From positions 1 to 64,000 of the forward strand of contig JACDDT010000001.1 of assembly GCA_013816855.1 (NCBI GenBank): a stretch of DNA of 64,000 nt. Reading direction: 5' to 3'. Each line of letters starts with the position of its first letter. The stretch's first letter is position 1. Below are positions 1 to 64,000 of this stretch, piece by piece. The notes beneath the pieces are model-generated. The model ran no database searches and had not been told where the DNA came from. It saw only the letters and a list, made by a program, of their open reading frames with translations. Source of the DNA: Gemmatimonadaceae bacterium. GTDB taxonomy: Bacteria; Gemmatimonadota; Gemmatimonadetes; Gemmatimonadales; Gemmatimonadaceae. The translations under genes were made by a program, and so were the position numbers.

Positions 1-2
1 TA

Positions 3-263
3 ATGGACGAACGACTTAACGCTCCGACGACATTCCGGGTGATGGGCCCGCACGAGAAGGGACGCTTTGCGCCCGATGCGTGGGGACATCTGCTGTCCCT
101 GAACGGATCCGGTGCGATAAACGGACCCGAGTTGGAGCACATCATTGAGCGAGCGCTGCTGCAGTTCGACGGCCGCATCGCACTCGATGATCTTCGCGGC
201 CTCCTCGAAGGAACTGGTCTCGAAGAAACCGGCCCCGGCGCCGACAACGCGACGGTGCATTAA
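3..263 (+). CDS. Smg/DUF494-like protein, C-terminal part (gene probably starts upstream of the window)
   Basis: ORF to 263 with 'FAPDAWGHLLSLNGSGAINGPELEHIIERALLQ...LDDLRGLL', resembling the C-terminal part of DUF494/Smg; location directly upstream of topA is typical. Confidence 0.6.
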   Translation: MDERLNAPTTFRVMGPHEKGRFAPDAWGHLLSLNGSGAINGPELEHIIERALLQFDGRIALDDLRGLLEGTGLEETGPGADNATVH

Positions 264-2659
264 TGGCTACCGCGAAAACGGCACGCAAGAAAACCGCGGC
301 GAGGAAGACGGTCGCGAAAAAGGCTTCGTCCAAGATCGCTAAAGGCCGCAAGGCCAAAGCGCCGCCCGAGATCGAAGAGGCGTACGAGCCCGGCTCGACT
401 TCGCTCGTTATCGTCGAGTCTCCCGCGAAAGCGAAAACAATCGGCAAGTATTTGGGCCGGGGCTATCGCGTGAAGGCGACGATAGGCCATGTCCGCGATC
501 TGCCCGAAAAGAAGATGGGCATCGATATCGAGAACGGGTTCGAGCCTGACTACGTCACGATTCCCGGGAAGGAAAAGACGGTCGCGGAATTGAAGAGCGC
601 GGCGAAGGATTCGCGCGAGATTTTCCTCGCAACTGACCCTGACCGTGAGGGGGAAGCAATCGCGTGGCACGTCGCCGAGTCGATCAAGCGAAAGAATGGC
701 GCGCCGATCCGCAGGGTGCTCTTTCACGAGATCACGAAAGACGCAATTCAGGCTGCCATCGCCAACGCCGGCGAGATCGACGAGCACAAAGTGGATGCAC
801 AGCAGGCGCGCCGAGTGCTCGACCGACTCGTTGGATATAAAGCGAGTCCCGTTCTCTGGAAGACGGTAAAGAAGGGAATCTCCGCAGGGCGAGTACAGAC
901 GGTTGCGCTCAGGCTCCTCGTCGAGCGTGAGCGCGAGATTCGCGCGTTCAACGCGGTGGAATACTGGAGTGTTGAGGCGCTTCTCGAGGAAAACGGCCAG
1001 CAGTTCACGGCGAAGCTGCACCTACTCGATGGAAAGAAGCCCGTCATCGGGACTGCGAGCGAAGCGCAAACCATCGTCGACGATCTCGCGAAGCGGAAAA
1101 CGTTCGAGGTGACCGAGGTAAAGCGTCGCGAGCGCCGTAAGAATCCCGCGCCTCCGTTCACGACGAGCACGCTGCAGCAGGACGCGGCGAAGAAGCTAGG
1201 CTTTGGATCGAAGCGCACCATGCGCCTGGCGCAGGATCTCTACGAGGGAATTGAGATCGGACCTGAAGGCGCGGTCGGTCTCATCACCTACATGAGAACC
1301 GACTCGACGCGTGTGTCGCCGACCGCCGCGGACCAAGCAAGAGATTATTTGAAGACGCTGTTCGGAAAGGATTATCTGCCTGCGTCTCCGATGCTCTACA
1401 CCGATTCGAAATCGAAATCCGCTCAGGACGCGCACGAAGCGGTGCGGCCGACGGATCCCGCCCGGCGCCCGGAGCACATCAAGAAGTATTTGAAGGAAGA
1501 TCAGTTCAAGCTCTACCAGCTCATCTGGCAGCGCTTCATGGCTTCGCAGATGACGCCGGCCGTTTTCGATACGACGACGGTGGACTTCGACCTTGGGCGC
1601 TATCTCTTCAGAGCGACGGGATCCGTCATCAAGTTCGACGGCTTCCTCAAGCTCTACAAGGAGTCGCGCGAAGAGGGAGAGGGGAAGGCGCTCGAGGACG
1701 AGCAGGCGCTTCCGAAGGTCGAGAAGGGAGAGTCGGTCCCGGTCACGGAGATCGTCCCTTCGCAGCATTTCACAGAGCCGCCGCCGCGCTTTTCCGAGGC
1801 CAGCCTCGTAAAAGAGCTCGAGCGTCTCGGAATCGGCCGTCCGTCGACGTATGCGTCCATCATTTCCACGCTCGTTGACCGTCGCTACGCGCATCTCGAG
1901 ACGCGACGCTTCTTCCCCACGCCTCTCGGTGAGCAGGTCGAGAAGGTGATGGTGAAGAGCTTCCCCGACATCTTTAATGTGCAGTTCACCTCGCACATGG
2001 AAGGCGATCTCGACAAGGTCGAGGAAGGGGACGTGAACTGGCGGACGATGCTCAAGGACTTCTATGGGCCGTTCGCGCTCTCCGTGAAGAACGCGGACAT
2101 CGAATCGCTCATCGGCGAGGCGCACGATCTTTCATCGCTCGCGACGGATCGTTGTCCTGAATGTGGCGGCCGGCTTCAGCCGCGCGGAGGATTCTTCGGG
2201 CCTTTCCTCGCCTGCGAGAATCACCCGAAGACGTGCAAGTTCACCCGCCCGCTTCGCGGCGACCGCAAAGCAGCGGTCATTACCGACGAGATCTGTCACG
2301 AGTGTGGCGAGCTGATGGTAATTCGCCACGGGCGCTCCGGCGAATTCCTCGGCTGCAGCAAATTCCCGAAGTGCAGGGGAACGCGCTCGATGCCGACAGG
2401 TGTGAAATGCCCGCGCGACAACGGCGAGATTGCGGTGCGTCGCTCGAAGAAGAGAGGGAAGGCGTTCTACGGCTGCTCGAATTACCCGAAGTGTGATTTC
2501 GTGGTGTGGGACAAGCCGGTTCCCGAGAAGTGCCCGGAGTGCGGGTACGTCGGCGCGGAGGCGAAGTTCAACAAGACGCGCGGGGATTACCGACGCTGCC
2601 TCAAGTGCGCGAATGAGTGGGACGTTGCTCCTGCTGCCGTAGAAGCAATTCCTGCTTAG
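263..2659 (+). CDS. topA: DNA topoisomerase I (type IA) with C-terminal zinc-ribbon repeats
   Basis: 'SLVIVESPAKAKTIGKYLG', 'ATDPDREGEAIAWH', 'GLITYMRTDS', 'GIGRPSTYASII', and several C-terminal CxxC...CxxC zinc ribbons. Confidence 0.97.
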   Translation: MATAKTARKKTAARKTVAKKASSKIAKGRKAKAPPEIEEAYEPGSTSLVIVESPAKAKTIGKYLGRGYRVKATIGHVRDLPEKKMGIDIENGFEPDYVTIPGKEKTVAELKSAAKDSREIFLATDPDREGEAIAWHVAESIKRKNGAPIRRVLFHEITKDAIQAAIANAGEIDEHKVDAQQARRVLDRLVGYKASPVLWKTVKKGISAGRVQTVALRLLVEREREIRAFNAVEYWSVEALLEENGQQFTAKLHLLDGKKPVIGTASEAQTIVDDLAKRKTFEVTEVKRRERRKNPAPPFTTSTLQQDAAKKLGFGSKRTMRLAQDLYEGIEIGPEGAVGLITYMRTDSTRVSPTAADQARDYLKTLFGKDYLPASPMLYTDSKSKSAQDAHEAVRPTDPARRPEHIKKYLKEDQFKLYQLIWQRFMASQMTPAVFDTTTVDFDLGRYLFRATGSVIKFDGFLKLYKESREEGEGKALEDEQALPKVEKGESVPVTEIVPSQHFTEPPPRFSEASLVKELERLGIGRPSTYASIISTLVDRRYAHLETRRFFPTPLGEQVEKVMVKSFPDIFNVQFTSHMEGDLDKVEEGDVNWRTMLKDFYGPFALSVKNADIESLIGEAHDLSSLATDRCPECGGRLQPRGGFFGPFLACENHPKTCKFTRPLRGDRKAAVITDEICHECGELMVIRHGRSGEFLGCSKFPKCRGTRSMPTGVKCPRDNGEIAVRRSKKRGKAFYGCSNYPKCDFVVWDKPVPEKCPECGYVGAEAKFNKTRGDYRRCLKCANEWDVAPAAVEAIPA

Positions 2660-2727
2660 TGCGCCCCTGCTGATCCACTTGCCGCTGGGCGGGGGCGCCC
2701 GGGTGTCGTCGTGCGCCCACTCGTACT

Positions 2728-2867
2728 AAAGCAGGGAGCTGTAAGCAAACTGAAGCAGCGGGAGCCGGGAGCTTTTCATTCGCGCCGAAGGGGAAGTTGC
2801 GCATAACGAGCCTCCGCAAGAACAGCTTATAGCCGAGCTGCTCCCGCTGCTTAAAGCTCCCTGCTCT
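2728..2867. repeat. Imperfect inverted repeat in the topA-trmFO intergenic region
   Basis: Left arm AAAGCAGGGAGCTGTAAGCAAACTGAAGCAGCGGGAGC (2728-~2765); right arm ~2835-2867 reads AGAGCAGGGAGCTTTAAGCAGCGGGAGCAGCTC on the minus strand. Confidence 0.7.
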
Positions 2868-2954
2868 TGTCCGCAGCGATCCCATCCCTGCCGTGATGGC
2901 CCCGCTGAAGCGATGATCTCATCTGGCGCGAATCCCCGCGGCTAGATTAGACCC

Positions 2955-4307
2955 ATGACCGAAGTTCATGTAATCGGCGGCGGGTTAGCGGGATCCGAAG
3001 CTGCTTACCAATTAGCCATTCGCGGCCACGCCGTGCTCCTCCACGAAATGCGCCCCATCGTGGGAACTCCCGCGCACAAGACCGACCGGCTCGCCGAGCT
3101 CGTGTGCTCGAATACTTTCAAGAGCACCGAAATCACGAACGCGCACGGCTTGCTGAAAGCCGAGATGCGTCTGATGGGCTCGATGATACTCGAGTGCGCG
3201 GACGAAGCGCGCGTCGCGGCGGGAAGCGCGCTCGCGGTCGATCGCGACATCTTCGCCGCCGCGGTTACCTCTCGCATCGAGAGCGAGCCTCGAATCACGA
3301 TAGTTCGCGAAGAGGTAACGGGCATTTCTTCGCCGTGCATCGTTGCCACCGGCCCGCTCACCAGCGATTCGCTCGCTACCGCCATCCGCGAGCGCCTCGG
3401 CCAGAATGCTCTCGCTTTTTACGACGCCATCGCCCCGATCGTGGCGCGGGAGTCGATCGACGACTCGAAGGTTTTCCGTGCGTCGCGATACGACAAGGAG
3501 ACAAGCGCAATTGCCGACGACGCGGGCGCATATCTTAATTGCCCGATGACGCGCGATGAGTATGACACTTTTCTCGACGCGCTTACGACCGCCGATCAGT
3601 ATCACGGCCACGAGTTCGACGAAGCTCCCTTCTTCGAGGGCTGCATGCCAATCGAGGTCGCCGCGGCCCGCGGAAGAGACACACTGCGCTTCGGTCCGAT
3701 GAAGCCCGTCGGCCTCAAGGATCCGCGCACCGGTCGCGAAGCTCATGCAATCGTGCAGCTCCGGCAGGAAGATCGCGCGGGAAGAATGTGGAATCTCGTT
3801 GGCTTTCAAACCCGGCTTCGTATCCCGGAGCAGCAGCGCGTTTTCAAGATGATCCCCGGACTCGCCGACGCAGATTTCCTGCGGTACGGCTCGATCCACC
3901 GGAATTCGTATCTCAACTCGCCTGCCGCACTCGACGCCACGCTTTCCGCGAAAGACGATCCGTGCCTGATGTTCGCCGGTCAGCTCACGGGCGTCGAGGG
4001 ATACACCGAAAGCTCCGCGACCGGCCTGCTCGCTGGAATCAATCTCGACCGGTGTCTCAGCGGGCCCGACAAGATCGTCCCTCCGGCGACGACTATGCTC
4101 GGCGGTCTGTATCGGTATATCCGCGAATGCGATCCGAAACACTTTCAGCCGATGAACGCGAACTTCGGTTTACTGGACGATTTGTCTTCCCCTGTGCGGG
4201 ACAAGAAACGGAAGCGCGAGCTCTTCGCCGAGCGTGCGCTCAATGAGATGAAGGCGTGGATATCGGTGCATTCGCTGTCCCTTGTTCCGACGACCACGGC
4301 GCAATGA
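2955..4307 (+). CDS. trmFO: Methylenetetrahydrofolate--tRNA-(uracil-5-)-methyltransferase
   Basis: 'VHVIGGGLAGSEAAYQLAIRGHAVLLHEMRP', 'ELVCSNTFKS', 'GQLTGVEGYTESSATGLLAGIN'. Confidence 0.97.
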   Translation: MTEVHVIGGGLAGSEAAYQLAIRGHAVLLHEMRPIVGTPAHKTDRLAELVCSNTFKSTEITNAHGLLKAEMRLMGSMILECADEARVAAGSALAVDRDIFAAAVTSRIESEPRITIVREEVTGISSPCIVATGPLTSDSLATAIRERLGQNALAFYDAIAPIVARESIDDSKVFRASRYDKETSAIADDAGAYLNCPMTRDEYDTFLDALTTADQYHGHEFDEAPFFEGCMPIEVAAARGRDTLRFGPMKPVGLKDPRTGREAHAIVQLRQEDRAGRMWNLVGFQTRLRIPEQQRVFKMIPGLADADFLRYGSIHRNSYLNSPAALDATLSAKDDPCLMFAGQLTGVEGYTESSATGLLAGINLDRCLSGPDKIVPPATTMLGGLYRYIRECDPKHFQPMNANFGLLDDLSSPVRDKKRKRELFAERALNEMKAWISVHSLSLVPTTTAQ

Positions 4308-5236
4308 CTCAAGACGCAGCTCATCCCGAGATCGCGGACTTCCTCCTCCACCTGGAAAAAGAGCGCGACGTTTCGGAGCACACGATTACCGCCTACTCGC
4401 GCGATCTCGAAGAATTCGTGCAGTATCTCGGCTCGTACTACGGCGTCAACGCGTGGTCGTGGAAGGGGCTCGATCGCCTGGCCATTCGCGGGTTCCTCGG
4501 TTACCTCACGAAGAAGAAGCTCAACAAGAGATCGATCGCGCGCGCATTGAGCACGGTGCGCAGCTTCTTCAAGTATTTGCATCGCAACGAGTACGTCGAA
4601 GCGAATCCGGCGCGTGCGGTAGCTTCTCCGAAGATCGACAAGTATCTGCCCGGCTATCTCGATCGCTCCCAGGTAGAGCTGCTGTTCGATGTTGCCGCGA
4701 CCCGCGCGGGAGAGGGGAAGTTCACCGACGTCCGCAACGCCGCGATGCTCGAGCTGTTCTACTCCACAGGAATGCGGCTCTCCGAGCTTCGCGGAATCAG
4801 CCGGAACGACCTCGATCTTCTCGCCCAACAGGTGAAAGTTCGCGGCAAGGGAAAGAAAGAGCGCATCATTCCGCTCGGCGATCACGCCGCCCTCGCGCTC
4901 CGCAATTACGAATCGAAGCGCGACGAGCTGCTCCGCACGACCGGTCCCGGCGCCGATCGCACTGCGTTCTTTCTTAGCAACCGCGGGAAGCGCATGTCGG
5001 TGCGGACGATCCAGAATGCGATGGCAACCTTCCTCGATCTCATCGACGAAGGCGAAGGTCTTTCGACGCACTCGCTCCGCCACACGTTTGCCACCCACCT
5101 TCTCGACGCCGGCGCCGATCTCCGCGCCGTTCAGGAGCTCCTCGGCCATTCTTCTATCTCCACTACGCAGATTTACACCCACACTAGCGTGGAGCGGCTG
5201 AAACAGGTTTACCTGAAGGCTCACCCCCGCGCCTGA
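4304..5236 (+). CDS. Tyrosine recombinase, XerC/XerD family
   Basis: SAM-like N-terminal domain, 'LFYSTGMRLSEL', 'HSLRHTFATHLLDAGADLRAVQELLGHSSISTTQIYTH'; ATG overlaps the trmFO stop (ATGA). Confidence 0.95.
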   Translation: MTQDAAHPEIADFLLHLEKERDVSEHTITAYSRDLEEFVQYLGSYYGVNAWSWKGLDRLAIRGFLGYLTKKKLNKRSIARALSTVRSFFKYLHRNEYVEANPARAVASPKIDKYLPGYLDRSQVELLFDVAATRAGEGKFTDVRNAAMLELFYSTGMRLSELRGISRNDLDLLAQQVKVRGKGKKERIIPLGDHAALALRNYESKRDELLRTTGPGADRTAFFLSNRGKRMSVRTIQNAMATFLDLIDEGEGLSTHSLRHTFATHLLDAGADLRAVQELLGHSSISTTQIYTHTSVERLKQVYLKAHPRA

Positions 5237-5278
5237 CGCGCGCTAACTTCCTCGCGGCAGCATTCCCGGGGAGGCCGT

Positions 5279-6067
5279 ATCGCTACGCTAAAGCGTCATC
5301 ACTGGATCGTAAGGCTTACCCACTGGGTGAATGCGGTTGCGATCGTGATTATGGTCGGCAGCGGCCTGCGCATTTTCAACGCATACCCCGCGTTCGCGCG
5401 GCGTGGCGAGACTTTCCGCTGGTATCCGTTCGAGCACAAGTCCATTCCTCTCAATCTCACCTTCGGCGGATGGCTCGGCGGCGCACGCCACTGGCATTTC
5501 GCGATGATGTGGGTGCTCGTCGTGAATGGACTCGTCTATCTCGCCTTCGTGTTTCTCCACGGAGAGTGGCGCGATCTCGTTCCGCGCAGGAACGATCCGC
5601 GAGATGCAATCGAGATGATGAAGTTCTACCTCTTCATCAAGAAGCGTCATCCGCACCAAGGAAAACACAACGCGCTTCAGAAAAGCGCATACTTCGCTCT
5701 CCCCCTTGTTTCTGCGCTTGCAGTCGTCAGCGGCATCGCCATTTGGAAACCCGTGCAGCTCGCGTGGCTCGCCAACCTGCTCGGCGGATACGTGTGGGCG
5801 CGCTATTGGCACTTCGTGGCAATGACGATCATCGTCGTACTGAGTGTCATCCACGTCTTCATGGTGTTCGCGGTCGATCCTTATTCGATTCGCTCGATGG
5901 TGACGGGCCGGTACAATCCGAACGCATCGCCGGAAGCGCGTAATGCGCGTCCCTTCTATCATCTCTTTTACAAACCGACATTCCCCGTGAGCGATGCGGA
6001 TGTAGTACCGGGAGCCATCGCACCGCCGCTGCCTCCGAAAAATCCTTCAGACGGCATCGAGATATGA
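5279..6067 (+). CDS. Cytochrome b561-type membrane subunit (formate dehydrogenase gamma/thiosulfate reductase cytochrome b-like)
   Basis: 'RHHWIVRLTHWVNAVAIVIMVGSGLRIF', 'RHWHFAMMWVLVVNG', 'RYWHFVAMTIIVVLSVIHVFMV'; the conserved N-terminus lies upstream of the only canonical start (GTG 5327), so 5279 (ATC) is tentative. Confidence 0.8.
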   Translation: MATLKRHHWIVRLTHWVNAVAIVIMVGSGLRIFNAYPAFARRGETFRWYPFEHKSIPLNLTFGGWLGGARHWHFAMMWVLVVNGLVYLAFVFLHGEWRDLVPRRNDPRDAIEMMKFYLFIKKRHPHQGKHNALQKSAYFALPLVSALAVVSGIAIWKPVQLAWLANLLGGYVWARYWHFVAMTIIVVLSVIHVFMVFAVDPYSIRSMVTGRYNPNASPEARNARPFYHLFYKPTFPVSDADVVPGAIAPPLPPKNPSDGIEI

Positions 6068-6777
6068 GTATCGATCGCCGGGATTTCCTTTCGCTCAGTG
6101 GCAGCGCCCTGTACGCGGCAATCCTCGCGGGGTGCAACTCCAAGGGACCACGCACCGCGCAGCGATTGATCAAGTACGCCGAGCGCAAGAATGAGGTCGT
6201 CGAGCGCGCACTGTTCAGGCACACGTCGATGGACGCAACGCAGAGCGGCGCGCACGCGGCAGGGAACAAGCTGCCGAGCTACTTCATCTCGAAGACGGTT
6301 CCCGTGTGGGACGAGGGCGTGAGAGGGAAGTGGACGCTCGAAGTAGGTGGAATGGTCGCCAAGCCGGTGACGCTCTCGATGGACGATCTACTTCATCTTC
6401 CACGCGTGGCGAATCGCGTGAACCACTACTGCGTCGAGGGATGGACGGCGGTGGAAACGTGGACGGGTGTTCCGATGCGCGAGCTGGCGAAGCTCGTGCA
6501 GCCGGACGCGAACGCAAAGTTCGTCGACTTCCAATCATTCGACGACGGTTACCACGAGAGCTGGGATATGGAGGGCGCGCTGCATCCGCAGACCGTGGTC
6601 GCGTACGCGCTGGATGGAACGATGCTCGGCCCCGCGCACGGCGCACCTGCGCGCGTGTACTCCCCGGTGAAACTAGGTTACAAAAACACGAAGTACTTAA
6701 CGAAGATCGCGTTCATGCCCGTGGCAAACGGCGGTTACTGGAGCGATGCTGGGTACGAGTGGTACGGTGGCGTCTAG
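6064..6777 (+). CDS. Molybdopterin-dependent oxidoreductase, sulfite-oxidase/YedY-like, with Tat-type N-terminus
   Basis: 'DRRDFLSLSGSALYAAILAGC' (Tat-like plus lipobox), 'NHYCVEGWTAVETWTGVPMREL' with the candidate Mo-ligand Cys; overlaps the cytochrome gene by ATGA. Confidence 0.85.
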   Translation: MSIDRRDFLSLSGSALYAAILAGCNSKGPRTAQRLIKYAERKNEVVERALFRHTSMDATQSGAHAAGNKLPSYFISKTVPVWDEGVRGKWTLEVGGMVAKPVTLSMDDLLHLPRVANRVNHYCVEGWTAVETWTGVPMRELAKLVQPDANAKFVDFQSFDDGYHESWDMEGALHPQTVVAYALDGTMLGPAHGAPARVYSPVKLGYKNTKYLTKIAFMPVANGGYWSDAGYEWYGGV

Positions 6778-6798
6778 CTACTTGAGACGGATAGTCTG

Positions 6799-6944
6799 GA
6801 ACTACAAATAAAGACGACCGGCCTGGGGCTTTGGGCGGAGCGGCTTTTTGGCTTCGGGCCTCGTCCAAAAGTTTTCGTGTAAGGCCCGATGCCCACTGCG
6901 GCTCCGCCGACCGCTCCCGGCCGGTCGTTCTTATTTCGTAGTTC
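6799..6944. repeat. Large imperfect palindrome (about 62-nt arms) between convergent genes; left arm is a copy of a dispersed repeat
   Basis: GAACTAC..ATAA..ACGACCGGCC...GGCGGAGC...CGGGCC in the left arm (6799-6860) and in the reverse complement of the right arm (6883-6944). Confidence 0.75.
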
Positions 6945-7330
6945 TATCTGATTCGGTCCTTCTCCCGAATTTTCTCATTCGGGTTATCCACTTTCTCGGA
7001 TTCATCCGCACGCCTCGAGGCGCCGCGAAAGAGCAGCATCTCCTTGAGGTGCTCACGATTCATCAACGCGCCCGCGAGCAGCATCACCGCGCCCGCGATG
7101 ACCATCACCGTTCCCCAACGCCACGTGTCGCGCCCGATGAGCGCCGCTGCTTCGCAGAAGCATCCGCCTGCGACTAGCAGCTCGCCGCTCGCATTCACCG
7201 GCGCGCGCACGCGGCGCCGGCGATCGCGTCCGAACTGGAGACCCTGGGGCTTCAGCGCGTCGTAGATGAGCACGCCTCCGAGGAGGGTGACAATTATTCC
7301 AAGTACTACGGGGATTTGCTCGAGCCTCAT
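6944..7330 (-). CDS. Small membrane protein, unknown function
   Basis: Two predicted TM segments ('IPVVLGIIVTLLGGVLIYDAL', 'WGTVMVIAGAVMLLAGALM') and a charged C-terminus. Confidence 0.6.
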   Translation of the reverse strand: MRLEQIPVVLGIIVTLLGGVLIYDALKPQGLQFGRDRRRRVRAPVNASGELLVAGGCFCEAAALIGRDTWRWGTVMVIAGAVMLLAGALMNREHLKEMLLFRGASRRADESEKVDNPNEKIREKDRIR

Positions 7331-7427
7331 ACGCGCTGTGAATGCAAGAATAACGCGCGTTTCGCAAGCAGGTGTTCCGTGGGGCGGGGTTCAACCCCAA
7401 AAGGGAGCGCCGTATATTGACGGCTCA

Positions 7428-8345
7428 ATGTCCACCGCGCATCGCGACTTTCTCCAGATCACGGACTTCAGTCCCGCCGAGCTAAACGAACTATTCGTGC
7501 TTGCGGAACAAATGTGTGCCGGCGCCTACAAGAAGAAGCCGCTCGCCGGGAAAACACTGGCGATGATCTTCATGAAGTCGTCGACCCGGACGCGTGTGTC
7601 GTTCGAGGTTGGGACGTACCAGCTCGGCGGGCACGCGCTGTTTCTTTCCCCTCGTGATGTTCAACTCGGGCGCGGCGAGCCCGTCGCCGACACAGCGCGT
7701 GTGCTCTCGCGGTATGTCGATGGAATAATGATTCGCACGTTCGCGCACAGCGACGTCGTCGAGCTCGCCAAGCACGCCGAAGTCCCCGTCATCAACGGGC
7801 TCACCGATCTCGTTCATCCCTGCCAGGTGCTCGCGGACATTCTCACCATCAGGCAGACTTTCGGAACGCATCACGGTAAGCGCGTGGCGTGGATCGGTGA
7901 TGGCAACAACATGGCGAACTCGTGGATCAACGCTGCGCGCGTGCTTGGCTTCGAGCTGGTGCTCGCTTGTCCGGAAACCTACAGCCCGAACGCCGAATTC
8001 CTTTCGAAGGCGAGCGCGAATGGGAACGTGAGGCTCGTGCGCGATCCTGCCGAAGCCGCCGACGGCGCCGACGTCATCAACACCGATGTGTGGGCGTCGA
8101 TGGGTCAGGAGGAAGAGCAGGCGATTCGCGAGAAAGCGTTCAAAAATTTCACCGTCGATGCGAAGCTTATGAAGCGCGCGAATAAGGACGCGATCTTTCT
8201 ACATTGCCTGCCGGCTCACCGCGGCGAGGAAGTCTCGGCGGACGTGATCGACGGTCCGCAGAGCAGAGTGTGGGACGAGGCGGAGAACCGTCTCCACATT
8301 CAGAAGGCGATCATGGCGGCGCTCATGGGCGGCGAAAAGCTCTAA
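7428..8345 (+). CDS. argF: Ornithine carbamoyltransferase
   Basis: 'MKSSTRTRVSFEVGTYQLGG', 'VHPCQVLADILTI', 'HCLPAHRGEEV'; ATG at 7428. Confidence 0.93.
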   Translation: MSTAHRDFLQITDFSPAELNELFVLAEQMCAGAYKKKPLAGKTLAMIFMKSSTRTRVSFEVGTYQLGGHALFLSPRDVQLGRGEPVADTARVLSRYVDGIMIRTFAHSDVVELAKHAEVPVINGLTDLVHPCQVLADILTIRQTFGTHHGKRVAWIGDGNNMANSWINAARVLGFELVLACPETYSPNAEFLSKASANGNVRLVRDPAEAADGADVINTDVWASMGQEEEQAIREKAFKNFTVDAKLMKRANKDAIFLHCLPAHRGEEVSADVIDGPQSRVWDEAENRLHIQKAIMAALMGGEKL

Positions 8346-8446
8346 TCCCGCCTCCGCCCCACAACTGCCATTTTGTCGCAACGCCCCTCCTATTCGAAGG
8401 GGCGTTCGCGCATATTGAGCCTTAACCCGTCCCGAACCCGGACCCG

Positions 8447-9565
8447 ATGGCCGACTCCACTACGATAGGTACACCCCTCAAGCGCACCCCTCTCTACGAC
8501 GTGCACTCCGAGCTGGGCGCCAAGCTCGTTCCCTTCGCCGGCTACGAGATGCCCGTTCAGTACCCGACAGGCATCACCGCCGAGCACAAGGCGGTGCGCG
8601 AAAAGGCGGGGCTGTTCGACGTCAGCCATATGGGCGAGTTCATCGTCCGCGGAAAGCAGATGGTGGAGTTCGTGAACTACGTCACCACCAACGATGTCGG
8701 CGCGCTAAAGGCGGGCCAGGCGCAGTACTCGACGATCCTCAATGAACGCGGCACGATCGAGGACGACTGCCTCGTTTATCGCGCAGAGGATCATATCCTC
8801 ATGGTCGTTAATGCGTCGAATATCGAAAAAGACTTCGCGCACATCTCAAAGAATCTCTCAAATTTCGATGCGACACTCGAGAACGTGAGCGACAACACTT
8901 CGCTGCTAGCGCTGCAGGGTCCGAAGGCCGCCGAGTTTCTCCAGCGCCACGTGGAGTTCCCGCTCGACGCGATCAAGTACTACGAGTTCGCCATCGGCAC
9001 GGTCGCCGACATCCCGAACATCTACATCGCGCGGACCGGTTACACGGGTGAGGACGGCTTCGAGCTTTACCTGCCCAACGAGCACGCTGTGAAGATCTGG
9101 AAGATTCTCACCTCGCGCGGCGACGTCACTCCCGCCGGACTTGGCTGCCGCGACTCTCTGCGTCTTGAGATGGGGATGGCGCTCTACGGTAGCGACATCG
9201 ACGACACCGTCACTCCGCTCGAGGCGAATCTCGCGTGGCTGGTAAAGCTTAAGAAGGGAGAATTCGTCGGCAGCGATGCGCTGAAGAAGCAGAAGGAAGC
9301 AGGCGTCAAGAAGAAGCTGATCGGCTTCACGCTCGGCGAGCGCGCGTTCCCGCGTCACGGATATCCGGTCTTCGTGAATGGCGCGCCGAGCGGGGACGTG
9401 AAGAGCGGGACTATGAGCCCGACGCTCAACATTCCGATCGGCACCGCATACGTGCCGTCCGACTGGGCGAGCGAAGGGACGCCGATTGAAGTCGAGATCC
9501 GCGGCAAGCGCGTTATCGGCAAGGTGGAGAAGATGCCGTTCTACAAGAACGGAAGCCGGCTTTAG
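8447..9565 (+). CDS. gcvT: Aminomethyltransferase (glycine cleavage T protein)
   Basis: 'LKRTPLYDVHSELGAKLVPFAGYEMPVQYP', 'FDVSHMGEF', 'ARTGYTGEDGFELYLP'. Confidence 0.97.
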   Translation: MADSTTIGTPLKRTPLYDVHSELGAKLVPFAGYEMPVQYPTGITAEHKAVREKAGLFDVSHMGEFIVRGKQMVEFVNYVTTNDVGALKAGQAQYSTILNERGTIEDDCLVYRAEDHILMVVNASNIEKDFAHISKNLSNFDATLENVSDNTSLLALQGPKAAEFLQRHVEFPLDAIKYYEFAIGTVADIPNIYIARTGYTGEDGFELYLPNEHAVKIWKILTSRGDVTPAGLGCRDSLRLEMGMALYGSDIDDTVTPLEANLAWLVKLKKGEFVGSDALKKQKEAGVKKKLIGFTLGERAFPRHGYPVFVNGAPSGDVKSGTMSPTLNIPIGTAYVPSDWASEGTPIEVEIRGKRVIGKVEKMPFYKNGSRL

Positions 9566-9568
9566 TCG

Positions 9569-10066
9569 ATGCGCGTTGGGGTACTCACGATTTCGAATTC
9601 CGTATCCGGGGGAATGCGCAAAGATGAGTCAGGCGCGGCGATCGTGTCATGGGCGAAGTCGCACACGTATGAGCTCGTGGGGCAATCGCAGTGCGCCGAC
9701 GACACAGTCGAGATCGCTAGGCGGTTGATCGAGTGGAGCGACTCGGGAAACGTCGATCTGATTCTAACAACGGGTGGAACGGGACTTTCTCCGACCGACG
9801 TAACACCGGAGGCGACCCGCGTCGTAATCGAGCGCGAGGCGAACGGCATCGCCGAAATGCTGCGTGCAAAATCGGTCGCATCATTCCCGAAGGCGGCGCT
9901 GTCGCGGGGAATTGCCGGGGCGCGAGGGAAAACGCTGATCGTAAACCTGCCCGGCTCGCCCAACGGGGTGCGCGACGGACTTGCCGCGCTGGAGCCGGTC
10001 GTCGAGCACGCGTGCGACGTTCTCTCCGGAAAGATCCAGTCACACGACGAGGCTGCGAAGAAGTGA
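9569..10066 (+). CDS. Molybdopterin adenylyltransferase/MoaB-MogA family
   Basis: '[13 protein letters not shown]', '[21 protein letters not shown]', '[18 protein letters not shown]'. Confidence 0.92.
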
Positions 10067-11604
10067 AAGTCCTCATCACGCTAACCGACGTCGAGCCGGC
10101 AGTCCGTCTCAACGCCGCGCTCGAGAAGGCGGGAGTCACCACGTCGGTTGTCTCTCCGCTCGACGATCTTCGCGGCGAGATAAACAAGTTCAAACCTGAC
10201 GCCATCGTTATCACAGGTAATCTCGCCGATCTCTCCAGCATTCAGATCGTGCGCGACCAACTATGGCTCGGCACGGGGGTCATCGGCCTCGCCGACGTCG
10301 ATGACGCCGCGCTGCGCGAGCGTCTACGCGCGCTCGGGTTCGTCGACATTTATACGAAGCCCGTCGAGCCGGAGGAATTGTATCTCGCCGTGAGGCGCGT
10401 TCTCGACCGCCGACGTCTCACCGAAGTCACCGGTCTCATCGGACAGTCGGACGCGATCCGCGAAGTGCTGGTCAAGATCGAGCAGATAGCGCCGGTGTCG
10501 AGCACCGTCATCATCGAAGGCGAAAGTGGAACGGGAAAAGAGCTCGTCGCGCAGGCGATTCATCGTTTGAGCCCGCGGCGCAACAAGCCGTTCATCGCAG
10601 TGAACGCCGGCGCGCTTCCCGAGACGCTCATCGAGAGCGAGCTGTTCGGTCACGAGAAGGGCGCGTTTACTGGTGCGGCGGAGCGGAGAATCGGAAGGTT
10701 CGAGCTCGCAGACGAGGGCACCCTCTTTCTCGACGAGATCGGCGAGATTCCGCCGAGCACGCAGGTGAAGCTGCTCAGAGTTCTTGAGGAGAGGAAGCTG
10801 ACGCGAGTAGGTGGAACGGCGGAAATCCCGATCAACGTGCGCGTCGTGGCCGCCACGAACCGTCCGCTGAGGCAGGCGGTGGAGGCGGGCGAGTTCAGGA
10901 CGGATCTCTACTACCGCCTCAACGTGCTCAGCATCTATCTCTCGCCTCTGCGCGAGAGAAGGGAAGACATCGCACTGCTCGTGCGCCGCTTCATTCAGGA
11001 ATTCTCGACGCAGCACGACCGCGCCTTTCACGGAATCTCCGCCGAGGCGATGCAGATGCTGATGAGCTACCCGTGGCCGGGGAACGTGCGCGAGCTTCGG
11101 AATCTCATCGAGAGCATGGTGGTGCTGTCACCGGGGCACGAGATCGGACCGGACGACATCCCGCGGCAGATACGCGATGGCGGGTCGGCAAGATTTCTGC
11201 CGGTGCACGTCGGTCCGGTCGTGCGGAGCGCGCAGGGAGTGGAGGGAAGGGAGCTGGAATTCTTGGTGAGATCGATGCTCGAGCTCAAGCTTCAGGTGGA
11301 GGAGCTGCGAAGAAGAATGGACGACGAGGCGCGTCATCCCGATTGGCAACGGGAGATCCAGCCTCCGGTGTCATCGGCGGTGATCGCGGCACCGATCGAG
11401 CCGCCGAATCAGCCCGCGCCGCCGGCGACGGTGACGATCAATCCGGGGATGACGATGTCGGAGATCGAGCGCGCGGCGATCGAGGGGGCGCTCAAGGAGA
11501 CTCGTGGCAACCGAAGGAAGGCGGCGCAGATGCTCGACATCGGGGAGCGGACGATGTACCGGAAGCTGAGAGAGTACGGGATTCCGGTTGATGGGCTTCA
11601 GTAA
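10063..11604 (+). CDS. Sigma-54-dependent transcriptional activator with receiver-like N-terminus, AAA+ domain and Fis-type HTH
   Basis: '[15 protein letters not shown]', '[36 protein letters not shown]', C-terminal '[35 protein letters not shown]'; GTG at 10063 overlaps the mogA-like stop. Confidence 0.93.
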
Positions 11605-11613
11605 ATACGTAGG

Positions 11614-12601
11614 GTGACGCAGCCGACAACGCTGCTTATCTCCCGCTCCGACGTCGAGCGCCTTCTAGATATGGTGTATCGACGGCGTAGAGAGTGCGTT
11701 TCGCGAGAAAGGAAAGGGCGGCGTCTCTCCGAGCGGCGTGCTTGGAATACCGGTTGCGGGCGGTGGCTTTCACGCAAAGGCGGCAATGATGACGCTATCT
11801 CGTCCGTACTTTGTGGTGAAAACGAACGCGAACTTTCCGGGGAATCCGTCGCAGCGCGGGCTGCCTACCATCCAGGGATTGCTGCTTCTCTTCGACGCGG
11901 AGTGCGGGTCGCCGCTGGCTGTGATGGACTCGATGTCAGTGACAAGGATCCGGACGGCTGCGGCGAGCGCGGTAGCCGCGAAGCATCTCTCGCGGAGGGA
12001 CGCACGGAACGCAGTCTTCATCGGCTGCGGCGTACAGGCGCGCCCGCATGTCGCTGCGATTTCGGCTGTGCGCACACTCGAGCTCGTTTATGTGTATGAC
12101 ATTGACGCGAAGAGAGCCGAAGTCTTCGCGGACGAACTGCGGGCGGCGTATCCATTCAACGTCGAAGTCGCACGCAATATGTACTCAGCAACGAAGGCAA
12201 GTGACATCATCGTCACCCTGACGAGCGCGATGAAGGCGTTCGTCGGTCCCGATGACGTTCCGCAGGGCGCGTTTGTTGCCGCAGTAGGTGCCGACAACGA
12301 GCACAAGCAGGAGATCGAGCCGGAGCTGCTGCGCGGAAGCGCGTTAGTGGTCGACGATCTCGAGCAGTGCGCAGCCATCGGCGATCTCCGCGCTGCGATC
12401 CAGGCTTCTGTGCTTTCGCGGAAGGATGTGCGCGCGACGCTCGCCGAAGTCGTGGCGGGGGTGAAGCAGGGGCGGCTCAATGACGATGAAACGGTCGTTT
12501 TCGACAGTACAGGGGTGGCGATCGAGGACGTCGCGGCGGCAGCAATTGTTTATGAGCGGGCGTCGGCCAATGATGGCGTGAGAGTCGACTTCGGAGAATA
12601 A
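11614..12601 (+). pseudogene. Ornithine cyclodeaminase/mu-crystallin family gene with apparent -1 nt frameshift near 11671-11677
   Basis: Frame 1 encodes 'MTQPTTLLISRSDVERLLDM'; frame 2 then gives 'IDGVESAFREKGKGGVSPSGVLGIPVAGGGFHAKAAMM...VVKTNANFPGNPSQRGLPTIQGLLLLFDAECGSPLAVMDS', continuous with the family pattern. Confidence 0.8.
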
Positions 12602-12635
12602 TCATAGCGGCCGCGCGAAAACTCTGACGCGATCG

Positions 12636-14198
12636 CTATCTTATCGGCGAGATGTACCCCGTGCGGTAAAACGGCTGAACTTTTAGAAGCCACGGCCATC
12701 GCCTCTCGAAGGTCGACACCCTGATCGTTTCGGACTGTGGAACGACGATCCCGCATCCTTCCTGCTCGCTTACGGCAATGATCCGTGGATTCGCAGCTCG
12801 TGCGGAATCAACGGCTGCGCAGGAAATGTCGCGCGAGCGCAACACCGGGAGTTTCTTCGCCGCGCGTCCGAACTCAGCTAGCCTCTTCGCCCAGCCCCAG
12901 CTCGCAGCGTTTGCTGGCGGCTCCGGAACCGCTGCCACGATCTCGTTCGCGGTTGCTGCGCGCGACACCGATGCGATGATCGAGCTGTCCAGCCGGACAC
13001 GCAGATCGTGCCTTCGCACTGCGTTCCGCGCTTCGATCGCGGTGAGGCCGACGAGAAGGGCGGCCGTCGCAATTCCTGTCCATCCTGCTGATTCGCTCCG
13101 CTCGAACAACCAGCTCGACGCGCAAGCGGCGATGATGACCATTCCAAATCCGAACGGCACCATGTAAAAAGCCGAATGGCCCGGCCACGGGAGATATGCA
13201 ACGATTCCGGAAAAAAGCCAAAGCACACCGATCGCGATTGGCCACAAGTTTCTTCGCGCAGAGGGAGACGCAAGACCGTCGGCGATCAATGCGACCCAAA
13301 TCAGATTCGGGAGAACGAGGAGAAGCCGCCACGCAGGGTCTGCCCATACGCGCTTGAGAGTCGACAGGGGTTCTCTCCCGGGGAGGAAAGCAATTTCGAA
13401 ACGTTCAAGCGCAGAAGCGAACGAGATTCGTCCTGCGCCGTAGCGCGAAGCGTAGCTGTCGGCAGAAGCGTGATGCGCTACATAGGCGATAGGAATCGCG
13501 GCGAGAACGATCGCAGTCGTGAGAGCGGCGATAAGCTCTGTGTCGCCTCGGCGCCACGGCGCCCAACGGAACGCGCCGTCTCGTTTCTCGAGTCTTGCCG
13601 CTAGCCAGATCGCCGGGATGAGGACGACGAGAATCTCCTTCGAGAGGAGCATTCCGAAGGCGCACGATGCCAAGAGAAGCGCACGCCGGCGCGGGTTGGC
13701 GCGCGCCGCGTAATCGAGCGCAATCCCGAACGCAGAAAGCGCGAAGAGAAGTCCAATCGTTTCGCCGGTCGGCCGCAGCCAGCAATCGGCGAACGGTTTC
13801 ATCAGCGCCCAAAGCGCAACGGCCACAAATGCGGCGGATCTGCGGACACCCATCTTCAGCAGAACTCTTCGCGCAAGCAGAAGCACCGCCGAGTTGATCG
13901 CGAAGTAACTCCAATGCCAGCCGGCGGCTTCCGTGCCGAACGCTTTCCAGTCGAACGCGACCAACACGTATTGAAGCGGCGCGAAGCGGCCTTGGCTCGC
14001 CAAATAATCCGCTACGCTTCGAATTCCACTCCAGAACGAATTCCCCGCGAGGCGCGGGAGGAACTCCGAGAAATCGAGAATGGGAAGGCCGGGCGCGTTC
14101 CACGGCTGATATACGGCCGCGGCAAGAGCGATGAGGAGGAACGCTTCGCCGTTCTTCCCGAGGTAACCGCGAAATCCCGCCACGTTCGCTTTTCTCAC
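12636..14198 (-). CDS. Polytopic membrane protein, GT-C-like (mannosyltransferase-like) candidate
   Basis: About 10 hydrophobic segments; shares an operon with a methyltransferase and a GT2; ATG overlaps the stop of the upstream gene. Confidence 0.6.
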   Translation of the reverse strand: MRKANVAGFRGYLGKNGEAFLLIALAAAVYQPWNAPGLPILDFSEFLPRLAGNSFWSGIRSVADYLASQGRFAPLQYVLVAFDWKAFGTEAAGWHWSYFAINSAVLLLARRVLLKMGVRRSAAFVAVALWALMKPFADCWLRPTGETIGLLFALSAFGIALDYAARANPRRRALLLASCAFGMLLSKEILVVLIPAIWLAARLEKRDGAFRWAPWRRGDTELIAALTTAIVLAAIPIAYVAHHASADSYASRYGAGRISFASALERFEIAFLPGREPLSTLKRVWADPAWRLLLVLPNLIWVALIADGLASPSARRNLWPIAIGVLWLFSGIVAYLPWPGHSAFYMVPFGFGMVIIAACASSWLFERSESAGWTGIATAALLVGLTAIEARNAVRRHDLRVRLDSSIIASVSRAATANEIVAAVPEPPANAASWGWAKRLAEFGRAAKKLPVLRSRDISCAAVDSARAANPRIIAVSEQEGCGIVVPQSETIRVSTFERRWPWLLKVQPFYRTGYISPIR

Positions 14199-14971
14199 TC
14201 GCGCCGATCACCCGGCTTTCGCGCGACCGCGAAGAGAAGACTGCCGAAGGGGAGGTTCCACTCGTCCTCGCGGTCTGCCAATCGCTCCGCGAATCGCCAG
14301 CCGAGAAGACTCGCCCACGGCGACAGCGTGCAGAAGGTAGAGACGCGCTCTATTGCCCATCCGCTTTCCGTCAGGAGCTCGCGAAGCAGCGCGGCCGAAA
14401 AGTGTGTGACGTGCTGTTCGCCATCGAGCTTCGGCACCAATCGCAGCGAGTCAAGAGTCTTTTCGATTGCAGGCCAGACACCTGTAAAATTCGGCGTTGT
14501 GATGGCGATCGTTCCTCCGGGTTTGGTCAGCCCGTAGATGAGCCGGAGGAGCTCGCGGCTCTGATGGAGATGGATGTGCTCGATGAGCTCGAAGCAATAA
14601 GTGCGATCGATGGATTCCGGCGCGGCGGCCACCTCTTCCACCAGCGCCACCTCGAAGCGCAGAGCTTTGCGTCCGAATTGCTTGCGTGCGAATTCAATGG
14701 CCGCCGGATTTCCGTCGATCGCAAGCACGTTCGCGCCGTTTGACGCAAGGAAATCCGACACGATGCCTGATCCGCATCCGACATCGAGCACGGACTCGCC
14801 CGCTGCCGGCATGTTGTACTTGCGAATCATCCGCTCTTTTTCGGCGTGCCAAAACCGTTGCACCACGAATCCCCGGGTGCGCGCACGGAATTGATAGTCG
14901 CCGGCTATTCTGACGCTGTCGCCGGTTCGGACCGCGCGTGGCTGTTTATCGGGCGGAAAGATCGCGCTCAT
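14195..14971 (-). CDS. SAM-dependent methyltransferase (UbiG-like)
   Basis: 'SVLDVGCGSGIVSDFLASNGANVLAIDGNPAAIEFAR', 'YCFELIEHIHLHQSRELL'; start could be 15037. Confidence 0.85.
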   Translation of the reverse strand: MSAIFPPDKQPRAVRTGDSVRIAGDYQFRARTRGFVVQRFWHAEKERMIRKYNMPAAGESVLDVGCGSGIVSDFLASNGANVLAIDGNPAAIEFARKQFGRKALRFEVALVEEVAAAPESIDRTYCFELIEHIHLHQSRELLRLIYGLTKPGGTIAITTPNFTGVWPAIEKTLDSLRLVPKLDGEQHVTHFSAALLRELLTESGWAIERVSTFCTLSPWASLLGWRFAERLADREDEWNLPFGSLLFAVARKPGDRRE

Positions 14972-14996
14972 GTTCGCGCGCGCATCGATGGCTGGC

Positions 14997-15839
14997 TCAC
15001 CTAAGTGTTTCCGTAACCGAGCTGCACTCGGTGGCAACGAGCTCCTCGAGCTGCGGGCAATCGTACCGTCCGCGAAACCGATTAAAACGAAGGCGTGCGA
15101 GATCCGCCAGGCTTCGCACCGAGTCGCGGCCGATCCGAACTGACGAAGTGCGATTCACCTCGAGGACGACGGGCACTCTCTTTATCTCGAGCCCGTATGT
15201 GAGGGCCAGATAGATGAGCTCGACGTCGAACGAAAATCGTTCCAGCCGCTGAAGTGCGAAGAGCGCGTCGGCAACGTCCCCGCGAAACCCCTTGAGCCCG
15301 CACTGGGTGTCGAAGAACCCGCCGGTGACGAGAGTTGCAGTGATAAGAGAAAAAACGCGCGACGCGGCTCGGCGCATTACCGGCAGGTCGGTTGCGTAAC
15401 GTGATTGGGGAAAAGTGCGGTCGCCAATGACGACGTGGATGCGGCGGGTTCGAATGATCGATTCGAGTAGCAATATGGGAGCGATGCCGTAAGGAAGATC
15501 CACGTCGGTGAATATGCGAACCGCGCCGGTGGCCGCGCGCATTCCCGCGGCAACCGCCGCACCCTTTCCGCGGTTTTTCGGGAGCTGAATAAGGCGCACC
15601 GATCCGCCCGTTCCCCAATTCGCCCCGAAAGGGGAAGCGGGGAAGTCTCCGCCGCCGTCGTCAACGACGATGATTTCCCAGCGTGAAATTCTTCCGTGGA
15701 GAAAGGAGGCGAGAGTTTCCGCTGACGCGATCGCGAGACCTGCCGCCCTGTAGCAGGGAAGGATTACCGAAAGCGCGACAGGGTCTGTTGCCCCGCCTTC
15801 GAAGTCGCGGGTTACTGCCCCCACCTGAGAATGCCTCAT
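14997..15839 (-). CDS. Glycosyltransferase family 2 (polyprenyl/dolichyl-phosphate glycosyltransferase-like)
   Basis: 'LSVILPCYRAAGLAIASAETL', 'EIIVVDDGGGD', 'NRGKGAAVAAGMRAATGAVRIFTDVDLPY', 'DTQCGLKGFRGDVADALF'. Confidence 0.9.
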   Translation of the reverse strand: MRHSQVGAVTRDFEGGATDPVALSVILPCYRAAGLAIASAETLASFLHGRISRWEIIVVDDGGGDFPASPFGANWGTGGSVRLIQLPKNRGKGAAVAAGMRAATGAVRIFTDVDLPYGIAPILLLESIIRTRRIHVVIGDRTFPQSRYATDLPVMRRAASRVFSLITATLVTGGFFDTQCGLKGFRGDVADALFALQRLERFSFDVELIYLALTYGLEIKRVPVVLEVNRTSSVRIGRDSVRSLADLARLRFNRFRGRYDCPQLEELVATECSSVTETLR

Positions 15840-16057
15840 GGAACTGGACGACTCGGATTTAATGGGAGCAACCTTGCCGTGAGCGGCGCGGGATGTAAGG
15901 TCCCGCCATGGCGGCGTCGGTGAAACTGCCTTTTCCGTATCGGAAAAATGCGCCTTCTAACTCTGAGGCCGATTTGCTTTTTCTTGATTAAACCGTTACA
16001 GCCTTTGATATTGACGCGTCTCCAAGAGCGTCATCATTTCCTCCCGTTCAGGATCAA

Positions 16058-16780
16058 TTGACCTCACCGATAGCCGGCGCGGTGCTCCCCATCAAGCGGG
16101 CCGAGGATCTCATCCTCACCCTGCCGGGAGTCGTATCCGCAAAGATACTTGCGGGCGACAATGGAACTATCGATCAAATCCATGTCCTGGTCTCCGGCGA
16201 GCTGACCCCGAAGCAGATCGTCCGGAACATCGAGAGCGCTCTCGTGGCGCATCTCTCGATGCGGATAGACCACCGAAAGATTTCGGTAGCGACGACGACG
16301 GAGCCGAAGCAGAAGCGCTCGCGGGACGATTCGGGTGACGGAGGCGATGGGGGCGGAGCCCGTCCGGGCGAGGGAAAGCACTTCGGAACGGGTCGGCGGC
16401 TTTACTTCGAGGACGTGGAGGTCAGGGGCTCGAGGTTGAAGGGAGTGTCGTGTCGTGTGACTTTGCGGAAGGGGGACGCGTCCTGGACTGGGGAAGCTCA
16501 AGGAATTGAGGGAGACCGGTCGCGCCTGGATCTGGCGGCTCGGGCGACCGTCCTTGCGATCGCTGCCGCCGAAGGGAAGGAAGGCCAGCTGGCTGTCGAG
16601 GGAGTGAAGGTGGTAGAGGCGTTCGACAGAAGGTACGTTTTTTTGGCCGTCACCATACGAAGCGGCCGGGACGCGAAGTTGTTGGCGGGTACGTGTGAGA
16701 TTACGGAGAGCGCGGAGACGGCCAGTGTGCTGGCGGTGCTCAATGCGACGAATAGATGGGTGGATCAGGAGGCGGAGTAG
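16058..16780 (+). CDS. Uncharacterised two-domain protein with a Gly/Asp-rich linker
   Basis: Intact ORF (TTG start) with 'IDQIHVLVSGELTPKQIVRNIESALVAHLSMRIDHRKISVA', linker 'DDSGDGGDGGGARPGEG', then a second alpha/beta-looking region. Confidence 0.7.
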   Translation: MTSPIAGAVLPIKRAEDLILTLPGVVSAKILAGDNGTIDQIHVLVSGELTPKQIVRNIESALVAHLSMRIDHRKISVATTTEPKQKRSRDDSGDGGDGGGARPGEGKHFGTGRRLYFEDVEVRGSRLKGVSCRVTLRKGDASWTGEAQGIEGDRSRLDLAARATVLAIAAAEGKEGQLAVEGVKVVEAFDRRYVFLAVTIRSGRDAKLLAGTCEITESAETASVLAVLNATNRWVDQEAE

Positions 16781-16989
16781 CGCTCCTCTGAGATATATAT
16801 AGTAGTGATGGCTTAGTCAGAGATTTCGAGTTCAGGGCGAAACCTTTACCAGAGACCTATAGGATAAAAAGACCCCCGTCCCGGCAAGAGCGGAGTTGAG
16901 CGGGCAAGACATGGTTTAAGAGCGGAGCCGACCTTGGCAGCGCGTTTGGAGAAATCCGGCGCGACTTCACTTAAGGGAGGTGACGCGAA

Positions 16990-17043
16990 ATGTTTGAGTG
17001 GTTCCTATGTCTGTTCCGCGGTAGTACGCAAGGTTGGGACTAA
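16990..17043 (+). CDS. Candidate small ORF, 17 codons: MFEWFLCLFRGSTQGWD
   Basis: ATG preceded by GGGAGGTGA (near-perfect anti-SD complement) at 16976-16983, 7-8 nt upstream; lies between the unknown protein and the HD-GYP gene. Confidence 0.5.
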   Translation: MFEWFLCLFRGSTQGWD

Positions 17044-17069
17044 GTCGTGGTCGGGGGTTGTTTTTTTCT

Positions 17070-18380
17070 ATGTCAAAGATCGAACGCTATGTCTTCGCGA
17101 TCGCAGCGGCCGCAGTTACGGCCGCGGCCGTCTTGTACTCGCGATCCCCTTCGGTCACCAGCGAGTTTGTGCGTGTCGCGATCGTCTTTGGCTCAATAAG
17201 CCTCCTCGCGCGCACTCTAAGCCATCGCATAGCAAAGCACACCTCAGGTTCGCTTGCATTCATTCCCATGCTCGCGGGTGCTGCGATGGCGCCGAGCTGG
17301 ACCATCGTTGTATCCGCCGCATTGTCAGCGGTTGTTGAACAAATAATCGCACGGAAAGAGTGGCGGAAGACACTCTTCAATACCGCGCAGTATGCGCTTT
17401 CAGTTGCCGTGGCAGTTCTGGCATACCATGCTGCAGGCGGGCGAGCGTTGCATTCCATCGGCGAGGCAACGGCTGCATCGCTCATCATCCTGTTTCTTGT
17501 ATTCTTTCTTACAAATTCGTTGTGCGTGTCAGGTGCCATCTCGATTTCAACGGGTGAACATTTTGTCGAGGTGTGGAAGCGCGGAACTTTAGGTGAGTTG
17601 CCGTATGACTTCCTCGCACTTCCAGTCGTTTTATTTTTCATTTGGATTTTCACCGCCTTTGGCGCGTTGGGTGCGTTTTTCCTAGCGGTTCCAATCCTGG
17701 GAATTCGACAACTTTACATCGTGAACTCGCGCCTTGAGCAAACGAATCGAGAGTTGTTGGAACTGATGGTGGCGGCCATCGAGGCTCGGGATACTTACAC
17801 ATCCGGTCATTCGAGGCGCGTCGCGGCAAGCGCGAAGATCATAGCACGCGCGATAGGCCTACGATATCGTGATGTACAAAGAATCGGAATTGCCGCTTTG
17901 CTTCACGACGTTGGGAAAATCCATGATGTCTTCGGGCCGATCTTGAGCAAGCCTGGTCGTCTGACTCCGGAAGAAAACGCCATCATGAAGACCCATCCAA
18001 TCAAAAGCGAAGAACTTGCTCGTACAGTGACGGAACTGTCCGACGTACTTCCGATGATTCGTCATCACCACGAAAACTGGGATGGTTCCGGTTATCCAGA
18101 CCAGTTGGCGAACAACGCAATCCCACTAGGTTCGCGAATCATCATGTTTGCGGATACAATCGACGCGATGACCACCGACCGGCCGTATCGCGCGGCTCTT
18201 GGGGAGGCTGCTGTTCGTAGCGAATTGCAGCGTTTTCGCGGTACACAGTTCGATCCGCTGATTTATGATCGATTGTTAGCTAGCCCGGACTTCAGCTTGT
18301 TGTTCCGGAGTGGGGAATCAGGGGCGCGCACCCACCCCGGTGTTCGGGAAGGGATCGTCGGAGCTACAACGCTCGCTTAG
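17070..18380 (+). CDS. Membrane-anchored HD-GYP domain protein (putative c-di-GMP phosphodiesterase)
   Basis: N-terminal TM block; 'TSGHSRRVA', 'ALLHDVGKIHDVFGPILSKPG', 'MKTHPIKSEEL', 'IRHHHENWDGSGYPD', 'ADTIDAMTTDRPYR'. Confidence 0.92.
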   Translation: MSKIERYVFAIAAAAVTAAAVLYSRSPSVTSEFVRVAIVFGSISLLARTLSHRIAKHTSGSLAFIPMLAGAAMAPSWTIVVSAALSAVVEQIIARKEWRKTLFNTAQYALSVAVAVLAYHAAGGRALHSIGEATAASLIILFLVFFLTNSLCVSGAISISTGEHFVEVWKRGTLGELPYDFLALPVVLFFIWIFTAFGALGAFFLAVPILGIRQLYIVNSRLEQTNRELLELMVAAIEARDTYTSGHSRRVAASAKIIARAIGLRYRDVQRIGIAALLHDVGKIHDVFGPILSKPGRLTPEENAIMKTHPIKSEELARTVTELSDVLPMIRHHHENWDGSGYPDQLANNAIPLGSRIIMFADTIDAMTTDRPYRAALGEAAVRSELQRFRGTQFDPLIYDRLLASPDFSLLFRSGESGARTHPGVREGIVGATTLA

Positions 18381-18383
18381 CCG

Positions 18384-21300
18384 TTAGCTGGCCAGGAATA
18401 GTTCGGCGAAGTACTTAGGAACCGACGCCTGATCTCGTCTGAATTCTGTTAGATATTCGGTAAGCAATTGGGTCGCACGCGTAGCTTTTCCCATTGCGAC
18501 GAGCGCTGAAATTAGTGCAAACGCTTCAAAGTCGTTCCAGCCTGAGGCGCGATCCCGCAGATGAATTCTTTCCAGTTCATTGACCATTTCCGAAGCATCC
18601 GAATCGAAGCGTTGCTGGAGAGTAGCGACTCGAACCGCCGTAGCTAGTACCGGCCCTCGGAATGCTGTTTTGACTCCGTCTTGAGCGGCGAGCGCGGGGG
18701 CGATAACAAGCTTTGCTTCCTCGATTTTACCCTCGTTTAGCAGCACACGCGCTTTAAGGTATCGTTCCTGAACGAGAGTAATACTATCTTCCTGCGGAAA
18801 TTCCCAGGCGCTTGCTCTATCCAAATTCCTGCGCGCATCTGAAACTTTGCCTTCGGCCAAATCGAGTCTGATGAGCTGTAACATCAAGTATTTCGCGCGC
18901 ACGTAGAGGCGCCCCGATAACGCAGCTTCGATCGCCTCTTCCAGCAAGTGCCGAGCGTCAGCAAACTTGCCCATTATTCGTAGTGCCGTTGAGCAATTGC
19001 TGAAGTAAAACTGCGTCAGGGAGGGTTGTTTGCTTCGGCGAACAGCGGTAAGTACCTGAGCGATACTCGACAGCGTCAACTCGATATCTCCACGCGCACT
19101 GAAATAAACCATTTCTAGCTCATACTTTAGAATCTCGTCCGAATCTTCCTCGGGCTGAATCGGCGTAACGAGCCTGTAGATCTCGTCCATCGCTTCCGCA
19201 GAATTGATGTCACTCGCCATTTTCATCGCGAGATTCGCCGATCTGATTCGATGCTCGGCGGTGGCAGACGATTCTAGCATGCAATTCATCGCGTTTCTGA
19301 GCGGAAGCGTCAGGTCATCGGAAGATCGCCAAAGTGCATGGTGCATTTGGGTTTCATAGACGTCATGCGCAGTTGTGTCGGGTAGCGCAGCTCGTATTAG
19401 CCCGACAGTCGTGATGACGTCTGTCCATCGATGGGCGATTTGAAACGCTGTGACGGCCAGAGCCAGTACTTCCACCTCCGTTGGCTTTCCGCGACAGTAT
19501 CGTCTTAGTATTGCAAACGCGTCTCCTGCATCACTTGCCAATCCGAGGTCAAGCAGAGACTCCGCGTAGATGCGCCCAACCTGATATGCACGCTCCTCAT
19601 CCCCCGCCTTCTGCCAATGCTGCGCACAGGCCCACAGCAACGCCGTGTCCTGGGTGTTCTCACCCAACTCGCTTTCTAACACCTCGCCCGCCCTTCGGTG
19701 AAGAAAAGCCGCCGCATGGGGATCGAGCTCCTCGACCGCCACCGTCGCAATCAAATCGTGTTTCGGCGCGAGCTTAAAGTCTTTCGATCCCGCAATCGGC
19801 TTCCTCTCCGGTGACAGCATAGACGCCTTCGACAATTCGTTCAGCGCACCCAACAACATGTACGGCTCCTGTTGCAGCATCTTCTCCACCCTTGGCAGTG
19901 TCGAGTTCTCGCCAAGTACCGAGCACGCCTGCAGCAATTGTGTGCCCTCCGAGCTGAGACGTGAGAACCGCTCCCGAATGACTGTCGTAATAGACGGCGG
20001 GATCACGTGCCGCTGCTTCGTCTCAAGCCATTGCTTCACCAGCTCGTGAAGGAAGAACGGGTTCCCATCACCCACCGTTCTGCACCACGCCAGGAATTCT
20101 TCGTCCCCTCTCTCGTTCGTCGCATCGAACATCTCCCGGACGAGCGACGCCGAGGCGTCATTCGAGAGCGGCCTCAAATGATGCGTCACCAGACCTGCAC
20201 GAGTACACGCCTCCAGGAGCGGGTTCTCTCTCAAACGCGAAGTGAACAGCAAGAGCAACTGCTTGTTCGCGGCCCAATCCGCGAGCTGGCCCAGAATTCT
20301 CGCGCTTGCTGCATCGAGCCAGTGCACATCCTCCACGACGAGCATGAGACACTGCTCCTCCGACACCGCATCGATCAAATCGAATATCGCGAGACGTATC
20401 AGCTCAAAAATGCTCTGGGGGTCGAGCTCCATCGCTGACTTCGGCGCGCTCCCGATGTCGAACTGCGTGAGCCGCTGCAGATCCGCCATCGTGTCCGCCG
20501 AACATCCCAGAGCACCGCGCATTTCGCGAAGCTGTGGAACCGCCTCCACGAATACAGATAGCGGTCGCTGTGCGTCGCCGCGCCGGCATGCAACCCGGCG
20601 AACCTGTACTCCCTGCAGCTCTCCGAAATTTCCCAGCTCCACGGCCAAACGGCTTTTTCCAATACCTGCATCGCCCCATAGCAGACAGCAGCGCCCCTTT
20701 CCATCCCGCGCATCGTCGAGCAAGGTAGTGAGGAGATTCATATCCGGCTCCCGCCCGACGAAGATGCTTTCCGCCCTGCTGTTGAACGCGGCTTCCGGCA
20801 TACGTTCGGCGATCCGCTTCCGCATCAGATTCGCAGGAAGTTTGATCTCTCCTGCGGCGACGCCCAGATCCGCGACAAATTGATCTAGCATCGTCACGGC
20901 TTCCCGTTTCGCCCCGCGCATGGCCGAAGCTTCTGCGCGAGCGAGAACTGCTTCCTCGTTGAACGGATCGACTTCCATACATCTGAACGCCAGACGCTCC
21001 ACACGCAGCCAATCGCCTCTGCTTCGCGCGCGCCGGATGTCATTGATAAGCAGTCTGCTCGTCGCGGCGCTTACCTCGTTCCTTTTCGTGTCGAGCCAAC
21101 GGGAAAATTCGTCGGAAAAGGTCGGAGCGTAGCCGGGGAGGAATTGCAGTGACTCGATAGTGCCGATATCACCCGCATCGTGAACAAATAGGACGTCGAG
21201 ATCTGAATTGCGCGCGTCAGCGGGCAAGAGCACGGACTCGCGCGTCGCCTCGAGGGGTACACCGGCCTGCTTGAGCTGGAAGATCGTCTGACGAAGGCGA

Positions 21301-21482
21301 TGCTGTCTCGCGGAGTCAGCGATTCCAGGCCAAAGCGTCTCCGCCAACGTTGTCCGGCCTACCGGCTTCGCCCGCTCGAGAAAAAGATAGAGCGCCGCGG
21401 CGAATAGAATCTCCTGCGACGGCGTGAGCCGAGCGGTAGGCGTAACTATCTCGGCTTTGCCAAGTGCGCGGAGAGCGATCAT
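18384..21482 (-). CDS. SARP/BTAD-type regulator with AAA ATPase and TPR-like C-terminus
   Basis: N-terminal winged-helix/BTAD-like region ('LRQTIFQLKQAGVPLE', 'RRARSRGDWLRVERLAFRCMEVDPFNEEAVLARAEASAMRGAKREAVTMLDQF'), Walker A 'LLWGDAGIGKSRLAVEL', 'LMLVVEDVHWLDAAS'. Confidence 0.88.
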   Translation of the reverse strand: MIALRALGKAEIVTPTARLTPSQEILFAAALYLFLERAKPVGRTTLAETLWPGIADSARQHRLRQTIFQLKQAGVPLEATRESVLLPADARNSDLDVLFVHDAGDIGTIESLQFLPGYAPTFSDEFSRWLDTKRNEVSAATSRLLINDIRRARSRGDWLRVERLAFRCMEVDPFNEEAVLARAEASAMRGAKREAVTMLDQFVADLGVAAGEIKLPANLMRKRIAERMPEAAFNSRAESIFVGREPDMNLLTTLLDDARDGKGRCCLLWGDAGIGKSRLAVELGNFGELQGVQVRRVACRRGDAQRPLSVFVEAVPQLREMRGALGCSADTMADLQRLTQFDIGSAPKSAMELDPQSIFELIRLAIFDLIDAVSEEQCLMLVVEDVHWLDAASARILGQLADWAANKQLLLLFTSRLRENPLLEACTRAGLVTHHLRPLSNDASASLVREMFDATNERGDEEFLAWCRTVGDGNPFFLHELVKQWLETKQRHVIPPSITTVIRERFSRLSSEGTQLLQACSVLGENSTLPRVEKMLQQEPYMLLGALNELSKASMLSPERKPIAGSKDFKLAPKHDLIATVAVEELDPHAAAFLHRRAGEVLESELGENTQDTALLWACAQHWQKAGDEERAYQVGRIYAESLLDLGLASDAGDAFAILRRYCRGKPTEVEVLALAVTAFQIAHRWTDVITTVGLIRAALPDTTAHDVYETQMHHALWRSSDDLTLPLRNAMNCMLESSATAEHRIRSANLAMKMASDINSAEAMDEIYRLVTPIQPEEDSDEILKYELEMVYFSARGDIELTLSSIAQVLTAVRRSKQPSLTQFYFSNCSTALRIMGKFADARHLLEEAIEAALSGRLYVRAKYLMLQLIRLDLAEGKVSDARRNLDRASAWEFPQEDSITLVQERYLKARVLLNEGKIEEAKLVIAPALAAQDGVKTAFRGPVLATAVRVATLQQRFDSDASEMVNELERIHLRDRASGWNDFEAFALISALVAMGKATRATQLLTEYLTEFRRDQASVPKYFAELFLAS

Positions 21483-21570
21483 TAGATGATTACCGCGAGA
21501 AGATTGCCATAGCAGCGTCAGCGCACCGTCAGAATGAAATGACGGTGCGGTAAATCGATTATGTCAGCAC

Positions 21571-21599
21571 AAAAAGAAACCCGCCAGTGACGGCGGGTT
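21571..21599 (-). terminator. Rho-independent terminator for the BsuPI-like gene (minus strand)
   Basis: AACCCGCC/GGCGGGTT stem (21578-21585/21592-21599) followed on the minus strand by TTCTTTTT. Confidence 0.75.
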
Positions 21600-21637
21600 G
21601 ATTATAAAAGTTTACGCGCAACGGAAGAGCTATAGAA

Positions 21638-22114
21638 CTACGGGAGAACGAACTCCACGCTCGTTTCCACCGGATGATTCTGGCTGCGCAGCGTTGCGAT
21701 CGCGGTGTACGTACCGCGAAGTCCCTTCGTGTTCCAACGCTCCGCGAAGACGGTCTCCTCTCGTCCCTTCAGCAGCTTGTTGCGAATCGCCTGCGTGAAC
21801 ATTCTGCCGCTGCTCCATCTCCACACTTCCTTGCCGCTGTCGTCGAGCACCACGAACTCGTGCGTCTGACCGTTCGCGAAACGCAGCTCGATCATTTTCT
21901 TCGTGTTGTTGCCCACGTGCAGCGCGAAGTTCACCGACTCTTCGTTCACGTCGCGCGCATTCACGTTTACATCGAGCGTCGTGCCGAGCGCATCGACGGT
22001 TTTCGTCGTGCGATGCTTGGTCGTTTTCACTGCGTCATCGCGCGTGAACGAACCGCGCGCAAATGCGACGGACGCTGCAACCAAAAGTGGGAGGATCAAT
22101 CGGTTCGGCAACAA
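21638..22114 (-). CDS. Secreted BsuPI-domain (intracellular proteinase inhibitor-like) protein
   Basis: Signal-peptide-like N-terminus; 'VNFALHVGNNTKKMIELRFANGQTHEFVVLDDSGKEVWRWSSGRMFTQAI'. Confidence 0.75.
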   Translation of the reverse strand: MLPNRLILPLLVAASVAFARGSFTRDDAVKTTKHRTTKTVDALGTTLDVNVNARDVNEESVNFALHVGNNTKKMIELRFANGQTHEFVVLDDSGKEVWRWSSGRMFTQAIRNKLLKGREETVFAERWNTKGLRGTYTAIATLRSQNHPVETSVEFVLP

Positions 22115-22374
22115 ATTCAGCTACTCGGCGCGGGAACGTTTGGTGAAGATGGGCAGGTCTCACATTCGTGAGTAGCCCAACTTATCTACATATTGACGAC
22201 CGGTCAAGAACGAACGTCACGCAAACCCGCCTGTGATCAGCACTTACACACTCATCACAAATATGACTTTCATTCGGGGGCTGTTCGCACCAAGTGGAAA
22301 ACATGTCGATAAATATTCGGCTCCTCTCACGACAAAATCGGCCCTCAATCGCCTCCGTATCACCATCCCAGCGT

Positions 22375-22396
22375 GCTTGTGAAAAATATCACAAGC
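22375..22396. promoter_or_regulatory. CRP/FNR-family-like binding site upstream of the ATP synthase operon
   Basis: GCTTGTGA-AAAATA-TCACAAGC: perfect 8-bp arms containing TGTGA-N6-TCACA. Confidence 0.7.
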
Positions 22397-22414
22397 AAAT
22401 AAATTTACACTTGG

Positions 22415-22684
22415 ATGATTGATCAGAACCGGAGCGACGGGAACAACAAGTCTCTCTCCGGCAACGACTTCGCCGGGGCCGGCATCCAGTTCGCCGCCTC
22501 GCTGGTTCTCTTCATATTCCTCGGCAGTTGGCTCGATAAGCGCTACGGAACGAGCCCGCTTTTCATTCTCATCGGTGCGCTGGTCGGCGGTGGCGGCTCG
22601 TTCTACAGTCTCTACCGGAAGATCAACTCGGTTCAGAAAGCGGACGACGAGGAGAGGCGAAAAGCCAGGGAGCAGGGCCGTTGA
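22415..22684 (+). CDS. atpZ: AtpZ/AtpI-type ATP synthase accessory membrane protein
   Basis: 'GAGIQFAASLVLFIFLGSWLDKRYGTSPLFILIGALVGGGGSFYSLYRKI'; directly upstream of atp genes. Confidence 0.8.
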   Translation: MIDQNRSDGNNKSLSGNDFAGAGIQFAASLVLFIFLGSWLDKRYGTSPLFILIGALVGGGGSFYSLYRKINSVQKADDEERRKAREQGR

Positions 22685-23040
22685 TCAGATTCATCGCGGC
22701 GGCGCTCATCCTGATCGGGGTGCTGGGCCTGATTCTCGCTCGGGTTTTCCCGGGCGCGGAAGCGCTGAAGGCGATCGAGATAAGCGCTGCAGTGGCGTTC
22801 GTTATTCAAGTGTTGACGTTCCGGGCAGTCGTTCCACCAAAGGGACGCCCGGATTTGCCAGGCGGGATGCTGATGAGATGGGGAGCGGGGGCGGTCGTGA
22901 GACTGTTCTCGCTGTTGTTATACGGACTGGTCGCGACGAAGCTTCTCGGATTGCCGGCGGCGCCGGCGCTGGTGAGTCTCGCGGCTTTCTTTTTCGTAAC
23001 GATGCTGGCCGAACCATTGATGCTGACGAATGCAAGCTAA
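22681..23040 (+). CDS. AtpI-like small membrane protein
   Basis: Four hydrophobic segments; between atpZ and atpB with start/stop overlaps. Confidence 0.6.
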   Translation: MIRFIAAALILIGVLGLILARVFPGAEALKAIEISAAVAFVIQVLTFRAVVPPKGRPDLPGGMLMRWGAGAVVRLFSLLLYGLVATKLLGLPAAPALVSLAAFFFVTMLAEPLMLTNAS

Positions 23041-23878
23041 AGTAGACATCATTACGCCCCACATCACTGACGCTCACGCGCTCGACCTGCCGTGCTTGAA
23101 GACGGGATGGGTTTGCGAGCACGAGCTGCCGAGGTGGGATCCGATCCACATCGGAAGAATGGCGCTCGACATCTCCCCCACGAAGCACGTCGTGATGCTC
23201 TGGGTCGCTGCGTTCATTTCCCTCACGCTGATGCTCATCGCCACCCGCGCGCATCACAAGGCGGCGGCTGACGGACGCCCCGCCAAGGGCGGACTCGCCA
23301 ACGGGCTCGAGGCGATGGTGCTCTACATCCGCCAGGAAGTGATCATCCCGAACGTCGGGCACCACGGCAACGGCTATGTGCCGTTCCTGCTTACGATCTT
23401 CTTTTTTATTCTCTTCGCAAATCTGCTCGGCCTCGTTCCGTATGGCTCGACGGCAACGGGCAACATCTCCGTTACCGCGACGCTGGCGGTCCTCTCCTTC
23501 ATTACGATCGAGCTCGCCGGCATCAAGGCGCAGGGCTGGGGCTACATCAAGACGATCGTCTACTGGCCGAGCGACATGTCGCTGGGCATGAAGCTTTTCA
23601 TCTCGCCGATTCTCACGCCGATCGAGATGCTTGGGAAGTTCACCAAGCCGTTCGCGCTGGCGATTCGTCTTTTCGCGAACATGACGGCCGGTCACGTCGT
23701 CGTTCTGGCGCTCATCTCGCTCATCTTCACGTTCGGCAGCTGGTTCATCGCCGGCCTGCCGGTGGCGATGGCGTTCGGCATCATGGCGATCGAGCTGTTC
23801 GTCGCATTTTTGCAGGCGTTCGTCTTCACGCTGCTGACCAGTGTCTTCATCGGTCTGATTCGCGAGGGCGCACACTAG
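23030..23878 (+). CDS. atpB: F-type ATP synthase subunit a
   Basis: 'FLLTIFFFILFANLLGLVPYGSTATGNISVTATLAVLSF', 'KPFALAIRLFANMTAGHVV'. Confidence 0.96.
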   Translation: MQAKVDIITPHITDAHALDLPCLKTGWVCEHELPRWDPIHIGRMALDISPTKHVVMLWVAAFISLTLMLIATRAHHKAAADGRPAKGGLANGLEAMVLYIRQEVIIPNVGHHGNGYVPFLLTIFFFILFANLLGLVPYGSTATGNISVTATLAVLSFITIELAGIKAQGWGYIKTIVYWPSDMSLGMKLFISPILTPIEMLGKFTKPFALAIRLFANMTAGHVVVLALISLIFTFGSWFIAGLPVAMAFGIMAIELFVAFLQAFVFTLLTSVFIGLIREGAH

Positions 23879-24019
23879 CGCGGGGCCTGCTCACCACCGC
23901 GTCGGTATCCGGCTGAGTGGCCGGGGAAATCCGTTGGAGTTTGGAAGAGCTCCGATGACGGAATGCAGTCGCAGGATTGCGAGCGTGTTATTCAACGGTT
24001 TCACGATGGAGATTTTCAA

Positions 24020-24295
24020 ATGACGATTCTTCCGCTTTTGCAGGCTGCAGGAAACTTCTCGCGCGAGTACACGGGCGCGTGGGGAATGCTCGGAGCCGGG
24101 ATCGGCGCCGGACTGGCGACGATCGGAGCCGGCATCGGCATCGGCCGTCTCGCCGGCCAGGCGATGGACGGAATGGCGCGCCAGCCCGAGATGGCTGCAC
24201 GCATTCAGACGGGCGCGATCATTTTCGCCGCGCTCATCGAAGGTGTCGCACTGTTCGCAGTCGTTATCGCGTTCCTGATTCAGGGAAAGTTCTAA
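24020..24295 (+). CDS. atpE: F-type ATP synthase subunit c
   Basis: 'GAGIGAGLATIGAGIGIGRLAGQAMDGMARQPEM', 'AALIEGVALFAVVIAFLI'; the IEGVALF context looks H+-type rather than Na+-type. Confidence 0.96.
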   Translation: MTILPLLQAAGNFSREYTGAWGMLGAGIGAGLATIGAGIGIGRLAGQAMDGMARQPEMAARIQTGAIIFAALIEGVALFAVVIAFLIQGKF

Positions 24296-24369
24296 GCTCC
24301 ACCGAATGACGGGTGAGGCCGCGCTCCAAGCGCGGCCGACCCCGGAGTCTTACAATCAATCCGACCGCA

Positions 24370-24972
24370 ATGCACAACCTGATTCTTCTCCTCCAATCTG
24401 TTCCTGAAGAAGCGACGCCGAAGGCGAATCTCCTTTCGCCCAACGGTGGTCTGATGTTCTGGACCCTCATCGTCTTCCTCATTCTTTTTTTCGTTCTCGG
24501 AAAGTTTGTCTTCCCGAAAATCACCGCCGCCGTCGAGGCGCGTGAAAAGGCGCTCGAGGACGCGATCGAGGGTGCGAAGCGCGACCGCGAGGAAGCGGCG
24601 AAGTATCTCGATGAGCAGCGCGCCGCAATCGAAACCGCGCGCAACGATGCGCAGAAAATTCTCGCCGAAGGCAGATCGACTGGCGAGAAGCTCCGCACCG
24701 AGATGATGGAAGAGACTCGCGTGCAGCAGCAGGACATGCTCGACCGTGCCCGCCGCGAGATCGAAGCGGAGCGCAACCGCGCCATCGCGGAGATGAGACG
24801 CGAGGCGGTCGATCTCGCAATTGCAGGCGCATCGCGCGTGATCGAGAAAAATCTCGACCAGAAGTCGAACCGCGACATCGTCGAGAAGTTTCTCTCTTCG
24901 ATTCCAACCGCAGGCGCAGTGGGCGAAGCGAAGAAGAGCGAGGCTGATTCCTCGCCGTACGCGGACGCCTGA
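24370..24972 (+). CDS. atpF: F-type ATP synthase subunit b
   Basis: Single N-terminal TM then a long charged coiled coil; position in operon. Confidence 0.93.
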   Translation: MHNLILLLQSVPEEATPKANLLSPNGGLMFWTLIVFLILFFVLGKFVFPKITAAVEAREKALEDAIEGAKRDREEAAKYLDEQRAAIETARNDAQKILAEGRSTGEKLRTEMMEETRVQQQDMLDRARREIEAERNRAIAEMRREAVDLAIAGASRVIEKNLDQKSNRDIVEKFLSSIPTAGAVGEAKKSEADSSPYADA

Positions 24973-25520
24973 TGCGCGATTCCACAATCGCACGGAATTA
25001 CGCCGAAACGCTCATCTCGCTCGCCGACAAGGCGGGGGATCGTGAGGGCTGGGGCAAAACGGTGCAGGGCATCGCGGACGCGATCCAGAGCGACATCAAG
25101 CTCCGCCAATTTCTGGAATCGCCGCGCATCTCGGAGACGGAGAAATCGGCCGTGCTCGGGAAAGCGTTCGGCGACAAGGTGCCAGCCATATTTTTGCGCT
25201 TTCTCCAGATCCTGGTGACGAAGCGGAGGCAGATGCTCATTCCAGAGATCGCGATCGAGTACAACGACATTCTCGATCAGTCGGAATCCCGCGTCCACGC
25301 CAACGTCACCGTGGCGCAGCCGCCGATGGACGGCGACGAGAAGAGCATCGGTGATCAGCTCAGCCGCGTGCTCGGCAAGCGGGTGATTCCGCACTTCAGT
25401 GTGAACCCGGCGATTCTTGGCGGGATCATCGTGAAGGTTGGAGATACGGTCATGGATGGATCGCTGCGCCGACGGTTGCACCGGCTGCGGTGGCAGATCA
25501 CGAGGCGGGTTTCGGAGTAA
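24972..25520 (+). CDS. atpH: F-type ATP synthase subunit delta
   Basis: 'STIARNYAETLISLADKAG', 'NPAILGGIIVKVGDTVMDGSLRRRLHRLR'. Confidence 0.95.
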   Translation: MRDSTIARNYAETLISLADKAGDREGWGKTVQGIADAIQSDIKLRQFLESPRISETEKSAVLGKAFGDKVPAIFLRFLQILVTKRRQMLIPEIAIEYNDILDQSESRVHANVTVAQPPMDGDEKSIGDQLSRVLGKRVIPHFSVNPAILGGIIVKVGDTVMDGSLRRRLHRLRWQITRRVSE

Positions 25521-25533
25521 GGGGAGATCTTTA

Positions 25534-25596
25534 ACTACCACTGAAGAAAAGCCGGCCTGGGGCTGTGGGCGGAGCGGCTTGTGGCTGCGGGCCTCG
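25534..25596 (+). repeat. Second copy of the dispersed repeat seen at 6800-6862
   Basis: AACTAC...CCGGCCTGGGGCTGTGGGCGGAGCGGCTTGTGGCTGCGGGCCTCG versus AACTAC...CCGGCCTGGGGCTTTGGGCGGAGCGGCTTTTTGGCTTCGGGCCTCG. Confidence 0.8.
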
Positions 25597-25615
25597 AATT
25601 GAAGAGTCGAATTAT

Positions 25616-25641
25616 AGAACCCGGGAACGGGTTCTTTTTTT
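25616..25641 (+). terminator. Rho-independent terminator after atpH
   Basis: AGAACCCG-GGAA-CGGGTTCT followed by a T run. Confidence 0.88.
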
Positions 25642-25772
25642 GTGCTTAACCGGCGCTAAAGGGTTGGCGCTTCGCCCCGGCAGGGCTACCATCCCCTGGC
25701 CGAATTCATAAGTTTTCTAACAACACTCGGAGCGGTCCGTCCCCGCTCCGGCACCACTATTCCGGAGGTTCT

Positions 25773-27179
25773 ATGAGACTACGATCTCTCGCGGTCTCTC
25801 TTTCGTTCCTCGCCGCCGCGAATGTGCACGCTCAGGGGCGTGCGATTCAGCCGAAGGCGACCGGTGAAGTCCGCATCGATTATACAGAGGAAACTCTGCC
25901 GAACGGACTTCACGTCATCTACCACGTCGACCGCACCACTCCGGTGGCGGCAGTACTCCTATGGTATAACGTAGGTTCGAAGGTCGAGGCTCCGGGCAAG
26001 ACCGGCTTCGCGCACCTATTCGAGCACATGATGTTCCAGGGATCTAAAAACGTTTCCAAAACCGGCCACTTCTCACTGCTTGAAGCTGCAGGCGGGCGCG
26101 GCGGAAGCGACATCAACGGAACGACGAGCAACGATCGCACGAACTATTTCGAGCAGCTTCCGTCGAACCAGGTCGAGCTTGCGCTTTGGCTCGAGGCGGA
26201 TCGCATGGGTACACTCACTGAGACGCTGACGCAGGAGAAGCTCGACAACCAGCGCGAGGTGGTGAAGAACGAGCGCCGCCAGAGTCTCGACAACCAGCCT
26301 TACGGAACGCGCTTCGAGAGACTCGAAGAAGCGCTGTATCCGGCAGGCCATCCGTATCATCACGACGTGATCGGCTCGATGGCCGATCTGTCCGCGGCAA
26401 CGCGCGAAGACGTGACGGGCTTCTTCAAGACTTACTACGCGCCGAACAATGCAGTGCTGGTTGTCGCAGGGGACATCGACGTTCCACAGGTCAAGTCTCT
26501 GGTCAGAAAATATTTTGCGCCGATTCCTCGCGGACCCGCAGTTCCCGGGCTCGCGAACATGACCCTTCCGCCGATCGTCGGCGTCGAGCATCGCGAAGTC
26601 GTGAACGACTCCCTCGCCGTTGCTCCGGCCATTTACATCGGCTTTCGCGTTCCAGCTGCCACCGACGCTCGCGCGGCGCAGGTTTCGCTGCTGGGCGACG
26701 TAATCGGTAGTGGAAAATCTTCACGTTTGTACGAAGCGCTCGTGCGCACGCAGAAAGCGACGCAGGCATTCTCATTCAATTGGGGAATGTCCACCGGGGC
26801 CGACATGCTCATCCTCGGCGCAGTGGGAGCGCCCGGGAGCAGCGCAGATTCTCTCGAGAAGGCGCTTATGACCCAGCTCGCGTCGATGAATGGAAACTTC
26901 ACGCAAGCCGAGCTCGATCGCGCGAAGGCCGCCGAGCGCTTTGCGTTTGTGAACGGCCTCCAGACGACAGGCGGATTCGGCGGTCAAGCCGATCGTCTCG
27001 CTGAAGGATGGACGTTTTTCCACGACCCGAACCACGTCAACAAATACTTGCCGGAGATCAACGCGGTCACGCTCGCCCAGCTCAACGCGCTGGCGCGGGA
27101 GCGGCTGGTGCCAGTCAATCGCGCCACGATCGTGTTCGTGCCGGCGCGGAAATCTCCGTCAGCTCCGAGGACGAAATAG
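25773..27179 (+). CDS. M16 family zinc metallopeptidase (catalytic)
   Basis: HxxEH motif in 'KTGFAHLFEHMMFQGSKNV'; signal peptide; GGAGG Shine-Dalgarno. Confidence 0.95.
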   Translation: MRLRSLAVSLSFLAAANVHAQGRAIQPKATGEVRIDYTEETLPNGLHVIYHVDRTTPVAAVLLWYNVGSKVEAPGKTGFAHLFEHMMFQGSKNVSKTGHFSLLEAAGGRGGSDINGTTSNDRTNYFEQLPSNQVELALWLEADRMGTLTETLTQEKLDNQREVVKNERRQSLDNQPYGTRFERLEEALYPAGHPYHHDVIGSMADLSAATREDVTGFFKTYYAPNNAVLVVAGDIDVPQVKSLVRKYFAPIPRGPAVPGLANMTLPPIVGVEHREVVNDSLAVAPAIYIGFRVPAATDARAAQVSLLGDVIGSGKSSRLYEALVRTQKATQAFSFNWGMSTGADMLILGAVGAPGSSADSLEKALMTQLASMNGNFTQAELDRAKAAERFAFVNGLQTTGGFGGQADRLAEGWTFFHDPNHVNKYLPEINAVTLAQLNALARERLVPVNRATIVFVPARKSPSAPRTK

Positions 27180-28606
27180 TGAAGACGATCAATAGAATCA
27201 TTGTTGCCGCGGGGATTATTGCGCCGCTGGCCGCGGGCGCGCAGATGCAGCAACCGCCCGGCCCCGGTCCGCTTCGTCCATACGTATTCCCGAAGATCGA
27301 GGAATTCCAGCTCCCCAACGGAGTGAAGGTCGTGTTGGTGGAGAAGCACACACTTCCCATCATCGCGAGCAGAATCATTCTCGACGCAGGCTCGCTACGA
27401 GAGCCAGCTGCGAAGTCGGGACTCGCGAATGTGACTGCGTCACTCCTCTCCGAGGGAACCGCGACGCTCACTGGCAGTGAGATCGCGCGCCGCATGGACA
27501 ATCTCGGCGCGCAGTTCGGCACGAGTGGCGGGTTCAGCGCGGCGTTCGTGGATCTCACCGCGCTCAAGAATGTTTATGGTGACGCGCTCGCCATTGCGGC
27601 GAAAACAATCATCGAGCCGAGCTTTCCGGAGAATGAGTTTAATCGCGCCAAGAACGAAGCGATCGCAGGTTACGAGCAGAGCCACTCTCGCACTGCGGGA
27701 CTCGCGGGCGACGCATTCTTCGCCGCGGCGTTCGACTCCACGGCACCGTTTTCGAGAAGCCCGAGCGGAACCCGTGTCTCTCTTACTGGTCTCACCCGAA
27801 ACGACGTCGTGAATTGGGCGAGGACGATGTACTCTCCAGCGACCACGACGGTGCTGATGGTGGGTGACATCACGGCTCCTGAAGCACGCGCGGCGCTTAC
27901 GCGCGCGTTCGGCGGGTGGAACGTGCCTAGTCCGAATCTTGGACCGGTGGCGAATCCGGTTAATCAGGCGAAGGGAGTTCGCTTCGTGCTGGTGGATCGT
28001 CCCGCTTCAGTTCAGTCAACCGTGATCATCGGACGCGGAGGATTCGACGCCACGGACCCGGAATACATTCCCCTTCTCGCAGTGAACCACGTTCTTGGCG
28101 GAGCGGTGAGCTCCCGTCTCAACACGAATCTGCGCGAGAAGCACGCCTTCACGTACGGCGCGTTCAGCAGTTTCAATTATCGCCGCGGCGGCGGCGCATT
28201 CAGTCTCTCGACGGAAGTTCGAACGAATGCAACCGATTCGGCAATTGTCGAGGCGCTGAATGAGTATCGCCGGATTGTGAATGAGCCTGTTCCCCAGCAG
28301 GAGCTGAAGGGCTACGTGAACAATCTCGTGTCGGGATTCCCGAACGCCGTGCAAACTGTCCAGGGACTTCAGAACCGGCTGCAGAACCTCATCCTTTGGG
28401 GACTGCCGATCGACTTCTACGCGACTTATCGCGAGCGCTTGGCAGCGGTGACGCCTAGTGATGTAACAAGGGCGGCGGCAAAGCTGGATCCGAACGATGT
28501 AATCGTTGCGGTTGCCGGGGATCTGTCGAAGATCGAGGCGCCGATTCGTGCTCTGAAGCTCGGCTCGGTGGAAGTTTGGGATCCGTCCGGCAAGCGAGTG
28601 CGATAG
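27179..28606 (+). CDS. M16 family peptidase-like protein without HxxEH (non-catalytic partner)
   Basis: M16 fold signature 'GSLREPAAKSGLANVTASLLSEGT' with the zinc-binding HxxEH missing; GTG start coupled to the upstream stop; signal peptide. Confidence 0.9.
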   Translation: MKTINRIIVAAGIIAPLAAGAQMQQPPGPGPLRPYVFPKIEEFQLPNGVKVVLVEKHTLPIIASRIILDAGSLREPAAKSGLANVTASLLSEGTATLTGSEIARRMDNLGAQFGTSGGFSAAFVDLTALKNVYGDALAIAAKTIIEPSFPENEFNRAKNEAIAGYEQSHSRTAGLAGDAFFAAAFDSTAPFSRSPSGTRVSLTGLTRNDVVNWARTMYSPATTTVLMVGDITAPEARAALTRAFGGWNVPSPNLGPVANPVNQAKGVRFVLVDRPASVQSTVIIGRGGFDATDPEYIPLLAVNHVLGGAVSSRLNTNLREKHAFTYGAFSSFNYRRGGGAFSLSTEVRTNATDSAIVEALNEYRRIVNEPVPQQELKGYVNNLVSGFPNAVQTVQGLQNRLQNLILWGLPIDFYATYRERLAAVTPSDVTRAAAKLDPNDVIVAVAGDLSKIEAPIRALKLGSVEVWDPSGKRVR

Positions 28607-28772
28607 ATCGCCCGATCCTTTTTGGTTTCCCCGCTACGACTTGAGCCGCTAGGTCAGCGTTACCTCGATGGAAACGCCTCGGAAACGACTAGGAAACGGG
28701 GGTCATCTAGAATACTCGACAAATAGAGTGACTGCCCGGCTTCCCTGAACGGTCGGACACGAGCTCGAAAAG

Positions 28773-28804
28773 GCCGGAGCGCGAAAGCGCTCCGGTCTTT
28801 TTTT
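28773..28804. terminator. Strong stem-loop terminator between convergent genes
   Basis: CCGGAGCG-CGAAAG-CGCTCCGG followed by TCTTTTTTT. Confidence 0.85.
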
Positions 28805-29249
28805 ATTTCTTCGCGCCGTTCGGAAGACTCTCGCACGCGATGCCGTCTTTATCGCCGTCCAGCACGTTGGTGTCGTGACCGACGCCGCCAGCCTTGTCGA
28901 AGAAGCGCTGCGCCTCGGGCTGTGTGGTGAAATCCGCGCAATTGTATTCGTCGGTGTGCTTGGCGCCCGCGGTTCCTTCCGGGACGACATTGCCGTTCTT
29001 GTCGCGCATCACGCGGGTGAGGATCTGTCCGAGCGAGTCGCGGCGAATGTTGCCGTTCTTATCGCGAAGGATTTTCGCCTCGGAGGGCGGAGTTCCCTTT
29101 AGGATCTTGCCGGCATCCCAATCGTTGTTGCTGAGCTCGAGCCCGAACGCGGCGGCGAGAAGTGCGAGCAGGCCGCCGAGAAGCGGCTTGAGAATTCTTT
29201 TCGTTCCCGGCGACGCATTCGCGACCGGTTTGAACTTGGGTAGAGCCAT
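28803..29249 (-). CDS. Excalibur-domain protein with N-terminal TM
   Basis: 'YNCADFTTQPEAQRFFDKAGGVGHDTNVLDGDKDGIACESLP' (excalibur DxDxDGxxCE). Confidence 0.85.
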   Translation of the reverse strand: MALPKFKPVANASPGTKRILKPLLGGLLALLAAAFGLELSNNDWDAGKILKGTPPSEAKILRDKNGNIRRDSLGQILTRVMRDKNGNVVPEGTAGAKHTDEYNCADFTTQPEAQRFFDKAGGVGHDTNVLDGDKDGIACESLPNGAKK

Positions 29250-29364
29250 AGGTCACATCGCGGAGTAGAGGAGATATGCAACGATTAGCGCGAGCACTAC
29301 GATTACAACCAGCCGAACGTTCTTGCTGTCCCGGGGATTTGCCATGTGATCCGTCGTTGAGGTG

Positions 29365-31167
29365 TTACCGCTGTTTCCTGTCGCCTTTGCTCGTCTTCCG
29401 GTCGGAGATTAGGATGCTGACCACCATGTAGAGGCCGATCGCAGCCGCCACGGTGAAGCCGATGGTGCCGAGCTGTCTCTGATACTGCAGCAGAAGTCCG
29501 CTCGCCACCAGCAGGCCTCCCAGCACGAGGCCGGTAAAGATGCGGTTCGCGATCTTCTCCATCCCTTTCATGACCGGACCCAGAGCCGGCACGTCCACGC
29601 GGACGGCGAAATCGTCTGACGCCATCTTCTGGGTCATAATGTCGAGACGGTGAGGCAGCGCTCTTACAAGATCGACCGTCTCAGTCGCAATCTGAAACAA
29701 GCGCTGCGGCGAGAGATCCCGGCGCGCGCGCTTCGTCGCGATTTCCGAAGTGTATTCTCTGATCGCCTGGGTCGGATTGAACTCCGGGTCAAGCGAGCGC
29801 GTGATCGCATCAAGATTGAAGAGCGCCTTCGCGAGAAGAGTCAACTCGGCGGGAAGCTTGAGCCCGTGATTGAACGCAATTGTGATGAGGCGGTAGAGAA
29901 CCAGACCGGCCGAGGTGTCGCCGACCGTTTGATCGGTGTTCTCGGCGATGAGCGCGGCACTCTCGCGGACAAAAGCGGGCCGGTTGAAATCCTCGGTGAC
30001 TTCTCCCATCTCGATGAGCGTCTCGGCGGCGGCGTCGCCGTTATGGTCGGCCATCGAGAGGAGAAGGCGGATGACCTTGTCCTTCATCTTGTCGCTGATG
30101 TGCGCAGTCATTCCGAAGTCGATGAGGGCGAGCTTCGGATCTTCCTTCGGCGGGGCGACGACGTCTTCTGCCTGCGCCTCCTTCTCGATCTTGGTGAGCG
30201 GCGTAACTGCTTCGCGCTCGGTTTCGCGGCGGTTCATCGCGACCGTTTCCGCCGGCGTCAGCGGATTTTCCCTATCGGGAAGAACGACGAAGATGTTTCC
30301 CGGATGCGGGTCCGCGTGGAAATGACCGGTAGCCGTTATCTGGTGCAGGTACGCCTTCGCGAATTCTTCGGCGAGGATGGAGTAGTCGTACTCGAGGCGG
30401 CTGATGGCGGGAATCTCGTCCACCTTGATGCCGCGAATCCGCTCGATGGTGAGAACCTTGTGCGTCGTGTACGCGTCGATCACGCGCGGAATTAGCAGGT
30501 GCGTGAACTCGACAAGGTCCTTTCGGAAGAGCGCGGCGTTCTTCGCCTCAGTGCGATAGTCGAGCTCATCTACGAGCGCTTTCTCCACCTGCTGCACCAC
30601 GCCGATGAGATCGATCTTTGAGCCTGCGGCCGTGTGCGCCGAAAGAAATTTCGCCAGCTCGCGGAAGTACTCGATGTCTTCAGCGAGCTGTTCCTTGAGT
30701 CCCGGACGCTGAACCTTTACGACTACGCTGCGCCCGTCGCGCATCTGCGCGGCGTGCACCTGGCCTAGGCTGGCGCTGCCGAGCGGCTTCTCGTCGAAGC
30801 TCGCGAACAGCTTGCTCGTGCGCGCGTGCAGCTCTTCTTCTACGGTCTCCTCCACCTGCTCGAAGGGCATTTGGGGAACGTCGTCCTGGAGGTGCTCGAG
30901 CTCAGTGATGTAAGCGAGGGGGAGCAGATCGGGACGCGTGGAGAGGACCTGTCCGAGCTTGATATATGCGGGCCCCAGCTCGACGAGACGCTCGCGAAAC
31001 GCTTTTGCCTTGTCGTGTACCGAATCCCCGGCGCCGTCATCGTCTGACTTTGGCGCTCCCTTTATTTCGAGCAGCCCCTGCTGCTTGGCGAAATCGAGCA
31101 GGCCATAGCGGGTGAAGAGGCCGATGGTGGCGGCCAGGCGCGGTAGATGCTTAGGGGATAGGATCAT
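29365..31167 (-). CDS. ABC1/UbiB/AarF family atypical kinase
   Basis: 'GPAYIKLGQVLSTRPDLLP', 'LQDDVPQMPF', 'PLGSASLGQVHAAQMRDGRSVVVKVQRPGL', 'GHFHADPHPGNIF', 'LIDFGMTAHIS'. Confidence 0.95.
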   Translation of the reverse strand: MILSPKHLPRLAATIGLFTRYGLLDFAKQQGLLEIKGAPKSDDDGAGDSVHDKAKAFRERLVELGPAYIKLGQVLSTRPDLLPLAYITELEHLQDDVPQMPFEQVEETVEEELHARTSKLFASFDEKPLGSASLGQVHAAQMRDGRSVVVKVQRPGLKEQLAEDIEYFRELAKFLSAHTAAGSKIDLIGVVQQVEKALVDELDYRTEAKNAALFRKDLVEFTHLLIPRVIDAYTTHKVLTIERIRGIKVDEIPAISRLEYDYSILAEEFAKAYLHQITATGHFHADPHPGNIFVVLPDRENPLTPAETVAMNRRETEREAVTPLTKIEKEAQAEDVVAPPKEDPKLALIDFGMTAHISDKMKDKVIRLLLSMADHNGDAAAETLIEMGEVTEDFNRPAFVRESAALIAENTDQTVGDTSAGLVLYRLITIAFNHGLKLPAELTLLAKALFNLDAITRSLDPEFNPTQAIREYTSEIATKRARRDLSPQRLFQIATETVDLVRALPHRLDIMTQKMASDDFAVRVDVPALGPVMKGMEKIANRIFTGLVLGGLLVASGLLLQYQRQLGTIGFTVAAAIGLYMVVSILISDRKTSKGDRKQR

Positions 31168-31236
31168 GAGGTGCGCGGGGGGCAGAAAGCATGCCCGATG
31201 CCTGCCCGTACGAGGCCTGATTGGGGATATTTATGA

Positions 31237-31638
31237 ATGGAAAAATCGGAAACAGGCGGCTCACCCCGCGCTGGACGCGTCGAGGTGGCCGTAGTGAATA
31301 AGCCGTGGGGTTATGAGCGCATCTGGGCGCGCACCGACCGCTACGTCGGGAAGGTGTTGCACATCAATGCGGGCGAAGAGCTTTCGCTGCAGTACCACAA
31401 TACGAAGGATGAGACCGTGCACCTACTTACGGGTGAGATGGTCTATCGCGTGAAGCTTGGCGAAGAACTCGAGGATATGCATTTGAAAAAGGGCGAGTCG
31501 TTCCGCATCACACCGGGGACGGTCCATCAGATGACGGCCGTGACCGACTGCGATGTGCTTGAGGTATCCACACCCGAGATCGATGACGTGGTTCGGGTTA
31601 GCGACAAGTACGGCAGACAGGGGACAACAGCCCCATGA
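31237..31638 (+). CDS. Cupin protein, mannose-6-phosphate isomerase type II-like
   Basis: 'KPWGYERIWARTDRYVGKVLHINAGEELSLQYHNTKDETVHLLTGEM...ITPGTVHQMTA'. Confidence 0.88.
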   Translation: MEKSETGGSPRAGRVEVAVVNKPWGYERIWARTDRYVGKVLHINAGEELSLQYHNTKDETVHLLTGEMVYRVKLGEELEDMHLKKGESFRITPGTVHQMTAVTDCDVLEVSTPEIDDVVRVSDKYGRQGTTAP

Positions 31639-32618
31639 AAGTGATTATCCCTCTCGCCGGGAAAGGCACGCGCCTCCGGCCGCACACGCACATCACTCCG
31701 AAGCCGATGATGAAAGTCGCCGGGAAGCCGGTGATGGAATACATCCTCGATGACCTGAAAAAGCTCGGCAACATCGAGCAGATGGTTTACATCACAGGGC
31801 ATCTCAAGGAGAAGGTCGAGGATTTCGCGCGCAAGACGCTCGACGTTCCTTCGGTCTTTATCGAGCAGAAGGTGCAGGACGGCACCGCTGGAGCGGTCGC
31901 ACTCGCCAAGCCGTACGTCGACCAGCCGGTTCTCATCATTTTCGTCGATACGATCTTCGACGCGGACCTTTCACTGGTGAACACCGTTGACGCGGACGGC
32001 ATCATCTGGGTGAAGGAGGTGGAGGACTACCAGCGCTTCGGCGTGGTGGTGACGGACGCAGACAGCAACATGACGAAGATCGTGGAGAAGCCGACGACTC
32101 CGATATCGAAGCGCGCGAACATCGGACTCTATTACATCAAGAATTGGAAGCTGCTGTACGAAGGCATCGATCACGTTCTCAAACAGCCGAAAAATCAGGG
32201 CGAGTATTTCCTCACCGACGCTTTCCAGTACATGATCGACAAGGGTGCGAAAATCCGCGTCGTCGATGTCGAGGGGTGGTATGACGCGGGTAAAGTGGAC
32301 ACGATGCTCGAGACGAATGAGGTCATGCTCACGAAAGGTCGCAGCCGCCGTCCCAAGGACTGCGGTGACTCGACTATCATCGAGCCTGTGTACATCGAGG
32401 AAGGTGTCACTCTCAAGAGCTCGAAGATTGGCCCGAACGTTTCCATCGGCTCCGGCTCGATCGTCGAGGGCAGCGAGCTCAGTCACTCGATTGTAGGCGT
32501 CAAGGCGCAGATCAGGAAATCTGTTCTGAAGAACTCGCTCATCGGTGACGAATCGGTAGTTGAGGGGGTGAAGGGCGAGGTCACAGTTTCCGATCATTCG
32601 GAAGTCCGGTCATCGTAG
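31635..32618 (+). CDS. Sugar-phosphate nucleotidyltransferase with left-handed beta-helix C-terminus
   Basis: 'MKVIIPLAGKGTRLRPHTHITPKPMMKVAGKPVMEYIL', 'GEYFLTDAFQYMIDKGAKIRVVDVEGWYDAGK'. Confidence 0.93.
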   Translation: MKVIIPLAGKGTRLRPHTHITPKPMMKVAGKPVMEYILDDLKKLGNIEQMVYITGHLKEKVEDFARKTLDVPSVFIEQKVQDGTAGAVALAKPYVDQPVLIIFVDTIFDADLSLVNTVDADGIIWVKEVEDYQRFGVVVTDADSNMTKIVEKPTTPISKRANIGLYYIKNWKLLYEGIDHVLKQPKNQGEYFLTDAFQYMIDKGAKIRVVDVEGWYDAGKVDTMLETNEVMLTKGRSRRPKDCGDSTIIEPVYIEEGVTLKSSKIGPNVSIGSGSIVEGSELSHSIVGVKAQIRKSVLKNSLIGDESVVEGVKGEVTVSDHSEVRSS

Positions 32619-33850
32619 AGCAGAAAGCCCCGCGCCCGAAGCTCGGGCGCAACGTCCTGGCGTTCGGCGCGGTGAGCTTCTTCACCGACATATCCACCGA
32701 AATGATCTATCCGCTCATTCCGCTTTTCCTGAGCGGAGTGCTCGGCGCGAACGCGACGTTCGTCGGAGCGATAGAGGGGGCAGCAGAGACAGTCGCATCG
32801 CTGCTGAAGCTCGCCAGCGGATGGATCTCCGATAGAGTCAGCAGACGAAAGGCGCTCGTCGTGACCGGTTATGCGCTCGCGTCATTCGTGCGGCCGTTCA
32901 CTGCGATCGCGCAAAGTGCCGTGCAGGTTCTCGCCATCAGAGTTACTGACAGGGTAGGGAAGGGAATTCGCAGCTCACCACGCGACGCTCTGCTCGCGGA
33001 TTCCGTTAGTGCAGAAGCGCGCGGCCGCGCGTTCGGATTTCATTCCGCAGCCGATAACGCGGGCGCGGTAGTCGGCCCGCTCATCGCGTTTTTCATTTTG
33101 CGCTCGCACGGCGTAGGAGTGATGACGGCGGGTCAGCGGCTCTCGCCTTCACAGGAAGCGACGCTGCGCAGCGTCTTCTGGTGGGCCGCAGTGCCGGCGT
33201 TCATAGCACTCATCGTTCTCGTAATTGCGGTGCGTGACGTGGCGAGAAAGGGCGGCGCGAAAGACATCGAACCCGAGGTGTCGGGCGCCACCAAGCTTTC
33301 CAAGCGTTTCTGGTACTACCTCGGCGTGGTTCTCGTTTTCACTCTCGGGAATTCAACCGACGCGTTTTTGCTACTACGCGCCAACCAGCTCGGCGTTGCG
33401 ATCGCGCTGACCCCAATTCTCTGGGCGTCATTCAATGCGATCAAGGCGTCGATCGGAACTTATGCGGGCGGATTGTCGGATCGCGTCGGAAGAAAGCCGC
33501 TCATCGTCGGAGGGTGGATCGTCTACGCCGCAGTTTACCTGGGATTTGCGAAGGCGAGTGCGGCGTGGCACGCGTGGGCGCTCTTCGCGGTGTACGGACT
33601 TTTTTACGCGATGACGGAAGGAGCCGAGCGCGCGCTCGTCGCCGATATTGTGCCCTCGACGAGAAGAGGAACGGCGTTCGGATGGTACAATCTCTCCATC
33701 GGACTCGGCGCATTGCCGGCGTCGCTCATCTTCGGAGCGATTTGGGATAGAGTGAATCCGCAGACTGCCTTTGTATTTGGTGCGACGCTCGCGCTGGTTG
33801 CTGCGGCGGGGATGGCGTTTGTGGCGCCGGGGAGACCGGCCGCCGCATGA
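32612..33850 (+). CDS. MFS transporter
   Basis: 'NVLAFGAVSFFTDISTEMIYPLIPLFLSGVLGA', 'GKGIRSSPRDALLADSV', 'GLSDRVGRKPLIVGGW'; canonical GTG 32672 would truncate TM1, so ATC 32612 is tentative. Confidence 0.85.
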   Translation: MVEQKAPRPKLGRNVLAFGAVSFFTDISTEMIYPLIPLFLSGVLGANATFVGAIEGAAETVASLLKLASGWISDRVSRRKALVVTGYALASFVRPFTAIAQSAVQVLAIRVTDRVGKGIRSSPRDALLADSVSAEARGRAFGFHSAADNAGAVVGPLIAFFILRSHGVGVMTAGQRLSPSQEATLRSVFWWAAVPAFIALIVLVIAVRDVARKGGAKDIEPEVSGATKLSKRFWYYLGVVLVFTLGNSTDAFLLLRANQLGVAIALTPILWASFNAIKASIGTYAGGLSDRVGRKPLIVGGWIVYAAVYLGFAKASAAWHAWALFAVYGLFYAMTEGAERALVADIVPSTRRGTAFGWYNLSIGLGALPASLIFGAIWDRVNPQTAFVFGATLALVAAAGMAFVAPGRPAAA

Positions 33851-34039
33851 GCGGATTCACGGTCGCGCGAAAAAATCGATTCGCGGTTGGGAACTGAGAC
33901 GGAACACGTACCAGCTGTCAGTAGCCCGGTTGCGCAGTTGTTCAGTCAACGACTAGGTGACGCCACGATTGCGTTAAAACGAGTGTGATGAAAGTGCTCT
34001 GATGACGGGTCGAGCCTGGTTTGAATGCTTTTTTAGAGC

Positions 34040-34468
34040 GTGAGTGACTTCAAGAAGCTCAAGGTGTGGCGAAAGTCGCACGCTCTCGCACTGAATGTTC
34101 ATCGCGTGGCGACGCGCATCAGGGGACGGGATCAAATCGCTCTTCGCAGTCAGATGCTGCGTGCTGCGATGTCTGTCCCCGCAAATATTGTGGAAGGTAC
34201 CGGTAAGGGATCGGCAGCGGAGTTTTGCCGCTACCTCAGCATCGCGGTCGGATCCACGTCAGAGCTCGAGTATCACCTCATGGTGGGCCGCGACCTTCGG
34301 GTCCTTTCGAATACAGACTTTGACTCGCTGCACGGTGAGGCCGTTGAGATCCGCAGAATGCTCTGCGGCTTGATCTCAAAAGTGAAGTCTCCAACATCCC
34401 GGCCGCCGGCGCAGGAGCGTCGGCGAGTAGTTAACTGCGCTACTGGCTGCTGTGCTACTGGCAACTGA
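34040..34468 (+). CDS. Four-helix-bundle protein (23S rRNA intervening-sequence protein family)
   Basis: 'FKKLKVWRKSHALALNVHRVATRI', 'QIALRSQMLRAAMSVPANIVEGTGKGSAAEFCRYLSIAVGSTSELEYHL'. Confidence 0.9.
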   Translation: MSDFKKLKVWRKSHALALNVHRVATRIRGRDQIALRSQMLRAAMSVPANIVEGTGKGSAAEFCRYLSIAVGSTSELEYHLMVGRDLRVLSNTDFDSLHGEAVEIRRMLCGLISKVKSPTSRPPAQERRRVVNCATGCCATGN

Positions 34469-34505
34469 TACGTGTTCAGTCTCAGTTGCAGTTAGCAATT
34501 AGCAG

Positions 34506-34697
34506 TTAGCAGCACCTCGAGCCCGCTTTTGCGTAGCGGTCGTTGAGCCGCTGCATCGCGAATTCCCCGCGGGTCAGCGGTTTTTCACCCGGATGCGATG
34601 CGAGAAAATGCTCGAGATACCCTTCGTAATCGGGTACACCGATCACGAAGCGCAGCGTGCGCGCGGCCCGTGATATAAACTGGGCGAGCTGCGTCAT
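34506..34697 (-). CDS. YbdD/YjiX family (DUF466) small protein, partner of CstA-type transporters
   Basis: 'FVIGVPDYEGYLEHFLASHPGEKPLTRGEFAMQRLNDRYAKAGSRCC'. Confidence 0.88.
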   Translation of the reverse strand: MTQLAQFISRAARTLRFVIGVPDYEGYLEHFLASHPGEKPLTRGEFAMQRLNDRYAKAGSRCC

Positions 34698-37047
34698 TTC
34701 TTCGGCGCCCCTTCCGGCAGCCAACGCTCGAAGAGGTCGAATATCCGGTTGTACTCGTCCGTCCACGAATCCGGCCGCACGAAAGCGTGACGCTCGACGG
34801 GATACGACGCGAGCCACCAATTCGTCTTGCCGAGCTCGATGAGACGCTGCTCGAGACGAACGATGTCGATGTACTCGACGTTGTCGTCGATCATTCCGTG
34901 CAGCATGAGGAGAGGGTCCTCGAGTCCCTGCGCAAAATAGATCGGCGAAGACTGGCGATACGCGAGCGAATCACTTTGCGGCAGATTCAGGATGTTCGAG
35001 GTGTACCCATTGTTGTAATGCGCCCAATCGGTGACGCTGCGGATGGCCGCCCCAGCGCCGAAATGTTTCGGCTCCGTGAACAACGCCATCAGTGTAATGA
35101 ATCCGCCATAGCTGCCGCCGTAGAGGCCGACGCGCTCGGGATCGATGTGGTAAGTCGCGTTCAGATACTTGGACGCATCGACCTGGTCCTGCAGGTCGCG
35201 CCCGCCCATGTGACGATAAATGGCCGTCCGCCAATCGCGACCGTATCCATCCGAGCCGCGGTAATCCACATCGAGGACGACGTACCCATGCGCGGCGAGA
35301 TACTGATTGAACTGATACTCCCGCGGATACTCGGACCAGAAATTTCCGACGTTGTGGAGATAACCGGCGCCGTGAACGAAGATCACCGCCGCGCCATTCG
35401 GCTTCGCGCCCATATCGGACGGCCGGTAGATGTGCGCCGGCACCTGCACGCCATCGGAGGCGGGAATGCTCACGATCTCCGGGACGATCCAATTGTGCGA
35501 AAGCCATTCCGGCGTAGGTGAGGTCGTGAGCTGAGCCGTCTCCGCGCCCGGATGGTTCGCGAGCACGAACAGCTCGGGCGGACGATTTACGTACGAGTAC
35601 ACGTCGGCGACGAGACGTTTGTCGGGGGAGACGACGGCTGTGTGCTTGCCGGGTTTGGTCGTGATTTTCTCTCGAGCCCCGCCATTGACCGACATCCTGA
35701 AGAGATGCTGATCGAATGGCGACGGCTCATTCGTCGTTAAATAGAAAGTCCGTTCATCCCGCGACATTGCGACATCCCTTACCTCCCATCTCCCACGCGT
35801 GAGCTGCCGGGTATCGGTACCGTCAGCATTCGTGGTGTAGAGGTGGCTGAAACCGTCGCGCTCGGATACATACCAGAGGCGGTGTCCGTGATCGAACCAC
35901 CCGCCGCACCCGAAGCAAGGCCCGCCGACCCACGCGCTGTCGCGCAAAGTGTCGAGCGCTTTCATTCTGCCATTTCCATCGATGCTGTAAAGCGTTTGAA
36001 TCTTGTTGTCTGTGCTGTGCGAGAAGAACGCAGCGCGATCACCGCTCTCGTTCCAGCCTAGGAACATCACGCCGGGCTGGCCATCCGCATCATTGCCGCT
36101 GAGCAGGATGGATGAAGACGAGTCGCCCGGGAAAACGGACAACCATTTCACCGAGCCTGTCGTGACGTCGAGCAATCCGACACGGCCTTTGGAGGCGGCG
36201 TCGCCGACGTTGGTGCGGCCCTGAATCTCCTCTTCGTAGCCGCTCCGCGTAATAAACGACGGGACGTGGGTGCGGCGCGCTCCGTCAGCCGCGTTCGTCG
36301 TCGTGAAAAGGGCAGTGCGTCCCAGCGGCGAGATCGACATCTCGTCGATGGACTCGCCCTTGTTCAGGTAAACCGGTTTGACAGCGAGCGACGCGCGAAG
36401 AGCGCGATCGGCCTTTTGAATGCTGTCGGCGCGGAGAAGGTCACGAACCGACTGGAAGAGCTCGCGCTGCTGTTTAGCGAGCGAGCCGCGCTGCCCCGCG
36501 TACGTAGTGGCAGAATCCACCGGTGCCGGCCCTTGGCGGATATCAGTGAGCTGCCTGAGAAACCCGCTGGCAAGGTCGATCGAATAAATGTTGTCGTCAC
36601 GGGTGAAGTACATCGCCTTATCCCCGACACCGAACTGCGGATTCCGCTCTGCGCCGACGGTTTGCGTGAGGCGGCGGGATGTTCCCGTGGCAAGGTTCGT
36701 CACGTACAGATCGCCGCCGTAACTGACCGATGCGAGCCGCTTTTCGTGCGAGAAGCCGGCAAGGAAAAACGTCGCACCGGTAGAATCCTGCGCCGGAATG
36801 GAAACGCGCTCCGGTTTGGAGCCCCGCGCGGCGCGCACACGGAAAAGTGTCGGCTGCTCGTAAAATGGCCGCCCCGGTTCGAGCCACGTGAAGTAGATCC
36901 ACTTGCTGTCCGCGCTCCATCGCACATTCCCGGGCGCACGCCCGTAAAGCTCCGGGCCCCGCATCATGTTCTTGATAGAGAAATCAAATGCCGGCTGCTG
37001 CGCAGAAAGTGGTGCGGCGAGGAGAGCGAAGACAAAGAAAGCTTTTT

Positions 37048-37051
<4 letters not shown>
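34694..37051 (-). CDS. S9 family prolyl oligopeptidase/DPP-like peptidase
   Basis: Beta-propeller N-terminus, 'VGLYGGSYGGFITLMALF', 'PLLMLHGMIDDNVEYID', 'VERHAF'; signal peptide. Confidence 0.95.
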
Positions 37052-39123
<2,072 letters not shown>

Positions 39124-39186
39124 TCGGCTGCGCTGAAATTGAGGAGCGGTTAACTTTCCCGCAATCATCCGACCCCGACGCGCATA

Positions 39187-39819
39187 GTGCGATCCGCCAC
39201 CTTCCCGATCTTCACCGCCTTTCTTTTCGGCTGCGCCACCGCTCCTGCGGCGAACACCTCGCGGCCGGCGACGACCACCCGTCCCCTCGAAATGCTCGTG
39301 GGCCAGTCGGTTCTCGTGCTGCCCACCCAGTATCTCTCTTTCGGCGACAGTCTCGGGTGGAGGACGTCGGTGCTTCGGCGCGCGGAGTATCTCGCGGGTC
39401 TCGACGACGAAATCGGCTTTGCACTCGGCGAGCGCGGCCTTTCCCGGAAGTGGACTTTCGCCAACGCCATTTCGCGTGTCGCGCATAACAACGCGACGAT
39501 GGTCGCCGATCCGCACGCACTCTCCGCGGAATCTTTGCGTGAGCGGGTCGCTCTCGAAGAAACGCTCAAGGAGCCGCTCGGCTCGCAGATACGCTCCCTG
39601 CTCGCGCTCGAGAACGGGCGGTTTGTGCTCCTCCCGGTAGAGCTTCGCACCGAAAGCGCGAATGGTACGGGCGTTGCCGTTCTCAAGCTTATGCTGGTGG
39701 ATGCGCGGCTCGCCAAAGTGAAGTGGATCGGTGAAGTTCGCAGCGAGCGCCTGGGGAAATTCTCGCCGGCGATTGCGGCGAGCATTGCTTCGCATCTCGC
39801 CGATCTCATCGCGCCCTAA
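39187..39819 (+). CDS. Putative lipoprotein, unknown function
   Basis: N-terminal 'FPIFTAFLFGCATAPAANTS' lipobox-like; intact ORF. Confidence 0.65.
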   Translation: MRSATFPIFTAFLFGCATAPAANTSRPATTTRPLEMLVGQSVLVLPTQYLSFGDSLGWRTSVLRRAEYLAGLDDEIGFALGERGLSRKWTFANAISRVAHNNATMVADPHALSAESLRERVALEETLKEPLGSQIRSLLALENGRFVLLPVELRTESANGTGVAVLKLMLVDARLAKVKWIGEVRSERLGKFSPAIAASIASHLADLIAP

Positions 39820-40653
39820 ATGAGCGTAGAGGCCGTCTCGGTTTTTCACGTCTCCGATTTGCACTTCGGGCGGCCGGCCGTCCCCGAGCAGATCGAGGCC
39901 ATCGAGGAGATTATCCAAGCCGAGCGCTTCGATGTCGTGGCAATCTCCGGCGACCACTCGCAGCGCGCGCGCGCGGGGGAGTTCCAGCGGGCGGCGGTAT
40001 TCATCCGCGACGCGGAGAAGGTGAGCAAGGTGATAACGATTCCCGGCAACCACGACGTGGCATGGTGGCGCGCGCCATTGGGATTCGGCAAGAAGGGAAA
40101 GGTCTACGAGTGGTATCGCCGCTTTATCACACCCGAGCTTGAGCCGGTGCTTAGCGTTCCGGGCGCTACTTTCGTGGGCATCAACACATCGCACGGGGTG
40201 ACGCGGCGCACTCTCACCTGGAACCTGCGCGACATCTCCATCATCGGCGATGTGAGGAAGGCCCAGCTAACCCGCGCGAAGGAAGCGTTCCAGAAGGGGC
40301 CGGTCACTGCAGCTCGCGTGATCGTGATGCATCACAATCCGGTGCGAGGTCAGCTTTCGGGACGACACGGGCTCAAGCACACGAAGAAGATTCTTGGGGC
40401 GTTCGCGGAGATGGGGGTGGATCTCATTCTATGCGGCCACGACCACCAGGAGTCCGTGCACTACATCGAGCACACCAAGAAAGGGACGGTGGTCTCGACA
40501 GCCGGAACCGTCTCGAACCGCTCGCGCGGCGGACGTCCGTCGTCGGTGAACATCATCTTCATCAAGCCGGAGACCATCGAAGTCGTAACGCGGATATGGG
40601 CACCCGACGCGCACACCTTCGTGAAGGGGCCGCATGAGGTCTTCAAGCGTTGA
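39820..40653 (+). CDS. Calcineurin-like metallophosphoesterase
   Basis: 'VFHVSDLHFGRP', 'AISGDHSQRA', 'IPGNHDVAWW', 'VMHHNPV', 'LILCGHDHQES'. Confidence 0.93.
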   Translation: MSVEAVSVFHVSDLHFGRPAVPEQIEAIEEIIQAERFDVVAISGDHSQRARAGEFQRAAVFIRDAEKVSKVITIPGNHDVAWWRAPLGFGKKGKVYEWYRRFITPELEPVLSVPGATFVGINTSHGVTRRTLTWNLRDISIIGDVRKAQLTRAKEAFQKGPVTAARVIVMHHNPVRGQLSGRHGLKHTKKILGAFAEMGVDLILCGHDHQESVHYIEHTKKGTVVSTAGTVSNRSRGGRPSSVNIIFIKPETIEVVTRIWAPDAHTFVKGPHEVFKR

Positions 40654-41336
40654 TGGCTCTCTTTGATTGGGGCCAGCTTGCTTTCGCTCTCGACGAAGAC
40701 CCGCCCCAAAACGCTCAAGAGCTCGAGCAGCGGCTGCGCGAGCTGGGGCTGGGCACGATGCATCGCGTGAAGCTCACTAGGAATCGCACGGTCGTCGTTA
40801 GTCACGGCCGCGGAGAGCTGCGCATTCACCACAGCTTTCTGACCGCGTCGGAAGACGTGTGGCGCGCCGTGATCGCCTTCGTGCACGCCCGCAGCAAAGT
40901 GAAACGATCGGAAGCGCGGCAGAAGATTCTTGCGTTTCCCATCCAGGCTCCCGACGTGCCGGTTCGCCGGCGTGCACCGGAAAAAACCGATCCGCGTGAC
41001 GAGCCGCTGGTCGAGGAGCTGAGGAAACTCCACGGCCTCTACAACCGCGATCAGTTTGGCGGCAAGCTCAAAGATGTTTCCATCCGCGTTTCCCGGCGCA
41101 TGAAATCGCGCCTGGGGCACTATACCAAGACCGATGAGTTCGGACCGGCGGAAATCGCGATCAGCCGCAGGCACGTCAAGCGCGACGGGTGGAACGAGGC
41201 GTCGCATACGCTACTCCACGAGATGGTTCATCAATGGCAGGATGAACAAGGGCTCGGCTTGAATCACGGCTCCCAGTTCCGCGCCAAGGCCCGCGCCATC
41301 GGTATCACCCCCGCGGCTTGTAGAGCCGTCGCTTAA
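40650..41336 (+). CDS. SprT-like zinc metalloprotease domain protein
   Basis: 'HTLLHEMVHQWQDEQGLGLNHGSQFRAKARAIGI' (HExxH); overlaps the upstream gene by 4 bp. Confidence 0.85.
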   Translation: MMALFDWGQLAFALDEDPPQNAQELEQRLRELGLGTMHRVKLTRNRTVVVSHGRGELRIHHSFLTASEDVWRAVIAFVHARSKVKRSEARQKILAFPIQAPDVPVRRRAPEKTDPRDEPLVEELRKLHGLYNRDQFGGKLKDVSIRVSRRMKSRLGHYTKTDEFGPAEIAISRRHVKRDGWNEASHTLLHEMVHQWQDEQGLGLNHGSQFRAKARAIGITPAACRAVA

Positions 41337-41380
41337 CAACTGATTTTGCCCGCCAGTACACGGCGCGGCTAACTTTCAGA

Positions 41381-42556
41381 ATGGCCACCGACTTCTACAA
41401 CATCGATTCCGCGCTATCCGAAGAGGAGCGCGCCGTCCGTGACAGCATCCGCCAATTCGTGGATGACAAAGTCATCCCCGTCATCGGCAAAGCATATATA
41501 GAAGGGAAGTTCCCGAAGGAGATCATTGCGCCGATGGCAGAACTCGGCGTCTTCGGGGCGAATTTGCCGGAAGAATACGGGTGCGCGGGGCTCAACAACG
41601 TCGCGTACGGCCTCATCATGCAGGAGCTCGAGCGCGGGGATTCGGGCGTTCGCTCGTTCGCTTCGGTTCAGGGCGCGTTGGTGATGTACCCGGTGTTCGC
41701 ATTCGGCTCTGAAGAGCAGAAGAAGGAATACCTGCCGAAAATGGCGCGCGGCGAAATTATCGGCTGTTTCGGTCTCACCGAGCCCGATTACGGCTCTGAT
41801 CCTTCGGGGATGATCACTACCGCGCGCGAGCAAGCCGACGGAAGCTGGCTTCTGAACGGCGCGAAGATGTGGATCACGAACGGGTCAACCGCCCAGGTTG
41901 CGATCGTTTGGGCAAAAACGGGCGAGGACAAATCACCCTCTTCGATTCGGGGATTCATCGTCCCCACGAATTCACCAGGCTTCACCGCCCGCGACCAGAA
42001 GGGAAAGCTTTCCCTTCGCGCTTCGGATACGAGCGAACTCGTGATGCAGGACGTCCGTCTTCCTGCCAACGCGATTCTCCCAAAGTCAGGGGGGCTGAAG
42101 AGTCCGCTCATGTGTCTCACCCAGGCGCGCTACGGAATAGCGTGGGGGGCGCTCGGGGCGGCTATAGGTTGCTACGAAGAAGCGGTGAGCTACGCCACGA
42201 ACCGGGTAATGTTCAAGAAGCCGATCGCATCGTTTCAGATTCAGCAGCAACGCCTCGCCGAGATGCTTACTGAGATCGTGAAGGCTCAGCTGCTGGTGCT
42301 GCATCTAGGTCGCCTCAAGGACGCGGGGACTTTTTCGCCGCAGCAGGTCTCCCTCGCCAAGCGCAATAACGTCAGCATCGCGACCGATATCGCGCGCGAA
42401 GCGCGTCGCCTGCTCGGCGCTAATGGAATTCTCGCCGAATACGCGTCGATGCGGCACATGGCGAACCTCGAGAGCGTCTACACCTATGAAGGGACTCACG
42501 ACATACACACTCTCATCCTTGGGCAGGCGATTACCGGTATTAACGCATTTGAATAG
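41381..42556 (+). CDS. Acyl-CoA dehydrogenase (glutaryl-CoA dehydrogenase-like)
   Basis: 'GCFGLTEPDYGSDPSGMITTA', 'YEGTHDIHTLILGQAITGINAF', 'ARYGIAWGALGAA'. Confidence 0.93.
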   Translation: MATDFYNIDSALSEEERAVRDSIRQFVDDKVIPVIGKAYIEGKFPKEIIAPMAELGVFGANLPEEYGCAGLNNVAYGLIMQELERGDSGVRSFASVQGALVMYPVFAFGSEEQKKEYLPKMARGEIIGCFGLTEPDYGSDPSGMITTAREQADGSWLLNGAKMWITNGSTAQVAIVWAKTGEDKSPSSIRGFIVPTNSPGFTARDQKGKLSLRASDTSELVMQDVRLPANAILPKSGGLKSPLMCLTQARYGIAWGALGAAIGCYEEAVSYATNRVMFKKPIASFQIQQQRLAEMLTEIVKAQLLVLHLGRLKDAGTFSPQQVSLAKRNNVSIATDIAREARRLLGANGILAEYASMRHMANLESVYTYEGTHDIHTLILGQAITGINAFE

Positions 42557-42647
42557 GCCATTCTGACGCTCCGCTGACGCTGGCCGCCGATGTTAGGCGC
42601 GCGGGTGATGCAGAGCGGAGCGGACGGAAGGTGATGGCTGGAAAAAG

Positions 42648-42681
42648 CAAAGAGGCCCGGGGAATATCCCGAGCCTCTTTG
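42648..42681. terminator. Bidirectional terminator hairpin between convergent genes
   Basis: CAAAGAGGC...GCCTCTTTG stem with inner CCGGGG/CCCGA pairing. Confidence 0.8.
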
Positions 42682-42698
42682 TCTGTTATGCCGCGGGT

Positions 42699-43481
42699 TC
42701 AGCGGCTATTCAATCGAGTCCACAGGACGAGCACTCCGCAGTAATTCGGACCCGCGGGGTAGTCGCTCGGCGCGTTGAGCGTGGCGTAGAACTCGATGCC
42801 GCGAAGCGAGCCGGGGGTGATGCTGTTCACATCGAACGCGTAATTGATCTTCACACCATCGAGATACACCTGCGCGTAACACCGCTTTCCACTCTCGGTG
42901 GAGCCGGCGACTACTGCGCCCGTCGCAAGGCGGTAGAACCAGACCTGCGGAATTGTGTGCAGGACGGTGGTCATGGCGTGCTCGCGCGCGGCGTACAGCT
43001 CATCGGGCGTCACGAAAAATCCGAAGCCCTTTGCTTTCCTCGAATTGAAGGCGGTGGTGTTGGCTACATCGAGAGAGCGCGCGGTATCGGGCGCGAGCAC
43101 TTTCACCTTCGCAAGGATGATCGGACTCGGCGAAAGCTGGAACTGTTGCGCGGTCGTCTCATCCGCCTCGAACGTCATGCGCATGATCTTGGGGACGAAC
43201 CCGAGCTGCCGGACGATCACTTCATACTCGCCGGGCGTGATGTGCTCCATCCGGAAGCGACCAGCGCTGTCAGTGTAGCTCCCGAGCCGAAGCACGGGGA
43301 TGGCGACTTCCGCGTGAGTCAATGGAATGTTGGACGAGTCAGAGTGTACGGAGCCTAGCAGCGTGGCCTGCGCGCCGGAATAAACGGGCGCTGCGGTGAG
43401 AAGCGCCCCGAGCGCGAATAATGCTTTGAAATGGCGAGTCACTAGCCCTACACGGTGCATGGCGGTGCTCCAGTCTGCCAC
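42699..43481 (-). CDS. Secreted CarboxypepD_reg-like/TonB-plug-like domain protein
   Basis: 'GSVHSDSSNIPLTHAEVAIPVLRLGSYTDSAGRFRMEHITPGEYEVIVRQLGFVPKIMRM' after a signal peptide. Confidence 0.75.
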   Translation of the reverse strand: MADWSTAMHRVGLVTRHFKALFALGALLTAAPVYSGAQATLLGSVHSDSSNIPLTHAEVAIPVLRLGSYTDSAGRFRMEHITPGEYEVIVRQLGFVPKIMRMTFEADETTAQQFQLSPSPIILAKVKVLAPDTARSLDVANTTAFNSRKAKGFGFFVTPDELYAAREHAMTTVLHTIPQVWFYRLATGAVVAGSTESGKRCYAQVYLDGVKINYAFDVNSITPGSLRGIEFYATLNAPSDYPAGPNYCGVLVLWTRLNSR

Positions 43482-43524
43482 TCTTTGAACATTACATGGA
43501 GGTTAAGATTTTGGCTATCTTCTA

Positions 43525-43540
43525 TGTGAAACTTTTCACA
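43525..43540. promoter_or_regulatory. CRP/FNR-family-like binding site upstream of etfB
   Basis: TGTGA-AACTTT-TCACA, perfect palindromic half-sites, 14 nt before the etfB GTG. Confidence 0.65.
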
Positions 43541-43554
43541 ATGGAGCTGGCTGC

Positions 43555-44307
43555 GTGAAAATCGCAGTGTGTATCAAACGCGTTCCCGATATGGATGTCC
43601 GTTTCAAGATCGGCGCTGACTCTGCGTCGGTAGATGAGACAGGGCTGAAATACGATCTCAATGACTTCGACGCGTGGGCGGTCGAGGCCGCGCTGCAGCT
43701 GCGCGAGAAGGCCGGCGCCGGCGAAGTCACTGTTGTCTCGCTCGGGCCCGATGCGGCCCAGGAGACTTTGCGCAAGGCGCTGAGCATGGGCGCGGATAAA
43801 GCCATTCATCTGAAGACCGAGAGGATTCCCTTCGACAGCTCGGTGATCGCGAAGGCCCTCGCCGACGAGCTTCGTGGCGGATCGTACGATTTGATTTTGT
43901 TCGGCAAGATGGCGCCCGATACCGCGAATGGCGTTACCGGTCCAATCGCGGCCGAGCTTCTTGGCGTCGCGTGCGTTACCGCGATCTCATCACTCGAAGT
44001 GAACGGTCAAACTGGAACTGCCAAGCGCGAGCTCGAGGGCGCGCAGGAATTCGTGGAGTTTAAGCTGCCCGCAGTCCTTACTGTCGATGAGGGACTCAAC
44101 ACCGCGCGCTATCCCACGCTCAAGGGAATCATGGCGGCAAAGAAGAAGCCGCTCGAGGTGAAGCCCGTGCAGCTCGGCGAATCAAAGGTCAACGTGAAGA
44201 AGATGGAGCTTCCCGCCGAGAGATCAGCCGGGAAAATTGTAGGAGAGGGCGCAGCTGCGGTCCCCGAGCTGGTGCGCCTCCTTCAAACGGAGGCGAAAGT
44301 CATCTAA
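43555..44307 (+). CDS. etfB: Electron transfer flavoprotein subunit beta
   Basis: 'KIAVCIKRVPDMDVRFKI', 'YDLNDFDAWAVEAALQLRE', 'LILFGKMAPDTANGVTGPIAAELLG'. Confidence 0.95.
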   Translation: MKIAVCIKRVPDMDVRFKIGADSASVDETGLKYDLNDFDAWAVEAALQLREKAGAGEVTVVSLGPDAAQETLRKALSMGADKAIHLKTERIPFDSSVIAKALADELRGGSYDLILFGKMAPDTANGVTGPIAAELLGVACVTAISSLEVNGQTGTAKRELEGAQEFVEFKLPAVLTVDEGLNTARYPTLKGIMAAKKKPLEVKPVQLGESKVNVKKMELPAERSAGKIVGEGAAAVPELVRLLQTEAKVI

Positions 44308-45296
44308 TGGCGAACGTTCTTGCTTTTGCGGAAACGCGCGACGGTGCGCCGAGGAAAGTTGCGCTGGAGGCGATAACGGCAGCGCGCATGCTCGCGGATG
44401 CGACTGGCGGAGGTGAGGTCCACGCGCTCATCCTCGGCGCGGCCGGAGTCTCAGAGAAGGCAAAGCAGCTGGGTGAGTACGGCGCGGACGTCGTTTACGT
44501 AGTCGAGCACGCCGCCCTCGCGAATTACAGCCCGGAAGTCGCCGCGGCTACGGCAGCCGACCGGGCGAAGCAGGGCGGATACCGCGCCGTCGTATTCAGC
44601 ACCTCGGCGCAAGGACGGGATCTCGCGCCGAGAGTGGCCGCCAAGCTCGATGCGGGCATCGTCACAGACGTGACGTCATTCAAAGTCGAGGGCGACGCGA
44701 TAACGGTCACGCATCCGATGAACATCGGCAAAGTCGGCGCGACGGTTTCCATTTCCGGCACGCCTGCGGTAATTGCAATGCGGCCGAACGTCATTGCGCC
44801 CGCGGCGAATGCAAAAGCCGGCAAAATCGAGTTGATTCAGCCAGCACTCGACCCGGCGCAGGCGCGAGTGACCGTCAAAGAGACGAAGCAGGGCGGGGGA
44901 GGAAAGCTCGATCTAGCCGAAGCGCCGATTGTCATCGCAGGCGGACGCGGACTCAAGGCGGCAGAGAACTTCAAGCTTGTTGAAGATCTCGCTGCGGCGT
45001 TCGGAAATGCGGCTGTCGGCGCTACGCGCGCAGTGACTGACGACGGCTGGCGTCCCCACAGCGACCAGATTGGGCAAACTGGGCGCCTCGTCAGTCCTGA
45101 CCTTTATATCGCCGTCGGAATTTCGGGAGCTGTGCAGCATCTCGCGGGAATGAGAACGTCGAAGACGATCGTCGCCATCAACAAGGACAAGGAAGCGCCG
45201 ATCTTCAAACTCGCCGATTACGGCATTGTCGGTGACGTGTTCGAGGTGATGCCGGCGCTCACCGAAGCAATCAAGGAAGCGAAGAAGGGTCATTGA
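44307..45296 (+). CDS. etfA: Electron transfer flavoprotein subunit alpha
   Basis: '[75 protein letters not shown]'. Confidence 0.96.
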
Positions 45297-46969
45297 TGGA
45301 CGGAGCTCGCGGCGGTGTCATTCTTCCCATCAAGCATCAGCCGCAGCTACCGGTTGATCGCCTTATCGTCACTGACGCTCCCGATCCGGAAGCAGTTCCC
45401 ATGGATGTGGTTTTTGTCGGCGGTGGGCCGGCTGGTCTAGCGGGTGCGATCGAGCTCGCGCGTCTCGTCAAAAACGACAACGAAGCGGGCGGAGATCTCG
45501 GCGACATTCAGATCGCGGTCCTCGAGAAAGCGGGCGCGCTTGGTGAAGCGTCGCTCTCGGGAGCGGTGATCAACCCCACCGCCATGCGAGAGCTTTTTCC
45601 GGATCTGGCGGAAAAAGACTTTCCGTTCAGAGCACCGGTTGCAAAGGAGCGCGTCTATTTTCTCACCGGAAATCGCAGCTTCCGCATCCCCACGCCGCCG
45701 ACGATGCAGAATCACGGGAACCACATCGCATCACTCTGCGAGGTGGTTCGCTGGCTTGGAGAAAGGGCCGAAGCACTCGGTGTGAACGTCTTCACAGGGT
45801 TTCCCGCTGCGTCGTTGCTCACTGAAGGGAATCGCGTCACCGGAATCCGTACTACGCCGTCCGGTCTCGGGCGCGACGGGAATCCGGGAAGCGGCTTCGC
45901 TCCGCCGACTGACATCACCGCCGGAATCACAGTCCTGACCGAGGGAACTCGCGGGGCGCTGACCCAGGCGTATCTCGACTGGCAAAAAATTTCCTCGGAG
46001 AACCCGCAAATCTTCGCGCTCGGCGTGAAAGAGATATGGGAAACGAAGACACCGCTCGATTCGATCATTCATACGCTTGGCTGGCCGGTACCGCGTAACG
46101 CGTTCGGCGGGAGCTTCATGTATCCGCTCACTCCAAATCTCGTGGCGGTCGGACTGGTCGTCGGGCTCGACTACAGGACGACGACGCTGGACGTGCACGA
46201 GATGCTTCAGCGCATGAAGACGCATCCGCTCTTCAGTAGATACCTCGTCGGTGGAGAGATGGTCGAGTGGGGCGCGAAGACGATTCCTGAAGGCGGCTAC
46301 TTCGCGTGGCCGCAGCGAAGGCACGGCGATGGCGTGATGATCGCGGGTGATTCAGCGGGATTCGTCGAGGTGGCGTCTCTCAAGGGCGTGCACTACGCGA
46401 TGCAGTCCGGAATCTTCGCCGCGCGCGCCGCTTTCGCCGCTCTCAAGAAAAAGGACACGAGCGCCGCCGCTCTCGCCGAGTATGACACGATGGTGGATGG
46501 CAGCTTCATTCGCGAAGATCTCTATCGCCGGCGCAACATGCGCCTTGCCTTTCAGAAGAGCGGTTTCTTTCTGGGCGGGATAAAAGCGACGCTGATGACA
46601 CTTACGAACGGTGCATTTCCGGGCGGCAAGATATTGTCCCACGCGGATGCGAGCGAGCCGAAAAACATTGCGACTGCCGACACGTTCGTTCCGGATGGAA
46701 GGCTGACATTCAGCAAGCTGGACGCGGTCTTTAAATCCGGAAATGCGACGCGCGATGACATTCCTTCACATCTCGTTGTTGGCCAGGATATCTCGGCCGA
46801 AGTCGCAGAGATGTACACGCATGTCTGCCCGGCCGGAGTTTACGAGAGAGACGGGGACCGCCTCGTCGTCAGCCCGGCGAACTGCGTGGACTGCAAGGCG
46901 ACGGACGTGCTCGGACCGCGCTGGACGCCGCGCGAGGGCGGAAGTGGGCCGAAGTACCGCTTGATGTAG
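45293..46969 (+). CDS. Electron transfer flavoprotein-ubiquinone oxidoreductase
   Basis: 'DVVFVGGGPAGLAGAIELARL', 'LEKAGALGEASLSGAVINPTAMREL', C-terminal ferredoxin-like Cys set 'HVCPAGVYERDGDRLVVSPANCVDCKATDVLGP'. Confidence 0.94.
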   Translation: MMDGARGGVILPIKHQPQLPVDRLIVTDAPDPEAVPMDVVFVGGGPAGLAGAIELARLVKNDNEAGGDLGDIQIAVLEKAGALGEASLSGAVINPTAMRELFPDLAEKDFPFRAPVAKERVYFLTGNRSFRIPTPPTMQNHGNHIASLCEVVRWLGERAEALGVNVFTGFPAASLLTEGNRVTGIRTTPSGLGRDGNPGSGFAPPTDITAGITVLTEGTRGALTQAYLDWQKISSENPQIFALGVKEIWETKTPLDSIIHTLGWPVPRNAFGGSFMYPLTPNLVAVGLVVGLDYRTTTLDVHEMLQRMKTHPLFSRYLVGGEMVEWGAKTIPEGGYFAWPQRRHGDGVMIAGDSAGFVEVASLKGVHYAMQSGIFAARAAFAALKKKDTSAAALAEYDTMVDGSFIREDLYRRRNMRLAFQKSGFFLGGIKATLMTLTNGAFPGGKILSHADASEPKNIATADTFVPDGRLTFSKLDAVFKSGNATRDDIPSHLVVGQDISAEVAEMYTHVCPAGVYERDGDRLVVSPANCVDCKATDVLGPRWTPREGGSGPKYRLM

Positions 46970-46995
46970 CGACTGCTTCGGAGCCCTACTGCGGA

Positions 46996-47676
46996 TCAGT
47001 GCGCGATGGTATAGATGTCGATCTTCTGCTTGATAGCCCCGTCCTCCCAAGGGACCGATTTCATCTCCACGACTTTGAACCCTGCCCCTTTGCACGCATA
47101 GAGAAACGCGGGCGTTGAGACCCGGCCTGGATCGGCGATCACCGCGTGCCCGTCGAACTGGAGCAGCTTGTCGAATACTCGCGGTAAAAGCCCCGCATAC
47201 TCCCGCTCGTAAAGGACATCGGAGGCGAGAATGAGATCGAACCTGCCGAGGTCCGCCGGTAGGTCGCGCCAGTTCACCATTCGGGTCGCGGCTTCGCGCC
47301 CGATGTTGCGGCAGGTATTCGCGCGGGTGAATTCGAGAGCGGGCTCGTAGTAATCCGTTGCGAGCACATCGAGTCCCGCCTTCATCGCCGCGGTGGTCAC
47401 TACCCCGATGCCGCAGCCGAGCTCGATCGTTCTCTTTGGACCACGCGCCACGTTCAGGGCCGCCGCCGCCAGCTCATTCGCGATGACGATCGACGAGGGC
47501 CATATCGCAGCCCAATAAGGCAGCCGCTCGTCACCGACAAAATCTTCTTCGGAGATGAGATCATCCGCGCTATCGGGCCGGAGCACCTTGAAAAATCCGG
47601 CCCCCACGCGAATTGTCTCGGTCACAACGCGGAAGCGGCGCTCGAGATCGGCAGTGAGCTCCTCGGCGCAGCTCAC
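46996..47676 (-). CDS. Class I SAM methyltransferase (METTL21/EEF2KMT-like family 16)
   Basis: 'ELGCGIGVVTTAAMKAGLDVLATDYYEPALEF', 'FDLILASDVLYEREYAGLLPRVFDKLL'. Confidence 0.85.
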   Translation of the reverse strand: MSCAEELTADLERRFRVVTETIRVGAGFFKVLRPDSADDLISEEDFVGDERLPYWAAIWPSSIVIANELAAAALNVARGPKRTIELGCGIGVVTTAAMKAGLDVLATDYYEPALEFTRANTCRNIGREAATRMVNWRDLPADLGRFDLILASDVLYEREYAGLLPRVFDKLLQFDGHAVIADPGRVSTPAFLYACKGAGFKVVEMKSVPWEDGAIKQKIDIYTIAH

Positions 47677-48923
47677 GCGAGTGTGAGTTGCTCGAGCTCG
47701 AACGGGTAGTCAGCCAGCGGGAGCGCGAACATTCTCGTCCCCGCAGCATACGACCTTTTTTCAGGGGGCACGACAAGCAAGGCATTCGCAGCGGCAAGCG
47801 ACGTGAGCGACGCGGAGCTTTGCGACCTGGTGAGGCGTGCACGGTAACTATCGCCTTCGCGCCGCACATTCGCGCGAAGGAAGTGGGTGAGCTCGGCTGC
47901 GATCGAGACGTCACTTTCGATATCGACGGGAAGCGGCCTTCTGAAAAGGCGGCTGTGGCCGATCATCTTCCGGATGGCCGGCCGCGCGAATAGCTCGAAC
48001 GTCACAACTGCGGAGACCGGATTTCCTGACAGTCCGATCCAGGGTACGCCGTGCAACTGGCCGAATGCGAGTGGAGCGCCGGGGCGAATGCGCACTTTCC
48101 AGAATTTCTGCTTTCCGCCGAGCGATGCAAACACGTCGCGGGTGAAGTCTGCGTCACCCACAGAGATTCCCGCGCTGGTGATAATGAGATCGCAACCGCT
48201 CGCTTGCTCGAGCTTTTCTCTGAGAGCTTCGCGCGTATCAGCGGCGATGCCGAGATCGACCGGGTCGCCGCCCGCATCGCGAACGAGCGCGGGGAGTGTG
48301 TAGCTGTTCGTCGAGACTATGCGCCGGCCGCTTTCCACTTCGGAGAATTTGTCGATAGTTACCAGCTCATCGCCGGAGCTGATAACGGCGACGCGTGGCC
48401 GCCGATACACGGATATCCGCGCCGCGCCGCCCGAAAGAAGCACTCCGATCAAAGTCGGGGTAACGACGGTGCCTTCACCGCCAAGCACGTCGCCTTGTCG
48501 AAAATCTTCGCCCGCCGGGCGGACATTCCGGCCTCCATCGCGGGCGTCCCTGATCGCAACGGTATGGGTCCCTCCATCTGTGTCCTCGATGCGGATGACG
48601 CTGTCGGCGCCTTCGGGTACCGGAGCGCCGGTCATGATGCGCATCGCTTCGCCGGCGCACAGCGAACGGGAAGGGAATTGTCCCGCCGCAATGCTCTCGA
48701 CGACGGGCAGTATAACCGCATTCGTAGCCGTCGCTCCGTTTACGTCCGTCGCCTGCACCGCGAATCCATCCATCGATGCGTTGTTCCACGGCGGGATCGT
48801 TACCGGCGCAATGACGTCCTCTGCTAAGACGCGGCCTGCACAGTCGACCGTATTGGCTTTTTCAGCGGGAAGCGGGCGAATGTCCTCGAGAATCCGTGCG
48901 CTCGCCTCGGACGGATTCAGCAC
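47673..48923 (-). CDS. moeA: Molybdopterin molybdenumtransferase
   Basis: 'PPWNNASMDGFAVQATDV', 'RIMTGAPVPEGADSVIRIEDT', 'IGLSGNPVSAVVTFELFARPAIRKM'. Confidence 0.95.
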   Translation of the reverse strand: MLNPSEASARILEDIRPLPAEKANTVDCAGRVLAEDVIAPVTIPPWNNASMDGFAVQATDVNGATATNAVILPVVESIAAGQFPSRSLCAGEAMRIMTGAPVPEGADSVIRIEDTDGGTHTVAIRDARDGGRNVRPAGEDFRQGDVLGGEGTVVTPTLIGVLLSGGAARISVYRRPRVAVISSGDELVTIDKFSEVESGRRIVSTNSYTLPALVRDAGGDPVDLGIAADTREALREKLEQASGCDLIITSAGISVGDADFTRDVFASLGGKQKFWKVRIRPGAPLAFGQLHGVPWIGLSGNPVSAVVTFELFARPAIRKMIGHSRLFRRPLPVDIESDVSIAAELTHFLRANVRREGDSYRARLTRSQSSASLTSLAAANALLVVPPEKRSYAAGTRMFALPLADYPFELEQLTLA

Positions 48924-48929
48924 TGTGAG

Positions 48930-50312
48930 CTACTGTCCCGTGTAGGACGCGAGCGCTACGCCGATGGCATTCCCGACCGCCTTAACTTCGCTCGACTCGG
49001 TAGTGAAGTTGTTGCAGAGGATGCTGAAGATGAGTCGCTGCCCATTCGCTGCCGTGACGTAGCCCGAAAGCGAGATTGCGTGCTGAAGCGTCCCCGTCTT
49101 TGCGTGCATGTTGCCCTGCGCAGGAGTTCCCTTCATACGGTTCCGAATTGTGCCGTCTACACCTGCAACGGGCATCGCGTTGTAATAGACATCGAAGTTC
49201 GGATCGCGCTGCATAACGTCGAGCACGCGCACTATCGTCTCCGGAGTGAGCAGGTCGTGCGGACTGAGGCCGCTGCCGTCGCGCAGGACGAAACCGTCCG
49301 CCTGCACGCCCCATTCGAGAAGATGCCTGCGATAAATCTTGAGGGCGCTATCAGCGAGACCTGCACCGCCGCGCTCGAGCCCGATGGTCTTCATCAGGAT
49401 CTCGCCGATTTGGTTCTGCGACGGCTTGAGAAACGCCGGGAGAATCGCCCGAAGCGGGAGGGATGAGAAAACGAAAAGAGTATCCACCGCAGGCAGCGGA
49501 TCGAGAGATTTCGGGGCTACTCCGCCGACCGTGAGGCCGCGGCGCGTGAGGCCGAGCGAGAGCGCGTTCAGAAAATTCCTGTCGGGATCGTGCGAGGGAC
49601 CGGAAAATAAGCTGTCGAGCCCGCCGCCCACCTTCGGGAATGTTGGGGCCATTCCCTCGTTGAAAAACAATTCGTCTGTAGGAGCGCCGTAATACTCGCC
49701 AAGATCATCCCATCCCCAGCTCTCGCCGAGGACTGAATCCGGAAACGCATTTCCGCCGCTGACCAAAGATCCCGTGATTCTGGAAATACCGTGTGCCCGG
49801 AGCGAATCGGCGAAACCGAACATCACGTTGATCGCACTGCCGCGGAGGGTGTCGCTAATGGACGGATCGCCGCGCCCGATTACGACGAGGTCGCCGTTGA
49901 GCACCGAATCGCGAACCGTTCCGCGCGCCGCGAATGCCGTGTGATAGGTGTAATCCGGTCCCAGCTCCTTTAGCGCTACAGCGGACGTGACGATCTTCAT
50001 GTTCGACGCGGGGAGCAAGAGCTTTCCGGCGTTGTGGGAGAAGATCGTATCAGCTTTCTGGGGATTCACGATGAGGACACCAAACTCCGCGCTCCGGAAC
50101 TTCGGCTGGGAGATCAGGGAATCCACCAACTTCACCAGCCCCTGCCTCGGGGTGAGCTGAACCACCGGAGCGATCAGCGTCGGCGAAACGTCGGACGGTT
50201 TGATGCTTTCCGGATTCGGAAGCGGTTTCGGTGTCGGAGCTTGGGTGGCGGGCGTGCAAGCGAGCGTGAGCAACGCAGAGGTCGCAAGAATTGCAGCGCG
50301 ATTACGCTTCAT
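48930..50312 (-). CDS. D-alanyl-D-alanine carboxypeptidase/PBP4-like (S13)
   Basis: 'LLPASNMKIVTSAVALKELG' (SxxK), 'LRDGSGLSPHDLLTPETIVRVL' (SxN-like region), 'MHAKTGTLQHAISLSGYV' (KTG). Confidence 0.93.
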   Translation of the reverse strand: MKRNRAAILATSALLTLACTPATQAPTPKPLPNPESIKPSDVSPTLIAPVVQLTPRQGLVKLVDSLISQPKFRSAEFGVLIVNPQKADTIFSHNAGKLLLPASNMKIVTSAVALKELGPDYTYHTAFAARGTVRDSVLNGDLVVIGRGDPSISDTLRGSAINVMFGFADSLRAHGISRITGSLVSGGNAFPDSVLGESWGWDDLGEYYGAPTDELFFNEGMAPTFPKVGGGLDSLFSGPSHDPDRNFLNALSLGLTRRGLTVGGVAPKSLDPLPAVDTLFVFSSLPLRAILPAFLKPSQNQIGEILMKTIGLERGGAGLADSALKIYRRHLLEWGVQADGFVLRDGSGLSPHDLLTPETIVRVLDVMQRDPNFDVYYNAMPVAGVDGTIRNRMKGTPAQGNMHAKTGTLQHAISLSGYVTAANGQRLIFSILCNNFTTESSEVKAVGNAIGVALASYTGQ

Positions 50313-50721
50313 AAGTTGAGCTCAGGGTTGTGTCCTCTGCGATGGTGACGCGGGAGACTTTCGATGCTCCGGTAAGACGCGCCTGCACTTTCTCGAAAAC
50401 GAAACGCGCCAGATTCTCCCCCGAGGGAATCATCTTCCCGTCGGCGAATTCCGGCACCTCGAGATTGATGTTGCGATGGTCGAAGCGCGCCATCACCTCG
50501 GATTCGAGTATGGCGTCGAGCTCCCCCAGGTCGATCAGGAAGCCTGTCGCTTCATCGACCGGACCGCTCACGGTAACATCGCATCGATAGTTGTGTCCGT
50601 GAAAATTTGGCCAGGAGCATGCGCCGAATGTCGAAGAGTTTTTTTCTTCGGTCCAGTCGGGGCGGCGGTAACGGTGCGCCGCCGAAAATAAAACGCGGCG
50701 CGTGAGCGATGCAGTCGGCAT
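50302..50721 (-). CDS. 6-pyruvoyl-tetrahydropterin synthase/QueD family
   Basis: 'ACSWPNFHGHNYRCDVTVSGPVDEATGFLIDLGELDAIL', 'FDHRNINLEVPEF', 'PSGENLARFVFEKV'. Confidence 0.92.
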   Translation of the reverse strand: MPTASLTRRVLFSAAHRYRRPDWTEEKNSSTFGACSWPNFHGHNYRCDVTVSGPVDEATGFLIDLGELDAILESEVMARFDHRNINLEVPEFADGKMIPSGENLARFVFEKVQARLTGASKVSRVTIAEDTTLSSTYEA

Positions 50722-50755
50722 TGACCAAATCTGCCGAAACCAACCCGTGCTTGCG

Positions 50756-51271
50756 CTAGTGGTCCTCGCCAGGAGCGCCCGCGTCCGCTTCCGTTCCTGC
50801 CATTCCTTCGGGCGTCGGAGTCTCCGGAGGCGTCCACGGAATTCCGCTGCTGATCGCTTCCTGTATATCCGTCGTCCCTTCGATTTCCGCGCGGGGGTGT
50901 TCCGTGAGATGCTCCGCTTCCGGACTTTCCGAGCGAGGACGGTCGCCGAGGAGAATTCCTTCGTGTCTCTCTTCATCGGCAAGGTGATCGTCGATCGCCT
51001 CGGGGCTCTCGGCCCGGCGGATTGCGTCCACGACGAGGTCGTTTTCCACCGAGGAGACACCGATTACGTCAGTAAGGAGATGCTCGACGACACGCATCTC
51101 CGATTCGGTTCCGACGCGCCCGCTGATGCGCACGACGCCGCGATTGACTTCTACTTCGACGTCGGCAGGGTCGAAAGAAACCTGCTCATCCAAACGGCCG
51201 CGAATGAGCGCGCGCAGCTCGCCGTCGCTCAAATTCTCCAGCCCTGAAAGATCTTCGAAATCCTTTGCCAC
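50756..51271 (-). CDS. BON-domain protein
   Basis: 'VNRGVVRISGRVGTESEMRVVEHLLTDVIGVSSVENDLVV' BON-type region and an acidic C-terminus. Confidence 0.75.
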   Translation of the reverse strand: MAKDFEDLSGLENLSDGELRALIRGRLDEQVSFDPADVEVEVNRGVVRISGRVGTESEMRVVEHLLTDVIGVSSVENDLVVDAIRRAESPEAIDDHLADEERHEGILLGDRPRSESPEAEHLTEHPRAEIEGTTDIQEAISSGIPWTPPETPTPEGMAGTEADAGAPGEDH

Positions 51272-51306
51272 CAGTCCCCCGAAAGCCCGGCGAGCCGGGC
51301 ATAAGG

Positions 51307-51993
51307 TTATCGGAAGAACAGGCGGGACACTCCTATCGTCAGTGTCGGATTGTTCTTCCAGAAAGTGCGGGCAGTACCCTGCGCGGCAACCGGGGTGTTA
51401 TCCGCCGAGTTGATGTAGTACGCGGCGGGCGTCTTCAGCTGATACAGGTAATCGTTGAGATCCACCCTGATCTGAAAGTGTCCGCCGGGCACGTAGCGCA
51501 GTCCCGCGCCCAGTGAAATAGCAAAGGGGGTGCCGAAGGTGAAAGGATCCTTCTCCACCGTACACGTACAGGAGGCGATGCCGGCCCCGAGATTCACTGT
51601 CGGAACAAGGTGGTGATAGCTCTTCATCCCGGTGAGGTTGACGTTAAGGTCGAGATCGTAAAGACTCACCACCGCCGCACGACTGCCGAGAGATCTGGTC
51701 GTTTTTCCCTTCGTCGGATCCACTGCGAGGCGGGTGGTGGAGGAGCGCGCGTAACGCGCCATCAGGTTCGCTGGTCCGCCGACGTGAATCTGGTAGAGCA
51801 GTCCCATTATCGCGCCGGGTTTCGGACCCACACCGATCTGGTCGGCGCCGGCGTTGAAATGCCCGCCGAAGATTGTGATCTCCTGCCCGCCTTCGATGTC
51901 ACGGAAAGGGCTGTTCTCAGGCAAATGACCAACCTGGGCGGACGCGGTACCGGCAACAAAAAGGAGCGCAGCGGCTCCGATGATCTGCTTCAC
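51307..51993 (-). CDS. Putative outer membrane beta-barrel protein
   Basis: Signal peptide, alternating beta pattern, 'ISLGAGLRYVPGGHFQIRVDLNDYLYQ', terminal 'TLTIGVSRLFFR'. Confidence 0.75.
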   Translation of the reverse strand: MKQIIGAAALLFVAGTASAQVGHLPENSPFRDIEGGQEITIFGGHFNAGADQIGVGPKPGAIMGLLYQIHVGGPANLMARYARSSTTRLAVDPTKGKTTRSLGSRAAVVSLYDLDLNVNLTGMKSYHHLVPTVNLGAGIASCTCTVEKDPFTFGTPFAISLGAGLRYVPGGHFQIRVDLNDYLYQLKTPAAYYINSADNTPVAAQGTARTFWKNNPTLTIGVSRLFFR

Positions 51994-53555
51994 GAATTAA
52001 CTCCGAGATTGACGCCGCTCATCTCCTGCGGCTGCTCGATGCCGAGCATTGATAATATAGTTGGCGCAACATCGCAGAGAGCCCCGCCTGCGCGAAGAGA
52101 GAGCGGTTGTTTCGCTCCGAGCACGACGAACGGAACCGGGTTGGTCGTGTGCGCGGTGTGCGGTCCGCCGCACTCCGGATCTATCATCAGCTCGGCGTTG
52201 CCGTGATCGGCGGTGACGATGAGAGTGAAGCCCGCCTTCTCCGCAGCGGCCACGATCCGCCTAAGTGAAGCATCGACGATCTCCACCGCTTTGACTGTGG
52301 CGGGTATGGATCCGCTATGGCCGACCATGTCGGCGTTTGCATAGTTGCAGAGAATGAAATCGTGGTCGAGCGAGAGCAATCCCTTCTCGAGTGCATCGGT
52401 CACTCCCGCTGCGCTCATCTCCGGCTTCAAATCGTACGTCGCCACTTTCGGGCTCGCTATTAGCACGCGCTCCTCTCCCTTGTACGGCTGCTCGACGCCC
52501 CCGTTGAAGAAGTAAGTCACATGCGGGTACTTCTCGGTTTCCGCCGTCTTCAGCATGGTGCGCCCGCTCGCCGACAACACCTGCGCGAGGATCCGCTCCA
52601 TCGACGTAGGTGCAAATGCGACGGGAACGGCGAAATTGCGGTCGTAGCTCGTGAGCGTCACGACGGTGAATGACGGCCGCCCGGTGATGTCAAAGCCATC
52701 GAACTTCGGATCGATGAGCGCGTTCACGATTTGACGCATTCTGTCCGAGCGATAGTTGAAGCAGATGACAGCGTCCCCGTCACGTAACGGCGCGACGGGT
52801 TGGCCATTCGCTTCGATTACCACCGGTTTGATGAATTCGTCGGTCGTCCCTTCGTCATACGCCGTGCGGATGGCCGCAATTGGATCACTCCCGCGCGGAC
52901 CTTCACCGCGAACAATCGCATCATACGCGAGCTTCGTGCGATCCCAGCGGCGGTCGCGATCCATCGCGAAGTATCTCCCGGAAATGCTCGCAAGTCTCAC
53001 TGAAGTATCACCGCCGGCGGACCGCTTTATCTCCGCGAGAAGCTCCTCGGCGAAGCCGAGCGCCGACTTGGGTAGAGTGTCGCGCCCGTCGAGAAATGCG
53101 TGGATCGCAACGCGCTCGACCTTCTCTTGGCGCGCGAGACCGATGGCCGCAACGAGATGCGTATCGATCGCGTGAACTCCGCCGCCGCCGATGAGACCGA
53201 TAAGATGAAGAGTGCCGCTAGACTTTTTCGCGGCGCGGCACGCTTCGACGAGCGCCGGATTCGTGAAGAAGCTTCCGTCCTCGATCGCAGCATTGATGCG
53301 CACCAGATCCTGCATCACCACGCGGCCCGCCCCAATATTCAGGTGACCGACCTCGCTGTTCCCCATCTGGCCTTTGGGGAGACCGACGCGGAGGCCGGAC
53401 GCCTCCAACAGCGTCCTTGAATGCGTGCTCCAGATTTTGTCCCAGGTGGGGGTATTCGCGAGAGCGATCGCATTCGCCTCCCGTTCCTTGCGGTAACCCC
53501 ATCCATCGAGGACGACGAGCGCGACGCGCGAGGCGTTTTTGTTGGCGGATGTCAT
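51990..53555 (-). CDS. gpmI: 2,3-bisphosphoglycerate-independent phosphoglycerate mutase
   Basis: 'VALVVLDGWGYRKE', 'MGNSEVGHLNIGAGRVVMQDL', 'AIHAFLDGRDTLPKSA', 'NYANADMVGHSG', 'VTADHGNAELM'. Confidence 0.96.
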   Translation of the reverse strand: MTSANKNASRVALVVLDGWGYRKEREANAIALANTPTWDKIWSTHSRTLLEASGLRVGLPKGQMGNSEVGHLNIGAGRVVMQDLVRINAAIEDGSFFTNPALVEACRAAKKSSGTLHLIGLIGGGGVHAIDTHLVAAIGLARQEKVERVAIHAFLDGRDTLPKSALGFAEELLAEIKRSAGGDTSVRLASISGRYFAMDRDRRWDRTKLAYDAIVRGEGPRGSDPIAAIRTAYDEGTTDEFIKPVVIEANGQPVAPLRDGDAVICFNYRSDRMRQIVNALIDPKFDGFDITGRPSFTVVTLTSYDRNFAVPVAFAPTSMERILAQVLSASGRTMLKTAETEKYPHVTYFFNGGVEQPYKGEERVLIASPKVATYDLKPEMSAAGVTDALEKGLLSLDHDFILCNYANADMVGHSGSIPATVKAVEIVDASLRRIVAAAEKAGFTLIVTADHGNAELMIDPECGGPHTAHTTNPVPFVVLGAKQPLSLRAGGALCDVAPTILSMLGIEQPQEMSGVNLGVNS

Positions 53556-53610
53556 TTTGATGGGTGCCAAATTACATCCCGGCACGCACCTTTAGGTATG
53601 TTCCGTATGA

Positions 53611-54285
53611 ATGATGACTGATAACCTCCCTCGCGACCCATTCAGCGGCGACCTCGTAACGCGCCGCACGGCAGGGCGAGACGAAGGCGATCGCCGCAGA
53701 AAGGGATGGAATGATTTCCGGCGGGCCTACCCGGGTTTCATCTTCACGCTCGGCATCGCCCTCTTCGCGATGCTGGTGGTGGACGGCTGGCTCATCTATC
53801 GGCGAGTCGATTACGCTGCAGAGATAACCACGCTTCGCTCACACATGTCGGGCGCCGAGCGTGAGAAGACCGACGCCATCGTCGAAGCGACGGAAAGCAA
53901 AGCCCGGATCGAGCTCGAGTTGGCCAAGCGTCAGGCGCGGCTTGAGAAGAGATTCCATCTGAACGTCTCGGTGGATAGCGCACGCATGTACCTCGAGAGC
54001 GGCGGCGCCACTCTTCGCGAGATGGCTGTCCAGTTCGGTCCCGAGCGCAACGTCACCCCTGCCGGCGATTCACTTCCCGCCGCTATTCCCCGAGGCGAGC
54101 GCACCGTCGCCGAGGTCGACGACGGCGGAATCACGCTCGACGGTGGTACTCGCATCCTAACCGCGGGCGGCACCCTCGATAAGGAGACAGCTCCGGTGCC
54201 GGCCGGCGCGCTTCGCGTCGGGCGCGCCGACATGGAAGCGATCCGTCCGAACCTCTCCGCGGGTATGAAGGTGTACTTCTACTAA
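53611..54285 (+). CDS. Membrane-anchored degenerate YkuD-like protein without catalytic Cys
   Basis: TM segment then 'FHLNVSVDSARMYLESGGATLREMAVQFGPE', C-terminus 'ADMEAIRPNLSAGMKVYFY' parallel to the downstream LDT; no HGCxR motif. Confidence 0.6.
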   Translation: MMTDNLPRDPFSGDLVTRRTAGRDEGDRRRKGWNDFRRAYPGFIFTLGIALFAMLVVDGWLIYRRVDYAAEITTLRSHMSGAEREKTDAIVEATESKARIELELAKRQARLEKRFHLNVSVDSARMYLESGGATLREMAVQFGPERNVTPAGDSLPAAIPRGERTVAEVDDGGITLDGGTRILTAGGTLDKETAPVPAGALRVGRADMEAIRPNLSAGMKVYFY

Positions 54286-54298
54286 TGAGAAAGATCTC

Positions 54299-55153
54299 GT
54301 GAGCATCCGCTCCTATGTCTCGCACGGCGGCAAGATGGTCTGGCTGCTGCTACTCGGCTTCGTCGCTGCGGCAGCGGCTAGCATGCTCTTCGTCGGAAAA
54401 ACGATCGACCTCCGCTTCCAGCGCGACGTGAACCGGATGGTTTATAACGATAATCTCGACGTCCTTCGCGGGATCAAGGCGCAGGAAGGTCTGCTCACTG
54501 ACAGCCTCCGGAGGTTGATGACCTCGACCCCCGGTGCCGCCGCCGACCAGCCGTACATCGTCGTCTCAATGGCTGACCACCAGCTCTGGTTTAAAAAGGG
54601 AAAGAATGTCCTTTTCAACGCGCCGGTCGCGACGGGCAGCGGGAAGGAGTTGGCCGGCGGAAGCGAGGGGCAGTGGCGATTCGAAACGCCGCGAGGCCGC
54701 CTCGCCGTCCAGGGAAAATCGGAGAATCCAGCGTGGGTTCCGCCCGACTGGCACTATGTCGAGCAGGCGCGGAAGAAGGGCCTCGGCATTGTCCACTTAT
54801 CGAGCGGACAGTCGATCCCGACCGGCGACGGCGTTATCACCACCTCCGGCGGCGAAGTTGTGAAGCGTTTGAACAACGGTCAGGTCATTAACCTGGGAGA
54901 CGCCAAGGAAGGCCACGAAATCGTTGCTGGCGGCAACATCATCGTGCCGCCTTACGGCACGACTCAGCGCCGGTACATGGGCGTGCTCGGTACCCGCCGG
55001 CTCGAGCTGGGTAACGGGTACGGCATCCATGGCACCGATCATCCCGAATCCATCGGCCAGTCGGTTAGCCACGGCTGCGTTCGAATGCGGAATGGGGACA
55101 TCGAGAAGCTGTACCCGATGGTTCCTGTAGGCACCCCCGTCTACATCTACTGA
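54299..55153 (+). CDS. L,D-transpeptidase (YkuD family), membrane-anchored
   Basis: 'PYIVVSMADHQLWFKKGKNVLFNAPVATGSG', 'GIHGTDHPESIGQSVSHGCVRMRNGDIEKLYPMVPVGTPVYIY'. Confidence 0.93.
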   Translation: MSIRSYVSHGGKMVWLLLLGFVAAAAASMLFVGKTIDLRFQRDVNRMVYNDNLDVLRGIKAQEGLLTDSLRRLMTSTPGAAADQPYIVVSMADHQLWFKKGKNVLFNAPVATGSGKELAGGSEGQWRFETPRGRLAVQGKSENPAWVPPDWHYVEQARKKGLGIVHLSSGQSIPTGDGVITTSGGEVVKRLNNGQVINLGDAKEGHEIVAGGNIIVPPYGTTQRRYMGVLGTRRLELGNGYGIHGTDHPESIGQSVSHGCVRMRNGDIEKLYPMVPVGTPVYIY

Positions 55154-55205
55154 AAGCAGCCTGTAAACAGTTGGATTAGGGGTCGTTTCGGGCTAGCTTT
55201 AGAGT

Positions 55206-56207
55206 ATGCACCGAAGCCGGTCCCATATCGCGACTGTCGTCTTGACAGTCGTTGCCGCGATTGCTGCACTTCACCTGACGCGCCCGCTTCCGCAAATGGA
55301 GCAGGGGCCGTTCGCAGGCTTCCTCACGCACACGATTCTCCCGAAAGCCGCGCCGTCGGCCACAGCCTTCGGCGAGAGTGGCGAAGTCAAGCTGAAATTC
55401 GCGCTGCCCGGGACTACGATCGCGTATCCCCTCGATGTCCACGGCGATCCGGCCGAGCTTTCGTACGCCTGGATCAAGCTCGGTGAAACCCGTCTGGCTA
55501 CATACCCCAAGCCACTCGTGGGATCCAATGTCGTCGCTCCCCCGGGCGCGGGCTTTTACCAGCTGCAGCTGGTTCGCGGAAATGTGCGGCGTCCGGTCGG
55601 CGGGCTCACGCTCGCTGTGATGGTGCCGTTCGCGGAGAAGGAAGCGGGGCTGCTGCGCGGATACCGTATCGGGACATATCTCGCCGAGCGTGTTTCGGGA
55701 AAAACGCCCCCGCCCGATGGTTTTCTCGAGATTTCTCCGAACGATGTGGACATTCCCATCACCAAGCATCTTCGTGTCGGCGACTTCCTCAATCATGACG
55801 ACCAGAAGAGCTGGCCGAGGTATGCAGCGGTGAGCCCGCGTTTGCTCGACAAGCTCGAGCTCGTAGTCGCCGAGATCGCGCGCTGGCACGGCAGCAACGA
55901 CAGCGCGAAGGTGGCGGTCGACATTGACGTGCATTCAGGATTCCGCGCGCCCGATCACAATCGCAGCGTTCGCCGCGCGGCGACGGACAGCCAGCACCAG
56001 TATGGTGACGCGGCCGACGTCGCAATCGATGTGAACGGCGACGGCAAATTCACATCGGTGGATGCGAGCATGGTGGGTCTTGCGGTCGAGATCGTGGAAC
56101 TCAAGCATCCCGATCTCGTAGGGGGACTGGGCCTCTATACGAGCAGGCACAGCGGCACCTATGTTCATATCGACGCGCGCGGCCACCGTGCGCGCTGGCG
56201 GGGCTGA
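55206..56207 (+). CDS. M15-like D-Ala-D-Ala carboxypeptidase family protein, exported
   Basis: 'DVHSGFRAPDHNRSVRRAATDSQHQYGDAADVAIDVNGDGKFTSVDASM...GTYVHIDARGH'. Confidence 0.75.
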   Translation: MHRSRSHIATVVLTVVAAIAALHLTRPLPQMEQGPFAGFLTHTILPKAAPSATAFGESGEVKLKFALPGTTIAYPLDVHGDPAELSYAWIKLGETRLATYPKPLVGSNVVAPPGAGFYQLQLVRGNVRRPVGGLTLAVMVPFAEKEAGLLRGYRIGTYLAERVSGKTPPPDGFLEISPNDVDIPITKHLRVGDFLNHDDQKSWPRYAAVSPRLLDKLELVVAEIARWHGSNDSAKVAVDIDVHSGFRAPDHNRSVRRAATDSQHQYGDAADVAIDVNGDGKFTSVDASMVGLAVEIVELKHPDLVGGLGLYTSRHSGTYVHIDARGHRARWRG

Positions 56208-56241
56208 TCGAAGCAACCGGTCTTTTTATCGAGAGAGGCAA

Positions 56242-56649
56242 ATGAACGACATTCTCCGTGAGCGCCTCATTCGAAAGCTGGACACGCTCCCCGAAGAGCG
56301 GGTCTACCAGATCCTCGATTACATCGACTTTCTTGAGTCCAAGTACGCTCCTGTCATCGCTCCTTCGTCGAACCCCATCAAGAGATTCGCTGAAGGGGTG
56401 GAAGACACGCTGAGGGCCGGAAAGGCGTCGGCGGGCTTCATCGCCGGCACAATGAGCGTGATGAGCAAAGCGGCAGGGGTAGTGAGCGACGTCGCTTCCG
56501 CTGGCAAGTCAGTTGCAACGGAGATTGCAGGCGTCGCCCAAACGGTGACGGGAATCGGGGCGAATAGTGTTTCCACCGAACCCGCAGTCTCGACCGGAGC
56601 GCCGCCGGTGGCAGGACCCACTCAACCGCCCGGAGATCAGCGTAAGTGA
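56242..56649 (+). CDS. Conserved hypothetical protein with DUF2281-like N-terminus
   Basis: 'ERLIRKLDTLPEERVYQILDYIDFLESKY' then a Gly/Ala/Val-rich region. Confidence 0.6.
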   Translation: MNDILRERLIRKLDTLPEERVYQILDYIDFLESKYAPVIAPSSNPIKRFAEGVEDTLRAGKASAGFIAGTMSVMSKAAGVVSDVASAGKSVATEIAGVAQTVTGIGANSVSTEPAVSTGAPPVAGPTQPPGDQRK

Positions 56650-57122
56650 CGACGACGAGAACTAAGCGTGTGCTGTCATCGGCAGCGCGTGCACGACGCA
56701 GAAAAGTTGAATCGGAGCCGATCCCGGCGTCGAGCCCGCGGACGGGCGCGAAGCGAACGCTCGTTGGAACGATGCGCGAGATTCCTAATTTCCTTCGCCT
56801 GCTTTACGGGCTGGTCACCGACGTGCGGGTGTCAAACGTCGACAAGCTGCTCGTAGCGGGCGCCCTCGCCTACGTGGTCATGCCGATGGACCTCGTTCCG
56901 GACTTCATTCCGTTCATCGGTGAAGTCGATGACGTCTTCGTCATCGTGATGGCGCTCCAGCGATTGATCTCGAACGCCGGCCGCGCCGTTGTCGCCGACC
57001 ACTGGATGGGTGAGCCGGGCGAGCTCAGCGCGCTCAACCTGGAGAGAGTGCTGGCTGCTTGCGCGTTCTTCCTGCCGCGGAGAGTTAGGCGCCGGCTGCG
57101 GACGATTGGCCGCGACATCTGA
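56646..57122 (+). CDS. DUF1232/YkvA family membrane protein
   Basis: 'VDKLLVAGALAYVVMPMDLVPDFIPFIGEVDDVFVIVMALQRLI'. Confidence 0.88.
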   Translation: MTTTRTKRVLSSAARARRRKVESEPIPASSPRTGAKRTLVGTMREIPNFLRLLYGLVTDVRVSNVDKLLVAGALAYVVMPMDLVPDFIPFIGEVDDVFVIVMALQRLISNAGRAVVADHWMGEPGELSALNLERVLAACAFFLPRRVRRRLRTIGRDI

Positions 57123-57145
57123 CCCACATCGAGTGCCATGAGAGG

Positions 57146-57173
57146 GGCCGCGAGCTTCGCGGCCTTTTCTTTT
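57146..57173 (+). terminator. Rho-independent terminator
   Basis: GGCCGCGA-GCT-TCGCGGCC followed by TTTTCTTTT. Confidence 0.85.
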
Positions 57174-57271
57174 GCACATGTTTGAATTCTGCCTTTTGCG
57201 ACCAAGCTTTGCCCGGCGACGGTCGATGCGCTCGAGGGCTGGCACCAATCCGCGCTTTCGGGGCGATTTGA

Positions 57272-58858
<1,587 letters not shown>

Positions 58859-58860
58859 CC

Positions 58861-58894
58861 GCAAATGTATTCTTGACGAATTGTATACATTTGC
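58861..58894. promoter_or_regulatory. Perfect 10-bp inverted repeat upstream of the APC permease
   Basis: GCAAATGTAT-N14-ATACATTTGC. Confidence 0.5.
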
Positions 58895-58973
58895 CCAACT
58901 TGCTTGACGTTCGCGCTGTCCAACTCCTTGTAGCACCTGCACGTACTCGAATTGTCACTCACGGAGAATCCGA

Positions 58974-60503
58974 ATGAGCTTATGGTCGAAAAAGAGCGTT
59001 GCGATGTTGCAGGCGGAGGCGGCGGGCCAGGTTGATGGGGATGGTCACTCTCTCAAGCGGGCGCTTGGAGCGCTAAACCTCACGACGCTTGGAATCGGCG
59101 CGATCATCGGCGCCGGAATCTTCGTTCTCACCGGTACCGCGGCCGCACAGTACGCCGGACCGGCAATCGTTCTCTCCTTCATCTTTGCCGGCTTTGGCTG
59201 TTTGTTCGCCGGACTCTGCTACGCCGAGTTCGCGTCGATGATTCCTATCGCTGGCAGCGCGTACACCTATGGTTACGCTACGCTCGGTGAGTTTATCGCC
59301 TGGATCATCGGTTGGGATCTTATTCTCGAGTATCTCTTCGGCGCTGCTACCGTCGCCGTCGGTTGGTCGGGTTACTTCACCGCCTTCATGAACGAGATCG
59401 GCATTCACCTGCCGGAGGCGTGGTCGAATGCACCGTACTCCTATACCGACGCGCCGGTCTACGATCCGATAACGCACGCGCTGACGCAGGCGCAGGGTTT
59501 CTCGCACACCGGCGCAGTGATGAACCTTCCCGCAGCTCTCCTCATCGGGGCGATGACGACGCTTCTCGTCATCGGCATTAAGGAGTCGGCGGGTTTCAAC
59601 AACCTCATCGTCATTCTCAAGGTCACCATCGTGTTCCTGGTGATCGGATTCGGCTTCATGTACGTGAACCAGTCGAACTGGCATCCGTTCATTCCGCCCA
59701 ACACCGGCGAGTTCGGTCATTTCGGCTGGAGCGGCATCGTGCGGGGATCGGCGGTGATTTTCTTCGCCTACATCGGGTTTGACGCGGTATCCACCGCGGC
59801 GCAGGAAGCCAAGAATCCGCAAAAGGACATGCCGATAGGAATTCTTGGCTCACTCGCTTTCTGCACGGTGCTTTACATCCTGATGGCGTTGGTGATGACG
59901 GGCCTCGCGAACTACACGAAGCTCAACGTTCCCCACCCGGTGTTCGTCGCCATCGAAGCGGCCGGTCCCGCGCTCGCGTGGCTGCGTCCCATCGTCAACA
60001 TCGGCGCGATCCTCGGACTCGCGTCAGTCGTACTCGTCATGCTCATGGGCCAGCCGCGAATCTTCTTCTCGATGGCGCGCGACGGGCTGCTCCCGCCGGT
60101 GTTCGGCAAGGTGCATCCACGGTTCCAGACGCCGTACGTGACGACGATTCTCACCGGCATCGTTGCGGCGATCGTGGCCGCGCTCTTTCCGATCGGTCTT
60201 CTCGGAGAGCTCGTCTCCATCGGAACGCTGCTCGCCTTCGTCATCGTCTGCGGCGGAATTCTCGTGCTGCGCTATCGCTCGCCGAATCTGGCGCGTCCGT
60301 TCCGCACGCCGCTCGTTCCGTTCGTTCCGATCATGGGCATTCTCGTCTGCGGCTACATGATGTCGAGCCTTCCGGGCGCGACGTGGCGCCGGCTCATCTA
60401 CTGGATGCTGCTTGGAATCGTGATCTACTTCACCTACAGCCGTTCGCACTCGAAGCTTGGGCGTTCGGATCTGGCGGGGACGACGAACAGCACTGTTGGT
60501 TGA
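58974..60503 (+). CDS. APC superfamily amino acid permease (CAT-like)
   Basis: '[90 protein letters not shown]'. Confidence 0.95.
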
Positions 60504-61527
60504 TCTACTAAGCGTTCCACAGCGACGCAGGGAAGGGATAGAGCGTCTCGCGCGAGAGCTTCGCGCGGGGCGCTCTGTCGCATTGTCCACCCACATCAAC
60601 GCCGACGGCGACGGATGCGGGTCGGAGGCGGCGATGGCGCGCCTGCTCGGCCAAATGGGTATCCGCTGCAAGATCGTAAATCCCACACCGTGGCCCGATA
60701 CGTACCGGTTTCTCCTCGGAAAGGACGTTCACGACGAAACTGAAGCCGGACCGAAGGCGCTTGCCGATGTAGATGTCCTCATGGTGCTGGACATCGCCGA
60801 TGTAAAACGCCTCGGGGCTCTCGCCGAGACCGTGCGCGCAATGAAGACACCGAAGCTCGTGATCGACCATCACGTTCCTTCGGACGAGCCGCCAAGCGAC
60901 CAGATCCTGGCTGACACGACGGCGTGCGCGACCGGCGAGCTGATCTTTGATTTCGCGAGCGTGCTCGGCCTCGAGATTACCGCGGACATCGCGGTGGCAT
61001 TGTACGTCGCCATTCTCACCGATACCGGCGGATTCCGTTTCGCTAACACTTCGGCGAGATGTCTCGCGGTCGCCGGCCAGCTCCTCGCGGCGGGAGTCGA
61101 GCCGGAGGAGATGTACCGGAGATTGTATGCGTCGCTGCCGATTGGGCGATTGCATCTGTTGCGTGATGCGCTCGCCACTCTCGAGGTCGATCCCGAATAC
61201 GGCTTGTCGTGGATCTCCGTCGCCTCGGGCGCAGCCGAGCAGTATGGGCTTCGCGCGGAAGACCTCGAGGGAATCGCCGAACATCCGCGGTCCATCGGAG
61301 GAACCAAGATGGCGCTGTTCTTCCGCGATCTTGGGCACAATCGCGTGAAGATCTCCTTCAGGAGTACCGGCTCCGTGGATGTGAACACGTTTGCAAAGCA
61401 ATTCGGTGGCGGCGGGCATCAGCGCGCGGCCGGCGCGCTCGTGACGGGAAACCTCGAGGAGGTACGGCACTCCGTGGTCGCTGCCGCGCGCACCTACCTC
61501 GGCAAGATCGAGAAAGAAACGAGTTGA
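60496..61527 (+). CDS. DHH/DHHA1 phosphoesterase, NrnA-like oligoribonuclease
   Basis: '[24 protein letters not shown]', '[10 protein letters not shown]', '[14 protein letters not shown]'; start (TTG 60496) uncertain. Confidence 0.92.
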
Positions 61528-62369
61528 GCGGCTACCCGCAGCGCATCATTTGCCTCACCGAAGAAACGACGGAGACGCTCTACCTTCTCGGCCAGGGACA
61601 CAGAATCGTCGGAATCTCCGGGTACACAGTCCGGCCTCCCGAGGCGCGTGAGAAGCCGAAGGTTTGCGCCTTCATCACTGCGAAATTCGACAAGATCGAG
61701 GAGCTCAAGCCGGATCTCGTTCTCGCGTTCTCCGATCTGCAGGCCGACATCGTCGCCGAGCTGGTGCGGCGAGGGATGAACGTCGCCACGTTCAATCAGC
61801 GCAGCCTGTCCGAGATTTTTTCGATGATTGGAATGCTTGGAGGACTGGTTGGATGTCAGCAGGCAGCCGAAACGCTCGCGCGCGAGCTCAGTGATGGTCT
61901 CGAGAAAATCAAAGAATCCGCGTCGCGTTTTCCACGCCGGGTGCGCGTTTTCTTTGAGGAATGGCCGGATCCGCTCATCTCGGGAATCAGATGGGTCGAA
62001 GAGCTCGTCGCAATCGCCGGGGGCGACCCAATCTTTCCGGAGCTTGCGAACGGAAAGCTTGCAAAAGACCGTATCGTACACGCGGCCGAAGTTGCCCGGC
62101 GTGATCCCGAAGTCATCTTCGCCTCGTGGTGCGGCAAAAAAGTCAAGCTCGCGACGATTCAAAGGCGTGCCGGCTGGGAAGCGATTAGCGCGGTGAAGGA
62201 GAATCGGATCTTCGAGGTGAAATCCACATACATCCTTCAGCCAGGCCCGGCGAGCATCACGGAAGGGGTGCGGCAGCTTCACGCATTTCTCTGCGGAGTT
62301 CACGGACTCGATGTCCCCACCCAACTTGCGCCGCGGCATTTGCCGACAGCGAAGGCGCGCCCCGCTTAG
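61524..62369 (+). CDS. BtuF-like cobalamin/Fe-siderophore binding domain protein without a signal peptide
   Basis: 'PQRIICLTEETTETLYLLGQGHRIVGISGYTVRP', 'IEELKPDLVLAFSDLQADIVAELVRRGMNVATFNQRSLSEIFSMI'; TTG start overlaps the upstream stop. Confidence 0.8.
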   Translation: MSGYPQRIICLTEETTETLYLLGQGHRIVGISGYTVRPPEAREKPKVCAFITAKFDKIEELKPDLVLAFSDLQADIVAELVRRGMNVATFNQRSLSEIFSMIGMLGGLVGCQQAAETLARELSDGLEKIKESASRFPRRVRVFFEEWPDPLISGIRWVEELVAIAGGDPIFPELANGKLAKDRIVHAAEVARRDPEVIFASWCGKKVKLATIQRRAGWEAISAVKENRIFEVKSTYILQPGPASITEGVRQLHAFLCGVHGLDVPTQLAPRHLPTAKARPA

Positions 62370-62378
62370 CTTTCGCTC

Positions 62379-62657
62379 ATGATCGGAATGCGCAGGACAC
62401 GACGCTCCAAAGAAGAGATCGAGCGTCAGATAACCCGTGAGCTCGCGGTGATGACGCCGCTCCTCGGCATACACGCCTGCGACGTCGAGCTCGCGGCTTT
62501 CGACGCGGTAACGGGCGTCGCGCAGATTCACATCGCCGGCGAATGCACCGATTGCGACGCCTCTGCTGCGACCTTTCTTCCGGGGATTGAAACGCGGCTC
62601 AAGCTAAAAGTCGCCGAGCTCCAGGAAGTTCGCTTCGCGCAGAAGGAGTCGCGATGA
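62379..62657 (+). CDS. NifU C-terminal-like Fe-S scaffold protein
   Basis: 'GVAQIHIAGECTDCDASAATFLPGIETRLKLKVAELQEVRF' with CxxC. Confidence 0.8.
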   Translation: MIGMRRTRRSKEEIERQITRELAVMTPLLGIHACDVELAAFDAVTGVAQIHIAGECTDCDASAATFLPGIETRLKLKVAELQEVRFAQKESR

Positions 62658-63796
62658 GCGTAAGCTTTCAGGATAAAATCGTGGGTGCGCTCAAGACGGT
62701 CGTGAACAAGCGCACGGGAAGCGACGTCGTGGACGCAGAGATGGTGCGCGACATTGCGACGACCACCGATGGAAAGATTCGCCTCACGCTGCTGATGAGC
62801 GCGGCCGACGATGCGACACTGGTGAGAGACGTGCGCCAGGCGCTCGAAAAAATCGAAGGCGCGCGCGACGTGCGTGTGGATGTCAAAGACGCCGCGGAAG
62901 CCAGCGCGAGCTCTGCTCCGCCGCCGCAGAAGAGCAGGTCACTTCCCGTGATGGGCCAAGACGCACCAGCTCCGAAAAACGTACCTCCGCCGCAGACGCC
63001 CGTCGCATATCCGAATCTCGGACACATCATCGCGGTGTCCAGCGGGAAGGGCGGTGTAGGGAAATCCACCGTCTCGGTGAACATTGCCGTCGCGCTGGCG
63101 CGGCAGGGTGCGCGCGTGGGCCTGATGGACGGCGACATCTACGGCCCCAACATCCCCCGCATGATGGGAGTGAGCGAATCTCCTCCCGTGCGGGGAGAAA
63201 AAATCGTCCCGCTCGAGGCGCACGGCGTAAAGCTCATTTCGCTCGGCCTCCTCATCGATCGCGACCAGCCGGCAATTTGGCGCGGGCCGATCATTATGAA
63301 GATCGTCAACCAGTTCCTGCGCGACGTGGACTGGGGTCAGCTCGACTACTTCATCGTCGATCTGCCGCCGGGAACGGGCGATGCGCAGCTCTCATTGGTC
63401 CAGGCAACTCTCGTCGAAGGCGCGTTGATAGTCACCACGCCGCAGGATGTCTCGACCGGCGATGCGCTGCGCGGCGCAAAGATGTTCGAGCGGGTCAACG
63501 TTCCGGTGCTCGGCATTATCGAGAACATGAGCTATTTCGTATGCCCGCACTGCGACGACCGCACGAGCTTGTTCGGAGAGGGCGGCGGACAGCGCCTCGC
63601 GGATGAGCTTGGGGTTCAGCTCCTCGGGCAGATCCCGCTCTACCAGCCGGTGATGTCCGGCGGAGACAAGGGCGCACCGATTGTCATCACCGAGCCCGAC
63701 TCGGCGGCTGGTAAAGCGCTAATCGCTCTGGGTGGACGGGTAGCCGGGATTTTCTCCGGTAGCGATGCGCCCGTTGTAGATGGCGCCAACGCGTGA
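62654..63796 (+). CDS. Mrp/ApbC/NBP35 family Fe-S carrier P-loop ATPase
   Basis: N-terminal MIP18/DUF59-like region, 'IIAVSSGKGGVGKSTVSVNIAVALARQGARVGLMDGDIYGPNIPRMMG', 'SYFVCPHCDDRTSLFGEGGGQRLADELGVQLLGQIPL'. Confidence 0.95.
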   Translation: MSVSFQDKIVGALKTVVNKRTGSDVVDAEMVRDIATTTDGKIRLTLLMSAADDATLVRDVRQALEKIEGARDVRVDVKDAAEASASSAPPPQKSRSLPVMGQDAPAPKNVPPPQTPVAYPNLGHIIAVSSGKGGVGKSTVSVNIAVALARQGARVGLMDGDIYGPNIPRMMGVSESPPVRGEKIVPLEAHGVKLISLGLLIDRDQPAIWRGPIIMKIVNQFLRDVDWGQLDYFIVDLPPGTGDAQLSLVQATLVEGALIVTTPQDVSTGDALRGAKMFERVNVPVLGIIENMSYFVCPHCDDRTSLFGEGGGQRLADELGVQLLGQIPLYQPVMSGGDKGAPIVITEPDSAAGKALIALGGRVAGIFSGSDAPVVDGANA

Positions 63797-64000
63797 GGCG
63801 GTAGAGCCGGTCCCCGCGCGGATCTCCGAATTCAGCTCTCCACCGACGAGAAGGACGACAGAAGCGAGGTACATCCACGTCAGCAGCACGATTACTCCGC
63901 CGATGGTTCCGTATGTGGCGTTGTACGATCCGAAGTTTTGTACGTAAAGGCGGAAGCCGAGTGTAACTACGACAAAAAGTATTCCTGCGAACCCGGCGCC
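63719..64000 (-). CDS. YihY/BrkB family membrane protein, C-terminal part (runs off the window)
   Basis: Reverse-strand translation from 64000: GAGFAGILFVVVTLGFRLYVQNFGSYNATYGTIGGVIVLLTWMYLASVVLLVGGELNSEIRAG...PGYPSTQSD*; not in the supplied ORF list. Confidence 0.85.
   Translation of the reverse strand, partial: GAGFAGILFVVVTLGFRLYVQNFGSYNATYGTIGGVIVLLTWMYLASVVLLVGGELNSEIRAGTGSTASRVGAIYNGRIATGENPGYPSTQSD

Follow-up and report, generated by a model that had tools for sequence, protein, structure and literature searches.

A conserved c-di-GMP gene arrangement with a putative control RNA and an unannotated micropeptide in Gemmatimonadota

Genes and predicted proteins of the locus

The window, the whole stretch of 64,000 nucleotides of a Gemmatimonadaceae bacterium analysed here, carries three reading frames in succession on its plus strand: the gene of a protein that we call protein A (16058-16780), a micro-ORF (16990-17043) and a MASE9-HD-GYP gene (17070-18380). 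The micro-ORF lies within a structured RNA (16866-17064, plus strand), the 5' part of which has repeated GAGCGRAG motifs. Further upstream, four genes at 11738-15839 (for an ornithine cyclodeaminase-like protein, a membrane protein that Pfam leaves unmatched, a methyltransferase and a glycosyltransferase) separate an NtrC-like regulator (9733-11604) from protein A, and they look like a lineage-specific insertion, since that regulator lies directly upstream of A in most relatives. On the other side, a large AAA_16 (BTAD-like) regulator encoded on the minus strand (18384-21482) converges on the HD-GYP gene, and 28 of 41 loci have a homologue in that position.

Protein A is a 240-amino-acid open frame with a TTG start in the position where its relatives also begin (with VTSPIAG at locus L032), and it carries both the motif quoted in an earlier sequence-only reading of this DNA and a G/D-rich linker. 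That reading had proposed a two-domain protein, which is borne out by an AlphaFold model (mean pLDDT 75, low confidence at residues 1-10 and 82-112) in which the linker, residues 82-112, is disordered between two folded domains. The N-terminal domain (about residues 10-80) is modelled as alpha-beta-beta-alpha-beta, with K52, R56, D71-H72-R73 and S76 near-invariant among the relatives compared. The C-terminal domain (116-239) is modelled as (beta-beta-beta-alpha)x2, for which Foldseek returns the regulatory-domain fold of LeuA and citramalate synthase (CMS; probability 1.00, best E 9e-5), the probability being 1.00 both to Mycobacterium tuberculosis LeuA and to the LiCMS regulatory domain. The PF08502 (LeuA_dimer) profile leaves the window's protein A unmatched and reaches a best E of 0.042 in one of 11 members, which is not significant. 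Because the fold matches and the profile score falls short, we assign the C-terminal half to the LeuA/CMS regulatory fold, with membership of PF08502 unsupported. Protein A shares the (beta-beta-beta-alpha)x2 fold with these regulatory domains but, unlike LeuA and citramalate synthase, has no synthase barrel and fuses the regulatory-type domain to an unassigned N-terminal domain. On account of its C-terminal fold, protein A may bind a small metabolite.

Pfam, NCBIfam and PHROG gave no family match for protein A, and PDB sequence searches with the protein and with its profile returned chance matches only, so the earlier description of it as unassigned stands, and none of these collections places it in a known unrelated family. 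Searches of viral contigs and phages found no relatives of A, leaving a phage or mobile origin without support. Among 200 genomes of Gemmatimonadota, 135 have a homologue at E up to 0.001, and removal of 16 weak matches, probably to one domain only, leaves the A-positive set of 119 genomes used below. Two Bacillota records also carry protein A, at 24-32% identity. One protein that matches the C-terminal half of A (L071) was first read as a LeuA enzyme; this was rejected, since the protein lacks a synthase domain and belongs with the two-domain proteins as a divergent paralogue. Where the C-terminal domain occurs alone, its genes sit in unrelated operons and are uninformative on the role of A. 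In many Gemmatimonadota genomes such a stand-alone LeuA-fold domain is encoded together with lytic transglycosylase-like and MoaC-like genes in a gene cluster that is conserved (L119-L126).

The HD-GYP protein matches MASE9 (PF20972) at 35.2 bits, above the gathering score of 24.3, and HD_5 with an E of 1e-32, and its catalytic motifs HDVGK and HHENWDGSGYP are intact, in agreement with the catalytically intact membrane HD-GYP that had been read downstream of A. The start listed for this gene, TTG 17034, is too early; relatives and the sequence itself make ATG 17070 the likely start, giving 436 amino acids (MSKIERYVF...). Domain order and catalytic motifs are those of MASE9-HD-GYP phosphodiesterases (PF20972 plus PF13487), and the protein is a probable c-di-GMP phosphodiesterase, an enzyme that is ordinary by itself. 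The window gene differs from these phosphodiesterases in what lies ahead of it: protein A, and a structured RNA that contains a conserved micropeptide ORF. In the open-access literature searched, no paper joins MASE9 with HD-GYP.

Conservation and co-occurrence across genomes

Neighbourhoods were compared in 41 loci with their flanks, window included, by clustering all ORFs; the wide sampling covers Gemmatimonadota genomes, and the Bacillota evidence comprises two records. A MASE9-type HD-GYP gene lies downstream of A on the same strand in 33 of the 41 Gemmatimonadota loci, and an HD-GYP gene follows A in both Bacillota loci, one from Natranaerobius and one from a record labelled Subdoligranulum, so the HD-GYP neighbour recurs in other genomes as the sequence-only reading would have it. 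The conserved neighbours of A are NtrC-like, GGDEF, HD-GYP and AAA_16 regulator genes, and in both Bacillota records (L078, L079) a DUF5317 gene comes after the HD-GYP gene.

Some individual loci deserve separate mention. On the Natranaerobius thermophilus plasmid (L078), the HD-GYP region at 6938-8229 is split into frames of 65 and 365 amino acids with a truncated MASE9 and may be frameshifted, and a 28-aa micropeptide ORF, unannotated, starts near 6810. The other Bacillota record (L079, OY725879.1, labelled as a Subdoligranulum variabile plasmid) is unannotated and contains A, a 25-aa micropeptide, HD-GYP and the DUF5317 gene. In one Gemmatimonadota locus (L040, genome G126), the micropeptide and the HD-GYP gene appear frameshifted and A is intact, which points to joint decay or assembly errors.

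Conserved order could reflect ordinary synteny, in which A, the small ORF and HD-GYP have nothing to do with one another and remain adjacent because rearrangement within one phylum is slow, and A works in amino-acid metabolism. This explanation draws on the LeuA-type fold of the C-terminal domain and on a large upstream block (argF, gcvT, mogA-like and NtrC-like regulator) that is also syntenic with A in many loci. However, several families in which the block is moved or absent keep HD-GYP beside A, the same order occurs in Bacillota, and one genome (G031) has a second A paralogue with its own micropeptide and its own HD-GYP. The strong joint loss of A and MASE9 and the GGDEF enzymes ahead of A, both described next, also speak against it, and we regard this already disfavoured explanation as very improbable.

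In the window's family, 56 genomes have both A and MASE9, two have A without MASE9, none has MASE9 without A and 11 have neither (Fisher p 4e-11), and the RNA hairpin R1 described below is part of the same co-occurrence. Across all 200 genomes, the corresponding numbers are 98, 21, 5 and 76 (p 7e-29). Since the genomes are related, these p-values overstate the number of independent events; better evidence is the co-loss in several genera, the second set in G031 and the separation seen in G026 and G104, two genomes of one genus in which RNA, micropeptide and HD-GYP lie kilobases away from A. The 21 of 119 A-positive genomes without detectable MASE9, where some matches fall near contig ends, count against the main model developed below. 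Overall, the genome comparison indicates that gains and losses of A and of the MASE9 sensor coincide, and that the tightest unit is RNA plus micropeptide plus HD-GYP, which is able to travel without protein A. Recognition of this unit, like that of the structured RNA around the small ORF, goes beyond the sequence-only reading. In G026, a second micropeptide, MMDFLSSAWNAVAKIAAALSGGIEWQ, is found after A (L060, about 9273), the HD-GYP gene with its own micropeptide having moved 13 kb off.

In nine loci from three families (L061, L062, L066-L070, L073 and L074), A is immediately preceded by a gene for an iron-sulphur/hydrogenase-like protein that ends in an intact GGDEF domain, one member having been scanned against Pfam and the motif checked in all nine; some of these genes overlap the start of A by 4 nt. 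An intact diguanylate cyclase directly before A ties A independently to c-di-GMP, and in most of the nine loci A adjoins both a c-di-GMP synthase and a c-di-GMP phosphodiesterase. Together with the co-occurrence in the window's family, these loci support the interpretation of the locus as a c-di-GMP module. Protein A itself, judged from its modelled fold of the amino-acid-effector LeuA type, may be a cytoplasmic sensor or adaptor in the same c-di-GMP pathway. The iron-sulphur/[FeFe]-hydrogenase-like GGDEF fusion is possibly a redox-sensing diguanylate cyclase.

The micropeptide and its leader RNA

The micro-ORF encodes the 17-residue peptide MFEWFLCLFRGSTQGWD behind a near-perfect Shine-Dalgarno sequence; TTAAGGGAGGTGACGCGAA stands before the ORF, and the strong Shine-Dalgarno is AAGGGAGGTGA. 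In a strict scan, requiring this Shine-Dalgarno sequence, the length and a C-terminal Trp, 31 of 41 loci have such an ORF in the 560 nt that follow A, compared with 11 occurrences in the other 1.38 Mb scanned, which upholds the well-initiated small ORF proposed between A and HD-GYP. Scanning by the Shine-Dalgarno sequence only, we find that most loci have an ORF of 16-26 aa in the corresponding position and that the peptide almost always ends in Trp or Trp-x. Across loci the micropeptides are 16-28 aa long and hydrophobic, with a strong Shine-Dalgarno sequence in nearly every locus. Between close pairs, nucleotide differences at codon positions 1/2/3 number 28/15/55, and two loci (L066 and L069) encode an identical 24-aa peptide with nine synonymous and no non-synonymous codon changes. 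This codon bias and the exclusively synonymous changes argue for purifying selection on a peptide, and comparison of relatives thus indicates that the micro-ORF is real.

Trp is the last or second-last residue in 52 of 56 distinct peptides, a figure that partly reflects how candidates were chosen, some of them by this very rule. The last residue is variable, and Trp is missing from the last two positions in two peptides of Gemmatimonadota and in the two of Bacillota (MNKVVLILVTLLGVVLAGGASFTWGGGG and MKKILFALASLCSLVLASGAFFCVR, neither of them annotated), all of which weighs against the main model developed below. The median best 11-residue window reaches 2.0 on the Kyte-Doolittle scale, and, with its hydrophobic body and terminal Trp, the micropeptide looks like one that resides in the membrane next to the membrane-bound sensor enzyme.

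In length, hydrophobic body and aromatic tail, the micropeptide resembles ComS- and SHP-type pheromones, raising the idea that it is the precursor of an exported signal sensed by MASE9, by which cell density would set c-di-GMP. The micropeptide nearly always adjoins the membrane sensor enzyme, and its variable polar tail with Trp, also reminiscent of short pheromone precursors, differs between species within a constant architecture. Unlike ComS and SHP, however, it is encoded within a structured RNA beside HD-GYP, and the conserved neighbourhood contains no dedicated exporter, protease or Rgg-type receptor. A pheromone would also leave the enclosing RNA unexplained, and we consider it distinctly unlikely.

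The leader RNA folds with an MFE z-score of -2.2 in the window, and its repeated GAGCGRAG motifs are seen in Gemmatimonadota and partly in Bacillota. Rfam gives no match for the window at the gathering threshold and none for this region at E up to 1, c-di-GMP riboswitches included. Like GEMM-I and GEMM-II, it is a structured leader before a c-di-GMP gene, but it differs from them in lacking an Rfam match, in its GAGCGRAG motifs and in its embedded ORF. The regular spacing of GAG had suggested a TRAP- or CsrA-like RNA-binding arrangement; this idea was dropped, as the repeat is non-uniform and no protein could be linked to it.

Ahead of the micro-ORF start, a covarying hairpin (16918-16992, plus strand) buries the Shine-Dalgarno sequence of the micropeptide by pairing GCG-GA-GCC-RA-CC with GG-GA-GGU-GA-CGC, the Watson-Crick steps being separated by tandem G-A mismatches. 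The covariance model built on it, R1, matches 57 of 200 genomes, nearly always as a single copy ahead of the micropeptide. In the alignment of the 33 matches, pairing holds in 83% of cells, and one helix of eight pairs has changed on both sides at seven of them; covariation is 0.294, against 0.117 for shuffled controls and at most 0.062 with the partner slid, a figure that is inflated because the alignment was fitted to the model, although the slid control nonetheless collapses.

The start of the leader (GACCCCCG, 16871-16878, plus strand) also pairs over a long range, in a second helix, P1, with a strand between the micro-ORF stop and the HD-GYP start (CGGGGGTT, 17052-17059, plus strand), usually 5-15 nt past the stop and just before the HD-GYP start. 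Other loci pair AAACCCCCGACTCCGGC/GCCGGAGTCGGGGGTTT, GTCCCCGTCAACC/GGTTGACGGGGAC and GGGGGGGAATCC/GGGTTTTCCTCC, and the Bacillota strands are TAACAGGGAC/GTCCCTGTTA. Cognate strands score 33.6 on average against 23.2 for strands swapped between loci, with none of 20,000 permutations as good, and unconstrained folds form P1 in 92% of loci compared with 35% of dinucleotide shuffles. The 8-bp match of the window alone is unexceptional (9 of 30 shuffles do as well), and the claim for P1 therefore rests on the comparison across loci. Two points count against the main model: with the G/C-rich strands of P1, some long-range pairing is likely by chance, as the shuffles indicate, and the HD-GYP start falls outside P1. 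The micropeptide and HD-GYP could also be regulated separately. Folding of the leader across loci yielded one conserved structure and identified no conserved alternative. An intrinsic terminator at P1 was rejected: the U-run in the window is absent from most relatives, and a terminator scan called none there.

In leader-peptide attenuators such as TnaC or SpeFL, the regulated gene is closely preceded by a leader RNA that folds and contains a short ORF. The locus has such a coding ORF in a structured leader, to judge from the Shine-Dalgarno sequence, the codon-position bias and P1 around the ORF, and it shares with these attenuators the short ORF and a Trp near the C-terminus. It differs from them in that the micropeptide is strongly hydrophobic, its own Shine-Dalgarno sequence is sequestered in a conserved hairpin and the controlled gene encodes a c-di-GMP enzyme. 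The micropeptide might accordingly be purely a leader peptide, whose nascent chain, prompted by a metabolite, would stall the ribosome at the stop, as in TnaC, with the C-terminal Trp near the peptidyl-transferase centre; P1 would be kept open, HD-GYP would be on and the free peptide would have no function. The ORF lies wholly inside P1, its stop close before the 3' strand, which is attenuator geometry, and selection acts on the amino acids; the frequency of terminal Trp fits as well, partly selected in the strict set and seen in nearly all loci of the scan that ignored Trp. However, conservation of the membrane-like body extends far beyond the requirements of a stall motif, the Bacillota peptides resemble classic membrane-inserted peptides, one of them without Trp, and the second micropeptide of G026 follows A with no recognisable HD-GYP behind it. 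A purely leader function seems doubtful to us, and with modest confidence we favour a role of the micropeptide on MASE9.

A possible switch on the phosphodiesterase

Comparison across loci establishes the gene order, its conservation, selection on the peptide, covariation of the hairpin and pairing of P1, and the arrangement of protein A, RNA, micropeptide and HD-GYP is well supported on these grounds. From this anatomy we infer an RNA switch and a role for the micropeptide. In the closed fold, the starts of both the micropeptide and HD-GYP would be poorly accessible. A signal, for which the GAGCGRAG-rich 5' part or protein A might provide the binding site, would open the Shine-Dalgarno hairpin, and a ribosome could then translate the micropeptide; on reaching the micro-ORF stop, it would cover or melt the 3' strand of P1, allowing the phosphodiesterase to be translated. 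The micropeptide, a short hydrophobic stretch with a terminal Trp, would probably sit in the membrane and tune the MASE9 sensor. Possible ligands of the leader RNA are c-di-GMP, an amino acid or protein A.

The joint reading, in which a conserved c-di-GMP operon is controlled by its own leader RNA, translation of micropeptide and phosphodiesterase is coupled and the peptide acts on MASE9, has in our judgment slightly less than an even chance. More tentatively, a micropeptide of about 20 residues from a new class of structured RNA may be the partner or the external signal of a membrane HD-GYP and thereby set the c-di-GMP level, with the LeuA-fold protein as metabolic input. A leader RNA with a small ORF that controls a signalling gene is of a known kind, and there is a fair chance of something more unusual here. 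No account of the arrangement, the RNA or the micropeptide turned up in the open-access papers searched, and literature outside that set may differ.

Conserved across Gemmatimonadota and recurring in Bacillota, the arrangement looks like a real, undescribed form of c-di-GMP control. It brings together three undescribed parts, namely a two-domain protein family, a micropeptide family missed by annotation and a structured RNA without an Rfam entry, all attached to an enzyme that acts on a central bacterial signal, in a soil phylum that has been little studied and again in Bacillota. Encoded directly before the enzyme and inside its putative control RNA, the micropeptide offers a testable answer to the question of what membrane HD-GYP proteins detect with their sensor domains.
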